Source: Stenotrophomonas sp. 364
GTDB lineage: Bacteria > Pseudomonadota > Gammaproteobacteria > Xanthomonadales > Xanthomonadaceae
Direction: 5' to 3'
Assembly (NCBI RefSeq): GCF_009832905.1
Contig: NZ_CP047135.1
Location: forward strand, 3,760,001-3,824,000
Length of the DNA stretch: 64,000 nt
Shown: in pieces, positions 1-64,000 of the stretch
How the letters are laid out: each line of letters opens with the position of its first letter
Numbering within the stretch: position 1 is the first letter of the stretch
The notes under the pieces: model-generated
The model's database searches: none
Seen by the model: the letters and a program-made list of their open reading frames with translations, nothing else
What the model was told of the DNA's origin: nothing
Made by a program: the position numbers and the translations under genes

Positions 1-1254
1 GATCTGGACCTGCTGACGCGGCGCGGCGACAGCGGACGCTTCACCGCGGTGATGCTGGATGTGTTCGACGTGCACAGCGCCAACGATGCCGGCCAGGCGT
101 TGGGCATGAAGCCGGTGGAAACCCTGCTGCGGCAGGCCGCCCTGCGCGTGCAGCACGTATTGCAGGACCAGGCGGCGGCCTACCACGTGGGCGTGAGCCG
201 CTTCGCGTTCGTGCTCAGCGACCAGGACCATGCGCAGGTGGACGCGCTGCTCGACCGCCTGCGTGAGCGCCTGCGGCGGCCGTTGCTGGCCGGCAGCATC
301 CCGATGTCGCCGCAGTTCCATGCCGGCGTCTGCGATTTCCAGGCCACGCCGGTGGACACCGGGGATGTGATCCGCAAATGCCTGGTGGCGATGAACCACG
401 CCATCCAGACCGATGCGGGCCGCTGCTGGTATTCGGAAGACCGCGATACGCGCCTGCGCCGCCGCTATCGGCTGGCTTCCGACGCGGCGCGCGGCCTGGC
501 GCAGCATCAGTTCAACCTGGTCTATCAACCCCGCTTCGCGCTGTGCGACGGCCTGCCGGTGGCTGCCGAAGCGCTGCTGCGCTGGGTGCACCCGATGCTG
601 GGGCCGGTCGGGCCGGGCGAGTTCATTCCCGTGCTGGAGCGCACCGCGCTGATGCCGGCGATGAGCCGCTGGGTGGTGGACCATGCCTTGGCCCAGCTGG
701 CGCGCTGGCAACACACGCTGCCCGGCTTCTGCCTGTCGCTGAACCTGTCGGCGCGCGACTTCGACGATGCCGGCCTGTGGGACATGCTGTCCTCGCAGAT
801 GGCCGCCCACGGCGTGCCTGCGTCGTTGCTGGAAGTGGAAATCACCGAAGGCGAATGGCTGCAGGGCCATCCGTCTGCCCTGCCCCAACTTCGCGCGATG
901 GCCGCCGCCGGCATCCGCATCGCCATCGATGACTTCGGCAGCGGCTACAGCAACTTCAGTTACCTCAGCGAGCTGCCGGTATCGCTGATCAAGATCGATC
1001 GCAGCCTGGTCACCGGCATGGCCCAGTCACGCACCGCGCGGCTGAAAGTGGAGGCGATCATCAAACTGGCCCGGCAATTGGGCTACCGCACAGTGGCCGA
1101 AGGCGTGGAGAACGAGGCGGAGCTGTCGCTGCTGCGCCTGTGGGGATGCGACGAGGCACAGGGCTACCACCTGGCCCGGCCGATGGTGGCCGAGGCCGCA
1201 GCCCACCTGGTGGCCGCCTGCCGCGCCGGATCGCCTGCCGACGAAGTAGGCTGA
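1..1254 (+). CDS. EAL-domain cyclic-di-GMP phosphodiesterase with degenerate GGDEF domain (5' partial)
   Basis: The reading frame is open from the first base, so the N-terminus lies outside the window. The first part is the end of a GGDEF fold in which the signature is lost (a GVSRFAF stretch stands where GGDEF is expected), so it should not make c-di-GMP. The second half is an EAL domain with the motifs EALLRW, EVEITE, DDFGSGYSN, IKIDRS and AEGVEN, which supply the metal ligands and the catalytic Lys/Glu of active phosphodiesterases. The protein therefore probably hydrolyses c-di-GMP to pGpG, with the GGDEF remnant perhaps a GTP sensor. Any sensory domain upstream cannot be seen. Confidence 0.92.
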   Translation, partial: DLDLLTRRGDSGRFTAVMLDVFDVHSANDAGQALGMKPVETLLRQAALRVQHVLQDQAAAYHVGVSRFAFVLSDQDHAQVDALLDRLRERLRRPLLAGSIPMSPQFHAGVCDFQATPVDTGDVIRKCLVAMNHAIQTDAGRCWYSEDRDTRLRRRYRLASDAARGLAQHQFNLVYQPRFALCDGLPVAAEALLRWVHPMLGPVGPGEFIPVLERTALMPAMSRWVVDHALAQLARWQHTLPGFCLSLNLSARDFDDAGLWDMLSSQMAAHGVPASLLEVEITEGEWLQGHPSALPQLRAMAAAGIRIAIDDFGSGYSNFSYLSELPVSLIKIDRSLVTGMAQSRTARLKVEAIIKLARQLGYRTVAEGVENEAELSLLRLWGCDEAQGYHLARPMVAEAAAHLVAACRAGSPADEVG

Positions 1255-1345
1255 GGCATCACGCCATTGCCTTGGACCGGGAATTCACCGGACCTTGATC
1301 GGCTCCGGCAGTACGCTCAAGGTGCATCGTCGAGGAACCAAGTGG

Positions 1346-1675
1346 ATGCCCAATACAGGCCTGTTCTACCTGCTGGATGTAATCGGTGACGCCAGCCAGG
1401 AGGATCCGCAGGCGCTGAGCCGGTTGACCTTCGTGCGTGCCCAGTGTCTGCAGTGCCACGCCATCCTCAACATGTCCGGCGCACCGGGCCTGGTCAACGT
1501 GGCCCATGGTGCGGCCGTACTCACCTGCGAGCGGTGCAAGAACCGCCAGGCCATTTCCGGCGCGCGCTTTGCCGACTTTGTGCGGCGCGTGGAAGACGGG
1601 CTGATCCCCACCGTGGGAGACATGACCCAGGCACCGGGTGCAAGCGGGGACGACACGCACCTGCATCGCCACTAG
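1346..1675 (+). CDS. Small protein with two CxxC pairs (zinc-ribbon-like), unknown function
   Basis: About 109 residues. I do not recognise the family. A CLQCH pair and, some 30 residues later, a CERC pair could form a four-cysteine zinc site. The ATG chosen (WMPNTG context) has a GAGG about ten bases upstream; an in-frame TTG 51 bases earlier has no such site. The C-terminus is short and His-rich (HLHRH). There is no signal peptide or membrane segment. It lies between two signalling genes (EAL protein and PAS kinase), but nothing ties it to them beyond position. Confidence 0.6.
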   Translation: MPNTGLFYLLDVIGDASQEDPQALSRLTFVRAQCLQCHAILNMSGAPGLVNVAHGAAVLTCERCKNRQAISGARFADFVRRVEDGLIPTVGDMTQAPGASGDDTHLHRH

Positions 1676-1734
1676 GTCATCGCTCGCCACTGAGTAAAAC
1701 GCGGACGCTGCCGCCGCTCGCGGCGGCGCGGACC

Positions 1735-2994
1735 TCATGCGCGCGGGATCCCCAGCGTGAATCGTGCGCCTTCCCCCGGGACCGAATCGATCTCGACGAA
1801 TCCGTCGGCCTGGCGCACCGTGCCCCGAATCTGGGCCAACCCCAGCCCGGTGCCCATGCCGGCCGGCTTGGTGGTGAAGTAGGCTTCGAACAGGCGCTTG
1901 CGCACCTCCGGTGCGATGCCCGGTCCATCATCCTGAACGCTGAGCACGATATACGCACCGGGCTTGTGCGGTTCCTCCACGGGCACCTCCTCCACCTGCC
2001 GCTCCCCCAACAACAGGGTGACGTTGCCGCGGTCACCGCAGGCATCGCGCGCGTTGATGACCAGGTTCATCACCGCCCGTTCCAGGCTGTGGGGGTCAAC
2101 CTGGACCAGCGCCTGGGTGAGTTCCGGGCGGTAGGCCAGCGTGATGCCGGCGCCCGCGGCCTGCTGCAGCAGCGGCAACAGCTCCTCCATCATCCGTGCC
2201 ACGTCCACCAACTGCGGGCGATAGGGGTGGTGGCGGGCGAACCCCAGCAGCCGCTGCGACATTGCCGCGCCCTGCTGCACCGCCCGGTCTGCCATCTGCA
2301 GCAGACTGGCATCGCGCTCCACCAGCTGCCCGTGCGTGCGCACCATCTCGATGGCCGTACCGGCCACGTGCAGCACGTTGTTGAGGTCGTGCACGGTGCC
2401 GGCCAGCAACTGCCCGACCGCGTCGCCCTTCTGCGCCTGCGCGGCTACGGTCTCGGCCACGCGCTGGGCGACCCGGGCGATGTCCAGCTCCCCCTGCAGC
2501 TCGGTGCTGCGCTGCTGGGCGTTGGCCAACTGCGCGTTGAGCTCGTCGGTGAACACCGTTCCCACCATCGACGGCGCATGTTCGCGCAGCGCCGCGGTCA
2601 GGGTGCGCAGCGCCGCCTCGGCCCGGTGCCGGGCGGTGACGTCGCGGTTGACCGCCAGCAGCCCACGCACCGCACCCTGCGCGTCGCGCAGCGGACTGGT
2701 GGAGACCAGCCAGAAACGGTGCTCGCCGGCAGGCGTGAGGCACTGCGCCTCGAACTGGCGGCGCTCGCCGCGCGCGGCAGCGTCCAGGGCGTCGGCCACC
2801 TTGTGGTGTTCCTCCTCCGGCCACAGCGACGCCCACTGTGCGCCGATCACATGCTCGGCATTCTCCGCCGCCACCCGGGCCAGCCCGTGGGCGTTGACGA
2901 ACCTGACCGTGCCGTCCAGTGAGACTTCCTTGATGGAGTCCAGGGACAGCTCGACGATCTGGTGAAAAACATCATCCATCTGGGGGATGGTCAT
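1735..2994 (-). CDS. PAS-domain sensor histidine kinase (soluble)
   Basis: 419 residues from the ATG giving MTIPQMDD. An N-terminal PAS domain (about residues 8-125, with the PAC-like strand ending in LLAVNRDVT) is followed by a coiled linker, a phosphoacceptor helix with GTVHDLNNVLH, and a HATPase domain with NLVINARDAC, DDGPGI, and MGTGLGLA. All residues for autophosphorylation are present. There are no membrane segments, so it senses a cytoplasmic signal. No response regulator is adjacent, making it an orphan kinase. The long upstream extension of the frame is low-complexity and overlaps a real small gene, so it was not used. Confidence 0.9.
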   Translation of the reverse strand: MTIPQMDDVFHQIVELSLDSIKEVSLDGTVRFVNAHGLARVAAENAEHVIGAQWASLWPEEEHHKVADALDAAARGERRQFEAQCLTPAGEHRFWLVSTSPLRDAQGAVRGLLAVNRDVTARHRAEAALRTLTAALREHAPSMVGTVFTDELNAQLANAQQRSTELQGELDIARVAQRVAETVAAQAQKGDAVGQLLAGTVHDLNNVLHVAGTAIEMVRTHGQLVERDASLLQMADRAVQQGAAMSQRLLGFARHHPYRPQLVDVARMMEELLPLLQQAAGAGITLAYRPELTQALVQVDPHSLERAVMNLVINARDACGDRGNVTLLLGERQVEEVPVEEPHKPGAYIVLSVQDDGPGIAPEVRKRLFEAYFTTKPAGMGTGLGLAQIRGTVRQADGFVEIDSVPGEGARFTLGIPRA

Positions 2995-3173
2995 GGACGC
3001 GGCGCTCGACGATAGGGGGCCATTCTGCACCCATCCGGGGCGCGCCGCGCAGGGCCGTCGGTGGCCAGGGCACGGGTGCCGCCCCACCGGGCCCCAACGA
3101 CCGGACACGGGAACGCGCGTGGGCGCCACCAGATGTGCCATGCTCCGCCCCACAACCACCGGAGAACACTGCA

Positions 3174-3290
3174 ATGGCCAAGGGTATGGACAAGCAGAAA
3201 GAGCAGAAGAAGAAGCCTGCCAAGACTGCCAAGGAAAAGAAGGCAGAGAAGAATGAAAAGAAGAGCGCACGCGGTTTCGCGCCGACCTGA
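3174..3290 (+). CDS. Very small Lys/Glu-rich basic protein (38 aa)
   Basis: A 38-residue reading frame starts MAKGMDKQKEQ and ends RGFAPT. It has a GGAGA ribosome binding site eight bases before the ATG. Nearly half of the residues are Lys, and alternation with Glu/Gln suggests an extended or single-helix charged peptide. Small Lys-rich proteins of this type are seen in xanthomonads but have no known role; nucleic-acid or ribosome binding is a guess. It is divergent from the PAS kinase gene. Confidence 0.62.
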   Translation: MAKGMDKQKEQKKKPAKTAKEKKAEKNEKKSARGFAPT

Positions 3291-3555
3291 TTCTTCGGGA
3301 AACCAGCGGGCGCCATGGGTGGGGCAGTGCGTCTGCAACGTGCACTGACCGGCCTTGGCGCCCGCTTCCGTCCGGCTGCTGGCATGGGCGCCACACCCCC
3401 AGCTGGCATGCTCACGGCAGCAGCGTATTACCTACCTTAGGCAGAGCATCTGGCCCACCGGCGCCGCCACCAGCCGGAATGTCTTCAGGGTCAGCGATGG
3501 CACCGCGCAGCGAGTGCATTGCGGTGCAGGCTGGCTGGGCAGCAATCTCTCACCC

Positions 3556-4626
3556 TTATTCGCAGGCCAAGGCGGCAGCGTCCAACAGCGGCCCCACAGC
3601 AAGCGCCGGCGCCGGGCGATCGGCCGGAAAAGCGGCCGCGATGGCCTTGGCTGCACGGTCCGCGTGCGGCTGGATGTACCACGACGCATCGCTGGACAGT
3701 GTTTTTCCCCGCACGTCCCGTTCGAACCGATACTGGCCCCAGTAAATGGCCAATGGCTCTTCGAGTGCGTTCAACGGATTGGGCAAGGCCAGCGCGCCTG
3801 GGCACCGCCGCGCGAACGCCGCAGCCAACGCCTCCCGGTTGGCCACGGGCTGGCCCGCCGACAGGAAATGCGCATACTCGTGCAGCACGATCGGCGCCCA
3901 GTCGTCCTCCACATCCAGCGCGGAGAACAGCACGATGGAGCCACCGCGCAGCTTGGCCTGGGTGCGGTCCGAGTACGGCCACCACACGAAACGCACGTGG
4001 AAGATGGGGGCAGCCTCGGCGCCGTAGAAGGTGCGCATGCGCGCCGCAAACGCAGCGGCTTCCGGCGCCGCCAGCTCCCTGGTCAACGCCTCCTGTTGGC
4101 GGCGGAAACGCGCTGTCCCGGCCAGCAAACCACGCGCACGGGGCGCAAAGCGCGCGTAGAAACGTCGCAACAGCGCCCGGTCCCCGGCTGCCTGCGCAGC
4201 GATGGCGGCCTCGGTCGCGGCCGTGAATGACGCCGCGTTCTGGAAGTAGCCGGTGTATGGGTCGCCGGTACGTGTATCGCTGCCGGCGAAGAGGCTATCG
4301 GCCAGCGGGCGTTTCCCCGCGTCATCACGGGCCATGGGAGACGTGCGTTGGCGAAACCGCGCATACGCCTCGAGCGCGGCACGATCCTCCGCGTCCAGCC
4401 CGAACCTGCGCTCCCAGTCCTGCTGGTAGATCGCGCTGGTATAGCCCGGCAGCCAATCGGGCAGGTTGTCCAGCAGATTGAACAGATCAAAGGCTGCGTC
4501 GTAGCCCACCGTCACCAGCGGAGGTGCCTGGGCCGTAGCGTCGCCCGCCTCGGCGCGGGCCCACTGGGGCGTCAGCAGAAGAACGGCGATGCACACAAAG
4601 TGCCGTGCTTGAGATCTGAATGACAT
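3556..4626 (-). CDS. Secreted protein with HExxH motif, putative metallopeptidase
   Basis: 356 residues with an N-terminal signal peptide (hydrophobic core CIAVLLLTPQ, cleavage after ARA). Around residues 245-250 there is IVLHEYAHFL, the HExxH zinc site of zincin peptidases, and about 40 residues on an acidic LNALEEPLAIYW segment could carry the third ligand, as in gluzincins. The rest matches no family I recognise. If active it would act in the periplasm or outside the cell. The genes on either side are unrelated. What argues for a peptidase is the motif in a hydrophobic strand context; what argues against certainty is the lack of a recognised fold. Confidence 0.72.
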   Translation of the reverse strand: MSFRSQARHFVCIAVLLLTPQWARAEAGDATAQAPPLVTVGYDAAFDLFNLLDNLPDWLPGYTSAIYQQDWERRFGLDAEDRAALEAYARFRQRTSPMARDDAGKRPLADSLFAGSDTRTGDPYTGYFQNAASFTAATEAAIAAQAAGDRALLRRFYARFAPRARGLLAGTARFRRQQEALTRELAAPEAAAFAARMRTFYGAEAAPIFHVRFVWWPYSDRTQAKLRGGSIVLFSALDVEDDWAPIVLHEYAHFLSAGQPVANREALAAAFARRCPGALALPNPLNALEEPLAIYWGQYRFERDVRGKTLSSDASWYIQPHADRAAKAIAAAFPADRPAPALAVGPLLDAAALACE

Positions 4627-4868
4627 CCGTCATGCTCCTGGACGATCGAGTGGCCTGATTCGAGCATGGGACCGACGGTTCCACAACGTGCCCATCGGCA
4701 GGGGTCTGACTCGGTCCGCGGAGAAAGGTCTGGCGTTTGGATGACGCTAAGACGAGGGCCTGGAGTGGGTCAACGGGAGGAAGGCATTGTGCGTAGTTCT
4801 TGCGTCCATGGCGTTGAAGCCGCCGCATGTTTGCGTCAGAGCTCCCCCTTTTTGAATGGAGCGGGCGT

Positions 4869-5255
4869 ATGCAAGGGAGTGGTCAACATTTCGGTATCGC
4901 GACGGCCACAATTGCGCTTCTGCTCCTGGCTGCCTGCACATCCGTCGGTGACATGCGAACGTCGGGCCCTTTGGCTACCTTCTCTTCCAACCAAGATGCA
5001 TTGGCTTCCGCCACTTGCATTCGTGATGCATGGGGAGAGGTGAGTATCGGAGGAACGCGCTGGCAGTCAGTAATCGAGCCGCGTTCCGGTGGCTACTCTG
5101 TTTCGACTTCCACCGGCGGCATCCCACCGGAGTTCGTAGAGATCGCAAGCCGGGCTGACGGGGGGAGCGAAATCAAGTTTTACAGCACGTTCCTTAAAGG
5201 CCGACAGGCTCGCTACATAGAGGCAACTGGCCAATGCGGTACGCCCTCGAGTTAG
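4869..5255 (+). CDS. Small lipoprotein, unknown function
   Basis: 128 residues from an ATG preceded by GGAG. The N-terminus is a lipoprotein signal (TIALLLLAAC, lipobox LAAC), so the mature protein is expected to be membrane-anchored through Cys22. The residues after the Cys do not include an Asp at +2, so outer-membrane sorting is likely. The mature part has two further cysteines (near TCIRD and GQCG) that may form a disulfide. I do not recognise the family. The base composition here is less GC-rich than the neighbours, which may point to recent acquisition. Confidence 0.7.
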   Translation: MQGSGQHFGIATATIALLLLAACTSVGDMRTSGPLATFSSNQDALASATCIRDAWGEVSIGGTRWQSVIEPRSGGYSVSTSTGGIPPEFVEIASRADGGSEIKFYSTFLKGRQARYIEATGQCGTPSS

Positions 5256-5503
5256 TCGCTCACTGCGAGCAACCCGGTAGGGGCAATCCTTGGCCTTCGC
5301 TGCACGTCGTTTGGCGTCGTTGAGCATGTGAGTCGTCCGCCAGTGCGTCGGGGGCAGGGAAATTCCAACCCTGGCTCACAGCCTGACTCACTTTTTACCC
5401 GGTGCAAGTGGACGCCCCTGGAGGCCGATGAACGGTAAATCGCCCTATTCCCAGCGCCAAACTTGCATTTCTGGACATCGATGGACGTTGCCCGACGTCA
5501 ATG

Positions 5504-5579
5504 TGGTGGGCCCACCAGGATTCGAACCTGGAACCAAAGGATTATGAGTCCTCTGCTCTAACCGTTGAGCTATAGGCCC
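5504..5579 (-). tRNA. ileX: tRNA-Ile (anticodon CAT, lysidine-modified)
   Basis: A complete 76-base cloverleaf with encoded CCA end. The acceptor stem is GGGCCTA paired with TGGGCCC (one G-T), the T arm has GTTCGAATC, and the anticodon loop is CTCATAA. A CAT anticodon in this body, with the features of the minor isoleucine tRNA rather than of the Met tRNAs, indicates the AUA-reading tRNA whose C34 is converted to lysidine by TilS. Confidence 0.93.
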
Positions 5580-5636
5580 TTGCGGCTGCACAGTGTAGTG
5601 GAGCCCCCTGCACGCTTGCCACTCCACGCCCAAGCA

Positions 5637-7037
5637 TCATCCGAAACGCTGCCCCATCGCCTGCACCCGGCGTGCATTCTCCGCCGCCAGCGCGCGCAGC
5701 TCGGCCGAACGCAGCAGTGCCGAGCCCGCCACGCGCTGCCAGTAGTCCACCGCCAGCGGCGCCGCCCAGTGCAGGTGCGCAAGCTGGCCACTGCGCTCCG
5801 GCGCGACGGATGCCAGCGGCGTGGGGGCACGTACGACCCCGGTGCGCGAAGGCGCCAGTGACATCGGCAGCATGTCGTAGACCGGTGCCAGCGCCAGCGG
5901 GCCGCGATCCACCAGGTGGAAACCTAGATTGCCCTGGTGCATGTCGCTGTTGCCGATGAGCCGGCCGAACGCGTGCAGCCTGCCCATGGTGGCCTGCGCG
6001 TCGCGATCGGCCCAGCCCTGCGCCAGCAACGCGTCGCCCGCCGTTCCCCAGTCCAGGGTCACATCGCCGACGAAGGCCGATGACAACGCCAGCAACGAGA
6101 CGAAACCGCGCCGACCGAGCACGTCAACGGTGCGGTCGAAGCGCTGCACCTCCAGAAAGGTATGCGTGTCGGTCTGGAGTATCTCCGAAACGGCTGCCTG
6201 CATACCGGCGTCGCGCAGGCACTGCAGGGCCAGGTGCTCGCAGACCAGCAGGTCCGCCCAGCGCTCTGCGGCTTGCCCTGCGGTGGGCTGCGCGAACTTG
6301 ACCAGCGCTGCGTAGCGGCCGCCATCATGCTCGACCGTCGCGGTGAACTTCGGTTGCTCGCCACCGGGCGACGAGCCGACGTCTTCGCCTTCCAGTGCAG
6401 CCGCGGCACGCTCGGGATAGCGGCGTGCACGCTCCCCCGCTGGAACCCGGTCACCGGGCGCGTCCAGTCCGCGCAGCGCCATCTGCACCGCATCGCCGCC
6501 GAGCAGGAGATCACCGATTTCGGTTCCGCCTGCACGGACGAGTACCTGCAGGGTATCGGCCAGCTGCCATCGATTGAGGTCGTCGGGAACGCCCAGATCC
6601 CGGCCGCGACGATGCGCGAAGGTGCGACCGAGGAAGCCCTGCGGGCGCAGGTCGTCCAGGTACCACGGCAGCCGCGGGAAGTGGCCTTCGACTGTCTCGT
6701 CTGGCGAACGGGTCAGATTGGGGCGTGCGGCGGTGGTCGCCAGGTGGAAGGTCTCGCCCGTAAGTGCCACGACCGTGCCCAGTTCTTCGAGGGTGGCGTC
6801 CGGCCCCAGCCGGAACAGCGGCCACTCGCTGCCCGCGGCGGTCTGCTGGCGGACGGCATAGGCCGTGGCGCGGGTGCGACCAAGTCGCACCACGCGGTCC
6901 CCGGTCTCGGCCACAAGACGACTCAACGTTGTCCGGGTAACCCCCAGGCGATCGACAAGATCGGCAGCTGATACGACCTCGCCGGCAGGCAGGTTGTCGA
7001 ACAGCGTCTGGAGCTGGACGGTACGAGGACGGGCCAT
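5637..7037 (-). CDS. yjjJ: HipA-family Ser/Thr kinase toxin with fused N-terminal HTH (YjjJ type)
   Basis: 466 residues. The first ~65 residues are a winged-helix-like DNA-binding domain (AADLVDRLGVTRTTLSRLV), followed by the HipA kinase fold: an SSPGGEQPKF phosphate-loop motif, the catalytic segment IGNSDMHQGN, and the YDMLPM metal-binding motif. This is the architecture of E. coli YjjJ, a HipA relative that needs no separate HipB because it carries its own DNA-binding domain. Expected targets are aminoacyl-tRNA synthetases or other translation proteins, but the substrate is not known here. No hipB-like gene is adjacent. The upstream region has a duplicated 14-base site that may be its operator. 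Confidence 0.88.
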   Translation of the reverse strand: MARPRTVQLQTLFDNLPAGEVVSAADLVDRLGVTRTTLSRLVAETGDRVVRLGRTRATAYAVRQQTAAGSEWPLFRLGPDATLEELGTVVALTGETFHLATTAARPNLTRSPDETVEGHFPRLPWYLDDLRPQGFLGRTFAHRRGRDLGVPDDLNRWQLADTLQVLVRAGGTEIGDLLLGGDAVQMALRGLDAPGDRVPAGERARRYPERAAAALEGEDVGSSPGGEQPKFTATVEHDGGRYAALVKFAQPTAGQAAERWADLLVCEHLALQCLRDAGMQAAVSEILQTDTHTFLEVQRFDRTVDVLGRRGFVSLLALSSAFVGDVTLDWGTAGDALLAQGWADRDAQATMGRLHAFGRLIGNSDMHQGNLGFHLVDRGPLALAPVYDMLPMSLAPSRTGVVRAPTPLASVAPERSGQLAHLHWAAPLAVDYWQRVAGSALLRSAELRALAAENARRVQAMGQRFG

Positions 7038-7055
7038 GGCCTGAGTTTCGAAACG

Positions 7056-7179
7056 AATTAAGTTACGAATCTATACGCCAATCTTCGGCGAAGCGCAACC
7101 TGAATCCACCCATAAGCCATTGATTAAAATGGCATCACTCCGAATAGCATCGAGATAACACGCCCAATTAAGTTACGAA
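7056..7179. promoter_or_regulatory. Two direct copies of a 14-base site upstream of yjjJ
   Basis: AATTAAGTTACGAA occurs at 7056-7069 and again, identically, at 7166-7179, 110 bases apart, in the otherwise AT-richer gap upstream of yjjJ. The proximal copy is 19 bases from the start codon and next to the palindrome TTTCGAAA. Two perfect copies in a 168-base gap upstream of a protein with its own HTH domain suggest autoregulatory operators, possibly looping. This is inference. Confidence 0.5.
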
Positions 7180-7205
7180 ACGCGCAACGAAATCCCGTGT
7201 TCCGC

Positions 7206-7886
7206 CTATCGATCTCCCGCGCCCTCGAACAACCGCTCCATCCGCTGCGCCGCCGCCCGGCTCGAGTACACACCCCCCGGGCTGTCGCCGCCGATCGCGC
7301 ACTTTCCGTTGTCGGTAAGCACCAGCTTCGACCCTTGCAGCGAGGCTCGCATTGCGCACGGCTCCTCGCCCAGGAACAGCTCATCGCCCATCGGCTCGGC
7401 GCTGCCGATCAGCGTGCCCTCGCCTTTGCCGCTCGAGGGCAGCATGCGCACATGCAGCGTGTCGCCCTTGGCCTGGATCTCCAGCACGCGCCCGGCGCTG
7501 CCGTCCCACTGACCCAGCCAGCTGCTGAAGTCGGTGTCGGCCATGTGGCCGGTCTTCATGACGCGCTGTTCCGGTGCCCAGCCCACCACCGTTTTGCCAG
7601 GTGGCAGGACCTGCACGCAGTAGTAGTCGTTCCAGCGGCTGCCGATCACCAGGCTGCTGCCCGGTTCGACCTCATCGCCGCTGCGGCAGCCGTCCTGCGG
7701 CGTGTCCAGGCAGCCGGGGCGCTCCCCCACCAGCGCAAAGTTGCCGGCATCCACGACGCGACCGACCGTGAGGTCCGGCTGGGTCTGGAAGAAATCCGCT
7801 GCGTTGCAGGCAGGCTGCTGCGGCTCCGCAGCCAGCGCGGCGAAGGGGCACAGAGCAAGGACAAGCACGCCTTTTTTAATCGTCAT
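7206..7886 (-). CDS. Secreted protein of unknown function
   Basis: 226 residues from an ATG giving MTIKKGVLVLALCPF with cleavage after ALA, a clear Sec signal peptide. An upstream in-frame ATG would put 11 extra residues before the signal and was not preferred. The mature part has several cysteines (PACNAADFF, GCLD, DGCRSG, YYCVQV, EPCAMR, KCAIGG), likely disulfide-bonded in the periplasm. The family is not recognised. The stop codon is followed by the yjjJ promoter region. Confidence 0.7.
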   Translation of the reverse strand: MTIKKGVLVLALCPFAALAAEPQQPACNAADFFQTQPDLTVGRVVDAGNFALVGERPGCLDTPQDGCRSGDEVEPGSSLVIGSRWNDYYCVQVLPPGKTVVGWAPEQRVMKTGHMADTDFSSWLGQWDGSAGRVLEIQAKGDTLHVRMLPSSGKGEGTLIGSAEPMGDELFLGEEPCAMRASLQGSKLVLTDNGKCAIGGDSPGGVYSSRAAAQRMERLFEGAGDR

Positions 7887-7972
7887 TCCATTGATCCACA
7901 GGTGTAAAGCGACGCGCATCCTACCGCATCCGCATGCGCGCCTGCTGCACACGCGGCACCACGTGCCGCCCC

Positions 7973-8002
7973 AAAAAACAGACCCCGCTTGCGCGGGGTC
8001 TG
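7973..8002 (-). terminator. Rho-independent terminator of rpoD
   Basis: On the minus strand a 10-bp perfect stem (CAGACCCCGC / GCGGGGTCTG) with a four-base loop is followed by six T residues, about 30 bases after the rpoD stop codon. Confidence 0.93.
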
Positions 8003-8033
8003 TCGGTGTTTCAACGCGAACTGCCGGGATCGA

Positions 8034-9881
<1,848 letters not shown>

Positions 9882-9922
9882 GTAGTGCTCGCGCCACCGG
9901 CAGGGAGAGAATAGGACCTAGC

Positions 9923-9928
9923 ATTATA
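9923..9928 (-). promoter_or_regulatory. Extended -10 promoter element of rpoD
   Basis: On the minus strand TGGTATAAT gives a perfect TATAAT with a TG extension, about 42 bases before the rpoD start. No good -35 is visible; instead a GC-rich hairpin (CCCGGGGC / GCCCCGGG, 9933-9954) occupies that region and may help end transcription from dtd. Confidence 0.65.
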
Positions 9929-9968
9929 CCAGCCCGGGGCCCTTCCGCCCCGGGCGGTGGTCCCGGGG

Positions 9969-10409
9969 TCAGGGCCGGAGCAGGAAGGTCACAGGACCGT
10001 CGTTGACCAGGCTGACAACCATATGGGCACCAAACTGGCCGGTTTCCACCCCCGGGGCGTGTTTTTGCCTGCAGATCTCGACCAATCGGTTGAATCCACG
10101 TTCAGCCTCGGCAGGCGGCGCGGCGGTGCTGAAGCCCGGCCGCATCCCGCTGGCGGTGTCGGCGGCCAGCGTGAACTGGCTCACCAGCAGCAGCCCGCCC
10201 CCGGTGTCGGCCAGCGACCGGTTCATTTTTCCGCCTTCATCGGCAAACACACGGTAGCCGAGCAGCCGATCGGCCATCCACGTGATCTGCGCCTCGCTGT
10301 CGCCTGGCTCCATGCCCACCAGCGCCAGCAATCCCGGGCCGATCCGGCCCACCGCCACATCATCGACATGCACGCTGGCCTGGGTGACGCGCTGGATGAG
10401 AACGAGCAT
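9969..10409 (-). CDS. dtd: D-aminoacyl-tRNA deacylase
   Basis: 146 residues, the usual length. It hydrolyses D-aminoacyl-tRNA (and mischarged glycyl-tRNA(Ala)) so that D-residues are not built into protein. The two active-site motifs are present: SQFTL in the middle and the C-terminal cross-subunit NDGPVTF that provides the Gly-cis-Pro. It acts in the cytoplasm as a homodimer. It is transcribed toward rpoD and divergently from the acyltransferase gene, with about 86 bases between starts. Confidence 0.96.
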
Positions 10410-10495
10410 GGGTGGGGCTTCCGGGGTGGGGGGCCGGCTACCTTAACGCGCCTGCCGGTCCACGCCGATTGTCCCAGCAGCTAGACTTCCCCGTG

Positions 10496-11413
10496 ATGAA
10501 ACCGCATACCACCGCCCGCCTGGCCTACCGTGCCGCCGCCCTGTTCACCCGTCTGCCCTGGTCCTGGCTGCGCGGCGTCGCCCACATGCTGGCGTGGCTG
10601 TGGATCGCGCTCAATGCCCGCGAGAGCCGGGTGACCCGGCGCAACCTGGAACTGGCCTTCCCCGAACTGACCGACGCCCAGCGGGTGCAGATGCACCGCC
10701 AGGTGCTGCGCTCCACCGCGCTGCAGGCGCTGGAAACCCTGCGCCTGTGGACCCGCCCGCGTGAGCAGAACCTGGCCTGCCTGGTCGAGCGCCATGGCGA
10801 AGCCCTGTACGACGCGGCGCTGGCCGCCGGCAAGGGCGTGATCGTGGCCGCGCCCCACCATGGCAACTGGGAGCTGCTGAACCAGTGGCTCGCCTCGCGC
10901 GGGCCGATCGCCATCGTCTACAAGGCCCCCGACGAAGCCGTGGGCGATGCCTTCCTGCAGCTGGTGCGTGGCGGCGACAACGTGCAGCAGGTGCGGGCCG
11001 AGGGGCCGGCGGTGCGTCAGCTGTTCAAGGTGCTCAAGGACGGCGGCGCCACCGGCATCCTGCCCGACCAGCAGCCCAAGGCCGGCGACGGCGTGTTCGC
11101 CCCGTTCTTCGGGGTGGAGGCGCTGACCATGACCCTGGTCAACCGGCTGGCTGAACGGACCGGGGCCACCGTGCTGTACGGCTGGTGCGAGCGCGTGGGC
11201 CCGGGCATGCAGTTTGCCCTGCACGTCGAGCCGGCCGATCCGGCCGTGGCCGACCCGGACCCGCGCACGGCGGCAACCGCACTCAACGCCGGACTGGAGC
11301 GGATCGCCCGGCGCGACCCCACCCAGTACCAGTGGACCTACAAGCGCTACACACTGCGGCCGCCGGGCAGCAACGAGGTGGACCCCTATGCCACCGAGGA
11401 ACATCCGCACTGA
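10496..11413 (+). CDS. Lipid A biosynthesis lauroyl/myristoyl acyltransferase (HtrB/LpxL family)
   Basis: 305 residues from the ATG MKPHTTARL. It transfers a secondary acyl chain from acyl-ACP to the lipid A precursor at the inner membrane. A hydrophobic N-terminal segment (VAHMLAWLWIAL) anchors it. The catalytic HX4E motif is present as APHHGNWELL, and ILPDQQPKAGDGVF matches the conserved substrate-binding region of the family. The usual Arg in the ExxR-type segment is not clearly placed, so acyl specificity cannot be told. It probably heads a run with the downstream RibA-like gene, but the genes are 68 bases apart and may be independent. Confidence 0.9.
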   Translation: MKPHTTARLAYRAAALFTRLPWSWLRGVAHMLAWLWIALNARESRVTRRNLELAFPELTDAQRVQMHRQVLRSTALQALETLRLWTRPREQNLACLVERHGEALYDAALAAGKGVIVAAPHHGNWELLNQWLASRGPIAIVYKAPDEAVGDAFLQLVRGGDNVQQVRAEGPAVRQLFKVLKDGGATGILPDQQPKAGDGVFAPFFGVEALTMTLVNRLAERTGATVLYGWCERVGPGMQFALHVEPADPAVADPDPRTAATALNAGLERIARRDPTQYQWTYKRYTLRPPGSNEVDPYATEEHPH

Positions 11414-11481
11414 CTGCGACGCAGCGTCGCGCCCCGGCGTGATTGGAAACGGCGCCTTCCGTCCCCACTGTGGAACCCACG

Positions 11482-12618
11482 ATGTCTCCCACGGCCCCTG
11501 CCATGTCTGATGCTGCTTCTCCCCTGTTCGGCGACCCGGCCGCGATCCGCTGCGAACGGGCGGTGGGCGAACTGCGCGCGGGCCGCCCGGTGGTGATCGA
11601 CGACAGCCACGGCCAGCGCCTGGCCTTCATCGCCCTGGACAGCAGCACCCGCAGCAGCTTCAGCGCGTTCGCCCAGGCCGCCGCCGACCGCCACTACCTG
11701 TTCCTTACCGCCACCCGTGCGCGGGTGCTGGGGGTGGCCGCCGAGCACGGCGCCCGCGTGCCGCTGGCCGGCATCGACTTCGATGCCCTGCCCTCGCTGA
11801 GCTACCGGCGCGAACCGGAAGTGATGCCACCGGGCTGGTCGGCGGGGCAGGCGCTGGACGATGGCGCGGTGGAAATCGCCCGCCTGGGCCTGCTGCTGCC
11901 GGCCATGGTGGGCGTGCTGCTGGAGGAGACCGACCACCGCTTCGATGATTGCGCGCAGGTATCGCTGTGCGACCTGCACCAGGGCGCCGAGCAGGCCGCC
12001 CACGCCTATGAACTGGTGACGCGTTCGCCGGTGCCGCTGCGCGAGGTGGGCATGACCGAATTTGCCGTGTTCCGCGGCGGCGTGGCCCAGCGCGACCAGG
12101 TGGCGATCATCGTCGGCAGCCCGGACCTGTCCGGGGTGGTGCCGGTACGCGTGCATTCGTCCTGCCTCACCGGCGACCTGTTCGGCTCGCTCAAGTGCGA
12201 CTGCGGCGACCAGCTGCGGCGCGGCCTGCGCAAGCTCAAGGAACTGGGTGGCGGCGTACTGCTGTACCTGGACCAGGAAGGCCGCGGCACCGGCATCGCC
12301 GCCAAGATGCGCGCCTACGGCTACCAGCACGACGGCCTGGACACCATCGACGCCGATGCGCAGCTGGGCTTCGGCGCCGACGAGCGCCGCTACGGCAGCG
12401 CGGTGGCGATGCTGCAGGGGCTGGGCGTGCACCGCGTGCAGCTGCTCAGCAACAACCCCACCAAGGCGCAGCGGCTGCGCAATGCCGGCATCGACGTGGT
12501 GGACTGCGTGCCGGTCACCGGCGATATCACCGCCGAAAACGAGCAGTACCTGCGCACCAAGGCCGAACGCGCCGGCCACCTGCTCGACGTCGACGCACTG
12601 ATCCAGGCCGCGCAATAG
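11482..12618 (+). CDS. ribA: GTP cyclohydrolase II-like protein with degenerate DHBP-synthase domain
   Basis: 378 residues from the ATG MSPTAPAMSD (an upstream in-frame TTG was rejected). The C-terminal half is a GTP cyclohydrolase II domain with zinc ligands in SSCLTGDLFGSLKCDCG, the EGRG and MRAY segments, and GADERR, so the reaction opening GTP to the first riboflavin intermediate is possible. Two positions differ from the usual motifs: YLDQEGRG instead of a RQEGRG, and DTIDADAQLGF where most have an ANHQLGF. The N-terminal half aligns in order with DHBP synthase but lacks its acidic DDEDRENEGD motif (here DDSHGQRLAF) and the RPGHxFPL motif, so it is probably not catalytic. A full ribBA probably exists elsewhere. 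Confidence 0.85.
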   Translation: MSPTAPAMSDAASPLFGDPAAIRCERAVGELRAGRPVVIDDSHGQRLAFIALDSSTRSSFSAFAQAAADRHYLFLTATRARVLGVAAEHGARVPLAGIDFDALPSLSYRREPEVMPPGWSAGQALDDGAVEIARLGLLLPAMVGVLLEETDHRFDDCAQVSLCDLHQGAEQAAHAYELVTRSPVPLREVGMTEFAVFRGGVAQRDQVAIIVGSPDLSGVVPVRVHSSCLTGDLFGSLKCDCGDQLRRGLRKLKELGGGVLLYLDQEGRGTGIAAKMRAYGYQHDGLDTIDADAQLGFGADERRYGSAVAMLQGLGVHRVQLLSNNPTKAQRLRNAGIDVVDCVPVTGDITAENEQYLRTKAERAGHLLDVDALIQAAQ

Positions 12619-12701
12619 CGCGCGGCAACTGCTACCGTCTGCGCGACGGGCGCACCGCCAGCAGCAGCACGCCCGGCATTTCCCTTGCCGAGCGCCCTGC
12701 C

Positions 12702-13235
12702 TTGTCCGACGCCATCGACACCCCCGCCATCCCCTCGCCGCCACCGTTGCCGCCGCTGCCGCCCAGTCCTGACTGGCAGCCGCTGCCACGGCGTGCCGCC
12801 GCCATCGCAGCGGTGGGCGCGGCCATCACCGGCACCGTCGTGATCGGTGGCGGGCTCGGCACGGCGTGGGTGCTGCTGGACCTGCCGCTGCGCTGGCTGG
12901 GCGTGGCCGGCATGCTGGTGCTGGGCGCGGCAATCGGCGCGGTCGTTGGTTACCGCCGCCAGCGCCGTACGTTCTGGCGGCTCGATGCCCAAGGCCTGGG
13001 CGTGCGCCGCAACCTGATGTGGGAACAGGAAACCCGCGTGCCGATCTCGCGCGTGCAGCACCTGGACCTGCGCCGCGGTCCGATCGAACGCAGCGCACGG
13101 CTGGCCACGCTGGTGGTGCACACCGCCGGCAGCCGTTTCAGCGCGGTGAGCCTGAGCGGGCTGGACGGCGAGGATGCCGAACGCCTGCGCGACACCCTGG
13201 CCCACCAGCTCGACCGCGACGACGACGCCCTGTGA
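12702..13235 (+). CDS. Bacterial PH-domain membrane protein (YdbS-like)
   Basis: 177 residues assuming a TTG start that follows the previous gene closely; the start is uncertain and no good ribosome binding site is visible. A Pro-rich N-terminus precedes two membrane segments (about residues 33-80, AVGAAITGTVVIGGGLG and VAGMLVLGAAIGAVVG) and then a bPH2 domain (WRLDAQGLGVRRNLMW, RVPISRVQHLDLRRGP). This pairs with the next gene as ydbS with ydbT. The role of these membrane PH proteins is not established. Confidence 0.8.
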   Translation: MSDAIDTPAIPSPPPLPPLPPSPDWQPLPRRAAAIAAVGAAITGTVVIGGGLGTAWVLLDLPLRWLGVAGMLVLGAAIGAVVGYRRQRRTFWRLDAQGLGVRRNLMWEQETRVPISRVQHLDLRRGPIERSARLATLVVHTAGSRFSAVSLSGLDGEDAERLRDTLAHQLDRDDDAL

Positions 13236-14791
13236 ACAGCCTGCCCCCCGCACAGGCCGCGGTGGACGACGCGTCGCAGGAGCAGCGCCTGCACCGGTGG
13301 TCGTGGCTGTTCGTCCTGCTGATGCAGCTGCGCCAGTTCCTGCTGCCGCTGGTGGCGCTGCTGGTGTTCGGCAACCGCGGCGACCGCGATGAGATGTGGT
13401 CCTACCTGGCCGCGCTGGTGGTGATCGTGGTGCTGGTGGGCACTTCGGTGCTGCAGTACCTGACCTACCGTTACCGGATCGGCCGCGATGCCATCAGCGT
13501 GCGCAGCGGGGTGATCTCGCGCAACCGGCGCGAGATTCCGTTCGCGCGCATCCACAACGTGGCGGTGCACCAGAACCCGCTGCACCGTCTGTTCGGGGTG
13601 GCCGAACTGCGCCTGGAATCGGCCGGCGGCGCCCGGCCCGAAGCGGAAATGCGCGTGCTCAAGCTGTCCCAGGCGCTGGCGCTGGAACAGCTGGTGCGGC
13701 ATCGCGGCCAGGGTGTCACGGCGACGCCGGCGGCCACGGATGCTGATGCTGATGCGGATGTGGATGCGGTCGCGCCGCCGGTCGACGATGGCGTGCTGCT
13801 GCAACTGAGCACGCTGGAGGTGGTGCGCATCGGCCTGCTGTCCAACCGCGGCTGGGTGGTGGTGCTGGCCGCTGTGGGCGCGACGTTCCAGCTGTTTCCC
13901 GATGGCACCGTGACCGATGTGATCGAGGAAGGCGGGCGCCAGGCGCTGGGCTACGCCAACGGCCTGCACCCGGCCGACTGGGTGTGGGCGGTGGTGGCGC
14001 TGCTGGCCGTGGCCGCGTTCTGGGTGCTGCTGCGCGTGTTTTCAGTGGTGCTGGCGGTGTTGCGTTACCACGGCTTCCAGCTGAGCGAGCACCAACGCCG
14101 GCTCACCGTGGTCAGTGGCCTGCTCACGCGCCTGCGCAGCAGCGTGGCGCGGCGGCGCATCCAGGCCTGGACGCTGCGCGAGAGCCCCTTGCAGCGCTGG
14201 GCCGGGCGACGCCACCTGCGCATCGACATCGCCGCCGGGGTGTCCGAAGAGAACCAGCGCCGCGACCTGCGCGAACTGGCCCCGCTGGCCACCCCCGAGG
14301 CGACCGACGCCCTGGTGCAGCACCTGCTGCCGCAGGTGCAGTGGCCGCCCGCCCGCTGGCAGCCGGTGCAGCAGCGCGGCTGGTGGCGGTTGAGCCTGGG
14401 CACGGCGGTATGGGTGCCGCTGGTGGCCGCGGCCGCGGTGTGGAACGAGGTACCGTGGGCGGCCCTGATCCTGCTGTGGCTGCCGTGGTCGGCGTTCCGG
14501 GCGCATCGCCAGATGGCCCGCATGGGCTATCACCTGGACGACCAGTACGTGGCCGTGCGCGGTGGCTGGTGGCAGCGCTGGTGGCGGTTTGCCGAGCTGG
14601 ACAAGCTGCAGGTGCTACGCCTGAGCCGTTCCCCGCTGGATCGCCTGTTGGGAACCGCCAGCGTGTGGCTGGATACCGCCGGCGCCGGTGGCAGCGTCGC
14701 CTTGTGCCTGCGCTATCTGCCCGACGCCGAGGCGCGCGCGGTGCATGCGCGCTTGAGCGAGGCCCTGGCGCACCGGCGCCTGCGCTGGTAA
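13232..14791 (+). CDS. Bacterial PH-domain membrane protein (YdbT-like, multiple bPH2 domains)
   Basis: 519 residues. The GTG start overlaps the stop of the previous gene by four bases (GTGA), which implies translational coupling and a shared function. Membrane segments occur near residues 30-70, 195-215, 245-270 and 375-400, and bPH2 domains follow each pair: RIGRDAISVRSGVISRN with IPFARIHNVAV, then QLSEHQRRLTVVSG with ARRRIQAWTL, then HLDDQYVAVRGG with DKLQVLRLSRSP. A short Asp/Ala repeat (ADADADVDA) links the first and second. Function unknown. Confidence 0.85.
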   Translation: MNSLPPAQAAVDDASQEQRLHRWSWLFVLLMQLRQFLLPLVALLVFGNRGDRDEMWSYLAALVVIVVLVGTSVLQYLTYRYRIGRDAISVRSGVISRNRREIPFARIHNVAVHQNPLHRLFGVAELRLESAGGARPEAEMRVLKLSQALALEQLVRHRGQGVTATPAATDADADADVDAVAPPVDDGVLLQLSTLEVVRIGLLSNRGWVVVLAAVGATFQLFPDGTVTDVIEEGGRQALGYANGLHPADWVWAVVALLAVAAFWVLLRVFSVVLAVLRYHGFQLSEHQRRLTVVSGLLTRLRSSVARRRIQAWTLRESPLQRWAGRRHLRIDIAAGVSEENQRRDLRELAPLATPEATDALVQHLLPQVQWPPARWQPVQQRGWWRLSLGTAVWVPLVAAAAVWNEVPWAALILLWLPWSAFRAHRQMARMGYHLDDQYVAVRGGWWQRWWRFAELDKLQVLRLSRSPLDRLLGTASVWLDTAGAGGSVALCLRYLPDAEARAVHARLSEALAHRRLRW

Positions 14792-14798
14792 TCGACGC

Positions 14799-14820
14799 AG
14801 CCGACCAACGGTCGGCTCTA
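14799..14820 (-). repeat. SMAG-like extragenic palindrome overlapping a stop codon
   Basis: On the minus strand TAGAGCCGACC-GTT-GGTCGGCT is a GTAG-type palindrome (8-bp stem). Its TAG is the stop codon of the neighbouring CDP-glycerol-type transferase gene, so the repeat sits exactly at the 3' end of that gene and between two convergent genes. Confidence 0.75.
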
Positions 14821-15873
14821 GCGCTTGGACGGCCCCCAATACCCCAGGTCACGCCGGATCTGCAGGCCGCGCGTCCACGCGCCGAACGGCTTGCGCTTGA
14901 GCGTACCCAGCTCGCCAGCGAGGAAATCCTCGGTGGCCGCGATCACCCGCTCGCTGGAATACCCATCGCGGTACGGATGGATGCTGTCGGCGTACTGCTG
15001 GATCTGCGCCACCAGCGCCGGCTCGGGCGACAGCGCGCGGTCCAGCATCGCCGGCAGCCGGGTGGCGTCGTCGAAGTCGATCATGTGCGGCTGCGGCACG
15101 CGGTTGCGGAAGGTCACCACCGGTTTGTACTGCACCACGAACTCGGACACGATCGAGGAGGTGTCCGACACCAGCACATCGGCGGCACGCTGCGCGGCCA
15201 TCACCTGCTCAGGCTCGATGAAGGCGGCGTTGTCGCCGGCCAGCGCGCGGTAGCGTGCGAACAGCTCCTCGCTGCACTTGGGGTGCAGGGTCAGCAGCCA
15301 GTAACGCTCGCCGCGCGCGATGTCGGCGGCGATGTGGTCGTACAGGTGCGGCGCCGCACTCAGGCGTTCGGTGAAGGTGGACCCGAACAGGATCACCGGG
15401 CGGCCAGCGGCCGGCGCCCGCAGCGCCGCGCTGGCGCCGCCGTCGTCGCGGAACAGCGGGTCCAGTTTCGGCCAGCCGGTCTGCGCCACCGCGAAATGGC
15501 CCTGGCGCGCGGCGAGGTCGCGGAACGGCTCCGTCGTCGCCGGCCCCTGCGTGCAGTACAGGTCGAACAGGCCACGCACGCGGAAATGGCCGCGCGCGCT
15601 GTCGCGTTTCTGCACATTGAAGCCATGGAATACCTGCACCTTGGCCCCGGCGATGAACGGCGGCACCCAGTTGGCGGCGCTGAACACCGCGCGCGGGCGC
15701 AGCGCCAGCGCCTGTTTGAGGTCCACATTGGGCACCCCCGGCAGGCTGGCCCCGGCCGCGCCATCGGCGAACCAGGCCGACACCGATTGCCCGGACGCGT
15801 GCAACGCCTGGGCCAGAGGGGCGAGAATGGGCAGCGCATAACGCTCCGTCGCAAACAGCAGGTACTCGGCCAT
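14818..15873 (-). CDS. CDP-glycerol glycerophosphotransferase-like / LPS modification transferase
   Basis: 351 residues. The N-terminus begins with a pair of ATG codons; the second one is five bases from a GGAGG and was chosen. The protein has the two-lobed GT-B-like layout of CDP-glycerol glycerophosphotransferases (the teichoic-acid TagF type): HGFNVQKRD in the N lobe, and in the C lobe VILFGSTFTERLS, TLHPKCSEE and VLVSDTSSIVSEFV with the nucleotide-binding DTSS. In Gram-negatives such proteins modify LPS core or O-chain rather than wall teichoic acid. It is the first gene of a polysaccharide cluster and lies head-to-head with a GT2 gene. Confidence 0.8.
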   Translation of the reverse strand: MAEYLLFATERYALPILAPLAQALHASGQSVSAWFADGAAGASLPGVPNVDLKQALALRPRAVFSAANWVPPFIAGAKVQVFHGFNVQKRDSARGHFRVRGLFDLYCTQGPATTEPFRDLAARQGHFAVAQTGWPKLDPLFRDDGGASAALRAPAAGRPVILFGSTFTERLSAAPHLYDHIAADIARGERYWLLTLHPKCSEELFARYRALAGDNAAFIEPEQVMAAQRAADVLVSDTSSIVSEFVVQYKPVVTFRNRVPQPHMIDFDDATRLPAMLDRALSPEPALVAQIQQYADSIHPYRDGYSSERVIAATEDFLAGELGTLKRKPFGAWTRGLQIRRDLGYWGPSKR

Positions 15874-15874
15874 C

Positions 15875-16693
15875 ATGTCCTCCACGACCGCTCCCACTGA
15901 ACGGCCTCGCATCTCGGCCTGCATTATCGCGTTCAATGAAGCCGACCGCATCGGCGATTGCCTGGCCTCGCTGGCCTTCTGCGACGAGATCGTCGTGGTG
16001 GATTCCCATTCCACCGATGCCACCGTGGCCATCGCCCGCGCCGCCGGGGCCACCGTGCTGCAGCGCGCGTTCGACGGCTTCCGCAGCCAGAAGGCGTTCT
16101 GCGTTGAACAGGCCCGCCATGACTGGGTGCTGTGCCTGGATGCCGACGAGCGCGTCAGCGACGAGCTGCGCGCGGCCATCCTGGCCGCCCAGTCCGGAGG
16201 CTTCGCCGGCCACCACGGCTACCGCTTCGCGCGCCTGTCCGAGTACTTCGGCAAGTTCCTGCACCACGGCAATGCCTACCCGGACCGCGTGCTGCGCCTG
16301 TTCGACCGCCGCCACGGCGGCTGGCGCGGCAAGCGCGAGATCCACGAAGCGGCCAGCGTCGACGGCCGCGTGGGCGTGCTGCGCGGTGACCTCATCCACT
16401 ACCCGTACCGCTCGCTGGAACAGCAGTTGAGCAAGACCCAACGCTACGCGCGGATGATGGCCGAGCACGAGTTCGCACGCGGCAAGCGCGCCACCCTGGC
16501 CAAGCTGGTCCTGGCCCCGGCGTGGCGGTTCTGGCGCGGGCTGCTGCTGCGCGGTGGCTTCCGCGATGGCTGGCACGGGCTGGTGTATGCCTACGTACGC
16601 GCCAACTACGTGCGCCAGAAAACGATCATGCTGTGGATGCTGCAGCACGGCCAGCCGGTGAGCGACCCGCCGCGCCGCAGCGACGCCGCATGA
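15875..16693 (+). CDS. Glycosyltransferase family 2 (LPS core type, WaaE/KdtX-like)
   Basis: 272 residues. The start codon lies directly against the start of the divergent gene; no ribosome binding site is visible, but no later start fits. The GT2 fold is complete: ISACIIAFNEADRI at the N-terminus, VVDSHSTDAT for the nucleotide, LCLDADERVS with the DxD metal motif, and a C-terminal HYPYRSLEQQL. This is close to the WaaE/KdtX proteins, which add a beta-linked glucose to inner core heptose. A membrane-associated C-terminal helix is likely (LVYAYVRANYVRQK). The acceptor is not shown by the sequence. Confidence 0.85.
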   Translation: MSSTTAPTERPRISACIIAFNEADRIGDCLASLAFCDEIVVVDSHSTDATVAIARAAGATVLQRAFDGFRSQKAFCVEQARHDWVLCLDADERVSDELRAAILAAQSGGFAGHHGYRFARLSEYFGKFLHHGNAYPDRVLRLFDRRHGGWRGKREIHEAASVDGRVGVLRGDLIHYPYRSLEQQLSKTQRYARMMAEHEFARGKRATLAKLVLAPAWRFWRGLLLRGGFRDGWHGLVYAYVRANYVRQKTIMLWMLQHGQPVSDPPRRSDAA

Positions 16694-16737
16694 GCACTGC
16701 TGTGGCAGACTTCATGCGCGTTTGATCGAAGGCCTCC

Positions 16738-17859
16738 ATGAAGATCCTCTACACCAACTTCCATTCCGGCGACGGCGGCGGCCACACCACCTACCTGGTG
16801 TCACTGGCGCGTGCGCTGTCGGCGCGGCACCAGCTGTTCATGGCCGCCCCGGACAACAGCCGCGTGCTGCGCGTGGTCCGCGACGAAGGCATTGCCGAAC
16901 CGCTGGACATCGCCTTCAGCAGTGGCCTGCCCACGCTGCCCCAGCAATGGGCCGACACGCGCCGCCTGCGCCGCCTGGTGCAGCAGCACCGCATCGACAT
17001 CGTGCACGCCAACGGCGCGCGCGACCATCGGGTGATGATGGAGGCAGTGGCCGGCCTGGCCCACCGGCCCAGGCTGGTGTTCACCAAGCACAACAGCAAG
17101 CCCAGCAACACCTTCGGCAACCGCCTGCGCGCGCGCTGGGGCACCGACCGGGTGATCGCCGTCTCCGCGCATACCCGCGACATGTTGCTGGACAGCCCCT
17201 ACCGGCGCTGCCCGATCGACGTGGTACGCAACGGCGTGGACCTGGCCCGCTTCGCACCGGTCGAGGCATCGGCCGGCGCGGCGCTGCGTGCCCGCTGGAC
17301 CACCGACCCCGAGGCGCTGGTGATGGTGAGCAATGCCGGCACCGACGGCCACAAGGGCTGGATCGACCTGGTCGAGGCGATTGCCACGCTGCCCGAGCCG
17401 ATCCGCAGCCACCTCCACGTGGCCGTGGCCGGCCGCGACGCCGACCCGCGCCTGCTGGCACGCGTGGCGGAGCTGGGCCTCGGCGCGCAGGTGCACCTGC
17501 CCGGCCTGCTGGAGGACATCCGGCCGTTCGTGGCCAGCGGTGATGCGGGCTTCGTGCTGTCCCACGACGTGGAGACGATCTCTTTCGCCTGCCGCGAAAT
17601 GATGGCGATGGGCAAGCCGGTGATGGTCAGCGACTACGCCGGCCTGCCGGAGAACATCGACCACGGCCAGGACGGGTGGATCGTGCCGGTGCGCAACATT
17701 CCGGCGATCGCCGCCCAGGTGGCCCAGCTGTATGCACAACGCCACGACCTGGCCCGCATCGGCGTGGCCGCGCGCCAGCGTGCGGTGCGTGAGTTCGGCC
17801 TGGACACGTTCACCGGCCTGACCGAAGCCAGCTACGCCGCCGCCCTGCAGGGCGGTTGA
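16738..17859 (+). CDS. Glycosyltransferase family 4 (GT-B)
   Basis: 373 residues. The N-terminal lobe starts MKILYTNFHSGDGGGHTTY, the glycine-rich acceptor loop. The C-terminal lobe has VMVSNAGTDGHKGW for donor binding, HLPGLLEDIRPF and the nucleotide-binding ESFA-like motif (SHDVETISFACREMMAMGKPV). The donor and acceptor sugars cannot be told. It follows the GT2 gene by 44 bases in the same direction, so the two probably form one transcription unit acting on the LPS core or another envelope glycan. Confidence 0.88.
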   Translation: MKILYTNFHSGDGGGHTTYLVSLARALSARHQLFMAAPDNSRVLRVVRDEGIAEPLDIAFSSGLPTLPQQWADTRRLRRLVQQHRIDIVHANGARDHRVMMEAVAGLAHRPRLVFTKHNSKPSNTFGNRLRARWGTDRVIAVSAHTRDMLLDSPYRRCPIDVVRNGVDLARFAPVEASAGAALRARWTTDPEALVMVSNAGTDGHKGWIDLVEAIATLPEPIRSHLHVAVAGRDADPRLLARVAELGLGAQVHLPGLLEDIRPFVASGDAGFVLSHDVETISFACREMMAMGKPVMVSDYAGLPENIDHGQDGWIVPVRNIPAIAAQVAQLYAQRHDLARIGVAARQRAVREFGLDTFTGLTEASYAAALQGG

Positions 17860-17866
17860 ACCCGTA

Positions 17867-19141
17867 TCAGTCTGCCTGGCGCCTGCGCGCCGGGTCGGAC
17901 AGCGCCAGGAATACCGCCACCCAGGTGGCGTAGAAGGACGCCGAGCGCATGTCGCGGAACATCATCTCGGTGAGGCCGAACATCAGGTAGCTGGCGCAGA
18001 TCATCACCCCGGCACCGGCGAACAGGCGCCCGGCGTCGTCCTCCCGCCACAGCCGGCGCAGCAGCACCCAGCCCGGCGCGGCGTAGAGCAGCACCAGTCC
18101 CAGCCCGCCCAGCACGCCGTAGGTGGCCAGGAAATACAGCAGGTCGTTGTGGGTTTCGCCATAGTCGCGCGCGACAGTGGGCGAAACCTGGCGCGCCTCG
18201 GCCAGGCTGCGCAGCTCTTCGCGGAAGCGGTCGCCCCCGCCAATGCCGAACACCGGCTCGCTCTGGATCATGTGCCCGGCCGCGCTCCACAGCTGCAGGC
18301 GGATGCACACCGACGTATCGGCCAGGTGGGTCACCTGGCACTCTTCGAATTCATTCACGCCCAGGTGGATGCGCTCGCGCAGGGTGCTGTCGCTGAGCAC
18401 GATCAGGCCCACCGCGCCGAGCAGCAACGCACCGGCCCAGGCCTTGTAGCGGTTGAGCCGGCGCCCCTGCACCAGCAGGGCGATGAACACCAGCACCGGC
18501 ACGGCAAGCAGGCCGCCGCGGGTCTGGGTGGCGAGGAATGCGCCCAGCCCGGCCACGCCGGTGATCAGTTTCAGCGCGAACTCGGTGCGCTTGAAACGGG
18601 TGATGCGGTAGCCCAGCAGCAACAGCGCCAGCATCGAAAACAGCAGCGTCAGGTTGCCGTAGGTCACCGTGTTGAACTGGCGGGTGGCCGGGCGTCCGCC
18701 GGTGCTCAACACCAGCCAGCCGACGTTGATCACCGCATACCAGATGCCCAGCAACAGGCCGAACAGGCCATGGGCCAGAATCGGGCGCGGAATCCGCAGC
18801 GCGGCGGCCAGGATCAGCAGCACGGTCAGGAAGCGCGCGGCCTTTTCCACCTCCGATCCTTTCCACAGGCCGTGCACCAGCAGGCTGGTCAGCACGCCGA
18901 TCAGCATCACCGCCACGCCCACGCCCATCCACACATACTCGCGGCGGTTGTCGCACCAGACCTGCCCGGGCGCGGCCGGACGCACCACCACCAGCACGAT
19001 GATGCTCAGCAGGACCAGCAGGTAATAGCCCGCGCTGCCACCGTCCAGGGTCGACATCAGCAGCACCGGGGACAACCCGAGCGCGATCGTGAAGGCCCAT
19101 GCCAAGGCGAGGTTGGCGCGGGCAGGACGGAGTGGAGACAT
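17867..19141 (-). CDS. O-antigen ligase family protein (WaaL/Wzy-like)
   Basis: 424 residues with about eleven hydrophobic segments and a large periplasmic loop (about residues 265-345). In that loop RDYGETHNDLLYFLATYG has the conserved His plus downstream GxxG helix of the WaaL/Wzy_C family, which joins undecaprenyl-linked glycan to lipid A-core. An in-frame ATG 114 bases further upstream, ten bases after the stop of the next gene, would add 38 hydrophilic residues; neither start has an ideal ribosome binding site. It is transcribed after the ArnT-like gene. Confidence 0.85.
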   Translation of the reverse strand: MSPLRPARANLALAWAFTIALGLSPVLLMSTLDGGSAGYYLLVLLSIIVLVVVRPAAPGQVWCDNRREYVWMGVGVAVMLIGVLTSLLVHGLWKGSEVEKAARFLTVLLILAAALRIPRPILAHGLFGLLLGIWYAVINVGWLVLSTGGRPATRQFNTVTYGNLTLLFSMLALLLLGYRITRFKRTEFALKLITGVAGLGAFLATQTRGGLLAVPVLVFIALLVQGRRLNRYKAWAGALLLGAVGLIVLSDSTLRERIHLGVNEFEECQVTHLADTSVCIRLQLWSAAGHMIQSEPVFGIGGGDRFREELRSLAEARQVSPTVARDYGETHNDLLYFLATYGVLGGLGLVLLYAAPGWVLLRRLWREDDAGRLFAGAGVMICASYLMFGLTEMMFRDMRSASFYATWVAVFLALSDPARRRQAD

Positions 19142-19265
19142 GGTCACGATCTGGGCAATGCGGCGTAATGACGGAGGAGGAACGGGTTCACCGGCCTCCA
19201 TTCCAGGATCGGGCGAGCGGGCGGCATTGTCGCTGATCGTCCCGTAATGATCCATGAGAGTCCCA

Positions 19266-20990
19266 TCACTCCTCCGGCGCTTCCCGACCTTGTTCCAGAG
19301 TGATCCGCGCCAGTTCCCGGGCACTGGGCCGACACGGGCCGACCACGGCGTCGGCCGGTACCAGCCACCAGCCGCGGCGATTGGCCACGCCCACCCGTTC
19401 GGCACGGTTGCGATCGATGCAGTCCAGCACGGCCGCTTCCTGTACCAGCAGCCAGCGCTGCTGCGGCGCCTGCGCCTGCCAGGCCACGCCGTCCTGCAAC
19501 TGACTGTACCAACGGCGTTTGAAGCCAAAGGTGGTCGCCGGGCGGTCAGCCATGAGCAGGTTCTGTTCCTTCCAGCCCACCAGCCCGAGTTGCGCGTCGG
19601 GGCCGATGCGCTGCCCGGCCTGCTGCATCAGCCCCCGCGCGGAGCTGGAATCGTTGAACAGCGGGTAGCCCACCAGCCCGTAGGCCACCCAGACCATCGC
19701 CAGGGTCGATACCACCGCCACGTGGCGCCGCCGTGCGCCGCTGAAACACAGGCTGGCCATGCCCCAGGCGCCCAGTGCCACGCCGATCCAGCCCAGCGCC
19801 GCGGTCACCGAGGTATCGATGCCGCGCTGCAGGATCAGCCGGCTTTCAAAGCCCGGCTGCCCGACCAGCATGGCAATGCCCGCCCCCAGCAGGGCCAGCA
19901 CCAGCAGCACGTTGAACGCGCCCAGCAGCCACTGCACGTCGCGCCGCCGCAGCAATCCCGGCACCAGTGGCGCCAGCGCCAGGCAGAACATCGGCAGCGC
20001 CGGCAGGATGTACACATCGCGCTTGCCGTGCGGGATCGAGAAGAACAGCACGATCAGCAGCCACCAGCCCAGCAGCAGCAGATAGCGCGGATCACGGCGG
20101 CGCAGCCGGCGCCACCAGGCCGGGATCGCCCACGGCACCACCAGGATCGCGGGCAGCCACATCGACGGCATGGTGGCCAGGAAGTACCACCATGGCTGGT
20201 GGTGGTCCCAGGACTGCGCGTAGCGCTTGGCGGTCTGCCGGAACAGAATGTCGTTCATATAGGCCCGGTACTCCACCGAGCCGCTGGACGTGGCGGCCAG
20301 CACCATCGGCACCAGCCACAACGTCACCGCCAGCACGAAGGCCAGCGGGGCCAGCCAGAAGCGCCAGTCGCGCACGTGCAGGCGAACCCGCGGCCAATCC
20401 AGCAGCGAGGCCACCGCCGCCGGCAGCACCATCAGCAGCGCCAGCACGCCCACGCCCTTGGTGATCACACCCAGCCCGGCGGCAAACCAGCCCAGCCACC
20501 ACCACCGCCACGCCGGCCCGCAGAGCAGGTGCCGCAGCAGGCCGTAGTTGGCCAGGGTGATGAAGAACACCACCAGCGGGTCGATCTGCGCCTTCTTGGC
20601 CTGGAAGGTGAAATGCACCGCAAACAACAGCGCCCAGGCCGCGTACACGCCCACCCGGCGGGTCCACAGGCGCCGGCCCAGGTCGTACACGCAGGCCAGC
20701 GTGCCCAGTGCGGCCAGCAGCGACGGCAGCAGGAACGCCACCCGCCAGTTGCCGAACACGCTGTAGAACGCGGCCTGCGCCCACATCAGCATCGGTGGCT
20801 TGTCCGAGTACAACTCGGTGCCCCGGTGCGGGAACAGCCAGTCGCCGCTGAGCACCATCTGCTTGGCCACCAGCGCAAAGCGCGGCTCGTCCGACGGCCA
20901 GGGGTCGCGCAGGCCCAGACCGGCACCGAGCACCAGCAGGGCCATCGTGGCAAGCAGCCAGAACTCGCGCCTGGCAGGAGTGTTCAACAT
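19266..20990 (-). CDS. ArnT-like lipid-linked sugar glycosyltransferase (GT83, PMT fold)
   Basis: 574 residues from the ATG MLNTPARREF. The N-terminal half has about twelve membrane helices with the family motif in the first periplasmic loop (DEPRFALVAKQM, acidic catalytic residue) and a second loop YSDKPPMLMWAQ. It uses a polyprenyl-phosphate sugar donor, as ArnT does to add aminoarabinose to lipid A. The donor here is unknown; the arn biosynthetic genes are absent from the window. A soluble periplasmic C-terminus follows. It is probably co-transcribed with the ligase-like gene. Confidence 0.87.
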   Translation of the reverse strand: MLNTPARREFWLLATMALLVLGAGLGLRDPWPSDEPRFALVAKQMVLSGDWLFPHRGTELYSDKPPMLMWAQAAFYSVFGNWRVAFLLPSLLAALGTLACVYDLGRRLWTRRVGVYAAWALLFAVHFTFQAKKAQIDPLVVFFITLANYGLLRHLLCGPAWRWWWLGWFAAGLGVITKGVGVLALLMVLPAAVASLLDWPRVRLHVRDWRFWLAPLAFVLAVTLWLVPMVLAATSSGSVEYRAYMNDILFRQTAKRYAQSWDHHQPWWYFLATMPSMWLPAILVVPWAIPAWWRRLRRRDPRYLLLLGWWLLIVLFFSIPHGKRDVYILPALPMFCLALAPLVPGLLRRRDVQWLLGAFNVLLVLALLGAGIAMLVGQPGFESRLILQRGIDTSVTAALGWIGVALGAWGMASLCFSGARRRHVAVVSTLAMVWVAYGLVGYPLFNDSSSARGLMQQAGQRIGPDAQLGLVGWKEQNLLMADRPATTFGFKRRWYSQLQDGVAWQAQAPQQRWLLVQEAAVLDCIDRNRAERVGVANRRGWWLVPADAVVGPCRPSARELARITLEQGREAPEE

Positions 20991-21015
20991 ATGACGCGGG
21001 TCCAACGGCGGGGTA

Positions 21016-22356
21016 TCAGCCCTTTTTTAGCAGACGCGCATAGAAGAAACCGTCTGCACCCTCTTCACCGGGCAGGCGCTGGCGACCGGCCCAGGAGTCG
21101 TGGCCGAACGCTTCACCCAATGGCAGGAAGCCTGCGCGGGGGGTGCGCTGCAGGAAAGACTCGACCTGGAACTGGTTCTCTTCCCGCAGGATCGAGCATG
21201 TCGCATACAGCAGGGTGCCGCCCGGAGCCAGCATGCTGAAGCAGGCATCCAGCAGGCGCGCCTGCAGCGTTACCAGCGCCTCGATATCGGCCGGGCGGCG
21301 GTGCACCAGCACGTCCGGCTGGCGGCGGATGATGCCGGTGGCAGAGCACGGTGCATCCAGCAGGATGCAGTCGAACGGCTGCCCGTCCCACCAGCTGTCC
21401 GGCGCGGCGGCGTCGGCCGCCAGCACGCGCGCCTGCGCGCCCACGCCGGTCCGGGCGAAGGTCTCGCTGATGCGCTTGAGCCGGCGCGGGTCGATGTCCA
21501 GGGCCAGCAGCTGCAGGCTGGGATCACGCTCCAGCAGGTGCGCGGCCTTGCCACCGGGCGCGGCGCAGGCGTCCAGCACCCGGGCGCCGGGTCGCGGGGC
21601 CAGGGCATCGGCCACCTGCTGCGCCGACAGATCCTGCACCGACAATGCACCGGCCGCGAAACCGGGCAGCGCAGCCACCGGCACGGGTACCGGCAGGCGG
21701 ATCGCGTCACTGCACAGCGGCGATGCCTCGGCCTCGATCGCGGCGGCGGCCAGCTGTTCGAGCACAGCCTCACGGCTGCCGTGCTGGCGGTTCACCCGCA
21801 GCCACAACGGCGCCGGCTGCAGGCTGGCGGCGAACACGTCCTCGGCCTGCTCCGGCCAGTCCTGTTCGATCATGCCGGCCAGCCAGTCGGGGAATGCAGC
21901 GCGCGCCGGCTGGGCCGGAATGCCCTCGCGCTGGGCGCGGCGCAGCAGCGCGTTGACCATGCCGGCCTGGCGGTCGCGACCCATCGCACGGGCGGCGTCG
22001 ACCGTGGCCGACAGCGCCGCGTGGGCCGGCAGTTCCAGCGCATCCAGCTGGGCGAAGCCCACCAGCAACAGCGCGCGCAGTTCGTCCTCGCGCACGCCCA
22101 GCGGGCGCTGCATCCACTGGGCCAGGGCCGCGTCATAGGCGCCGCGACGGCGCAGCACGGCAAAGCACAGGGCCTCCAGCAGCGCGCGGTCGCGGCTGTC
22201 GTCCAGGCTCGGCAATGCCTTGGCCAGTTCGGCCTTGAGCGAGCGGCCGCGGCCGATCACCTGGGCCAGCACCTTGGCTGCCAGTACGCGGGTGGGCACG
22301 CCGGGCGCGCTGGCGGCACGCTGCGGGGCCAGCTTGTCCTGCCGGAGCTGGGTCAT
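21016..22356 (-). CDS. rsmB: 16S rRNA (cytosine-967 C5) methyltransferase
   Basis: 446 residues from the [11 protein letters not shown], whose codon directly follows the fmt stop (TGAAATG). An N-terminal NusB-like RNA-binding domain (about residues 20-150) is followed by a class I methyltransferase domain with [16 protein letters not shown] for SAM, and the two catalytic cysteines in DAPCSATGI and YATCSIL. It methylates C967 of 16S rRNA on unassembled rRNA. An upstream GTG in the same frame would overlap fmt and is less likely. It is the last gene of def-fmt-rsmB. Confidence 0.95.
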
Positions 22357-22357
22357 T

Positions 22358-23281
22358 TCAGGCACCCACGCTCAGGTCGCGGCGCGCGTTGAGGTAGTCG
22401 GCCGCCGTGATCGCCTTGCCGCCTTCGCGCTGCAGCACCCGCAGGCGCAGGGCGCCCTGGCCGCAGGCAATGTCGATGCCCTCGCGGGCGGCCGCCAGCA
22501 GCGTGCCCGGGGCCTTGCCTTGGTTGTCCGGCAGCGCCACCGCACCGTGGATGCGCACGCGCTCGCCGGCCAGCTGGGCCTCGGCGATCGGCCACGGGTT
22601 GAAGGCGCGCACGGTGCGCTCCAGCGCCTGCGCGTCCTGCGCCCAGTCCAGCCGGGCTTCGGCCTTGTCGAGCTTGTGCGCGTACGTCACCCCCGCCTCC
22701 GGCTGCGGCTGGGCAATCGGCTTGATCCCGGCGCGCAGCAGGCCCAGCCCATCCGACAGCACCTGCGCGCCCAGTTCGGCCAGTCGGTCGTGCAGCTGGC
22801 CGCCGGTGTCGTTGGCGCCGATGGCCAGGTGTTGCTTGAGCAGCACCGGGCCAGTGTCCAGGCCTGCTTCCATCTGCATCAGGCACACGCCGCTTTCGCT
22901 GTCGCCGGCCTGGATCGCACGCTGGATCGGCGCGGCGCCACGCCAGCGCGGCAGCAGCGAGGCGTGCACGTTCCAGCAGCCGTGGGTGGGGATGGACAGC
23001 ACGGCCTTGGGCAGGATCAGGCCGTAGGCCACCACCACCATCAGGTCCGGTTGCAGGTCGCGCAGCTGCTGCTGGGCTTCGGGGGTCTTGAGGTGCTCGG
23101 GCTGGAACACCGGGATGCCACGCGCGATCGCCTCCAGCTTCACCGGCGACGGCATCAGCCCGCGCCCACGCCCGGCCGGGCGGTCCGGCTGGGTGTACAC
23201 GGCCACCACTTCATGGTGGCGCGCGGCGGCGCGCAGCGAGGACACGGCGAACTCCGGCGTACCGGCAAAGACAATCTTCAT
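22358..23281 (-). CDS. fmt: Methionyl-tRNA formyltransferase
   Basis: 307 residues, usual length. It formylates the initiator Met-tRNA with 10-formyl-THF in the cytoplasm. The N-terminal domain has [11 protein letters not shown] and the formyl-transfer residues in the segment [15 protein letters not shown], followed by an OB-fold C-terminal domain that holds the tRNA. It lies between def and rsmB in the usual order. A hairpin with a T-run sits only about 20 bases before its ATG, between it and def. Confidence 0.97.
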
Positions 23282-23302
23282 GGCTACCCCACTTGCAGAA
23301 AG

Positions 23303-23328
23303 AAAAACGGCGCCGGTGGCCGGCGCCG
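23303..23328 (-). terminator. Hairpin with T-run between def and fmt
   Basis: On the minus strand CGGCGCCGG-CCA-CCGGCGCCG is a perfect 9-bp stem followed by five T residues, then the fmt ribosome binding region. It could end most def transcription or act as an attenuator for fmt, so fmt may need its own promoter or readthrough. Confidence 0.7.
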
Positions 23329-23380
23329 CACAACCAGGCCCGGCCCGCGGTCAGCCCGCGCGGCCCGGCCCTTGGGCATC

Positions 23381-23893
23381 TCAGGCAACGTGCTTGCGCG
23401 CCTTGGCCAGCTTCTTGCGCACCATCTCGCGCTTCAGCGGGGACAGGTAATCGATGAACAGCTTGCCGTCCAGGTGGTCCATTTCGTGCTGGATGCACAC
23501 CGCCAGCACACCGTCGGTGGTCAGTTCCTGCGGCTGGCCCTGGCGGTCCAGGAAGCGCACGGTGATCTGGTTGGCACGGGTGACGTCGGCAAAGATGCCC
23601 GGTACCGACAGGCAGCCTTCCTGGTAGACCTGGCCGCCCTCGTTGGCGACGATCTCCGGGTTGATGAACACCCGCGGGGTGTCCTTCTCTTCACTGACGT
23701 CGATCACCATGAAGCGCTTGTGCACGTCCACCTGGCTGGCCGCCAGGCCGATGCCCGGGGCCTCGTACATGGTGTGGAACATGTCGTCGATCAGTTCCTG
23801 GAAGGCCGGCGTGGTGACGTCGGCGGCGGCGATCAACGCGGCCTTGGTGCGCAGGCGCGGATCGGGAAACTCAAGAATGGGCAGGATGGCCAT
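23381..23893 (-). CDS. def: Peptide deformylase
   Basis: 170 residues. It removes the formyl group from nascent proteins using a bound Fe(II). The three motifs are in order: GIGLAASQ at residues 47-54, EGCLS at 92-96 (metal Cys), and QHEMDHL at 135-141 (two metal His and catalytic Glu). It is divergent from tsaP with 124 bases between the starts. Confidence 0.97.
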
Positions 23894-24017
23894 GGCAAAT
23901 ACCGGTAGGGGGCGCCGGTCAAAGCGGCGTACGTCGCAATTCTATCGCCAACGCTTGCCCTGCGCCCCGGTTTCTGGACTATAGTGCGGCAACCTGTTGG
24001 GGAATCAGGCACCACCT

Positions 24018-25148
24018 ATGTTTGAACGTACTCGTACGGTCGTCGCCGTGGCGATGTTGACCGTTGCCACCTATGCTACCGCCGTTGAAGTGAATGGCGG
24101 GCACCCGGATACCTACGTCGTCCGCAAGGGCGATACCTTGTGGGACATTTCCGCGCGCTTCCTCAAAAAGCCGTGGCTGTGGCCGGAAATCTGGCAGGCC
24201 AATCCGCAGGTCAAGAACCCGCACCTGATCTACCCGGGTGACGTGCTGAGCCTGGCCTACCTGGACCGCGTCGTGGCCCAGCCCGGCCCGCGCCGGGAAG
24301 CGCCCATCACCGGCATTCCACTGGACCAGGTCGAACCCTTCCTGAAGCAGCTGAGCGTGGTCGACGACGTCAAGTCGCTGCCGTTCGTGGCCGGCCTGGA
24401 AGACGACCGCCTGCGCGCCACCAGCGGCCAGGTTGCCTATGTGCGCGGGCTGGAGGGGGCGGCAGTGGGCCAGCGCTGGTCCGTGGTCCGCCCGACCGTG
24501 CGCTACGCCCTGCCCAAGCCCACCGAGGATCTCACCGCCAATGGTGACGTCACCCCCGGCAGCGGCAACCTCTGGAAGGACTTCTTCGTCCCCAGCAAGC
24601 GCAACCAGACGCTCGGCTACGAACTGGCCCAGGTCAACGTCGGCACCGTCACCAAGGTGGCGTCCGGCAAGGTGGATGTGACCACCATCGCCCTGCAGAC
24701 CCAGGTCGGCGGGCGTGAAGTCAGGATCGGCGACCGCCTGGTGCCGGTGGAGGCAAACCCGTACGACCTGCAGTTCTTCCCGCACGTGCCGGCAGCCCAG
24801 ACCGAAGGCCTGGACATCCGCGTGCTCGCGGTGGCCGACATGTTCCTGTCGGGTGGCCCGCGCGACATCGTGGCGATCTCCGCCGGCAGTGCGGACGGCA
24901 TCGACAACGGCACCGTGGTGTCGCTGTGGCGCCAGGGCCGCCACGTGGCCAACCGGATGAAGTACCCCGGTTCGTCGCGGATGGACGATTCGCTCAGCGA
25001 CGGTGCCGGCCGCATCACCCTGCCCGACGAATATGCCGCCCATGCGATGGTGTTCCGCACCTACGACAAGGTCAGCTATGCGCTGGTGATGGAGGGGGTC
25101 AAGCCGGTGCTGGTCGGGTACGCGGCGAAGCATCCTGACGCTCAGTAA
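24018..25148 (+). CDS. tsaP: LysM-domain protein, type IV pilus secretin-associated TsaP-like
   Basis: 376 residues from the ATG MFERTRTV, with a signal peptide ending near ATA. A single LysM domain (about residues 30-85: YVVRKGDTLWDISARFLKKP ... YPGDVLSLAYLDR) binds peptidoglycan, and the C-terminal part resembles the FlgT-C fold. This layout and the position before dprA match P. aeruginosa PA0020, called TsaP, which helps anchor the pilus secretin ring to peptidoglycan. TsaP identity is family knowledge plus synteny; the sequence alone shows LysM plus an unassigned C-terminus. Confidence 0.8.
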   Translation: MFERTRTVVAVAMLTVATYATAVEVNGGHPDTYVVRKGDTLWDISARFLKKPWLWPEIWQANPQVKNPHLIYPGDVLSLAYLDRVVAQPGPRREAPITGIPLDQVEPFLKQLSVVDDVKSLPFVAGLEDDRLRATSGQVAYVRGLEGAAVGQRWSVVRPTVRYALPKPTEDLTANGDVTPGSGNLWKDFFVPSKRNQTLGYELAQVNVGTVTKVASGKVDVTTIALQTQVGGREVRIGDRLVPVEANPYDLQFFPHVPAAQTEGLDIRVLAVADMFLSGGPRDIVAISAGSADGIDNGTVVSLWRQGRHVANRMKYPGSSRMDDSLSDGAGRITLPDEYAAHAMVFRTYDKVSYALVMEGVKPVLVGYAAKHPDAQ

Positions 25149-25173
25149 ACGCAAAACCCTACGCACTACTCCG

Positions 25174-25197
25174 ACGGCGCCCCAGGGCGCCGTTGTT
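25174..25197 (+). terminator. Weak hairpin between tsaP and dprA
   Basis: ACGGCGCC-CCAG-GGCGCCGT is an 8-bp stem followed by TGTTGT. The T-run is interrupted, so termination may be partial and dprA could be partly co-transcribed with tsaP. Confidence 0.45.
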
Positions 25198-25219
25198 GTA
25201 TGCGGCCTAGCCTTGGCAG

Positions 25220-26362
25220 ATGTGCGAAACCCTCCTGCCTGACACCCGCGACGCCCTGCTCCGCCTGGTCCTGGCCGGCGGCCCCCTGCCGCCGCGGCGG
25301 CACCTCCTGCAGACCCACGCCGATCCCGCCCTTGCGCTGCGTGCCGGGCCATCGAGCTGGCGGGCCAGTGGCTGCACCGCCGAACAGTGCGCGCGGCTGG
25401 CCCACCCCGACCCGGCCGCACTGGCACGGGCCCACCACTGGGCGTCGCAACCCGGCCACCACCTGCTGCCGATCCACAGCGACGACTACCCGGTGCTGCT
25501 GCGCCACCATCCCCAGGCCCCGTTGGTGCTGTTCGTGCAGGGCGACCCGGCCATGCTCTGGCATCCCGGGGTTGCCGTGGTGGGCAGTCGCACACCGTCG
25601 CCCAGCGGCGCGGAGCTGGCGGCCGAATTCGCCGCCGCGTTCGCGCGCAGCGGGTTGTCGGTGGTCAGCGGGCTGGCCGCTGGGGTGGATGGGCGCGCCC
25701 ATGACGCGGCGTTGCGGGTGCCGGGCGGCGTGACGGTGGCGGTGGTGGCCACCGGCCTGGACCAGACCTACCCGCCACGCCATGCCACCCTGCAGGCGCG
25801 GATCGCCCAGGGCGGTGCCGTGGTCAGCGAGTACCCGCCCGGCACCGCGCCCAAGGCCGGCCAGTTCCCCGCGCGCAACCGGCTGATCGCCGGGCTCAGC
25901 CTGGGCACGGTGGTAATCGAAGCGGCGCTGCGGTCCGGGGCGCTGATCACCGCCCGGCTGGCGGCCGAGGCCGGGCGTGAGGTCTTCGCCCTGCCCGGTT
26001 CGGTGCGCAACCCGCGGGCGCGCGGCTGCCACCGGCTGATCCGCGAGGGCGTGATGCTGGTGGAGCACCCCGACGAAGTGATCGCCGGGCTGACCGCACT
26101 GGCCGGCACTCTGGGCCAGGCCTTGCGAAGCCGTCTGGATGCCCCCACTGAACAGGCACGACCGGCGCCTCGGCGCGCCCCCTCCTTCCCCGACCCGAAC
26201 TACCAGCGCTTGTGGCAGGCACTGGATGACAACCCAACGGGTATGGATTCACTGATCCAGCGCAGCGGATTGACGACGGCCCAGCTGTCGGCCATGCTGC
26301 TGGTCATGGAACTGGAAGGAAAGGTGGTTGCCGCCTATGGCCGCTACTGTCGAAAACCCTAG
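25220..26362 (+). CDS. dprA: DNA-processing protein DprA
   Basis: 380 residues. DprA loads RecA on incoming single-stranded DNA in natural transformation. An N-terminal SAM-like region is followed by the Rossmann-like core: AVVGSRTPSPSG, VVSGLAAGVDGRAH, ARNRLIAGLS, GALITARLA, and GREVFALPGS. The C-terminal ~60 residues form the winged-helix DML1 domain (GMDSLIQRSGLTTAQLSAMLL). The gene precedes smg, the usual order. Confidence 0.96.
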   Translation: MCETLLPDTRDALLRLVLAGGPLPPRRHLLQTHADPALALRAGPSSWRASGCTAEQCARLAHPDPAALARAHHWASQPGHHLLPIHSDDYPVLLRHHPQAPLVLFVQGDPAMLWHPGVAVVGSRTPSPSGAELAAEFAAAFARSGLSVVSGLAAGVDGRAHDAALRVPGGVTVAVVATGLDQTYPPRHATLQARIAQGGAVVSEYPPGTAPKAGQFPARNRLIAGLSLGTVVIEAALRSGALITARLAAEAGREVFALPGSVRNPRARGCHRLIREGVMLVEHPDEVIAGLTALAGTLGQALRSRLDAPTEQARPAPRRAPSFPDPNYQRLWQALDDNPTGMDSLIQRSGLTTAQLSAMLLVMELEGKVVAAYGRYCRKP

Positions 26363-26404
26363 TTTCTTCACCTCCACAGCGTCGTTGACGCAGGCCGAGG
26401 GGCA

Positions 26405-26878
26405 ATGAAAGAGAGCATTCTGGATGTCCTGCTGTACCTGTTCGAACATTATTTCAGCGAGGACCCGGACCTCGTCCGTGACCGCGACACCCTCCAGAAC
26501 AGCCTGATACAGGCCGGCTTCAGCCCCACCGAAATCAAGAAAGCGTTCGACTGGCTCGATGCCCTCGCCGACCAGCGCCCGGCCGTGAACGTGGCCCGGG
26601 TCGATGGCCCGGTGCGCATTTACCACGGTCCGGAACTGGACAAGCTGGACGTTGAAGGCCGCGGCTTCCTGATGTTCCTGGAGCAGCACGGCATCCTGGA
26701 CGCCAACCAGCGCGAGCTGGTGCTGGACCGCGCCATGGCCCTGGACCAGGACGAGCTGGATCTGGACGACCTGAAGTGGGTGGTGCTGATGGTGCTGTTC
26801 AACCAGCCCGGGTCCGAGGCCGCGTATGCCTGGATGGAAACGCAGATGTTCATAGACGAACCGGAACCGCTTCACTGA
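26405..26878 (+). CDS. smg: Smg protein (DUF494)
   Basis: 157 residues, the full DUF494 family. It starts [17 protein letters not shown] and contains the acidic middle part [16 protein letters not shown]. Its function is unknown, but it is nearly always found between dprA and topA in gammaproteobacteria, as here. The gap to dprA is 42 bases, so the two are likely one unit. Confidence 0.95.
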
Positions 26879-26915
26879 CCGTACACTGGGTGCCTTGCGC
26901 ATTCAGGAGCGTGCC

Positions 26916-27704
26916 GTGGGCCAGTGGTTCTATGCAGAAGGAAATCGCCAGCAGCGCGGGCCGCTGGCGTCCGATGAGCTGATCGCGCTGTACCAGTCCA
27001 GCCGCATTGCGGCCGATACGCTGGTCTGGCGCGATGGCATGGCGCAGTGGCAACCGCTGCGCGAGGTGGCCGACGAGATCGGCCTGGTGCTGGCAACGCC
27101 GGCGCCGGCGGCCGGCACGCCTGCTGAAACCGACACCCCCCACGTTGCGCTGCCGCCGCAGATTCCCGCGGACAGCCCGCCGCCCGGCCCGGTGCCCGCC
27201 GGGCCCTTCCCGCCGGTAACGTCCACCGCAGCGCCTTCGATGGACGCGGCACCACCGCGCCGGGGCCTGTCCGGCTGCGCGATCGCCGGCATCGTGGCCG
27301 GCATCTGCGGGCTGGTGCTGGTAGCGGTCATCGGTATCCTCGCCGCGATCGCCCTGCCCGCCTACCAGGACTATGTGCTGCGCGCCAAGACCGCGCAGGC
27401 CATCACCGCGCTCGACCCGATCAAGGTGCAGGTCAGCGAGTTCGTGCAGACCCACGGGCGCTGCCCGGTCAACGACGACGAGGGCTTCCAGCCGGCCGAA
27501 AGCTATGCCAGCGATGACCTGTCGGCGGTGCGGATCGGCCGCTTCGACAACAGCCACTGCGGCATCGAGGCCGAGCTGACGGTGCCCGCCAAGGCGGCCC
27601 TGGACGGCAAGCTGCTGTGGCTGGATTACGACCCGGAACTGCACCAGTGGGAATGCACCGGCGAGCCGGATGACAAGTACCTGCCGCAGCACTGCCGCGG
27701 CTGA
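26916..27704 (+). CDS. GYF-domain protein fused to a pilin-like membrane domain
   Basis: 262 residues from a GTG with AGGAG seven bases upstream. Residues 1-55 form a GYF_2/DUF4339 domain (GQWFYAEGNRQQRGPL ... LVWRDGMAQWQPL). A Pro-rich linker leads to a membrane helix at about residues 125-155. That helix and what follows match a type IV pilin: IGILAAIALPAYQDY, then RAKTAQAITAL and a globular part with a Cys pair. There is no prepilin peptidase site (no G-FTLIE) before the helix, so the protein would stay uncleaved with the GYF domain inside and the pilin-like part in the periplasm. Next to a paralogous GYF-RDD gene. Confidence 0.8.
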   Translation: MGQWFYAEGNRQQRGPLASDELIALYQSSRIAADTLVWRDGMAQWQPLREVADEIGLVLATPAPAAGTPAETDTPHVALPPQIPADSPPPGPVPAGPFPPVTSTAAPSMDAAPPRRGLSGCAIAGIVAGICGLVLVAVIGILAAIALPAYQDYVLRAKTAQAITALDPIKVQVSEFVQTHGRCPVNDDEGFQPAESYASDDLSAVRIGRFDNSHCGIEAELTVPAKAALDGKLLWLDYDPELHQWECTGEPDDKYLPQHCRG

Positions 27705-27748
27705 CAACGGACGCATGTCCATGGATGAACCCAAAGGGGATTGAAGCA

Positions 27749-28660
27749 ATGACTGAGTGGTATTTCGCCGATGGCCAGGAGCGCCAGGGCCCGTTGACCG
27801 CCGACGAGATGCGCCTGCGTTTCCAGCGCGCGCAGATCAGCCTGACCACGCTGGTCTGGCGTGAGGGCTTTGCGCAGTGGAAGCCGTTGTCCGAGGCGGT
27901 CGACGAACTGCAGCTGCAGAACCTGAGCAGCGCCGCAGAGAACCTGGGCAGCGGCTTCGACCTGCGCGGCGACTACACGGCCATCGACAACGGCACCGCA
28001 CCGCTGCCGGGCACCGGTGGCGGCACCTATTCGCCGTACACCGCGCCGGCAGCAGGCAGCGGCCTTGCGGGCACGGGCGTGGTCAGCGGCGGCCATGTGG
28101 TCTATGCCGGCTTCTGGAAGCGCTACGCCAGCTACTTCATCGACTCGCTGGTGGTCAGCGTGGTCAACATCCCGATCAGCCTGATCTTCAATGGCATCGG
28201 CGCGGTCTCGGGCAACGAGTCGCTGGCGCTGGTGATGAGCCTGGTGGCGATGCTGGCCGGCCTGGCCCTGGGCGTGGCCTACTACGCCGGCTTCCATGCC
28301 TCGGCCGGCGGCGCCACGCTGGGCAAGATGGCGGTGGGCATCAAGGTGGTCCGCGGCAACGGCGAACGGCTCACCCTGGGCCGCGGCATCGGGCGCTACT
28401 TCGGCTTCCTGCTGAGCAGCCTGACCCTGATGATCGGTTTCATCATGGCCGGCTTCACCGAGCGCAAGCAGGCCCTGCACGACATGATCTGCGACACCGT
28501 GGTGGTCGACAAATGGGCCTACACCGAGAACGAACACCTGCAGCAGGAGGGTTTGGGCACGCTCACCATCGTGATCCTGGTCGTCTCGGCGCTGCTCACC
28601 GTGGCCGCCATCGGCGTGGGTATCGCCATGATCGGGGTCATCGCCTCGTCCATGTCGTGA
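27749..28660 (+). CDS. GYF-domain RDD-family membrane protein
   Basis: 303 residues from the ATG MTEWYFADGQ, eight bases after GGGGA. A GYF_2 domain at residues 1-55 (TLVWREGFAQWKPL) closely matches that of the previous gene. A low-complexity linker follows, then an RDD domain (YAGFWKRYASYFIDSLVV, with R and D in the first helix, GGATLGKMAVGIKVV, HDMICDTVVV) and an extra C-terminal hydrophobic helix. RDD proteins are small transport-like membrane proteins of mostly unknown role. The shared GYF domain suggests common recognition of a Pro-rich partner. Confidence 0.86.
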   Translation: MTEWYFADGQERQGPLTADEMRLRFQRAQISLTTLVWREGFAQWKPLSEAVDELQLQNLSSAAENLGSGFDLRGDYTAIDNGTAPLPGTGGGTYSPYTAPAAGSGLAGTGVVSGGHVVYAGFWKRYASYFIDSLVVSVVNIPISLIFNGIGAVSGNESLALVMSLVAMLAGLALGVAYYAGFHASAGGATLGKMAVGIKVVRGNGERLTLGRGIGRYFGFLLSSLTLMIGFIMAGFTERKQALHDMICDTVVVDKWAYTENEHLQQEGLGTLTIVILVVSALLTVAAIGVGIAMIGVIASSMS

Positions 28661-28727
28661 CCCCACCCTCACACCGGGCCGCTTGACACGGGCGGCTCGG
28701 TCGTGATTCCTCTAATAAGAGAAAAAG

Positions 28728-28758
28728 CTGAACGCCCGGCGCATACCCGGGCGTTCAG
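28728..28758 (+). terminator. Intergenic terminator-like hairpin
   Basis: CTGAACGCCCGG and CCGGGCGTTCAG form a perfect 12-bp stem around a 7-base loop. On the plus strand it is followed by TTTA, on the minus strand by TTTTTC, so it may end the GYF-RDD transcript. Confidence 0.7.
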
Positions 28759-28851
28759 TTTATGGAAATCGCCCGCTGCCCTTCACTAATGCGGCCATTT
28801 GCTCCACCCTAGCGCCCTCTCCCGGGCTGCTGCCCACAGAAATAATCTGAC

Positions 28852-31353
<2,502 letters not shown>

Positions 31354-31466
31354 GTGCCGCCACCGGCGCAGACCCACGCCCGGCGTGGATCTGCGCGGGG
31401 ATCACCCGGTTGGCACGCCGGGGGCGGATAATACGGGCCTACGCCCACGCCTGCGCTGTTGCCGCC

Positions 31467-32027
31467 ATGAACGAACTCACCCTGGATACCGCCCTGCCCG
31501 TGCTCCGCGCCGGCGGCGTAGTGGCTTACCCGACCGAGGCGGTCTGGGGCCTGGGCTGCGATCCCGCCCATGAGGCGGCGGTGATGAAGCTGCTGCAGCT
31601 CAAGCAGCGCCCGGTCGAGAAAGGCATGATCCTGGTGGCCGCCGACCTGGCCCAGCTGGACGACTGGGTGCGCCTGCAGGACTTGCCCGCGCAACGCCAG
31701 GCCGTGGTGCTGGCCAGCTGGCCCGGTGCGAACACCTGGATCCTGCCGGCCGGCCCACACGCGCCGCGCTGGATCACCGGCGCGCACAGCGGCATTGCCG
31801 TGCGCATCAGCGCGCACCCGTTGGTGGCCGCGTTGTGCCAGGCCTGGGGCGGCCCGCTGGTGTCCACCAGCGCCAACCTGGCCGGCAAGCCACCGGCACG
31901 GACCCGGGCCGAACTGGACCCGGCGCTGCTGCCGCTGCTGGACGGCCTGGTTGACGGCGATACCGGCGGCCTGGCCCAGCCCACCCCGATCCGCGACGCG
32001 CTCAGCGGCCAGGTCCTGCGCAGCTGA
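31467..32027 (+). CDS. tsaC: Threonylcarbamoyl-AMP synthase TsaC (Sua5/YrdC family)
   Basis: 186 residues from the ATG MNELTLDT. It makes the threonylcarbamoyl-AMP donor for t6A37 of ANN-reading tRNAs. The YrdC fold is clear: VVAYPTEAVWGLGCDP, LLQLKQRPVEKGMILV, TWILPAGPHAPRWI, and VSTSANLAGKPP. The length is that of TsaC, without the C-terminal Sua5 domain. It follows topA as in other gammaproteobacteria. Confidence 0.95.
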   Translation: MNELTLDTALPVLRAGGVVAYPTEAVWGLGCDPAHEAAVMKLLQLKQRPVEKGMILVAADLAQLDDWVRLQDLPAQRQAVVLASWPGANTWILPAGPHAPRWITGAHSGIAVRISAHPLVAALCQAWGGPLVSTSANLAGKPPARTRAELDPALLPLLDGLVDGDTGGLAQPTPIRDALSGQVLRS

Positions 32028-32083
32028 GCGGCCACCAGACCCGGGGTTTTGCGCCGCTGCCGGCAAAGCCGCACACTGGGCCC

Positions 32084-32890
32084 ATGCGCCGAACGACCGT
32101 CCTTCGCCTGTCCCTGCTGCTGTGCTGCGCCAGCGCGCCCCTGGCCGCGCAGGACGCCGGCAATGTGCGCGTGTACCGGTGCGTGGGCAGCAACGGCGCG
32201 GTGTCGCTGCAGGACGCACCCTGCCGCAACGGGCGCCAGGAAGTGCGCGACATGCAACGCCCGCGCGATCCCGCCCCGCGCGTGGTGCGCAGCGACCGCG
32301 ACCCCACTGCCACGCCGGCACCGGCGGCGCCGCAGCGCGAAGTGCGCCACGTCTACGTGCAGCCGCCGCAACCGCTGTACGAATGCGTGCGCGACGACGG
32401 CAGCCGCTATACCAGCGACAGTGGCGAGGGCAATCCGCGCTGGGTACCGATCTGGACCAGCGTGTACCTGCCGTACGGCGGCGGCCATCGTCCGCCCGGC
32501 GGTGGCCGCCCGCCGCGTCCGCTGCCGCCGATCGCCCCGATGGGGGCCGGCTCGGGATCGGGCGCGGTCCGCTCCAGTGGTGGCTCGCTGTCGATCTCCG
32601 GCGGTGGTCCACACGTGGGCGGCAGCGTCAGCGTGGGCAGCGGCAGCACGCACTGGGAGGGCACCCGCGAGGTCTACCCCGGCACCTACACCGACACCGT
32701 GGTTCCCACCGGCAACGTTCTGGTGCGCGACGCGTGCAACCCGCTGCCACAGCAGGACGTCTGCGCGCGCCTGCAGGATCGTCGCTGGGAACTGGTCCGC
32801 CAGTACAACAGTGCGCTGCAGGGCCAACGTGATGCGCTCAGCCGTGAGCAGCGCAGCGTGGATGCGCGACTGGAACGCGACTGCCGCTAG
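32084..32890 (+). CDS. Secreted Cys-containing protein (DUF4124-like), first of a tandem pair
   Basis: 268 residues with a signal peptide (LSLLLCCASAPLAAQ). After the signal a short repeat-like module VYRCVGSNGAVSLQDAPC resembles the DUF4124 N-terminal module. A Gly/Ser-rich middle part precedes a Cys-containing C-terminus (RDACNPLPQQDVC ... ERDC). The downstream gene shares the order and spacing of these modules, so the pair arose by duplication. No function is known; a periplasmic location is likely. Confidence 0.75.
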   Translation: MRRTTVLRLSLLLCCASAPLAAQDAGNVRVYRCVGSNGAVSLQDAPCRNGRQEVRDMQRPRDPAPRVVRSDRDPTATPAPAAPQREVRHVYVQPPQPLYECVRDDGSRYTSDSGEGNPRWVPIWTSVYLPYGGGHRPPGGGRPPRPLPPIAPMGAGSGSGAVRSSGGSLSISGGGPHVGGSVSVGSGSTHWEGTREVYPGTYTDTVVPTGNVLVRDACNPLPQQDVCARLQDRRWELVRQYNSALQGQRDALSREQRSVDARLERDCR

Positions 32891-32943
32891 CACGTGCTTC
32901 AATGCGCACTTCGCTACGCCTTTCGGCTTGTCGCCCCGACCCG

Positions 32944-33711
32944 ATGCCCATCGCTTTCCTGCCGCCCCCGTCCCTGACCCGCCGTGTCGCATTGCGCAGT
33001 GGCCTGGCCCTGCTCGCCATGTGGCTGTGCCTGCCAGCGCTGGCGCTTGCCGAGGACGTGGTGCTGTTCCGCTGTACCGCCGCCGATGGCGGCCTCACCG
33101 TGCAGAACGCGCCCTGCCCGGCCGGCACCCAGCAACGCATCCAGCGCTTCACCGCCCCGGCCAGCAGCGCCGCTCCGACGGCGCCGTCCACCGCGCCGGT
33201 GGCAGCGGCGGTCCCGGCCAGCGCCCCGCCGGCCGTTGCCGCCGGCCTCCTTGAACATGCGCCCCTGCCGGTGCTGCAGGCCGGTGATGTGCAGACCTCG
33301 GTAGAGGCCGAAGGCACGGCCATCCTGGACAGCGACGTGGTGCGCCGGCAGGCCCAGCAGCAGGCGGAAGCCGACGCGGTGGCCAAACAGCCGCTCCCGG
33401 AGATCTACCAGTGCCAGGGGCGCGAAGGCGGCGGCTACCTGCACGAACGCGAACCGGCGCCGCCGCACTGCGTCTTGATGACCGTCACCGGCCTGGGCGG
33501 CACCACCCCGCTCAATGCCGCAGGCTGCGAAGTGATCCGCGATACGTGCGAGCCCGTCCCGGAAGCACAGCGCTGCAACAGCTGGCAGCAGCGCTTCCGC
33601 GATGCACGTGGACGGGAGCGCTTTGCCACGCCGGAAAACGCGGCCCTGGCCACGGCCGAACGCGAACGGCTGGCGGGCATCCTCGCCGACAGCGACTGCC
33701 CCATCCCCTAA
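32944..33711 (+). CDS. Secreted Cys-containing protein (DUF4124-like), second of a tandem pair
   Basis: 255 residues from the ATG MPIAFLPPPSL, chosen because it gives a normal signal peptide (TRRVALRSGLALLAMW ... LALA); an in-frame ATG 42 bases earlier is possible. The mature part starts with VLFRCTAADGGLTVQNAPC, the same module as the previous gene, and has a matching IYQCQGREGG and a C-terminal RDTCEPVPEAQRC segment. The Ala/Pro-rich linker differs, so the two paralogues have diverged. Confidence 0.75.
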   Translation: MPIAFLPPPSLTRRVALRSGLALLAMWLCLPALALAEDVVLFRCTAADGGLTVQNAPCPAGTQQRIQRFTAPASSAAPTAPSTAPVAAAVPASAPPAVAAGLLEHAPLPVLQAGDVQTSVEAEGTAILDSDVVRRQAQQQAEADAVAKQPLPEIYQCQGREGGGYLHEREPAPPHCVLMTVTGLGGTTPLNAAGCEVIRDTCEPVPEAQRCNSWQQRFRDARGRERFATPENAALATAERERLAGILADSDCPIP

Positions 33712-33730
33712 CCGTTGGCCGTATGCCCGG

Positions 33731-33846
33731 CCACATCCGGGTAGAGCCGACCGTTGGTCGGCTGCGCGGCCACATCCGGGTAGAGCCGAACGTTGGTCGG
33801 CTGCGCGACCGCATCCGGGTAGAGCCGACCGTTGGTCGGCTGCGCT
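33731..33846 (+). repeat. Three tandem 39-base units, each with an SMAG-like palindrome
   Basis: Units of about 39 bases start at 33731, 33770 and 33809. Each contains CATCCGGGTAGAGCCGA then CGTTGGTCGGCT, i.e. a GTAG-type palindrome preceded by a fixed 10-base flank. The second has AACG in place of ACCG in the first stem arm. The array sits between convergent genes and could fold as three hairpins. It is not a CRISPR array since there are no unique spacers. Confidence 0.85.
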
Positions 33847-33864
33847 CCAGACCGTTTATCTGCG

Positions 33865-34641
33865 TCAGAACCCGTAGCGCAGGAACCCACCGTCCACCGC
33901 GATGCATTCACCGGTGACGTAGCTCGACGCCGGCAGGCACAGGAACCCCACCGCGGCTGCCACTTCCTCGGGTTCACCGATGCGGCGCATCGGGGTGCGG
34001 TCGATCACTTCTTCGTAGTAGTCCGGGTCGGACAAGGGTCCAGACGTGCGCCGGGTGCGGATGTACCACGGCGCCACCGCGTTGACCCGGATACCGTCTT
34101 CGGCCCACTCCACGGCCAGGTTGCGGGTCATCTGGTGCATGGCGGCCTTGGTCATGCCGTACACCGCGCCGCTGCGCACGTGGGTGAGGCCGGACACGCT
34201 GCCCACGTTGACGATCGCCGAGGCGGCGTGCCGGGCCAGCAGCGGGTGCGCGTAGCGCGACAGCTCGAACGCCGAGAACAGGTTGGTCTCGAAGATGCCG
34301 CGCCATTCGTCTTCGGTGTATTCGGTGGCGGGCTTGGTGATGTTGCCACCGGCGTTGTTGATCAGCAGGTGCAGGCCGTCGCTGTGGTCTTCGACCCAGT
34401 CGAGGATCTCGCGTCGGTCTTCGTCGTCGGAGACATCGGCGGCCAGGCCATGGATCTCGCGGTCGGGGAAGGCATCCACCAGTTCATCGCGGGCCATTTC
34501 CAGCGCATCCGGATCGCGCCCGACGATCAACAGGTCCGCGCCGAAACCGGCCAGTTCCCGGGCAATCGCCAAGCCGATGCCGGCACTTGCACCGGTGATC
34601 AAGGCGGTCTGCCCATCCAATCGCCAACGTTGCGCGCTCAC
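33865..34641 (-). CDS. SDR-family NAD(P)-dependent oxidoreductase (tropinone-reductase-like)
   Basis: 258 residues from a GTG with AGGAG seven bases upstream. The Rossmann fold has [10 protein letters not shown] for the cofactor, NNAGGNI, the catalytic Ser in VGSVSGL and the YGMTKAA Tyr-x-x-x-Lys pair, and the C-terminal [10 protein letters not shown]. The active site is intact. The substrate is not shown; the closest description in the family is tropinone-reductase-like short-chain dehydrogenases. Confidence 0.9.
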
Positions 34642-34800
34642 CTGTTTCTCCTGCGGGGAACCCTGCCCCGTGATGCTGCGCACTGCACCATGCGGTGCGC
34701 TGCACGCAGGATAGCGCAGCCCCCGCACGCGGTCCGCGCTCATGCAGGCCGGCGGCGACGGTGCGACACTGTTCCCCCCGGCCATCAAGGTGTGCGTGCC

Positions 34801-35016
34801 ATGAACATTCGTGTCGTCCTGCCGCTGACCGCGCTGCTGGCCCTGGCCGGCTGCAACCGACCGGTGCCACCGGCACCGGACAAACCCCCGGAACCGCAGG
34901 CCACCGCACTGCGCGATGCCATGCAGCAACCACTGGACAAGGCCAAGTCCGCGCGCGACATGCTGGAAAAGGCGCCCGACACCCGCGCCGCCGACGAAGC
35001 GCCCACCGACCGGTAG
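34801..35016 (+). CDS. Small lipoprotein (71 aa)
   Basis: 71 residues with a lipoprotein signal peptide ([13 protein letters not shown], lipobox LAGC). The mature part is short, Pro-rich ([13 protein letters not shown]) then charged and helix-prone. It is divergent from the SDR gene. The family is unknown, and the size is that of an outer-membrane anchor peptide. A strong terminator follows directly. Confidence 0.7.
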
Positions 35017-35025
35017 AGCCACCCC

Positions 35026-35055
35026 AAAAAAAACCCGGCGTTCGCCGGGTTTTTT
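35026..35055. terminator. Bidirectional Rho-independent terminator
   Basis: AACCCGGCG-TT-CGCCGGGTT is a perfect stem flanked by eight A on one side and six T on the other, between the convergent lipoprotein gene and sppA. Confidence 0.93.
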
Positions 35056-35076
35056 CATGGCATGCGCGTTACCGCC

Positions 35077-36981
35077 TCAGAAGCCGCAGAAGCAGTACGC
35101 CAGCGCCTTCACCGGTGCACTCCCGCGCGGGTCGCGGGCCGCATCTTCGACAAAGCGCAGCTGGGTATCCAGCTCCGGCATCGAACGGGCCAGCATCAGC
35201 CGCGCCATGCCCGACTCGCCCAGCATCCACGCACCGGCGTGGCTGCCGGCAAAGCCGCTCATGAACTGCGCGAACGGCGTGGCGCCCTTCTCGATGTAGC
35301 GCACGCGGACCTTGTCCACCTCGCCCAGCTTGGCACGCTTGGCCGCATCGGCCACGGCAGCCTTCAGACCACCGAACTCGTCGACCAGACCGCGTTCCTT
35401 GGCCTGCGCACCGCTCCACACGCGACCGCGGGCAACTTCATCGACTGCCTCGACCGGCTTGTTGCGCGCGTCGGCAACCTTGCCGGTGAAATCGGCGTAG
35501 CCCTTGTTGATCACCGACTGGATCACCTGGCCCACGGCCGGGTCCATCGGACGGGTCATGTCGAACGCACCGGCGAAGCGGGTGGTGCCCACGCCATCGG
35601 TATGCACGCCGATCTTGTCCAGCGAACGGGCCACGTTGGGGATCATGCCGAAGATGCCGATCGACCCGGTGATGGTCGACGGGTCGGCGTAGATGCGATC
35701 GGCGTTCATGCTGATCCAGTACCCACCGGAGGCGGCCAGGTCGCCCATCGACACCACCACCGGCTTGCCGGCCGCCTTCAGCGCCACCACTTCGCGACGG
35801 ATCTGCTCGGAGGCGAACACTTCACCGCCGGGCGAATCCACGCGCAGCACCACCGCCTTCACGTCCTTGTCGTCGCGGGCTTCACGCAGCAGGGCCGAGG
35901 TCGACACGCCACCGACGCGACCGGCCGGCAGGTCACCACCGGCGATTTCACCGGCGGCCACGATCACGGCTACCTGCGGACGCGAATCCACCGGCGAGCG
36001 ACGGCTGTCCAGCGCGGACAGGTAGGCATCGAGGTTCACGCTGCGGAAGCCGCCGTCGGCGTCTTCGTCGGCGACGCCGCGATCGGTGAGCAGGTCTTCC
36101 ACTTCCTCGCGCGTCTTCAGCCCGTCCACCAGCTTCTGCTGCAGGGCGAACTTGGCCAGGTCACCCCCGGCGGCGGCGATCCCTTCGGGCATGGTGTCGA
36201 TGCCGGCGGCCAGCTGCGCGGGGTCCAGCTTGCGTGCCTTGGCGATGTCGGCCAGGTAGCGCTGCCACACATCGTTCATCCAGAACAGGTCGGCTTCCTT
36301 GGCCTGCGGCGAGGCGGCGTCGAGCACGTACGGCTCGGCGGCGGACTTGTATTCGCCCACCTTGAACAGATGCACGTCCACGCCCAGCTTGTCCTGCAGG
36401 CCGGTGCGGAAGTACTGGCGGTAACGGCCAAGGCCTTCCAGCACCACGCCGCCCATCGGGTCCAGGTAGACCTCGTCGGCCTGCGCGGCCAGCAGGTACT
36501 GCGACTGGCTCATGTTCTCGCTGAAGGCCACGACCTGCTTGCCGGCAGCGCGCAGTTCCTGCAGCGCGGCGGCCACTTCGCGCATCGACGCAAAGCCGCT
36601 GGGCTGCAGCTTGTCCAGCTCCAGCACCACGCGTTCGATCTTCTTGTCGGTGCGGGCCGCATCCAGCGCGCGGATCAGGTCGCGCAGCTGCACTTCCTCG
36701 GCGCTGTTGTCACCGATCGCCTTGGACAGCGCGCGGCTGACCGGGTCGGCGCTGAACTGCTCGACCAGCCGGCCTTCCGGCGCGATCACCAGCGTGGTGC
36801 GGTCCTGCAGCGCATTGCCGGCGCTGGCCCCCTTGCCCATCGCCACGACGAACAGGATCAGGATCAACAACAGCAGGCCGAAGAAGACCAGGTTGAGGAT
36901 CAGCCTGCGGGTAAAGTTCATCACATCCCACAGCCCGATGAAGAAGCTGGCGACGGGATTGCGACGCGCGGGTTGGTTCAT
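35077..36981 (-). CDS. sppA: Signal peptide peptidase SppA, 67K type
   Basis: 634 residues from the ATG MNQPARRNP. A membrane anchor near residues 25-48 (LILNLVFFGLLLLILILF) is followed by two tandem S49 peptidase domains, as in E. coli SppA. The general-base Lys is in the first half (GEYKSAAEPY) and the nucleophile Ser in the second (MGDLAASGGYWIS). It degrades signal peptides left in the inner membrane, facing the periplasm, as a homotetramer. Confidence 0.94.
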   Translation of the reverse strand: MNQPARRNPVASFFIGLWDVMNFTRRLILNLVFFGLLLLILILFVVAMGKGASAGNALQDRTTLVIAPEGRLVEQFSADPVSRALSKAIGDNSAEEVQLRDLIRALDAARTDKKIERVVLELDKLQPSGFASMREVAAALQELRAAGKQVVAFSENMSQSQYLLAAQADEVYLDPMGGVVLEGLGRYRQYFRTGLQDKLGVDVHLFKVGEYKSAAEPYVLDAASPQAKEADLFWMNDVWQRYLADIAKARKLDPAQLAAGIDTMPEGIAAAGGDLAKFALQQKLVDGLKTREEVEDLLTDRGVADEDADGGFRSVNLDAYLSALDSRRSPVDSRPQVAVIVAAGEIAGGDLPAGRVGGVSTSALLREARDDKDVKAVVLRVDSPGGEVFASEQIRREVVALKAAGKPVVVSMGDLAASGGYWISMNADRIYADPSTITGSIGIFGMIPNVARSLDKIGVHTDGVGTTRFAGAFDMTRPMDPAVGQVIQSVINKGYADFTGKVADARNKPVEAVDEVARGRVWSGAQAKERGLVDEFGGLKAAVADAAKRAKLGEVDKVRVRYIEKGATPFAQFMSGFAGSHAGAWMLGESGMARLMLARSMPELDTQLRFVEDAARDPRGSAPVKALAYCFCGF

Positions 36982-37067
36982 GGGGAAAACTCCAGTTGGC
37001 TTCTTGCCGTAATGCCAGCATAGCCGGTGCCGGGCAGGCCGGCATCGGACACAAGTAAGGGGGTCCG

Positions 37068-38438
37068 TCAGGCGGCGGGCGGGAACGCCAGGCCGACCCG
37101 GCGGCTGCTGACGCGCAGGCGCCAGGCCATCAGGATGGCGGCGGCGGTCAGGCCCAGGATCAGGCCCAGCCACATGCCCTGCGGGCCCATGCCCAGGCCA
37201 AGGCCCAGACCGGCGCCGAGCGGCATGCCCAGGCCCCAGTACGAGAACATGGCGATGAACATCGGCACGCGGGTGTCCTTGAGCCCGCGCAACGCGCCGG
37301 CCGAGAGCACCTGCACGCCATCGGGGAACTGGAACGCCGCGGCGTACAGCAGCAGCGTGGAGGCCAGCGCCGCCACGCCCATGTCGGCGGTGTACACCCC
37401 GACGATGGCGTCATGGCCGAACAGCAGCACCAGTGCGGACAGCATCTGGGTGCCCAGGATGATCACCAGCCCGGCGATCGCCGCGCGGCGCACGCCCAGC
37501 CCGTTGCCGCTGCCCACCGCATGGCCCACGCGCACGGTGGTGGCTTCGGCCACGCCCATCGGGATCATGAAGCACAGCTGCGCCACGTTGATGGCGATCT
37601 GGTGCGAGGCCGCTTCGGTAGCGCCCAGGCGACCGATCAGCAGCGCGGTGACGATGAACAGCCCGCCTTCCATCAGCACGGTGATGCCGATCGGCAGGCC
37701 GGTCCGCAGCAGGTCCCAGATCGCGGCCCAGCGCGGCAGCTCAAAATGCGAGAACAGCTGCAGGTGCGCGAACCGCTTGGTTTTCCACAGGTAGCCGGCA
37801 AAGCACAGCGCCTGGATCCACATCATCGTGGCCGAGGCGATGCCCAGCCCTTCGGCGCCCATTTCCGGCATGCCGAACTTGCCGTAGCAGAGGATGTAGC
37901 CCAGCGGTGCCAGGATCACCAGGCCGCCGAAGCCCAGGATCATGGTCGGCAGCGTCCAGTGCATGCCCTCGCTGAGGTAGCGCATGCAGAAATACAGCGT
38001 CAGCGCCGGACCGCCCCAACGCACCGCATGCAGGAACGCGGTGGCCCCGGGCACGATGTCCGGGGCGATGCCGAACGCCGGCAGCAGCGGCGGCACCACC
38101 GTAAGGAAGGTGAACATGATCAGGCCCAGCCCGAGCGCCAGCCACAGCGCCTGGCGGAACAGCGGGCCGATCTCACGCTCGCGCCCAGCGCCGTGCAGCT
38201 GCGACACCGAGGCGGTGAGCGAGATCAGGGTGCCGATCGGGATCAGCATCGGCAGCCACAGCAGCGCGGTGCCGATGGTGACGGCAGCCAGCGTCTGGGT
38301 GCCGTGGTGGCCGGCGATGACGTTGTCGACGAAGGAGATCAGGCCGGTGGAAACATGGCCCAGCACCAGCGGCAGCGCGAGCAGGCCGGTGGCGCGCACT
38401 TCCTGGGAAAGGCGCGGCGTAGGAGAAGCGATGGACAT
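37068..38438 (-). CDS. MATE-family multidrug/Na+ exporter (NorM-like)
   Basis: 456 residues from the ATG MSIASPTPR with twelve membrane helices in two halves. The first half begins LPLVLGHVSTGLISFVDN, with the DN pair that serves in ion binding, and the second carries GLPIGITVLMEGG and MGVAEATTVRVGHAVGSG, the typical MATE signatures. It exports cationic compounds in exchange for Na+ or H+. No regulator is adjacent. Confidence 0.92.
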   Translation of the reverse strand: MSIASPTPRLSQEVRATGLLALPLVLGHVSTGLISFVDNVIAGHHGTQTLAAVTIGTALLWLPMLIPIGTLISLTASVSQLHGAGREREIGPLFRQALWLALGLGLIMFTFLTVVPPLLPAFGIAPDIVPGATAFLHAVRWGGPALTLYFCMRYLSEGMHWTLPTMILGFGGLVILAPLGYILCYGKFGMPEMGAEGLGIASATMMWIQALCFAGYLWKTKRFAHLQLFSHFELPRWAAIWDLLRTGLPIGITVLMEGGLFIVTALLIGRLGATEAASHQIAINVAQLCFMIPMGVAEATTVRVGHAVGSGNGLGVRRAAIAGLVIILGTQMLSALVLLFGHDAIVGVYTADMGVAALASTLLLYAAAFQFPDGVQVLSAGALRGLKDTRVPMFIAMFSYWGLGMPLGAGLGLGLGMGPQGMWLGLILGLTAAAILMAWRLRVSSRRVGLAFPPAA

Positions 38439-38611
38439 GGGGATCACGTACGGCAACTGCGGCAGCGCGCGGAGGGCACAGGCACCGGGTTGCGGCCGGT
38501 CATCTTACGCGCGTGGCACGGCAAAACCCACGACCGGGGGTGAATGTGCAGTTTGCGACACGATGACGCCGCCGCACTCGCACGCCGCGCTGCGCGGCAG
38601 CGTGCGTGCAC

Positions 38612-39187
38612 TCAATGGCCGACGTTCTGCTTCAGCCACGCGTCGCGGGCGCCGGGGGCGAGCGCGAGGAACTGGCTGCGGACCTGGTCGCGCTCCTGCG
38701 GTGGGGTGCGCTGCGCCACCAGGCTGAGCTGGGCCAGCTGGTCCAGGCTGAGCTGGCGCAGGGTGGCCAGCGCCGGTTCGCGCTGTTCGGCCGGCAGGTA
38801 GCCGAACAAGCCCTGCAGCTTGGGGAAGGCCTGGCCCAGTTGCGGTCCCAGCAGCCAGCCGTCGCGGAAGCGCTGGTCCTGTGCGTCGAAACGCGCGCGC
38901 AGCGCCTGCTGCTGGGCCGGCGGCAACGCGGCCATGCGCTGGGCGGCGTCGCGGATGCGCGCCCGCTCCGGTTCCGGCAGTGCCTGCCAGGCGGCGTAGC
39001 GGCGGCGCAGTTCCTGCAGTTGGGCCGGGTCGAGCGCGGCGCGGGTGGCCGGAATGGCCGGCGCGGTGGCGGGCGTGGCGACGGCCGGCATTGCGTCGCG
39101 TTCGGGCAACGGCAACGGTTGGGAGGCGGCGTTGGCCAACGTGGGCACGGCCAGCAGCAGCGCCACGCGCAGGAAGAGCTTATTCAT
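38612..39187 (-). CDS. DUF3106 secreted protein
   Basis: 191 residues with a signal peptide (LFLRVALLLAVPTLANA). The mature part has the DUF3106 pattern of repeated short helices (LQELRRRYAAWQALPEPERARI, then RFDAQDQRFRDGWLLGP and the final FLALAPGARDAWLKQ). Its start overlaps the stop of the next gene upstream by eight bases, so the pair is translationally coupled. In many bacteria DUF3106 genes lie in an ECF-sigma/anti-sigma type operon. Confidence 0.82.
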   Translation of the reverse strand: MNKLFLRVALLLAVPTLANAASQPLPLPERDAMPAVATPATAPAIPATRAALDPAQLQELRRRYAAWQALPEPERARIRDAAQRMAALPPAQQQALRARFDAQDQRFRDGWLLGPQLGQAFPKLQGLFGYLPAEQREPALATLRQLSLDQLAQLSLVAQRTPPQERDQVRSQFLALAPGARDAWLKQNVGH

Positions 39188-40184
39188 CGGTGCTGGTCTC
39201 CAGCCCGGCCGCCGCCGCTTCGGGGCGGCTGGGCTGCGGCTGTGATTCATCCACCGGCACCGGACCGCCGGCGGCCGACCAGGCATACAGGTCGGCATCG
39301 CGCGCCAGGGGCAGGTCCGGGTCGGCCAGCATGGCCGCATCGGTGGCGGCGTGGGCCGGATCGGCCGGCGCGATCACGGGCACGTCATCGGCCGGCAGGG
39401 CTTCCACCTGCACCGGGCCGGCATCGGCAACGGCGCCGTCGGGCGCACTTGCGGCCGGGTCGGTCGCGGTGCGGGCATGTTTCCACCAGGCCGCGCCGCC
39501 CAGCAGCACGCCAGCGGTGACCGCCACGATCAGCAGCCCCTTCCAGGGGAAGCGGCGCCCGCCCTGGCGGCGCGGGCGGGCACGGGCCGGCGTGGCATCG
39601 GCCTTGTGCGGGGTACGCCAGGAGGCGGCATCGTGGTTGGCCGGGGTCGGCGCGGCGACCGGCTGCTGCAGTTTCTGCAGGCGTGACAGCGGCAGGTCGC
39701 GCAGGCGCTGCTGCACCTGTTCGGCCAGTGCGCGCCAGCCGGCCGCGTCGGGATGGCCGTGCGCATCGCGCGGGCACGCGTCGGCGAGCGCCTGCTGGTA
39801 GTCGGCCACGGGCAGATCGAGGATCTGGGCCGCCGCCGCCTCGTCCAGTCCGCCGCCGATGCGCAGCAGCAGCGCCAGCCGTGCCGGCGGCGGCAGGGCC
39901 TGCAGGTGGCCAAGGCCGTCGCCCCAGCGCCCGCCCTCGGCCGGCATGCGGATGGGCGTGCGGTGGGCCAGCAGGATCCAGAATCGGTCGGGCCATTGCG
40001 CCATCGGCACATCGCTGGCGATACCGGCGAACGCCCGCATCACCGCCACCAAGGCCTGCTCGGCAACGGCCGGGTCACCGCATTGCAGCTCGGCCACCAC
40101 CAGGGCGCGGCGCTCAACGCCGCGCAGGAACGCCGACAGCGCGCCGGCTGCGGTTGAAGAAAGGGGGGCCGTCGCAGCCGTCAT
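39180..40184 (-). CDS. Sigma-region-4-like membrane protein upstream of DUF3106 gene
   Basis: 334 residues from an ATG with GGAG upstream. Residues 1-150 contain a stretch (LPPPARLALLLRIGGGLDEAAAAQILDLPVADY) that reads like sigma-70 region 4, where a helix-turn-helix follows LP..R..LLLR. A linker then leads to one membrane helix at about residues 205-225 (GLLIVAVTAGVLLGGAAWW) and an acidic periplasmic part. No region 2 of a sigma factor is visible, so it cannot act as an ordinary sigma. It may be an anti-sigma-like or sigma-derived regulator. This reading is inference. Confidence 0.65.
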   Translation of the reverse strand: MTAATAPLSSTAAGALSAFLRGVERRALVVAELQCGDPAVAEQALVAVMRAFAGIASDVPMAQWPDRFWILLAHRTPIRMPAEGGRWGDGLGHLQALPPPARLALLLRIGGGLDEAAAAQILDLPVADYQQALADACPRDAHGHPDAAGWRALAEQVQQRLRDLPLSRLQKLQQPVAAPTPANHDAASWRTPHKADATPARARPRRQGGRRFPWKGLLIVAVTAGVLLGGAAWWKHARTATDPAASAPDGAVADAGPVQVEALPADDVPVIAPADPAHAATDAAMLADPDLPLARDADLYAWSAAGGPVPVDESQPQPSRPEAAAAGLETSTDE

Positions 40185-40193
40185 AGCAACTCC

Positions 40194-40211
40194 ATCATTT
40201 GCGGAAATGAT
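40194..40211 (-). promoter_or_regulatory. Palindrome next to the ribosome binding site
   Basis: ATCATTT-CCGC-AAATGAT is a perfect 7-bp inverted repeat immediately before the GGAG of the downstream gene. It could be a repressor operator or an RNA hairpin that limits translation. Confidence 0.45.
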
Positions 40212-40622
40212 AGCGATTGCGCAGCCGATCCGGCATGCCGATATAGGCAGCGTGTGAAGACGGGGCAGCCAGGTTGTGGCTGTCACGGGCGCAGGTTGTG
40301 CACAGCATCAAGGAAATGCAGGGTGCGACCGGGTGCGATAGGCACGCTATGCATGTTTCAGCTTTGTTTCACAGCTATCTTATTGAATTTTATAGATATA
40401 GTTGTGTGGCTATTTTTTGACCAAGTTGAGGGAGAGGTCGGAACTTCCTGACGCACGGCCCGGAGATCGAGAGTGGCGCACAGACTTATCCACAGAAGAT
40501 GTGGATAAGCCTGAATCTCTCGACGGGACAGATATTTAGCCGCTATTTAGGTTTGCGCAGTGGACCTCACAAGCGTGTTCAGGGTCGCTGCCGGGGCGGG
40601 AACGGGCCGCTACACTGCTGCG
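40212..40622. other. Gene-free region with AT-rich tract and DnaA boxes before priA
   Basis: No gene is seen here. From about 40360 to 40430 the sequence is clearly AT-richer than anything nearby (TTATTGAATTTTATAGATA and TATTTTTTGACC). It is followed by two perfect DnaA boxes in inverted orientation (separate entry). Weaker DnaA-like matches are TTGTGCACA at 40296-40304 and, on the minus strand, ATAGCCACA at 40405-40413. Confidence 0.55.
40485..40509. promoter_or_regulatory. Inverted pair of consensus DnaA boxes
   Basis: CTTATCCACA-GAAGA-TGTGGATAAG is a perfect inverted repeat; each arm contains the full consensus DnaA box TTATCCACA. The pair lies about 114 bases before the priA start. It may tie priA expression to DnaA, or titrate or reactivate DnaA. 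Confidence 0.75.
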
Positions 40623-42854
40623 ATGCCCAGTTCCGATCCGGCCCCCACCCTGTCGCTGACCGGTGGCCCCACGCCCCAGCTGAATGCGCCAACCGTGCAG
40701 GTGGCGCTACCGCTGCCCCTGCCCCAGTGGTTCGATTACGCCCCGCCGCCGGGCGAGCCGCCGCAGGCCGGCATGGTCGGGCGCCGGCTGCGGGTGCCGT
40801 TCGGCTCGCGCGAGCTGGTCGGGGTGGTGGCGGGCATCGGCGTGGTGGCCGATGGCGGCACGCTGCGCACCGCGCTGGACTGGATCGATGCGCAACCGCT
40901 GCTGGGCGGCGAGCTATGGGCCTCGCTGCAGTGGCTGGCGCGCTACACCCACGCCCCGCTGGGCGAGGTGGTCAGCACCGCGCTGCCGGCGCCATTGCGA
41001 CGTGGCGAGGCGGTACCCGACACCCACCGCTGGGGCTGGCAGCTGACCGCCGACGGCCACGCCCAGCGCGCGCGCCTGCGTGCCGGCACCCGCCCGCAGC
41101 GGTTGGGCACGCTGCTGGCCGAGGGCGTGGTGGACGAAGACGTGCTGGACGCACGCATGGAGGACTGGCGCAGCGCCGCCCGCGCCCTGGCCAAGCGCGG
41201 CGTGGTCGAGCGGATCGCGCTGGACCATCAGGTGCCGGTTGCGCAGGCCAGCGCCGGCCCACCGCCCAACCCCGAGCAGGCGGCCGCGATCGCCGCGATC
41301 ACCCGCGCGACAGGCTTCGGTGCCTACCTGCTGGACGGGGTCACCGGCAGCGGCAAGACCGAGGTGTACCTGCAGGCCATCGTGGACTGCCTGGCACGCG
41401 GCCGGCAGGCGCTGGTGCTGGTGCCGGAAATCGGCCTGACCCCGCAGACGCTGGCGCGCTTCCGCACCCGCCTGGGTATTCCGGTGCACGTGCTGCATTC
41501 GGGCTTGAACGATAACGAGCGCGCACGCGTGTGGGCTGCCGCATCGCGCGGCGAAGCGCAGGTGATCGTGGGCACGCGCTCGGCGATCTTCACCCCGCTG
41601 CCCAACGCCGGGCTGATCGTGGTGGATGAAGAACACGACGGCAGCTACAAACAGCAGGATGGCATCCGCTACCACGCGCGCGATTTCGCCCTGGTGCGGG
41701 CCAAGGCGCTGGACGTGCCGGTGGTGCTGGGCAGTGCCACGCCGTCGCTGGAATCGCTGCACAACGCGCAGGCCGGCCGTTACACCCACCTGCGCCTGAA
41801 AGTGCGCGCCGGCGATGCCCGGCCGCCGCGGGTGCGAGTGCTGGACGTGCGCAAGCGACCGCTGCGCGATGGGCTGTCGCCCGAGGTGCTGCAGGGCATT
41901 GCCGAGCACCTGCAGGCCGGCCACCAGGTGCTGGTGTTCAAGAACCGGCGCGGGTATGCGCCGGTGCTGCTGTGCCACGACTGCGGCTGGACCGCGCCGT
42001 GCCAGCGCTGCGATGCGCCGATGACCGTGCACGCCGGCGGCCGCCGCCTGCAGTGCCACCACTGCGGCGCGCGCCAGTCCGCGCCATTGGCCTGCCCCGA
42101 TTGCGGCAGCCTGGCGCTGCAGCCGCAGGGCATTGGTACCGAGCGATTGGAAGAACACCTGGTCGATGCGTTCGCCGATTACCCGGTGATCCGCATCGAC
42201 CGCGGCACCACCAGCCGCCGCGATGCGCTGGAAACCCAGCTGGCAACGCTGGGCGACCGTGCCGGGATCCTGGTGGGCACGCAGATCCTGGCCAAGGGCC
42301 ACGACCTGCCGAAGCTGACGCTGGTGGTGGTGGTGGGCATCGATGAAGGCCTGTTCTCTGCCGATTTCCGCGCCAGCGAGAAGCTGGCCCAGCAGTTGAT
42401 CCAGGTGGCCGGGCGCGCCGGGCGCGCCACCGATCCGGGCGAGGTGTGGCTGCAGACCCACCACCCCGGGCACCCGTTGCTGGAGACGCTGGTCAATGGC
42501 GGTTACCACGCCTTTGCCGACGCCGAGTTGCAGCAGCGCGAAGCGGCCGGCTTTCCACCGTTCGCGCACCTGGCGCTGCTGCGCGCCGAGTCGCAGCAGG
42601 TGGAACACGCCAACGCGATGCTCAGCGCGGTGCGCGGGCTGATTCCCGACGATGCCGCAGTGGAACGTTACGGCCCGATGCCCGCACCGATGCCGCGCCG
42701 CGCCGGGTACCAGCGTACCCAGCTGTTGCTGTCCGCGCCGGCGCGCCGGCCGCTGCACGGCGTGCTGGACCTGATCACCCCGCAGATCCACGCGCTGCCG
42801 CAGGCACGCAAGGTGCGCTGGTCGCTGGATGTGGATCCGACGGATCTGTACTAG
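40623..42854 (+). CDS. priA: Primosomal helicase PriA
   Basis: 743 residues. PriA restarts stalled forks away from oriC. After the 3'-DNA-binding N-terminal domain (VALPLPLPQWFDYAPP, GRRLRVPFGSRELVGVV) comes the helicase core: DGVTGSGKTEVY (Walker A), VVDEEHDGSYKQQ, GSATPSLES, and the later GTERLEEHL, GTQILAKGHD and QLIQVAGRAGR. The zinc-binding insert is complete with four CxxC pairs (CHDCGW, CQRCDA, CHHCGA, CPDCGS). The ATG was chosen over an upstream TTG that lacks conserved residues. It is the only gene in its direction here. Confidence 0.96.
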   Translation: MPSSDPAPTLSLTGGPTPQLNAPTVQVALPLPLPQWFDYAPPPGEPPQAGMVGRRLRVPFGSRELVGVVAGIGVVADGGTLRTALDWIDAQPLLGGELWASLQWLARYTHAPLGEVVSTALPAPLRRGEAVPDTHRWGWQLTADGHAQRARLRAGTRPQRLGTLLAEGVVDEDVLDARMEDWRSAARALAKRGVVERIALDHQVPVAQASAGPPPNPEQAAAIAAITRATGFGAYLLDGVTGSGKTEVYLQAIVDCLARGRQALVLVPEIGLTPQTLARFRTRLGIPVHVLHSGLNDNERARVWAAASRGEAQVIVGTRSAIFTPLPNAGLIVVDEEHDGSYKQQDGIRYHARDFALVRAKALDVPVVLGSATPSLESLHNAQAGRYTHLRLKVRAGDARPPRVRVLDVRKRPLRDGLSPEVLQGIAEHLQAGHQVLVFKNRRGYAPVLLCHDCGWTAPCQRCDAPMTVHAGGRRLQCHHCGARQSAPLACPDCGSLALQPQGIGTERLEEHLVDAFADYPVIRIDRGTTSRRDALETQLATLGDRAGILVGTQILAKGHDLPKLTLVVVVGIDEGLFSADFRASEKLAQQLIQVAGRAGRATDPGEVWLQTHHPGHPLLETLVNGGYHAFADAELQQREAAGFPPFAHLALLRAESQQVEHANAMLSAVRGLIPDDAAVERYGPMPAPMPRRAGYQRTQLLLSAPARRPLHGVLDLITPQIHALPQARKVRWSLDVDPTDLY

Positions 42855-42879
42855 GTAGGTGCCGACCGTGGGTCGGCAC
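42855..42879 (+). repeat. SMAG-like palindrome after priA
   Basis: GTAGGTGCCGACC-GTG-GGTCGGCAC directly follows the priA stop codon. It is the GTAGGTGCC variant of the same GTAG palindrome family as at 33.7 kb. Confidence 0.75.
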
Positions 42880-42917
42880 ACCACGTCCGCCATCGTTGCA
42901 TCGCATGCGCGGGCCGT

Positions 42918-42942
42918 GTGCGGACCAACGGTCCGCACCTAC
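42918..42942 (-). repeat. SMAG-like palindrome, opposite orientation
   Basis: On the minus strand GTAGGTGCGGACC-GTT-GGTCCGCAC, in opposite orientation to the first copy, so the two could also pair with each other. Confidence 0.75.
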
Positions 42943-42946
42943 CATG

Positions 42947-43018
42947 TGCCACCCATCCGGTATGTTTCATCCATCCGGTATGTTTCATCCATCCGGTAGG
43001 TGTCACCCATCCGGCAGG
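42947..43018 (+). repeat. Four tandem 18-base repeats
   Basis: Copies start at 42947, 42965, 42983 and 43001. The middle two begin TTTCATCCATCCGGTA and the outer two have a CACCCATCCGG core. All share CATCCGG, which is also the fixed flank of the 39-base array at 33.7 kb. The last copy runs straight into another palindrome. Confidence 0.85.
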
Positions 43019-43038
43019 TGCCGACCGTTGGTCGGCAC
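43014..43038 (+). repeat. SMAG-like palindrome after the 18-base array
   Basis: GGCAGGTGCCGACC-GTT-GGTCGGCAC; GGCAGG stands in place of GTAGG. It lies just before the stop of the GST gene. Confidence 0.7.
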
Positions 43039-43044
43039 GGCGCG

Positions 43045-43665
43045 TCAGGTCAATGCGGTCATGACGCCGCGCTGGTACGCGGGGCGCTGCTTGAGGCGCT
43101 CGTACCAGGCCGCCAGGTGCGGCAACTGCGGGCGCTGGATCGGCATTTCGAACCAGGCATAGATGAAGGCGCCCAGCGGGATATCGCCCATGGCGAAGTC
43201 GTCGCCGGACAGCCACGGCTGCCGCGACAGCGCATCGTCGGCCATGGCCAGCAGTTCGCCCGAACGTACCAGCGCGGTGGCGATACGCGCTTCATCGCGA
43301 TCGGCCGGCGCGGTGCGCAGGGTGCCCCAGAACAGGTCGCGGAACACGCCCGAGAACGCGGAGGTGGTCCAGTCCATCCATTTCTCCGACTGCGCGCGTG
43401 CCACCACGTCTTCGGGGTACAGCGTGCCCAGCGCGTAACGCGCGGCCAGGTAACGCACGATGGTGTTGGATTCCCACAGCGGCAGGCCATGGTCTTCGAT
43501 CAACGGCACCAGACCGTTGGGGTTCATCGCCCGGTATTCCGGCGACTGGGTGCCGCCGAAGGCACCGCCGACCTGGATCGACTCGTAGGGCACGGCGATT
43601 TCCTCGGCACACCAGAGGACTTTGCGCACGTTGCTCGAATTGTGGCGGCCCCAGATCTTCAGCAT
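43045..43665 (-). CDS. Glutathione S-transferase family protein
   Basis: 206 residues. A thioredoxin-fold N-terminal domain (LKIWGRHNSSNVRKVLWC) with the conserved NPNGLVPLIED and ESNTIVRYLA glutathione-binding segments is followed by an all-helical C-terminal domain ending PHLAAWYERLKQRPAYQ. Ser rather than Cys is in the position of the usual catalytic residue. Substrate unknown. Confidence 0.92.
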   Translation of the reverse strand: MLKIWGRHNSSNVRKVLWCAEEIAVPYESIQVGGAFGGTQSPEYRAMNPNGLVPLIEDHGLPLWESNTIVRYLAARYALGTLYPEDVVARAQSEKWMDWTTSAFSGVFRDLFWGTLRTAPADRDEARIATALVRSGELLAMADDALSRQPWLSGDDFAMGDIPLGAFIYAWFEMPIQRPQLPHLAAWYERLKQRPAYQRGVMTALT

Positions 43666-43767
43666 GGTTGGTTTCCCGGTTCGGACAGAAGCGGCGCCAC
43701 AGCACCGCGCGGTGGCGCTACGATACGCCGGTCGGCGGCGTGGCCGTCACCTCATGGACGAAATGCA

Positions 43768-43977
43768 ATGTTTGCGCAGATCCTTGAAATCAGTCTGTTG
43801 TGCCTGGGTATCGTGCTGCTGGTCGTAGGCTACCGCCGTCATCATCGCAACCTGATGCTGGCCGCCGCGCTGGTGCTGATGTCGTTCGGCACGCTGCAGG
43901 ATTTTGGCCGCGGTGTCATCGACGGCTACCAGCAGTCCGACGCGCGCACGCTGTCGGTATTGCACGCCACGCACTGA
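43768..43977 (+). CDS. Small membrane protein (69 aa)
   Basis: 69 residues with two hydrophobic helices (ILEISLLCLGIVLLVVGY and LMLAAALVLMSFGTL) joined by a basic HHR turn, then a polar tail. The ATG lies just after a GGACGAA that may be its ribosome binding site. It is divergent from the GST gene. Function unknown. Confidence 0.6.
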   Translation: MFAQILEISLLCLGIVLLVVGYRRHHRNLMLAAALVLMSFGTLQDFGRGVIDGYQQSDARTLSVLHATH

Positions 43978-43995
43978 CCGGGACCCCGCCGTGCA

Positions 43996-44757
43996 TCACT
44001 TGGCCGCCTTGGCCGCGCCCTTCTTTGGCAGCGCGCGGACATAGGTGGATTTGCCGTCTTTCTTCATCTCGAACAAACCGGTGGCGGCCAGCAGTTCGCT
44101 GAGCTTGCCGTAGCCGTAGTTGCGCGAATCGAACGAGGCCTGGTTGCCGATCTGGCTGCCCACCGGGCCCAGGTGCGACCAGCCATCGTCGGCTTCGGCC
44201 GAGGCCACCGCACTGCGCAGCATCTGCACCAACCGGGTGTCGCTGCGCAGCTCGGGGCCACTCTTGCGCGGCCGGGTTTCCTCGTTGCCGTGCTCGACCT
44301 CCGGATCTGCCGCCAGGTCCTGCCCCAGCGCTTCCAGGTAGGTGAACTTGGAGCAGGCATTGACGAACGGCTCGGGGGTTTTCTTCTCTCCGAATCCGTA
44401 CACCTTGACCCCGTCGGTAAGCAGGCGCATCACCAGCGGGGTGAAGTCGGCATCGCTGGAGACGATCGCAAACCCGTCCAGGTTGCGTGCGTATAGCAGG
44501 TCCATGCCATCGATCACCATCGCCATGTCCGAGGCGTTCTTGCCCCGGCTGTAGGCGAACTGCTGGATCGGGCGGATCGCATAGGCATGCAGCACCGATT
44601 CCCAGCCTTTCAGCGCCGGGCTCTTCCAGTTGCCGTAGGCGCGGCGCACGTTGGCCACGCCATAGCGCGCCACCTCGGCCAGCACCACGTCGATCTTCGA
44701 CGACGGTGCGTTGTCGGCATCGATCAGCAGGGCGATGCGCTTTTCCGGTTCGGTCAT
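43996..44757 (-). CDS. NYN-domain (LabA/DUF88) nuclease-like protein with OST-HTH domain
   Basis: 253 residues. The N-terminal NYN domain is a PIN-like RNase fold with its acidic residues in place: LLIDADNAP, MAMVIDGMDLL and IVSSDADFTPLV. The C-terminal ~90 residues form an OST-HTH (LOTUS-like) domain, an RNA- or protein-binding helix set (LVQMLRSAVASAE, HLGPVGSQIGNQ, YGYGKLSELLAATG). An RNA-processing role is likely but the target is unknown. Transcribed opposite to ndh with 162 bases between starts. Confidence 0.88.
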   Translation of the reverse strand: MTEPEKRIALLIDADNAPSSKIDVVLAEVARYGVANVRRAYGNWKSPALKGWESVLHAYAIRPIQQFAYSRGKNASDMAMVIDGMDLLYARNLDGFAIVSSDADFTPLVMRLLTDGVKVYGFGEKKTPEPFVNACSKFTYLEALGQDLAADPEVEHGNEETRPRKSGPELRSDTRLVQMLRSAVASAEADDGWSHLGPVGSQIGNQASFDSRNYGYGKLSELLAATGLFEMKKDGKSTYVRALPKKGAAKAAK

Positions 44758-44919
44758 GTCAGCCTCCAGAGCGATGCGACCACCGCCGCCTGCCAGCGCG
44801 ACGGCCCCTGAACCCAGTATCTGTCATCGGCGTGAACATCGTGCTTCACGTGCGACGATATGCCGCGTCGACCATGAACCCATGGGCCGGAGGGCCGGCC
44901 CCCGCCAAGGAGTCCTTGC

Positions 44920-46230
44920 ATGACCCGCGATACCCTGCCCCACCTGGTGATCATCGGTGGAGGCTTCGCCGGCCTCTGGGCCACCCGGGCATTGGCCAGC
45001 GCGCGTGTGCGCATCACCCTGGTAGACCGCCGCAACCACCATCTGTTCCAGCCACTGCTGTACCAGGTGGCCACCGCCGGCCTGTCGGCGCCGGATATCG
45101 CCGCGCCGCTGCGCCACATCCTGGGCGACCAGCGCAACGTGGAAGTGCGCCTGGGCGAAGTGACCTCGATCGACAAGCAGGCCCGGCAGATCACCCTGGC
45201 CGACGGCAGCGCGCTGGGCTATGACACCCTGATGCTGTGCACGGGTGCCACCCACGCCTACTTCGGCCATGACGAATGGGCCGCCGATGCGCCAGGGCTG
45301 AAGACCCTGGACGATGCCATCGCACTGCGCCGGAAGCTGCTGCTGGCCTTCGAGCGCGCCGAGGCCGAGCCCGATCCGGCCCGCAAGGCCGCCTGGCTCA
45401 GCTTCGCGGTCGTCGGCGGCGGCCCCACCGGGGTGGAACTGGCCGGCACCCTGGCCGAGATTGCCCGGCACACACTGCGCAACGAATTCCGCCACATCGA
45501 CCCGGCCAGCGCCAAGGTGCGCCTGGTGGAAGCCGGCCCGCGCGTGCTGTCGACCTTCCCCGAGGTGCTGTCGTTGAAAGCGCGCCGCCAGCTCGAAAAA
45601 CTGGGCGTGGAAGTGCTCACCGGTACGCCGGTCAGCGACATCAACGGCGACGGCTTCCAGCTGGGCAACCAGTTCGTGCCGGCGCGCACCGTGGTGTGGG
45701 CCGCCGGCGTGGCCGCCTCGCCGCTGGCACGGACACTGGCAGTGCCGCTGGACCGCGCCGGCCGTGTGCCGGTACAGCCCGACCTGACCATCGAAGGCCA
45801 CCCGGAGATCTTCGTCGCCGGCGACCTGGCCGCGCTCAGCCAGGCCGACGGCCGGCCGGTGCCCGGCGTGGCACCGGCAGCCAAGCAGATGGGCAAGCAC
45901 GTGGCGGCGATCATCCGCGCGCGGCTGGAGGACAAACCGGCGCCGGGCCCGTTCAAGTACCAGGACTTCGGCAACCTGGCCACGATCGGGCGCATGGCGG
46001 CCATCGTGCACCTGGGCAGGCTGCAGTTGTCCGGCGTGCTGGCCTGGTGGTTCTGGCTGGCCGCACACGTGTTCTTCCTGATCGGCTTCCGCAACCGCAT
46101 CGTGGTGCTGCTCAACTGGGCGGTGGCGTACTGGAGCTACCAGCGCAGTGCGCGGATCATCTTCGGGGATGACCGTGAGGACCGCAGGCCGAAGCTGCCC
46201 AGCGACACCCCGCCGCCGCCCACGCCATGA
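44920..46230 (+). CDS. ndh: NAD(P)/FAD-dependent oxidoreductase, type II NADH dehydrogenase
   Basis: 436 residues. Two dinucleotide-binding motifs are present, VIIGGGFAGLWA for FAD and AVVGGGPTGVELAG for NADH, plus FVAGDLAAL near the C-terminal part, as in NDH-2 enzymes. C-terminal hydrophobic segments (VLAWWFWLAAHVFFLIG and NWAVAYWSY) place it at the inner membrane, where it passes electrons from NADH to quinone without pumping protons. The stop overlaps the next start. Confidence 0.92.
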   Translation: MTRDTLPHLVIIGGGFAGLWATRALASARVRITLVDRRNHHLFQPLLYQVATAGLSAPDIAAPLRHILGDQRNVEVRLGEVTSIDKQARQITLADGSALGYDTLMLCTGATHAYFGHDEWAADAPGLKTLDDAIALRRKLLLAFERAEAEPDPARKAAWLSFAVVGGGPTGVELAGTLAEIARHTLRNEFRHIDPASAKVRLVEAGPRVLSTFPEVLSLKARRQLEKLGVEVLTGTPVSDINGDGFQLGNQFVPARTVVWAAGVAASPLARTLAVPLDRAGRVPVQPDLTIEGHPEIFVAGDLAALSQADGRPVPGVAPAAKQMGKHVAAIIRARLEDKPAPGPFKYQDFGNLATIGRMAAIVHLGRLQLSGVLAWWFWLAAHVFFLIGFRNRIVVLLNWAVAYWSYQRSARIIFGDDREDRRPKLPSDTPPPPTP

Positions 46231-46490
46231 GCAACCGCGAAACCTGTCCGGGCTGCGCGGCCGTGTTCGACAGCCGCAGGGCATTGGTGCGCAGCGGTGT
46301 GCCGATGTTCTTCAACGCGATCACCCCGCGCCACGTGCAGATGCAGGTGCGTTGTCCGAACTGCGGGCACCACTTCGCTGCCAGCGCGCTGCGCCTGTTC
46401 GGCGTGCTGTCACCGGCGGGGCTGCGCTGGGTGCTGGTGGGCATTCTGGTGGTGTGCGTATTCCTGATGTTCGTGCTGCCGCCGCGTTAG
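46227..46490 (+). CDS. Small zinc-ribbon membrane protein
   Basis: 87 residues. The ATG overlaps the ndh stop codon (ATGA), so it is coupled to ndh. It has two cysteine pairs (CPGC and CPNC) for one zinc ion and one C-terminal membrane helix (WVLVGILVVCVFLMFVL). The cytoplasmic zinc finger on a short membrane anchor may regulate a partner, perhaps ndh itself; this is inference from the overlap. Confidence 0.75.
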   Translation: MSNRETCPGCAAVFDSRRALVRSGVPMFFNAITPRHVQMQVRCPNCGHHFAASALRLFGVLSPAGLRWVLVGILVVCVFLMFVLPPR

Positions 46491-46525
46491 GGGTGAACCC
46501 ATCGCGGTGACTTCGCCCCGGTGCA

Positions 46526-46849
46526 TCAGCTTTCCATCGCGATCCCGTCGACCTCGCCGGCTTCATCGAAGTGCACCGACACCACGTAGTTGGTGACGTC
46601 CCCCGGCAGGGTGAAATCGAAATACTCGCTCTCGTTTTCGCCCCAGGCCGACTTGAATTCCAGCAGGCCGATGATGGCGGCCGACGTCGGCGCAACGTCG
46701 CCCAGGTGCTGCTGCCAATAGCTGGGCGGCAGTTCGTCGCGGTGGTGGTCGGCGAACAGATCCACGCCGTCTTCGCCGGCTTCGGTGCCCACGGCCTGCT
46801 GGATGGCGGCCAGTGCCTGCGCCTGTCGTTGTGCGGTTGTATCGGTCAT
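46526..46849 (-). CDS. DUF2004-like small protein
   Basis: 107 residues from the ATG MTDTTAQRQ with AAGGA upstream. The C-terminal half (FKSAWGENESEYFDFTL ... VVSVHFDEAGEVDGIAME) fits the DUF2004 pattern of small cytoplasmic proteins. No catalytic residues can be named. Transcribed alone, convergent with the ndh pair. Confidence 0.7.
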   Translation of the reverse strand: MTDTTAQRQAQALAAIQQAVGTEAGEDGVDLFADHHRDELPPSYWQQHLGDVAPTSAAIIGLLEFKSAWGENESEYFDFTLPGDVTNYVVSVHFDEAGEVDGIAMES

Positions 46850-46967
46850 GTGGCGTCCTTGTCGGCAGGGGTGCAATGCGGGCTTGCATTGTGGAAACGC
46901 GCGGGGCTCATGGCATGATCGCGATGACGTGGCGGGCGGTCAATCGCGCGCGTTCGTCTCCCGCAGA

Positions 46968-47390
46968 CTATTCGAGTCTTTCCCGCTCTTCTTCGATATC
47001 GGCCTTCAGCGTGGCAGGCTCCACGGTGGCGCCCTGGCCGTGTTCGTCGGGCAGGACACAGACCCGCCGACCGTCACCGGCAAGGCCGGGCAGCCAGCGC
47101 TCCAGGAAGGCGTGCAGCGCGATCCTTTCCGGCCACGTGTTCGACCAGCTGCCTACCGCCGCACGTTCGGCGAACGCGCGGAACGGCCAGAACGGTGCCA
47201 CCTGTTCACCCGCATCGGTGGCCGACATCACCCAGCCATCGGCGTTGCGCAATCCCCACACTTCTTCCCAGTCGGCCACGCGATTGACGAAATAGGCGTA
47301 GCGCTTCTCCGGCCGTGCACGCAGCACGGCATCGACCTCGCTCGGCCCGAACCGATACCCCGCCTCGCTATCGCCGTGCGTGGTCGTCAC
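46968..47390 (-). CDS. DUF2750-like protein
   Basis: 140 residues from a GTG that overlaps the stop of the upstream gene by four bases. The pattern RPEKRYAYFVNRVADWEEVWGL and PFWPFRAFAE corresponds to DUF2750, immunity-like small proteins of unknown role. It lacks a signal peptide. Translational coupling with the preceding secreted protein is likely. Confidence 0.72.
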   Translation of the reverse strand: MTTTHGDSEAGYRFGPSEVDAVLRARPEKRYAYFVNRVADWEEVWGLRNADGWVMSATDAGEQVAPFWPFRAFAERAAVGSWSNTWPERIALHAFLERWLPGLAGDGRRVCVLPDEHGQGATVEPATLKADIEEERERLE

Positions 47391-47833
47391 TTTGCTGTTG
47401 CCTTGGGTTTGCTGTACCACAGCGCATTGACGATGATCCAACGCGCGCCGAACCGGCCCATGTGGAAGTAGTCCACGAACCACGGCGTTTCCAACCGCAC
47501 CGAGGCGGCGTTGCCGGTGACGTCGAGCAGCGTGCAGCTGCGCTTCCACTGGTCTTTCGGGGTTTTCAATGCGCCCTGCCGGGTGAGTTCCACCAGCTCT
47601 TCCTTCGACATCCGGCGCAGGCCGAGGCGCTCATCCGGGGTGTCGCCGAGGATCGCGCGCTTGGCCAGGTCCGGGTGCAGCGAACGCGCCACGCGGGCCG
47701 GGTCGCCTTCGAGCTGGCCGTCCACGTAGTCCAGGCAGGTGGCTTCGATCGCGGCACGCGTGGCGGGATCGATGGCGGGGGTGGCCGATGGAGTAGCGCC
47801 GACAAGGGCGAGCAGCAGGGCAAGCGGGGTCAT
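47387..47833 (-). CDS. Secreted lumazine-binding-like (NTF2-like fold) protein
   Basis: 148 residues with a short signal peptide (MTPLALLLALVGA). The mature part reads as an NTF2-like fold: AIEATCLDYVDGQLEGDPARV then RSLHPDLAKRAI and the closing FHMGRFGARWIIVNALWY, typical of putative lumazine-binding proteins. It may act on a small polar substrate in the periplasm; unknown. Confidence 0.72.
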   Translation of the reverse strand: MTPLALLLALVGATPSATPAIDPATRAAIEATCLDYVDGQLEGDPARVARSLHPDLAKRAILGDTPDERLGLRRMSKEELVELTRQGALKTPKDQWKRSCTLLDVTGNAASVRLETPWFVDYFHMGRFGARWIIVNALWYSKPKATAK

Positions 47834-47864
47834 CGCAGGGGTTCATCCGGTAGAGAGAGGAGGA

Positions 47865-48341
47865 TCAGCGCGCCTGGAACAGCCCCATCTCGTCCAGGCC
47901 CTGCTGCATGTACATGAAGGCGGCCGCCTCGTCGCTCATTGGCTCGCCCTGCGGCCAACTGTCCAACCAGGCCGTGATCGCCGCATTGTGCGGGTTGACC
48001 GCATCGGCCAGCGCCTTCTTCTTCGCCGGGCTCTCCCCCTCCTGCAGCATCTCGCGGAGGACGTCATCGCCGATGCCCCAGTATTCGGCCAGCGGCACCA
48101 GGCCACGAAGGTTGGCAGGTACCTTGCCCGGGTCGAGCGAGATGCGCGCGGCCGCTATGGCATCGGGGGCGTAGGCGGCACGGAAGGAATCGGCCGGGGC
48201 GATGTCGCCATACCGCAGTGCGTTCACGGGCGTGGCCGCCGATGCAGGCGCGGCGATCACCAGGCCGAACAGCAGTGCGGGGAACGACAGGAGCCACGCC
48301 ATGCGCGGTCGTGACAGCGGCTTTCGTTGGAGATCGAACAT
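47865..48341 (-). CDS. Secreted protein, unknown function
   Basis: 158 residues with a long signal peptide (WLLSFPALLFGLVIAAP, cleavage after ASA). The start has a purine-rich GGAGGG upstream. The mature part is mostly helical, without cysteines, with no family match that I recognise. It precedes the NTF2-like gene in the same direction and may be co-transcribed with it. Confidence 0.7.
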   Translation of the reverse strand: MFDLQRKPLSRPRMAWLLSFPALLFGLVIAAPASAATPVNALRYGDIAPADSFRAAYAPDAIAAARISLDPGKVPANLRGLVPLAEYWGIGDDVLREMLQEGESPAKKKALADAVNPHNAAITAWLDSWPQGEPMSDEAAAFMYMQQGLDEMGLFQAR

Positions 48342-48426
48342 CCTGGTTCCCTCCCTGTGGTCGGCTGATTGTGGCCTACGCCGTGACGGCGAGCCAGCGC
48401 CACGCGCAGCCGCGCAGAGCCCGGCG

Positions 48427-48690
48427 CTACGGGGTGGCCTGCAGCCACGCCAGCTTGCGCGCCCGCGGTTGCCGCTTGAGCTGCCATTCGGCCTTGGAGG
48501 CGGTTGCCCGGTCCGGGTAGGCGCGCATGGCCAGCAGCTTCACCGGCGGGTGGGCGCGGGTGTACTTGGCGCCCTTGCCGGCCAGATGGGCCTGGAAGCG
48601 GGCGTCCACATCGTTGCTGATGCCGGCGTAGTAACTGCCGTTGCGGCATTCCAGCAGGTACACGTACCAGGGGGCGGGTTCAGCGGGCAT
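48427..48690 (-). CDS. GIY-YIG nuclease-domain small protein (UPF0213-like)
   Basis: 87 residues from the [18 protein letters not shown]. The GIY-YIG motif reads WYVYLLEC ... [16 protein letters not shown] with the conserved Arg and a later KAEWQLK Glu. This size is that of the YhbQ/UPF0213 family, which may cut DNA at replication or repair sites, though catalysis has been shown only for some members. It ends toward the secreted protein genes. Confidence 0.88.
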
Positions 48691-48739
48691 ACCGGGATTA
48701 TCCACCGGAGAGTGCCCGGCGGCTGCTAGAATCCGCCCC

Positions 48740-48935
48740 GGATGCAGGACAGAGGTGCCACGCTGGCACCCGCCGAAGGCGCAGGCTCCCATAATCGCTC
48801 AGGCCGGTGGCTCGGAACGCCACCAACCATGCATCCAGCACGCCGATCTGGAGAGAGGTCTTCAATGACCCGCCGAAGGGGCACGTGGCCTTGGCCACCG
48901 AACTCTCAGGCAAAAGGACAGCGGGAGCGGCAACG
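48740..48935 (+). promoter_or_regulatory. Tandem glycine riboswitch
   Basis: Two aptamers are visible. The second has the full consensus: GGAGAGAGG, CGCCGAAGGGGCA, then ACTCTCAGGCAAAAGGACAG. The first has a weaker version with CGCCGAAGGCGCA and its own outer stem GGATGCA/TGCATCC (48740-48746 with 48830-48836). They are about ten bases apart, as in cooperative glycine switches. It ends about 85 bases before a TRIC-type transporter gene, whose GGAG ribosome site is near. Usual logic is activation on glycine. Confidence 0.9.
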
Positions 48936-49019
48936 GAATCCCACCCTCACGACAGTGCCCCGCGCTGGCGTGCGATGTGCGTGCTTCCGTCCCCGCCTGA
49001 CGTGCCCGGAGCCTCCCCC

Positions 49020-49637
49020 ATGCTGCTCTCCCTGATCTACCTCATCGCCATTTCCGCCGAAGCCATGACCGGCGCGCTGTCCGCCGGACGGCGGCGCATG
49101 GACCTGTTCGGCGTGGTCATCATTGCCTGCGTCACCGCGCTGGGCGGTGGCTCGCTGCGCGACATCGTGCTGGGCCACTATCCGCTGGGCTGGGTGAAGC
49201 ACCCCGAGTACCTGGGCTTCACCATCTGCGCGGCGTTGATCGCCACCTGGGTGGCGCGCTGGATGCACCACTTCCGCCGCACCTTCCTGGTGCTGGATGG
49301 GCTGGGGCTGATCTGTTTCACCCTGATCGGCTGCGCGGTGGCGCGCGATGCCGGCCACGCCGCGCCGATCGTGCTGATCTCGGGCATGCTGACCGGCGCC
49401 TTCGGCGGCGTGCTGCGCGACGTGCTGTGCAACGAGGTGCCGCTGATCTTCCAGAAGGAACTGTATGCGGTGATCACCCTGTTCACCGGCGCGGCCTACC
49501 TGGGCCTGCTGGAGCTGGGCGTGTCGATCAACGCGGCCACGCTGTGGTGTTTGGGCGGCGGCTTCCTGCTGCGCCTGCTGGCCATCCACTTCAAATGGGA
49601 AATGCCCAAGTTCGTCTACCGCGACGAGGTGCATTGA
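49020..49637 (+). CDS. UPF0126/TRIC-family membrane protein (glycine transporter family)
   Basis: 205 residues from the ATG MLLSLIYLIAISAEA with GGAG nine bases upstream. It has seven hydrophobic helices in two repeats, each with a conserved glycine motif (ALGGGSLRDIVLGHYPL and GAFGGVLRDVLCNEVP), the TRIC channel signature. Pfam names this family a glycine transporter; the riboswitch just upstream supports glycine import or export here. Confidence 0.92.
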   Translation: MLLSLIYLIAISAEAMTGALSAGRRRMDLFGVVIIACVTALGGGSLRDIVLGHYPLGWVKHPEYLGFTICAALIATWVARWMHHFRRTFLVLDGLGLICFTLIGCAVARDAGHAAPIVLISGMLTGAFGGVLRDVLCNEVPLIFQKELYAVITLFTGAAYLGLLELGVSINAATLWCLGGGFLLRLLAIHFKWEMPKFVYRDEVH

Positions 49638-49653
49638 ACGGACCGTTCAATGC
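49631..49653. repeat. Inverted repeat overlapping the end of the transporter gene
   Basis: GCATTGAACGG-A-CCGTTCAATGC has perfect 11-bp arms and includes the stop codon of the upstream gene. There is no T-run, so it may protect the 3' end or bind a protein. Confidence 0.6.
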
Positions 49654-49680
49654 ACCGGTAGCACCCGACCGTCTCCGCTC

Positions 49681-49696
49681 CATGACCAAGGTCATG
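49681..49696. promoter_or_regulatory. Palindromic operator candidate upstream of the RND operon
   Basis: CATGACC-AA-GGTCATG has perfect 7-bp arms. It is 178 bases before the adaptor gene start and lies in the non-coding gap where the promoter of the operon is expected. No repressor gene is nearby. Confidence 0.4.
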
Positions 49697-49874
49697 TGAG
49701 TGCAGGCACCCACACGCGGTACCATGACGCCCCCGCCCCTCCCGGGTCGGTATCCAGCCACGCTGCGGCATTCGACCAGCGGCCCCGCCAGACAACCCCA
49801 CTTCGCCTCGCCTGCCCCCACGGGCCGGTAAACCATGGACGCGTTCGCCGTGTGGCGTACGCGCAGGATGCCCC

Positions 49875-51050
49875 ATGTCTGCCCCGCTCCCCTCGCGTTC
49901 CCGTCGTCTGTTCAAACCGCTGTTGGTCGGGGCCGTGCTGGCCGCCGCCGTGATCGCCTGGCGGGTGTTGTCGCCCGCGCCGGCCGCCGAAGCCGCGCCC
50001 GCGAGCACTGCAACACCGGTGCGCGTGGCCACGGTGGTGCGCGAAGACCTGGTGGTGCGCCTGAAGGCGCTGGGCACGGTGACGCCGTTGCATACGGTGA
50101 GCCTGCGCAGCCGCGTGGACGGCGAACTGCTGCGGCTGTCGTTCCGCGAGGGCGAGCACGTCAAGGCCGGCGACCTGATCGCCGAGATCGACCCGCGTCC
50201 CTACCAGGTGGCATTGACGCGTGCGCTGGGCACCCAGCAGCAGAACCTGGCCGAACTGGACAACGCGCAGACCCAGCTCAAGCGTTACAGCGAACTACAG
50301 GCCAAGCACTTCGTCTCTGCCCAGGACCTGAGCGACCAGCAGAGCAAGGTGCGCCAGCTGCAGGGCCGTCGGCAGACCGACCAGGCCGCGGTGGACGAAG
50401 CCCGCCTGCAGCTGCAGTACACCCGCATCACCGCGCCGGTGGCCGGGCGCATGGGCCTGCGCAACGTGGACGTGGGCAACCTGGTGCGCAGCGGCGATAC
50501 CGAACCGCTGGCCACCATCACCCAGACCACGCCGATCAGCGTGCTGTTCACCGTGCCCGAGCCGGACCTGCCAGCGGTGGTGGCCGCCGTGCGCGCCACG
50601 CCCGACCTCACGGTGGAAGCCTGGGATCGCGAAGAGCGTCAGGCGCTCGGCAGCGGCGTGCTGTCCAGCCTGGACAACCGCATCGACACCGCCACCGGCA
50701 CGCTGAAGCTGCGCGCGCAGTTCGCCAATGCCGACGAGGCGCTGTTCCCCAACCAGTTCGTCAACATCCGCCTGCAGGTCAGCAGTGCCGATGCGGTGGT
50801 GATTCCCAACGCCGCCGTGCAGTTCGGCAGCAAGGGCAGCTATGTGTACGTGATCGCGCCGAACAACACCTCGCACCTGCGCAACGTGGTACTGGGCCCG
50901 GCCGATGGCGAGCGCGTCTCGGTGCGCGAAGGCCTCAAGGCCGGCGAGCGGGTGGTGGTAGAAGGCATCGACGGCCTGCGCGAAGGTGCGCCGGTGGAGG
51001 TGGTGCCCACGCCGACAACACAGGTGGACGCGCCGCGGACCGGCGCATGA
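49875..51050 (+). CDS. mdtA: RND efflux periplasmic adaptor (MdtA / SmeI-like)
   Basis: 391 residues with an N-terminal membrane anchor ([19 protein letters not shown]). Order of domains: barrel-sandwich part with [18 protein letters not shown], the alpha-hairpin ([17 protein letters not shown] ... [12 protein letters not shown]), then [19 protein letters not shown] and the beta-barrel. It links the pumps to an outer-membrane channel. The stop overlaps the start of the next gene. Confidence 0.95.
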
Positions 51051-54000
51051 ACCTCTCGCGGCCCTTCATCGAGCGCCCGGTCGCCACCACGCTGCTGATG
51101 GTGGCGCTGCTGCTGTCCGGCATCCTGGCCTACCGGCTGCTGCCGGTGGCGGCACTGCCGCAGGTGGATTACCCGATCATCCAGGTCACCACGCTGTATA
51201 CCGGTGCCAGCCCGGGGGTGACCACCCGTGCGGTGACCGCGCCGCTGGAGCGCCAGCTCGGCCAGATTCCCGGGCTGAAGCAGATGTCGTCCACCAGCTC
51301 CGGCGGCGCCTCGGTGATCACCCTGCAGTTCTCGCTGGAGGTCGCCCTCGGCGTGGCCGAGCAGGAAGTGCAGGCCGCGATCAACGCCGCCGACAGCTTC
51401 CTGCCCGACGACCTGCCGGTGCCACCGGTGTACCGCAAGGTCAACCCGGCTGATACGCCGATCCTGACCCTGGCGGTAACCTCGCAGGGGCTGTCGCTGC
51501 CGCAGGTGCACGACCTGGTGGATACGCGCATGGCCCAGCGCCTGTCGCAGCTGCCGGGCGTGGGCCTGGTCAGCCTGGCCGGCGGGCAGCGCCCGGCGGT
51601 GCGCATCCAGGTGAATCCGTCGGCGCTGGCCGCCAACGGGCTGAGCATGGCCAGCATCCGCACCGCGATCGGCGCGGCCAACGTCAACATGCCCAAGGGC
51701 AGCTTCGACGGCCCCACCCGCGCGATCATGCTCGATGCCAACGACCAGATGCGCTCGGTGGCCGAGTACCGGGCGCTGATCCTGGCTTACAAGGACGGCG
51801 CGCCGCTGCGCCTGGGCGACGTGGCCACAATCGAAGACGGCGCGGAAAACCGCCAGCTGGCCGCGTGGTCGGGCACCACGCCGGCGGTGCTGATCAACAT
51901 CCAGCGCCAGCCCGGTGCCAACGTGATCGCCGTGGTGGACCAGGTGCGGGCGCTGCTGCCGCAGCTGCAGGCATCGCTGCCCAAGGGCGTGGACGTGGCG
52001 GTGCTGAGCGACCGCACCGAATCGATCCGCGCCTCCATCCGTGGCGTGCAGCACGAACTGCTGATCGCCATCGCGCTGGTGGTGATGGTCACCTTCGTGT
52101 TCCTGCGCAACATACCGGCCACGATCATTCCCAGCATCGCGGTGCCGCTGTCGCTGGTGGGCACCTTCGGGGTGATGCTGCTGGCCGGGTTCTCACTCAA
52201 CAACCTCACCCTGATGGCGCTCACCATCGCCACCGGCTTCGTGGTCGACGATGCGATCGTGATGCTGGAGAACATCGCCCGCCATCTGGAGCGCGGCGCC
52301 ACGCCGATGCAGGCGGCACTGAAGGGCGCCCGGCAGATCGGCTTCACCCTGATCTCGCTGACCCTGTCGCTGATCGCGGTGCTGATCCCGCTGCTGTTCA
52401 TGGCCGACGTGGTGGGCAAGCTGTTCCACGAGTTCGCGATCACCCTGGCGGTGGCGATCGGCATTTCGCTGCTGGTCTCGCTGACGCTGACCCCGATGAT
52501 GTGCGCGCGCCTGCTCAAGGCCGGGCATGCCACCCGCCGCGATGCCGACGGCCAGGAATCGGCGCAGCAGGGCGACCCGTTCGACCGCGTGGTGGCGATC
52601 TACGACCGCCAGCTGCACTGGGTGCTGCAGCGCCAGCCGCTGATGCTGGGCGCCACCGTGGCCACCCTGCTGCTCACCGCCGCGCTGTACGTGTGGGTGC
52701 CCAAGGGTTTCTTCCCGGTGCAGGACGCTGGCCTGATCCAGGGCATCAGCGAAGCGCCGCAGTCGATCTCGTTCCAGGCCATGGCGCAGCGCCAGCAGGC
52801 GCTTGCGTCGGCACTGCTGGACGATGAGGACGTGGCCAGCCTGTCCTCGTTCATCGGCGTGGACGGCAACAACGCCACGCTCAACAGTGGCCGGTTGCTG
52901 ATCGAACTGAAACCACACGCGCAGCGCAGCAGCGACGCACAAGCGATCATCGCGCGCCTGCAGCAGCGCGTGGCGCACGTGCCCGGCATCACGCTGTACC
53001 TGCAGCCGGTGCAGGAACTGGGCATCGAGGACCGGATCAGCCGCACCCAATACCAGTTCACCCTGACCAGCCCCGACAGCGACCAGCTTGCGCAATGGAC
53101 GCCCCGGTTGCTGGCCCACCTGCAGCAGTCCCCAGCCCTGGCCGACGTGGCCAGCGACCTGCAGGACCAGGGCCTGCAGGCGCACGTGCTGATCGACCGC
53201 GTCGCCGCCGCGCGCCTGGGCATCAGCGTGGACGCGGTGGCCGATGCGCTGTACGACGCGTTCGGCCAGCGCCAGATCTCCACCATCTTCACCCAGGCCA
53301 ACCAGTACCGGGTGGTGCTGGAAGCGCGCCCGGACGCGGCCTTCGGGCCGGACGCCATCGCGCGCCTGCACGTGGCCGGGCCGGATGGCAGGCAGGTGGC
53401 GTTGAATGGCATCGCGCGCATCGAGCAGCGCCCCGCGCATCTATTGATCAACCACGTGGGCCAGTTCCCGGCGGTGACGTTCTCGTTCAACCTGGCACCC
53501 GGTGCGTCGCTGGGCGAAGCGGTGCAGGCCATTGAAGGCGCGCGTGCGGCGATCGGCCTGCCTACCGGGGTGGAGCTGCGCCTGCAGGGGGCGGCCGACG
53601 CGTTCCGCGCCTCGCTGTCGAGCACGCTGTGGCTGGTGCTGGCCGCGGTGGTGGTGATGTACCTGGTGCTGGGCGTGCTGTATGAGAGTTTCATCCACCC
53701 CATCACCATCCTCTCAACGCTGCCCTCGGCCACGGTGGGCGCGCTGCTGGCCCTGCTGCTGAGCGGGCGCAGCCTGGACCTGATCGCGGTGATCGGCATC
53801 GTGCTGCTGATCGGGCTGGTAAAGAAGAACGCGATCATGATGATCGACTTCGCGCTGGAGGCCGAGCGTGAGTTCGGCCTGGCCCCGCGCCAGGCGATTC
53901 ACCAGGCCGCGCTGCTGCGCTTCCGTCCGATCCTGATGACCACCCTGGCCGCGCTGTTCGGCGCCATTCCGCTGATGTTCGCCAGCGGCTCGGGCGCGGA

Positions 54001-54154
54001 ACTGCGGCAGCCGCTGGGCGTGGTGATGGTGGGCGGGCTGATCGTCAGCCAAGTGCTCACCCTGTTCACCACGCCGGTGATCTACCTGTTCTTCGACCGC
54101 TTCCGCCGGCGTCCGGCCGAACGTGCCGACGATGCGGCCGAGGCCCACGCGTGA
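51047..54154 (+). CDS. mdtB: RND efflux pump, MdtB-type (SmeJ-like)
   Basis: 1035 residues; the ATG overlaps the adaptor stop by four bases. Twelve membrane helices in two halves with two large periplasmic loops. The proton relay is intact: two adjacent Asp in [13 protein letters not shown] (TM4) and Lys in [13 protein letters not shown] (TM10). Ends with a polar tail. In MdtBC-type systems this pump works as a heterotrimer with MdtC. Confidence 0.95.
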
Positions 54155-57100
54155 GTCCGCTTGCGCGGGCGATCGGCTGGTTCGTGCAGCACCCGGTGGC
54201 CACCCTGCTGCTGTCGGTGGCGGTGGTGCTGGCCGGCCTGCTGGGGCTGCGGCTGCTGCCGGTGGCACCGCTGCCACAGGTGGACTACCCGGCGATCAAC
54301 GTCAGCGCCAGCCTGCCCGGGGCCAGCCCCGAATCGATGGCGGCCAACGTGGCCACGCCGCTGGAACGGGCGCTGGGCACGATTCCGGGCTTGAGCCGGA
54401 TTGACTCGGCCAGCACCCAGGGCTCCACCCAGATCGAGCTGCAGTTCGAGTTGGGCCGCGACGTGGACAGCGCCGCGCGCGACGTGCAGGCGGCGATCAA
54501 TGCCGCCCGCGCGCAGTTGCCCAGCGGCATGCCGGGCATGCCCCAGTACAACAAGGTCAATCCCTCGCAGGCACCGATCCTGGCGCTGGCGCTGAGTTCG
54601 GACAGCCTCTCGCCCGGTCAGATCTTCGATGTGGCCTCCACGGTGATCGCGCAGAAGCTGGCGCAGATTCCCGGGGTCGGCGAAGTGCAGGTGGGCGGCA
54701 GCTCGCTGCCGGCGGTGCGCGTGTCGCTGGATCCCAATGCGCTCAACCAGCAGCGCATCGCACTGGATGATGTCGCGGCGGCCATCCGCACCGCCAACGC
54801 ACTCAAGCCGCTGGGCAACGTGGCCAGCCAGAGCCGGCAATGGCAGCTGGAGGCCAGCCTGCAGCTGCGCACCGCCGCCGAGTACCGCGACCTGATCATC
54901 GCCATGCGCGAAGGCCGCCCGGTGCACCTGCGCGACGTCGCCCAGGTCAGCGAGGACGTGGAAGACCGCTATGCCAGCGGCTTCCACAACCAGCGCCCTG
55001 CGGTGCTGCTGATCGTCAGCCGCCAGCCGGACGCCAACATCATCGAGACCGTCGACGCCATCAACGCGCAGATGGACACGCTGCAGGCGCTGCTGCCGGC
55101 CAGCATCGACATGCAGGTGGTGATGGACCGCTCGCCGGTGATCCGCGCCACCCTGCACGAGGCCGAGCTGACCCTGCTGCTGGCCATCGCCCTGGTGGTG
55201 CTGGTGGTGCTGGCGTTCCTGGGTCACTGGCGCGCCGCGCTGGTGCCGACCCTGGCCATTCCGGTGTCGCTGCTGGGTGCGCTTGCGGTGATCGCGCTGC
55301 TCGGTTTCTCGCTCAACACGCTGTCGCTGATGGCGCTGATCGTGGCCGCGGTGCTGGTGGTGGACGATGCCATCGTGGTGCTGGAGAACATCGCCCGCCA
55401 TCGCGAAGGAGGCGCCTCACCGATGGATGCGGCCCTGCGCGGTGCCGGTGAAGTGGGTGCCACGCTGTTGTCGATGAACATCGCGCTGGCGGTGGTCTTC
55501 GTGTCGATCCTGTTCCTGGACGACTTCGTGGAGAAGCTGTTCCGCGAGTTCTCGCTGACCCTGGTGGCGGCGATGGGCGTGTCGCTGCTGGTCTCGCTGA
55601 GCCTGACTCCGATGCTGTGCGCACGTCTGCTCGGCCGTGAGCGGCCCGGTGCGGGCAACGTGCTGCAACGGGGCGGCACGGCGTTGTTCGAGCGGCTGCG
55701 CGGTGGCTACGTGGCCAGCCTGCAGACGATGCTGCGCTGGCTGGCCGTGCCGGTGCTGCTGTTCGGCGCGGTGATCGGGCTGAACGTGTGGCTGTTCCAG
55801 CAGGTGCCCAAAGGCATCGTGCCCAAGCAGGACACGGCACAGCTGCGTGGTTTCGCGCGCGGCGACGATGGTCTGTCGTTCCAGGTGATGCAGCCCAAGA
55901 TCGATGCGTATCGGAAGCTGCTGCTGGCCGACCCGGCCATCAGCGACATCATCGGGTACATCGGCGGGCGCAGCGGGGTCAACAACGCCTTCATCATGAT
56001 CAAGATGAAGCCGCTGGCCGAGCGCAAGGTGTCCAGCCAGCAGGTGATCGACCGCCTGCGCAGCAACATGCCGAAGATTCCCGGCGGCGGCATGTTCCTG
56101 TGGGTGGACCAGGACATCAAGCTGGAAGGCAGCGGCGACAGCGGCCAGTACGAGTTCCAGCTGCTGTCCGGCGAGCTGGAACCTCTACGGCAATGGGCAC
56201 CCAAGGTGGCCGACGCCCTGCGCGCCCTGCCCGAACTGGTGGACGTGGAATCCAAGGGCGACGAAGGCATGCGCCAGGTGGTGCTGGACATCGACCGCGA
56301 CGCCGCAGCACGTTTGGGCGTGGACATGCGCATGATCGCGTCGGTGCTCAACAACGCCTTCAGCCAGCGCCAGGTGGCCACGTTGTACGACACGCTCAAC
56401 CAGTACCGCGTGGTGATGGAACTGGACCCGCGCTACACCCAGGACCCGTCCACGCTGGACCAGATCCACGTGATCGGCAAGGACGGGCAGCGCCTGCCGC
56501 TGTCCTCGATTGCCAGCTGGTCCTACGGCATGGCGCCGGACCGCATTTACCACAGCCAGCAGTTCGCCTCGGTCTGGATCGAGTTCGCGCTCGCACCCGG
56601 CGTAACCCTGGACCAGGCCGTGAAAGCCGTGGACCGCGCGATGGCCGGCATCATGCTGCCCACCCATGTACAGGCCAGGCTGAGTGGCGAGGCCGGTGGC
56701 TTCGAGACGCTGCGCGAGCGCCAACTGTGGCTGATCGTGGGCGCAATGCTCGCGGTGTACCTGGTGCTGGGCGTGCTGTACGAGAGCTTCGTGCAGCCGC
56801 TGGCGATCCTGTCCACCCTGCCCTCGGCCGGTGTGGGCGCCCTGCTGGCGCTGATGGCCTTCGGCAACGAATTGAACCTGATCTCGCTGCTGGGGCTGTT
56901 CCTGCTGATAGGCGTGGTGATGAAGAACACCATCCTGATGATCGACTTCGCGCTTTCGGCCGAACGCGAGCGCGGCTTGTCGCCGTATGACGCCATCTGC
57001 GAGGCGGCACGGCTGCGCTTCCGGCCGATCCTGATGACCAGTGTGGCGGCGTTGCTGGGAACGTTGCCACTGATGCTGGCCACCGGCGAAGGCTGGGAGA

Positions 57101-57216
57101 TGCGGCAGCCGCTGGGGATCGCGGTCGTGGGTGGGTTGCTGGTGAGCCAGTGGCTGACGTTGTATACGACGCCGGCGATCTACCTGGCCTTGGCGAAGCT
57201 GCGGCGGGCGGCCTGA
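54151..57216 (+). CDS. mdtC: RND efflux pump, MdtC-type (SmeK-like)
   Basis: 1021 residues from a GTG overlapping the mdtB stop by four bases. Same twelve-helix layout; the relay residues are in [14 protein letters not shown] and [13 protein letters not shown]. No outer-membrane factor gene follows, so the system must use a TolC-like channel from elsewhere, as described for SmeIJK of S. maltophilia. Overlapping starts in all three genes point to fixed subunit ratios. Confidence 0.95.
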
Positions 57217-57252
57217 ACGATCGGCGACAGGATCAGACGTTCGGCACCGGGC

Positions 57253-57726
57253 TCACCGGTCCTGCCGCACCCTCACAAGCAGTGGCGTTCCCTGGCCCTG
57301 CTGGAGGGCATCACGGTCGACGCGATAGACCCATTCATCCCAGTCACCGAAGAGGCGGAGATAGCCGTCCAGATCGGCGATAGTCCCGCTTCCGTATCGG
57401 CATTGATCGTCTTCAGGCCAGTCCGCAACGAAGAACACGAACGTTTCGTGGCCTGCGGCCTCGCCCGACTGCACCAGCGCCTTCAGTGTTTCAACAACGT
57501 GCCTGCGCACATGGCCGAAGTCGGTCGCACCGGCCTCCACGTCCACAGGAAGCCGGCCGACCCAGCACCAGTCGAAACGAGCGGCAAGACGCTGCAAACC
57601 AGGGCGAAGTTCCGTCCAGAATCGATCCAGGCCGTGTTCGATGGATGGCGCGCTGGTTTCCATGAGGCCTGCCCACCCACAGATCTGATGCGGGGGATGC
57701 GCGAAAGCGATGCCGACTTGATACAT
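57253..57726 (-). CDS. Hypothetical protein, unknown function
   Basis: 157 residues from the ATG MYQVGIAFAHPP with AGGA upstream. It contains a Trp-rich middle (ICGWAGLMET and FDWCWVGRL) and an acidic FFVADWPEDDQCR region. There are no membrane segments and no family I recognise. Convergent with the RND operon. Confidence 0.55.
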   Translation of the reverse strand: MYQVGIAFAHPPHQICGWAGLMETSAPSIEHGLDRFWTELRPGLQRLAARFDWCWVGRLPVDVEAGATDFGHVRRHVVETLKALVQSGEAAGHETFVFFVADWPEDDQCRYGSGTIADLDGYLRLFGDWDEWVYRVDRDALQQGQGTPLLVRVRQDR

Positions 57727-58047
57727 ACTGCCGTCCTGGCCCGATGTTTGCGGAGACGCTAGCACCATCGCTGGATTCCCTCAACGAAAGTGCATCCGCA
57801 GGCGGAAGAGCCAAGCTCGGCTCCTCAGGAGCGTCACCGCTCCCTTGCGAAGGGTATCCAGCAGGCACCGAGCTGCCGCGTTCTTCTTGAGCGGCGCAAC
57901 CGGCAGATGCACGCCGGTTGTATCTCGCCGTGACTGGAGCAGCGGTCAATTTGCGAGCTACTTCCAACTGTTTGACTCAGGTCAAGCATCTGTACCCGCG
58001 ACGTCCTTGCCCAATGCGCCCGGCACAGTGCCGGGCGCATCCGCCAC
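57727..58047. other. Gene-free gap before the DAHP synthase gene
   Basis: About 320 bases. I see no gene or recognisable promoter. The only structure is a strong palindrome at 58014-58040 (listed separately). Confidence 0.5.
58014..58040 (-). terminator. Strong hairpin after the DAHP synthase gene
   Basis: ATGCGCCCGGCAC and GTGCCGGGCGCAT are perfect 13-bp arms around a single central base, just after the aro gene stop. No T-run follows, so it is a stable 3' structure rather than a classic terminator. Confidence 0.5.
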
Positions 58048-59121
58048 TCACGCCGCCTCGCTGATCCGCGCCGCGCGCCGCGCCCGCACCGCCTGGGCCA
58101 GGCTCTCCAGCACGGCCAGCGAGCTGTCCCAACCGATGCAGCCGTCGGTGATGCTCTGGCCGTAGGTCAGCGGCTGGCCGTCGACGAGGTCCTGGCGGCC
58201 GGCGACCAGATGACTCTCGACCATGACGCCGACAATGCGCTCCTCGCCGTTGGCCAGCTGCGCGTTGATGTCGGCGATGACCTTGGGCTGGTTCTCCGGA
58301 TTCTTGCTGCTGTTGGCGTGGCTGGCATCGATCATGATGCGCGCGGCCAGGTGCGACTTGGCCAGCGTCTGGCTGGTCGCCTCCACGTGGTCGGCATCGT
58401 AGTTCGGCGTCTTGCCGCCGCGCAGGATGACGTGGCAATCCGGATTGCCGGCGGTGGCCACGATCGCGGTGCCGCCTTCCTTGGTCACCGATAGGAAGTG
58501 ATGCGGGTTCGAGGCCGCGCCAATCGCATCGGCGGCGATCTTGATGTTGCCATCGGTGCCGTTCTTGAAGCCCACCGGGCACGACAGGCCCGAGGCGAGC
58601 TCGCGGTGCACCTGGCTCTCGGTGGTGCGTGCGCCGATCGCGCCCCAGGCCACCAGGTCGGCGATGTACTGCGGCGAGATCACGTCGAGGAATTCCACGC
58701 CGGCCGGCAGGCCAAGCTTGTTGATGTCACGCAGCAGACCGCGCGCGACGCGCAGGCCCTTGTTGATGTTGAAGCTGCCGTCCAGGTCCGGATCGTTGAT
58801 CAGGCCCTTCCAGCCCACCGTGGTGCGCGGCTTCTCGAAGTACACGCGCATGACGATTTCCAGCTCATCGGCGTAGGCATCGCGCAGCGGCTTGAGGCGC
58901 TGGGCGTACTCGATGGCGGCCACCGGGTCATGGATCGAACACGGGCCGATCACGACGGCGAGGCGGTCGTCGCGGCCGTGCAGGATCTCGTGCAGGGCCG
59001 CGCGCGAGGCGCTGACCGTATCGGAGGCTTCGTCGTCACAGGGCAGCATCGCCAGCAGCTGGGCCGGCGGGGTCAACGGTTCGATCTTGCGGATGCGCAG
59101 GTCATCGGTGTGCGGGGGCAT
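58048..59121 (-). CDS. aroG: 3-deoxy-7-phosphoheptulonate (DAHP) synthase, class I
   Basis: 357 residues. It joins PEP and erythrose-4-phosphate as the first step of aromatic amino acid synthesis. The class I barrel is clear: VVIGPCSIHDP, MRVYFEKPRTTVGWKG, GLPAGVEFLD, GARTTESQ (PEP site), KNGTDGNIKIA, IMIDASHANSSK (metal ligand His) and GVMVESHLVAG. It belongs to the AroF/G/H group, but feedback specificity (Phe, Tyr or Trp) cannot be read with confidence. The upstream region holds a leader peptide and terminator (separate entries) suggesting attenuation control. Confidence 0.96.
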   Translation of the reverse strand: MPPHTDDLRIRKIEPLTPPAQLLAMLPCDDEASDTVSASRAALHEILHGRDDRLAVVIGPCSIHDPVAAIEYAQRLKPLRDAYADELEIVMRVYFEKPRTTVGWKGLINDPDLDGSFNINKGLRVARGLLRDINKLGLPAGVEFLDVISPQYIADLVAWGAIGARTTESQVHRELASGLSCPVGFKNGTDGNIKIAADAIGAASNPHHFLSVTKEGGTAIVATAGNPDCHVILRGGKTPNYDADHVEATSQTLAKSHLAARIMIDASHANSSKNPENQPKVIADINAQLANGEERIVGVMVESHLVAGRQDLVDGQPLTYGQSITDGCIGWDSSLAVLESLAQAVRARRAARISEAA

Positions 59122-59164
59122 GGGGGAAACTCCTTGGAAGTGGGGGTCCCCAGCGCGGCGGCAA

Positions 59165-59194
59165 CAAAAAAGCCGCCAGGTGCGCTGGCGGCTT
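59165..59194 (-). terminator. Attenuator terminator before aroG
   Basis: On the minus strand AAGCCGCCAG-CGCAC-CTGGCGGCTT followed by a run of T residues is a complete Rho-independent terminator only about 45 bases before the aroG ATG, inside the leader region, not at a gene end. It is therefore expected to act as a conditional attenuator. Confidence 0.9.
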
Positions 59195-59218
59195 TCGGGA
59201 ATGCGTCTGAAGCTTTCT

Positions 59219-59299
59219 TCAGGGTGAGCGCATGCCTTCCTCCGCCGGTGGCTTCGGAAAGTAATACCAAAAGTAGGAATTGGCGGGGCGTGCGTTCAT
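59219..59299 (-). CDS. Aromatic leader peptide of aroG (26 aa)
   Basis: A reading frame of 26 codons and a TGA stop. It reads M-N-A-R-P-A-N-S then Y-F-W-Y-Y-F at residues 9-14, then a short polar tail. Six consecutive aromatic codons (Tyr, Phe, Trp, Tyr, Tyr, Phe) followed within 25 bases after the stop by a terminator are the mark of ribosome-stall attenuation. The stop codon lies in a small hairpin (CTGAAG/CTTCAG, 59207-59222). No ribosome binding site is seen; the putative -10 is so near that the message may be almost leaderless. Confidence 0.85.
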   Translation of the reverse strand: MNARPANSYFWYYFPKPPAEEGMRSP

Positions 59300-59308
59300 T
59301 GGGGAGTA

Positions 59309-59336
59309 TTGATAGCACAGCTTGTGTGCGGCGCAA
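59309..59336 (-). promoter_or_regulatory. Candidate promoter of the aroG leader
   Basis: On the minus strand TTGCGC and TATCAA are 16 bases apart (4/6 matches each to consensus), with the leader peptide ATG about ten bases after the -10. It is the only candidate in this gap and fits the attenuator model. Confidence 0.4.
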
Positions 59337-59613
59337 AATGTTTCATTCGCAACTGCGGCGGCGGTGTTCAGCCACCGTGGGCGCCGGCCTCATGCCTTCG
59401 GCAGCGCCGCTGTGAGGCCCCTGATGGTTTGATCATTCCTGGGCAAATCATCGCACCTCGCCTCCAGGGCCTCACCCCTTGCACGCAAAGGGCTATTGGC
59501 AACGCGCGGGGCAGCATGCGCGAAACTCGGTCGATGCGGAAGTCCGTGCCGCACCGCTCCCGGACAGTTCAACTGCCAACCGTCGCTCGCCTGCACGTCT
59601 CGTTCAAGTCTCA

Positions 59614-59952
59614 TTAGACCGCGTTCCAGCGCTGCTCCGGATTGACCAGCTCGTGGTCCAGATAGACGAACAGATCAATGAGGTCGTCGTCCTGGAGGTG
59701 GGCGACGCTGGACGCTCCGAGCCGCTTCAACTCGCGCGCCACCTCCTGTTCGCAGCCCCGATCGGCAGTGATTCGCACGACATCCATGACCAGCAGCGAG
59801 CGGTCCACGCGACTCAGGCTACGTGGCTCTGTAGGAGAACCGGCATCATTGTCGTTGGCCGCGTCCAAGCCGATCCCCACGCCCGTCGTCCACGGCGAGG
59901 GGGGCTTTGCCTTAGCCAGCAGCTGCCTTACCTGTTCGATCCACTGATTCAC
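59614..59952 (-). CDS. Small phage protein downstream of the repressor
   Basis: 112 residues from a GTG (MNQWIEQVRQLLAKA). It overlaps the 3' end of the repressor gene by about 40 bases in the same direction. The middle is polar, then helical (REVARELKRLGASSVAHL-like pattern). No family recognised. A short peptide resembling its start (DQWLEKVR) appears again just upstream of the repressor gene. Confidence 0.6.
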   Translation of the reverse strand: MNQWIEQVRQLLAKAKPPSPWTTGVGIGLDAANDNDAGSPTEPRSLSRVDRSLLVMDVVRITADRGCEQEVARELKRLGASSVAHLQDDDLIDLFVYLDHELVNPEQRWNAV

Positions 59953-60403
59953 TACCCGACCCCCTGATCCCGCGTGCTGCGGGCTTTGCGAACGCCAATA
60001 CCTGGGCGGACGGCAGACCACTCACCAGGGCGCCGTAGATCAGTGCAACAAGCCTGCCATAGTCCTCTGGCTCCAGCCGCGCTCCGTCTAAGGCCTCCTC
60101 GGCCAACTGGACGGCCAGTGTGATGTCCTCGGGTCGCGCAGGTTGAGACATCCCGCCGGAAGTTGAAGCCGCTGCGCCGACGCCGACCTCGGAAGCGCTC
60201 AGACGTTCGTCGCCTGCCCCGGTGAGCACCCAGTTGGCATTCCACCCGGAAGCGACCAGACCGCTGAGGAACTCCGCATCGGGCAGACGCTCGCCTCGCT
60301 CATAGTTCTGGTAGGTCCGCTTGGCAACGCCCAGACGCTGGGCCATCTCCTCCTGGGTAGATGACGCACGAATGTGCCTTATTCGAACCCCTATCAGGCT
60401 CAT
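59912..60403 (-). CDS. Phage repressor, XRE-type HTH protein
   Basis: 163 residues from the ATG MSLIGVRIRHIR with AAGGAG four bases upstream; an earlier GTG was rejected. An XRE helix-turn-helix at residues 10-60 (SSTQEEMAQRLGVAKRTYQNYERGERLP) is followed by a region with a Gly-rich linker and helical C-terminus. It is transcribed away from the ner-like gene, as a lysogeny repressor is in Mu-like phages. Its operators are probably the palindrome and direct repeat at 60.54-60.58 kb. Confidence 0.85.
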   Translation of the reverse strand: MSLIGVRIRHIRASSTQEEMAQRLGVAKRTYQNYERGERLPDAEFLSGLVASGWNANWVLTGAGDERLSASEVGVGAAASTSGGMSQPARPEDITLAVQLAEEALDGARLEPEDYGRLVALIYGALVSGLPSAQVLAFAKPAARGIRGSGSESVDRTGKAAAG

Positions 60404-60507
60404 TTGCTCCTTTCGCACTTATCCCCCTGAACCGCGAAGCGGCGTACGGCTGCCCGTGAACACGCTTCGCACTTTTTCAAGCCATTGATCGACAAGTATT
60501 TTTTCAC
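60400..60507 (-). CDS. Possible small ORF overlapping the repressor start (35 aa)
   Basis: A GTG-started frame of 35 residues (MKKYLSINGLKKCEACSR...) whose TGA overlaps the ATG of the repressor (ATGA). It carries one CxxC pair and no recognised domain. The overlap suggests coupling, but the region also carries a homologous peptide in another frame, so it may be noise. Confidence 0.3.
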   Translation of the reverse strand: MKKYLSINGLKKCEACSRAAVRRFAVQGDKCERSK

Positions 60508-60538
60508 AAGAAGCAGGCACATCTCGACCACCATTAAC

Positions 60539-60585
60539 TACGAAGCACGTTCGTACTTGACATAGAGCACGTTCGTTCTCATCAT
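60539..60585 (+). promoter_or_regulatory. Early promoter with repressor operators
   Basis: TACGAA-GCACG-TTCGTA is a perfect 6-bp inverted repeat at 60539-60555. Its core GCACGTTCGT recurs at 60567-60576 as a direct copy 22 bases on. A perfect -35 (TTGACA, 60557-60562) sits between them, with CATCAT as -10 at 60580-60585. This fits repression of a rightward early promoter by the XRE protein. Confidence 0.7.
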
Positions 60586-60620
60586 GGCCGCACAGATTCC
60601 GACATTGGATACCCGGAAAC

Positions 60621-60965
60621 GTGACGGCATTACACCCACCAAAAAAAACCAGCCTTCGTAAAGACTGGCACCCAGCCGAAATCGTGGCACAGCTACACAT
60701 GAAGGGGATTTCCCTTCGTCAGTTGAGCCTGCTCAACGGCTACCGCAACCAGAACAGCTTGGCCAAGGCACTTCACCGCCCCTACCCCCTGGCAGAAGCG
60801 TTGATCGCAGAAGCACTCGGTTTCCCCACTGCCGATATCTGGCCCAGCCGTTACGGACCAGACGGCAGACCCAACCGCAGGCGCGGACCCGCTGTGCTTC
60901 TTCCGCCTGATGCCAAGCCTAGCAGGCTGCGTGGACGCCGCAATCAGGAAAAGGAGGCCAGTTGA
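60621..60965 (+). CDS. ner: Ner/Nlp-family phage regulator
   Basis: 114 residues from a GTG. The pattern KDWHPAEIVAQLHMKGISLRQLS ... LAKALHRPYPLAEALIAEALGFPTADIWPSRY is the Ner/Nlp helix-turn-helix family, and its end (IWPSRY) is characteristic. In Mu, Ner turns down early transcription. A basic tail (RRGRRNQEKE) follows. It is the first rightward gene after the operators. Confidence 0.92.
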   Translation: MTALHPPKKTSLRKDWHPAEIVAQLHMKGISLRQLSLLNGYRNQNSLAKALHRPYPLAEALIAEALGFPTADIWPSRYGPDGRPNRRRGPAVLLPPDAKPSRLRGRRNQEKEAS

Positions 60966-61169
60966 TGGATCGGGTGCCCGGGATTCTGAACATACCCGCT
61001 TTCGCATGACATCCGCCGCTCGCCTGTCGCGGCATGGGCCGCACCCGGGGCGACGCGATCAACCAGCGCACGGCTGGGCCACGCGCACCGCTTGCCCGCC
61101 TGACACATCCGGTGCGCCCGCGTGATCCCCCCAATTTCGTCCACCCGCTCCCGCAGGAGGTGCCCGCGC

Positions 61170-63173
61170 ATGTCCGATCAGCCCAACGAAGCACTGTTTG
61201 ACCTGGCGACGATCGCCAGCGCCCTGTCCGTGTCCAAGCGTGCCGCGGAAATGCGTGCGGCCAAGGACGCATGGGTCTACCAGAGCCGCAGCGTCCGCGG
61301 TGGAAGCAAACGTTACTACGCCGTCTCCGCGCTTCCGGCGCAGGTGCAGGCTGCCTTGTACCTGCATATCGGAGCGCGGCCTGCAGACGTACCGATCCTA
61401 CCGCCGCCGCGTGTGACCCGCTCCCGGAAAGTTGCCCCGGGCCAGGCCCATATCATGTCCGCCTGGCAGCGATACGAGGCCCTGCCGGAATCGCGCAAAG
61501 CCATCGCGCACCAGCGCCTGCGCGCCCTGCAGGCGGTCGAGAGCCTAGTCGCTGACGGTACCGCACTGATGGAAGCACGGCGCCTGGTGGTTGCCCGACT
61601 GCGAACCGAAGGGGTGCGCGGTGGGTCCATGGCCAGCCTGGGGCGCTGGGCCGCGGAGGTAAACGGGGTGGAGAAACAGCATCGCCTTGCCCTGCTGGTG
61701 CCGCACTATGTGGGACGTACCAGCATGGTCAGCATCCCGCCCGATGCGTGGGACCTGTTCAAGTCGGACTACCTGCGTGTGGAGGCGCCGACGGCCACCA
61801 GTTGCTATGAGCGCGTCCAGCGTGTCTGCGCCGCACGCGGCTGGCCGGCGATTCCGTCGCTGAAAACCTTCGAGCGCAGAATCAGGGCCGAAATGCCGCC
61901 CGCAGCACTGATTCTGGCCCGGCAAGGTCGCCAGGCGCTGGCGCGAGCATTCCCGGCACAACAGCGCGACCGTTCGATGTTCCGTGCTTTGGAAGCAGTG
62001 AACGCGGATGGCCACCGCTTCGATGTATTCGTGCGGTGGCCCGATGGAAGCATCGCGCGGCCGGTGATGATCGGCGTACAGGACCTGTACTCGGGAAAGT
62101 TGCTCGGGCACCGCGTCGCGGCAACGGAGTCGGCGGATCTGGCGCGCCTCGCTTTCCGCGATGTCGTGGCGCGCTATGGCATCCCGGAAAAGGTCTGGCT
62201 GGACAACGGTCGCGGCTTTGCCAGCAAGCTGCTGACCGGCGGCGCGCCGAATCGGTTCCGCTTCAGGATCCAGCCCGATGACCCCATCGGGGTGCTGACC
62301 AGCATGGGCTGTGAAGTGCACTGGGCCTCGCCTTATCACGGGCAAGCCAAACCCATCGAGCGTGCCTGGCGCGATCTCTGCGACCGCGTTGCCCGACATC
62401 CGGCCTGTGCCGGCGCCTACACCGGCAATACGCCCACGGCCAAGCCGGAAAACCATGGCAGCCGTGCCGTCGCGCTGGACGACTTCATCCGCCTGGTGGA
62501 CACCGAAGTGCTTGCCCACAACGCACGCGAAGGCCGGCGCAGTCGTGTCTGCGGGGGGCAGCGAAGCTTCGACCAGGCCTTCGCGTCCAGCTACCAGCAG
62601 TTCCCGGTGCGACGGGCGACGGGCGAGCAGCTGCGCCAGCTGATGCTGGCTGCCGAGCGGGTCACCAGCGACCCACGCGATGGCTGCGTGCGCCTGGGTG
62701 GAAACCGGTACTGGTCCGCCTCCATCGCCCGCCATGCCGGCCAGAAGCTGATGCTGCGCTTCGATCCGGAACAGTTACACGCCAGCATAGAGGTCTATGC
62801 CCTGTCCGGCGTCCATTTGGGAACGGCCGAGTGCATTGCCGCCGTCGGCTTTGCCGACACCGACGCAGCGCGTGAACACGCCCGGGCAAAACGGCAGTTC
62901 GTGCGAGCCGCCAAGCAACAGCTCGCCGCCGAACGTCGCATGAAAGTGGCCAGCGTCGCCGCGCAGCTGCCCGGCCCGATCCCTGAAACCCTGCCACCAC
63001 CAGGCGTGGTGGCCCCACTTTTCGGCCAGGCACGGGCAAGGTCCGCAGCCCCCGCTCCCCTGCGCGCCACCGGCACCGACTCCGACCGCCACCAGGCCTT
63101 CAGCAGCCTGATGGAGAGGCTGGCCAACCAACACGCGCCGCCGCAGCGCCGCCCACCCGACCAGAACGAATGA
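61170..63173 (+). CDS. Mu-type DDE transposase (gene A)
   Basis: 667 residues from the ATG MSDQPNEALFD with AGGAGG nine bases upstream. Residues 1-65 are the N-terminal winged-helix MuA domain (LATIASALSVSKRAAEMRAAK). The catalytic core has the DDE residues: D in ALEAVNADGHRFDVF, D in VWLDNGRGF and E in AKPIERAWRD. The C-terminal part has the beta-barrel and MuB-binding region (RLGGNRYWS ... KLMLRFDPEQLH). It cuts and joins phage ends in replicative transposition. The usual MuA length is 663. Confidence 0.96.
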   Translation: MSDQPNEALFDLATIASALSVSKRAAEMRAAKDAWVYQSRSVRGGSKRYYAVSALPAQVQAALYLHIGARPADVPILPPPRVTRSRKVAPGQAHIMSAWQRYEALPESRKAIAHQRLRALQAVESLVADGTALMEARRLVVARLRTEGVRGGSMASLGRWAAEVNGVEKQHRLALLVPHYVGRTSMVSIPPDAWDLFKSDYLRVEAPTATSCYERVQRVCAARGWPAIPSLKTFERRIRAEMPPAALILARQGRQALARAFPAQQRDRSMFRALEAVNADGHRFDVFVRWPDGSIARPVMIGVQDLYSGKLLGHRVAATESADLARLAFRDVVARYGIPEKVWLDNGRGFASKLLTGGAPNRFRFRIQPDDPIGVLTSMGCEVHWASPYHGQAKPIERAWRDLCDRVARHPACAGAYTGNTPTAKPENHGSRAVALDDFIRLVDTEVLAHNAREGRRSRVCGGQRSFDQAFASSYQQFPVRRATGEQLRQLMLAAERVTSDPRDGCVRLGGNRYWSASIARHAGQKLMLRFDPEQLHASIEVYALSGVHLGTAECIAAVGFADTDAAREHARAKRQFVRAAKQQLAAERRMKVASVAAQLPGPIPETLPPPGVVAPLFGQARARSAAPAPLRATGTDSDRHQAFSSLMERLANQHAPPQRRPPDQNE

Positions 63174-63256
63174 GCCCGCCGTCCGCGCACCTGCCACCCC
63201 GCGACCGACCGCGTCCGAAGGGCGCACACCTCACCGCCATACACCAAGGAGATCCC

Positions 63257-64000
63257 GTGGAAACCGCCCCTCCCGCCACCGCCGCCCCACCCGTGCCCAC
63301 CGAGATCACCGCCGATGCGGTGTTCACGCTGCGCGAGCGTGTGCGCATGATCGCCGAAGCCGGCAATGGCTACAGCCAGGCGCGTATTGCCAAGGAAAGC
63401 GCCATTTCCGGCGCGACGCTGAGCCAGTTCCTGGCCGGCAGCTACGCCGGCAACATCCAGGCCGTCGCCCGCAAGGTGCAGGTCTGGCTGGACCATCACC
63501 AGGCCAAAGCCAACGGGGAGACCCTTCCCGCAGCCCCGCATTGGGTGGATACGCCGACAAGCCGACGCATCATCAACGATCTGCGCTACGCGCAGTTGGC
63601 CGCCGACCTGGTGCTGATCGTCGGCAGCGCCGGTGTCGGCAAGACCAAGGCCATCGCCCGGTACCAGACTCTCTCGCCCAACGTGTGGCATGTGGAGATG
63701 TCGGCAGCCACCGCCTCCCTGCTGCGCTCGCTGGAGGAGATCGCCCTGCGCGTGGGCATCAAGGAACCGCCCATCGGTGCAGCCGCCCTGCAGCGCGCCA
63801 TTGCCGCGCGCATCGGCGGGTGTGGCGGCCTGCTGGTGATCGATGAAGCGCAGCACCTGACGGTACAGGCCTTGGACCAGGTCCGCTGGTTCAACGACAA
63901 GTGTGCCGTGGGAGTGGTGCTGTGCGGGAACGATCGCGTCTATACCCAGATGACAGGGGGCAACCGCGCCGCACACCTGGACCGGCTCTACTCGCGCGTG
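63257..64000 (+). CDS. MuB-type AAA+ ATPase, target-DNA activator (3' partial)
   Basis: At least 248 residues, running off the window. It starts at a GTG with AAGGAG five bases upstream; an in-frame ATG overlapping the transposase stop (63170) is possible but has no ribosome binding site. An N-terminal helix-turn-helix region (GYSQARIAKESAISGATLSQ) precedes the ATPase: Walker A in IVGSAGVGKTKAI and Walker B in LLVIDEAQHL. MuB binds target DNA and gives target immunity. Confidence 0.94.
   Translation, partial: METAPPATAAPPVPTEITADAVFTLRERVRMIAEAGNGYSQARIAKESAISGATLSQFLAGSYAGNIQAVARKVQVWLDHHQAKANGETLPAAPHWVDTPTSRRIINDLRYAQLAADLVLIVGSAGVGKTKAIARYQTLSPNVWHVEMSAATASLLRSLEEIALRVGIKEPPIGAAALQRAIAARIGGCGGLLVIDEAQHLTVQALDQVRWFNDKCAVGVVLCGNDRVYTQMTGGNRAAHLDRLYSRV

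Follow-up and report, generated by a model that had tools for sequence, protein, structure and literature searches.

The DAHP synthase gene aroG of Stenotrophomonas sp. 364 is preceded by a short open reading frame (ORF) crowded with codons for aromatic amino acids, and the question raised by this locus is whether the two are joined by a regulatory switch, and if so, which amino acids the switch would sense. The locus was studied in a window of 64,000 nucleotides, the whole stretch of DNA analysed, which comprises positions 3760001-3824000 of the single-contig 4.84 Mb genome. Judged from the sequence, the region would be a ribosome-mediated transcription attenuator of aroG sensing Phe, Tyr and Trp, a reading to which we assign a probability of about 0.85. 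Its parts, in the order of transcription, are as follows:

59331..59336, minus strand: -35-like TTGCGC, 16 nt before the -10, read from the sequence; TTG is enriched nearby in 121 distinct order-level upstream sequences
59308..59314, minus strand: -10-like TATCAAT, at near-fixed spacing in 121 distinct sequences
59219..59299, minus strand: leader ORF of 26 codons, MNARPANSYFWYYFPKPPAEEGMRSP, with stop TGA at 59221-59219, read from the sequence and kept in relatives
59258..59275, minus strand: regulatory codons TAC TTT TGG TAT TAC TTT (Y F W Y Y F), read from the sequence
59237..59259, minus strand: local hairpin UUCC-GAA-GCC-ACC-GGC-GGA-GGAA from the minimum free energy fold, which sequesters part of region 2 and is a candidate protector
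59242..59246, minus strand: region 2 core GGCGG, which lies within the ORF and starts 14 nt downstream of where the last aromatic codon begins
59201..59233, minus strand: extra antiterminator helices from predicted folds, ATGCG (59233-59229) with CGCAT (59205-59201), enclosing CTGAAG (59222-59217) with CTTCAG (59212-59207)
59166..59195, minus strand: intrinsic terminator, made of region 3 AAAGCCGCCAG (59195-59185), loop CGCAC, region 4 CTGGCGGCTTT (59179-59169) and a T run to 59166
58048..59121, minus strand: aroG, class I DAHP synthase of 357 aa, matching NCBIfam NF006723 (above its cut-off) and TIGR00034

The original prediction of a 26-codon ORF with six successive aromatic codons was borne out (ORF at 59299-59219 and run at 59275-59258, minus strand). 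Base composition gives an expected number of such six-codon runs of 1.6e-6 in 250 nt and of 0.06 in the genome, both strands counted, and the six frames of the window held only two runs of at least five aromatic codons, YFWYYF and WWWWW (42322, plus strand). The latter is a TGG repeat lying out of frame within a long ORF, read by us as a helicase gene.

Conservation of the run in related genomes was one point on which the original prediction could have failed, and it did not fail there. Upstream regions of aroG were collected from the genus, family, order and named relatives; of the 90 genomes of the genus that have aroG, 70 were covered, as were all 73 matches of the order from outside the genus. 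The resulting order-level set comprised 148 loci (6 from the own genome or named relatives, 142 from the genus, family and order searches) with a few duplicates; L002 and L110, for instance, represent a single stretch, and the 147 order-level loci with a leader correspond to 142 distinct upstream sequences. The aromatic leader, run included, and the terminator were found in 147 of the 148. The only genome of the order sample with aroG yet without the leader was G303 (locus L208), whose upstream region looks replaced, and three additional named loci from Rhodanobacteraceae (L024, L027 and L035) also carried the leader.

Codons for Phe, Tyr and Trp were all present in each of the 121 distinct order-level leaders tested, making this an ORF rich in codons for the products of the pathway and supporting the suggestion that all three amino acids are sensed; among 37 distinct leaders from outside the order, 14 lacked Trp. 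The order of residues in the run differed among order-level leaders (FYFWYYF, YFWYYF, FYWYYF, YFWFYGY). Phe was encoded by TTT at 261 of 302 positions in these leaders (41 TTC), against 3 of 61 in four genes of the window (58 TTC), a preference that may serve to prevent structure in the run or to make stalling sharper.

Between the leader ORF and the structural gene lies a conserved intrinsic terminator (59195-59166), its 11 bp stem free of mismatches and showing two-sided change at three pairs among 26 relatives. The perfect terminator that had been predicted ahead of aroG was thereby confirmed, at a distance of 44 bases from the T run to the aroG ATG (59121). A simple fixed-rule scanner reported neither promoter nor terminator for the leader, a silence taken as a limit of its fixed rules because the stem runs into the T tract. 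When compared to Rfam 15, no family scored above threshold at the leader (11 loci of alpha-, beta- and gammaproteobacteria); Phe_leader (RF01859), whose gathering score is 55, reached 21.6 bits, with the match on the terminator part.

The GGCGG of region 2 lies within the leader ORF and is able to pair with the CCGCC of the 5' arm of the terminator (region 3), a pairing that would exclude the terminator. For the counts that follow, a table of 192 leaders was used, from which L054-L081 were omitted except L059, L064 and L070, and from which loci were dropped if no stretch of seven residues held at least four aromatic ones (including L025, L042, L043, L050 and L208); its row for L046 refers to a wrong ORF, the true leader being located farther upstream. 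GGCGG occurred within the ORF in 187 of the 192. Over all 192, its distance from the nearest preceding aromatic codon was 14 nt in 148, 11 nt in 15, 17 nt in 8 and 20 nt in 11, with 10 elsewhere or not found. In a recount that avoided circular location by the GGCGG letters, the last aromatic codon was taken from the peptide alone; the distance from the first base of that codon to the start of GGCGG was then exactly 14 nt in 98 of 104 distinct order-level ORFs and in 15 of 40 others. The residue five codons past the last aromatic codon was Ala in 99 of the 104 and 16 of the 40, encoded by GCG every time both within and outside the order and, within the order, preceded by G every time, whereas the residue before it varied freely (L, P, Q, T, M, R, W, S, K). 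As GCG is fixed even though GCC is the commoner Ala codon in four genes of the window (151 GCC, 102 GCG), and as the preceding residue is variable, it is the bases and not the residues that are kept. Read from these sequences, the register of region 2 is strict within the order and looser outside.

Two alternative pairings had been proposed, and the evidence favours the one that joins CCGGCGG to CCGCC in the 5' arm of the terminator. Among 158 distinct leaders, defined as those with GG(C/T)GG after at least three aromatic codons and used for the pairing, residue, hairpin and mask counts, GGCGG could be aligned to CCGCC in 155, although the five core pairs are certain by construction because the alignment is anchored on these two motifs, and only the outer pairs are informative. 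In 120 order-level leaders, outer pairs were formed at position -1 in 62, -2 in 107, -3 in 60 and -4 in 73; the leader of Stenotrophomonas sp. 364 forms the five core pairs, a mismatch (position -1) and one further pair. The outer pairs changed together in some lines (CCGGCGG with CCGCCGG, GAGGCGG with CCGCCTC). The energy of cognate 2:3 combinations was -15.72 kcal/mol, compared to -15.36 for swapped ones and -15.70 for the best of 2000 permutations, a slight covariation, as expected because the core is invariant and anchored; for a single leader, a random synonymous region 2 pairs equally well about 1 time in 5. The other proposed pairing, AAGCCACCGG with the 3' arm of the terminator, is possible in part (5.7 of its 7 pairs form on average, and the full set in 25 of 121 leaders) but weaker, and is probably not the antiterminator because AAGCCACCGG would lie under a ribosome stalled on the final aromatic codon.

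The local hairpin had TCC/GGA and GCC/GGC as consensus pairs in a model of 26 leaders, and its motif was present in 93 of 121 order-level leaders and 1 of 37 others. A candidate region 1 near the N-terminus (CGCC right before the aromatic run) paired with region 2 no better than synonymous chance and was dropped, as synonymous recoding does equally well.

A ribosome covers 12 nt past the first base of its A-site, and this footprint was used in folding computations that the original prediction had named as a check. In the main scan, RNA up to the footprint edge was barred from pairing and the transcript ended just past region 3. With the ribosome masked within the run, the 2:3 pairing was preferred: its mean probability, P(2:3), over 120 order-level leaders was 0.95-0.99 for A-sites from six codons before through the last aromatic codon, falling to 0.47 one codon past the run and 0.05 two past, and 36 other leaders gave a plateau of 0.93-0.97 followed by 0.76 and 0.36. 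Control leaders with a synonymous region 2 reached plateaus of 0.72-0.84 (order) and 0.66-0.81 (others), with 0.03 two codons past (order). Geometry dictates where the fall occurs, and the computation adds that 2:3 is the preferred predicted fold when region 2 is free. Before region 4 exists, P(2:3) was 0.45 for order-level and 0.63 for other leaders without a ribosome, and 0.40 and 0.48, respectively, with the ribosome at the stop. The 14-nt register and the mask scan together indicate that a stalled ribosome would free region 2 and an advancing one would cover it. The extra helices, seen in predicted folds of the own leader and of L094 with the ribosome masked, include the leader stop codon in the CTGAAG/CTTCAG helix.

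When pairing across the ribosome was allowed, the last run codons became less clear than in the main scan: P(2:3) exceeded 0.5 at the first run codon in all 19 examples and at the last aromatic codon in 11 of them, and the own leader gave 0.88-1.00 for Y9-W11 and 0.03-0.04 for Y12-F14. In our judgement, a helix spanning a ribosome is unlikely. With region 4 present, the terminator was the more stable structure under a first-codon stall in 12 of 15 examples (by 3.7-11.2 kcal/mol; own leader 9.7) and under a last-codon stall by at least 4.0 kcal/mol in 10 of 15 (own leader 6.5); the antiterminator was the more stable one even with region 4 under a first-codon stall in L016 (Caballeronia), L037 (Bradyrhizobium) and L045 (Mesorhizobium). 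Since the terminator usually wins at equilibrium, the switch would have to be kinetic.

The original prediction also placed a -10 element before the start codon, saw no ribosome binding site and considered the leader possibly leaderless, and the comparison supports each of these points. A start site 6-7 nt past the -10 would coincide with the leader ATG or lie no more than about 3 nt away from it, and the near-fixed distance of the -10 and -35 elements thus points to a transcript start at or beside the ATG; the rhizobial leaders L037 and L045 have CTATAT at a similar distance. Shine-Dalgarno-like 4-mers in the window from -17 to -4 were found before none of 86 distinct order-level leader starts, compared to 48 of 65 aroG starts, the latter counted at loci whose match begins at a start codon. 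In the 40 nt before the leader they were found in 7 of 119, and a comparison over unequal windows gave 0 of 121 for the leader (14 nt) and 100 of 123 for aroG (40 nt). The absence of Shine-Dalgarno motifs from the 86 windows suggests that the leader is translated leaderless.

From the parts, their conservation and their spacing, all read from the sequences, we infer the following course of events. RNA polymerase would start at or beside the leader ATG, and a ribosome would load on the near-leaderless transcript. If charged tRNA for Phe, Tyr or Trp were short, this ribosome would stall in the aromatic run, its leading edge stopping just before GGCGG and leaving region 2 free to pair with the CCGCC of region 3 as it is made, and the polymerase would continue into aroG. 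When all three are plentiful, the ribosome would cover region 2 up to the stop, the terminator would form and aroG would be off. Without a ribosome, the local hairpin may hold region 2 in the Stenotrophomonas genus.

It is possible, though in our view unlikely, that the attenuator in practice answers to one or two amino acids, e.g. Phe and Tyr, with the other codons neutral. The aroR leader of Corynebacterium glutamicum, with its Phe-Tyr-Phe, is reported in the review PMC11802643 to answer to Phe and not to Tyr, and more than a third of the leaders outside the order (the 14 of 37 given above) do without Trp. Position in the run may also matter, as late codons freed region 2 less in 8 of 19 examples, the own leader included, when pairing across the ribosome was allowed; with RNA behind the ribosome barred from pairing, all positions of the run allowed 2:3 about equally. 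It also speaks for a response to all three that every one of the 121 distinct order-level leaders holds the three residues despite their varying order.

A constitutive terminator with a short ORF tuning aroG output, a general sensor of translation without amino acid specificity, would account for the thermodynamic dominance of the terminator in most examples, and any stalled ribosome would suffice for it. We regard it as improbable, given that an aromatic run is kept before an aromatic-pathway gene across alpha-, beta- and gammaproteobacteria and that the register from run to region 2 is strict within the order. Slightly less probable still is that the leader peptide or the terminated RNA of about 130 nt acts in trans, like peTrpL/rnTrpL, with the role in cis being secondary: the terminated leaderless attenuator RNA of Sinorhizobium meliloti is reported to act in trans (parts of PMC10117765 and PMC7298713), but here the residues around region 2 vary while the bases are fixed, and all 30 inspected loci adjoin aroG, as a cis element requires. 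The idea that the run in the ORF arose by chance, with a terminator that serves something else, draws on nothing more than the small size of the ORF and the silence of the scanner, and with an expectation of 1.6e-6 and a conserved run it can practically be dismissed.

An attenuator of aroG reading all three amino acids shares the four-region logic of ribosome-mediated attenuation with the enterobacterial trpL, pheL and pheST leaders (Rfam Trp_leader, Phe_leader), which, unlike it, each serve one amino acid. In the classical trp scheme, region 2 lies at or past the leader stop. In enteric bacteria, entry into the aromatic pathway is controlled by three DAHP synthases and two repressors. Closer in target is the aroR-aroF attenuator of C. 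glutamicum (Neshat et al. 2014), in which, according to the portion seen of the review PMC11802643, transcription of a DAHP synthase gene rises when ribosomes stall on the aromatic codons of a leader peptide ahead of it; it differs, by description only, in its Phe-Tyr-Phe motif and Phe response, in that no Trp is named and in its Gram-positive host. The uORFC-13-1 motif before aroF, with 24 representatives from Acholeplasma and environmental sequences only, likewise combines a short ORF (at least one Phe codon), a terminator and possible promoter boxes before a DAHP synthase gene, but involves Phe only, a contrast of description and not of structure (part of PMC8632094). The rnTrpL/trpL attenuator RNA of S. 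meliloti starts with the AUG of its leader ORF (PMC10117765 and PMC7298713, in part) and would share the leaderless start with the aroG leader; it is specific for Trp and lies before trpE(G). In the sections available, PMC2659441 includes Shewanella aroF and aroH in a list of genes predicted to be RNA-regulated, and the aroG leader is not described there or in those of PMC2965389, PMC1262725 and PMC4117421. The literature searched yielded no paper on the aroG leader; Vitreschak 2004 and Panina 2001 may mention related leaders, and absence from print is not claimed.

The kind of element, a leader-peptide attenuator before a DAHP synthase gene, is thus already known, and what the literature searched did not show is this variant of it: three amino acids in one leader, an antiterminator within the ORF at an order-strict register, and wide co-inheritance with aroG. 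Taken further, we lean slightly towards the view that it represents a widespread family of leaderless attenuators (unmatched by Rfam 15 in the scanned stretches and not found in the literature searched), inherited across alpha-, beta- and gammaproteobacteria together with one aroG clade; in this family one ribosome would serve as a three-amino-acid OR gate at an entry of the shikimate pathway, with the order-strict 14-nt register to the in-ORF antiterminator. One short RNA seems to control aroG by joint reading of Phe, Tyr and Trp tRNA charging, which makes it a clean case in which to study the integration of several amino acids by one leader, the timely loading of a ribosome on a leaderless transcript and the precision with which its leading edge must be placed.

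The distribution of the element was followed with a covariance model, R1, built from 26 order-level leaders, which can be used directly to annotate the leaders of aroG in Stenotrophomonas, Xanthomonas, Burkholderiales and Rhizobiales. Among 299 genomes of the order, full-length matches at E < 1e-10 were found in 91 of the 92 with an AroG match (1e-100), several of which had trained the model, and in none of the 207 without. Weaker matches (E 5.6e-7 to 0.01) occurred in 51 of these 207; among the matches listed, most covered the terminator part and a few the whole model. Outside the order, from which no training sequences were drawn, R1 detected 40 of 72 aroG loci at E < 1e-4, including those of Devosia (84 bits), Methylosinus (73 bits), Bradyrhizobium, Mesorhizobium, Burkholderiaceae and Oxalobacteraceae, and none of the Enterobacterales, Vibrionaceae or Rhodocyclaceae loci of this set. 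In genome-wide searches regardless of aroG (E up to 1e-6), 5 of 369 genomes of the class (4 from the own family) and 39 of 398 of the phylum (7 from the own family) were positive. Forty genomes were matched in these searches, and the loci of 30, besides the own, were inspected: aroG lay downstream on the same strand in 30 of 30 (24 of them outside the order), at 36-132 nt from the leader in 29, the exception being L251, truncated by the contig end, with the leader at 1509 and aroG at 1743.

In a tree of 82 AroG proteins, 49 of the 50 leader-bearing ones fell in one group of 55, separate from the enteric and Vibrio proteins, and the leader label required 5 changes compared to 25.6 in shuffles; support for the fork of this group was 93/94, below the starred level. 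This grouping fits joint inheritance of leader and gene, and a single origin is likely, not proven. The loci L053, L038 and L070 were labelled as lacking an R1 leader yet hold aromatic ORFs that R1 missed or scored weakly. The last of these, from an Anaerolineae (Chloroflexota) MAG, has an aromatic-rich short ORF (MSRYFSFFSWYGYFAAGQ...) at about 1295-1385 before an AroG relative, where no T-run terminator was found by script. In Undibacterium (L046, 894-1031), a leader, MKQVVFFFFFYFSYSRPKAVGRR, and terminator lie about 470 nt before aroG, and the intervening sequence may be an insertion. A tandem pair of glycine riboswitch aptamers was seen near aroG in another relative (L104:3483-3689, minus strand).

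Within the genome of Stenotrophomonas sp. 364, R1 gave a single strong full-length match plus six weak matches (E 0.0025 to 1.2); of these six, one is the same terminator on the opposite strand and another, the sole further one inspected, lies within a coding-like stretch. That aroG is the sole DAHP synthase gene was considered and rejected, as a class II enzyme is also encoded (genome positions 570251-571555, L231); the 800 nt upstream of the class II gene contain no short ORF with at least three aromatic residues in seven. A second PF00793 match was also seen. A region that we labelled Mu-like phage (59410-63173) starts shortly upstream of the aroG promoter and encodes a transposase (61122-63173, plus strand; phrog_310, E 5.5e-148), a repressor (60621-60965, plus strand; phrog_769) and an HTH regulator (59912-60418, minus strand). 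DNA similarity with 29 relatives from the genus ends between 59357 and 59410.
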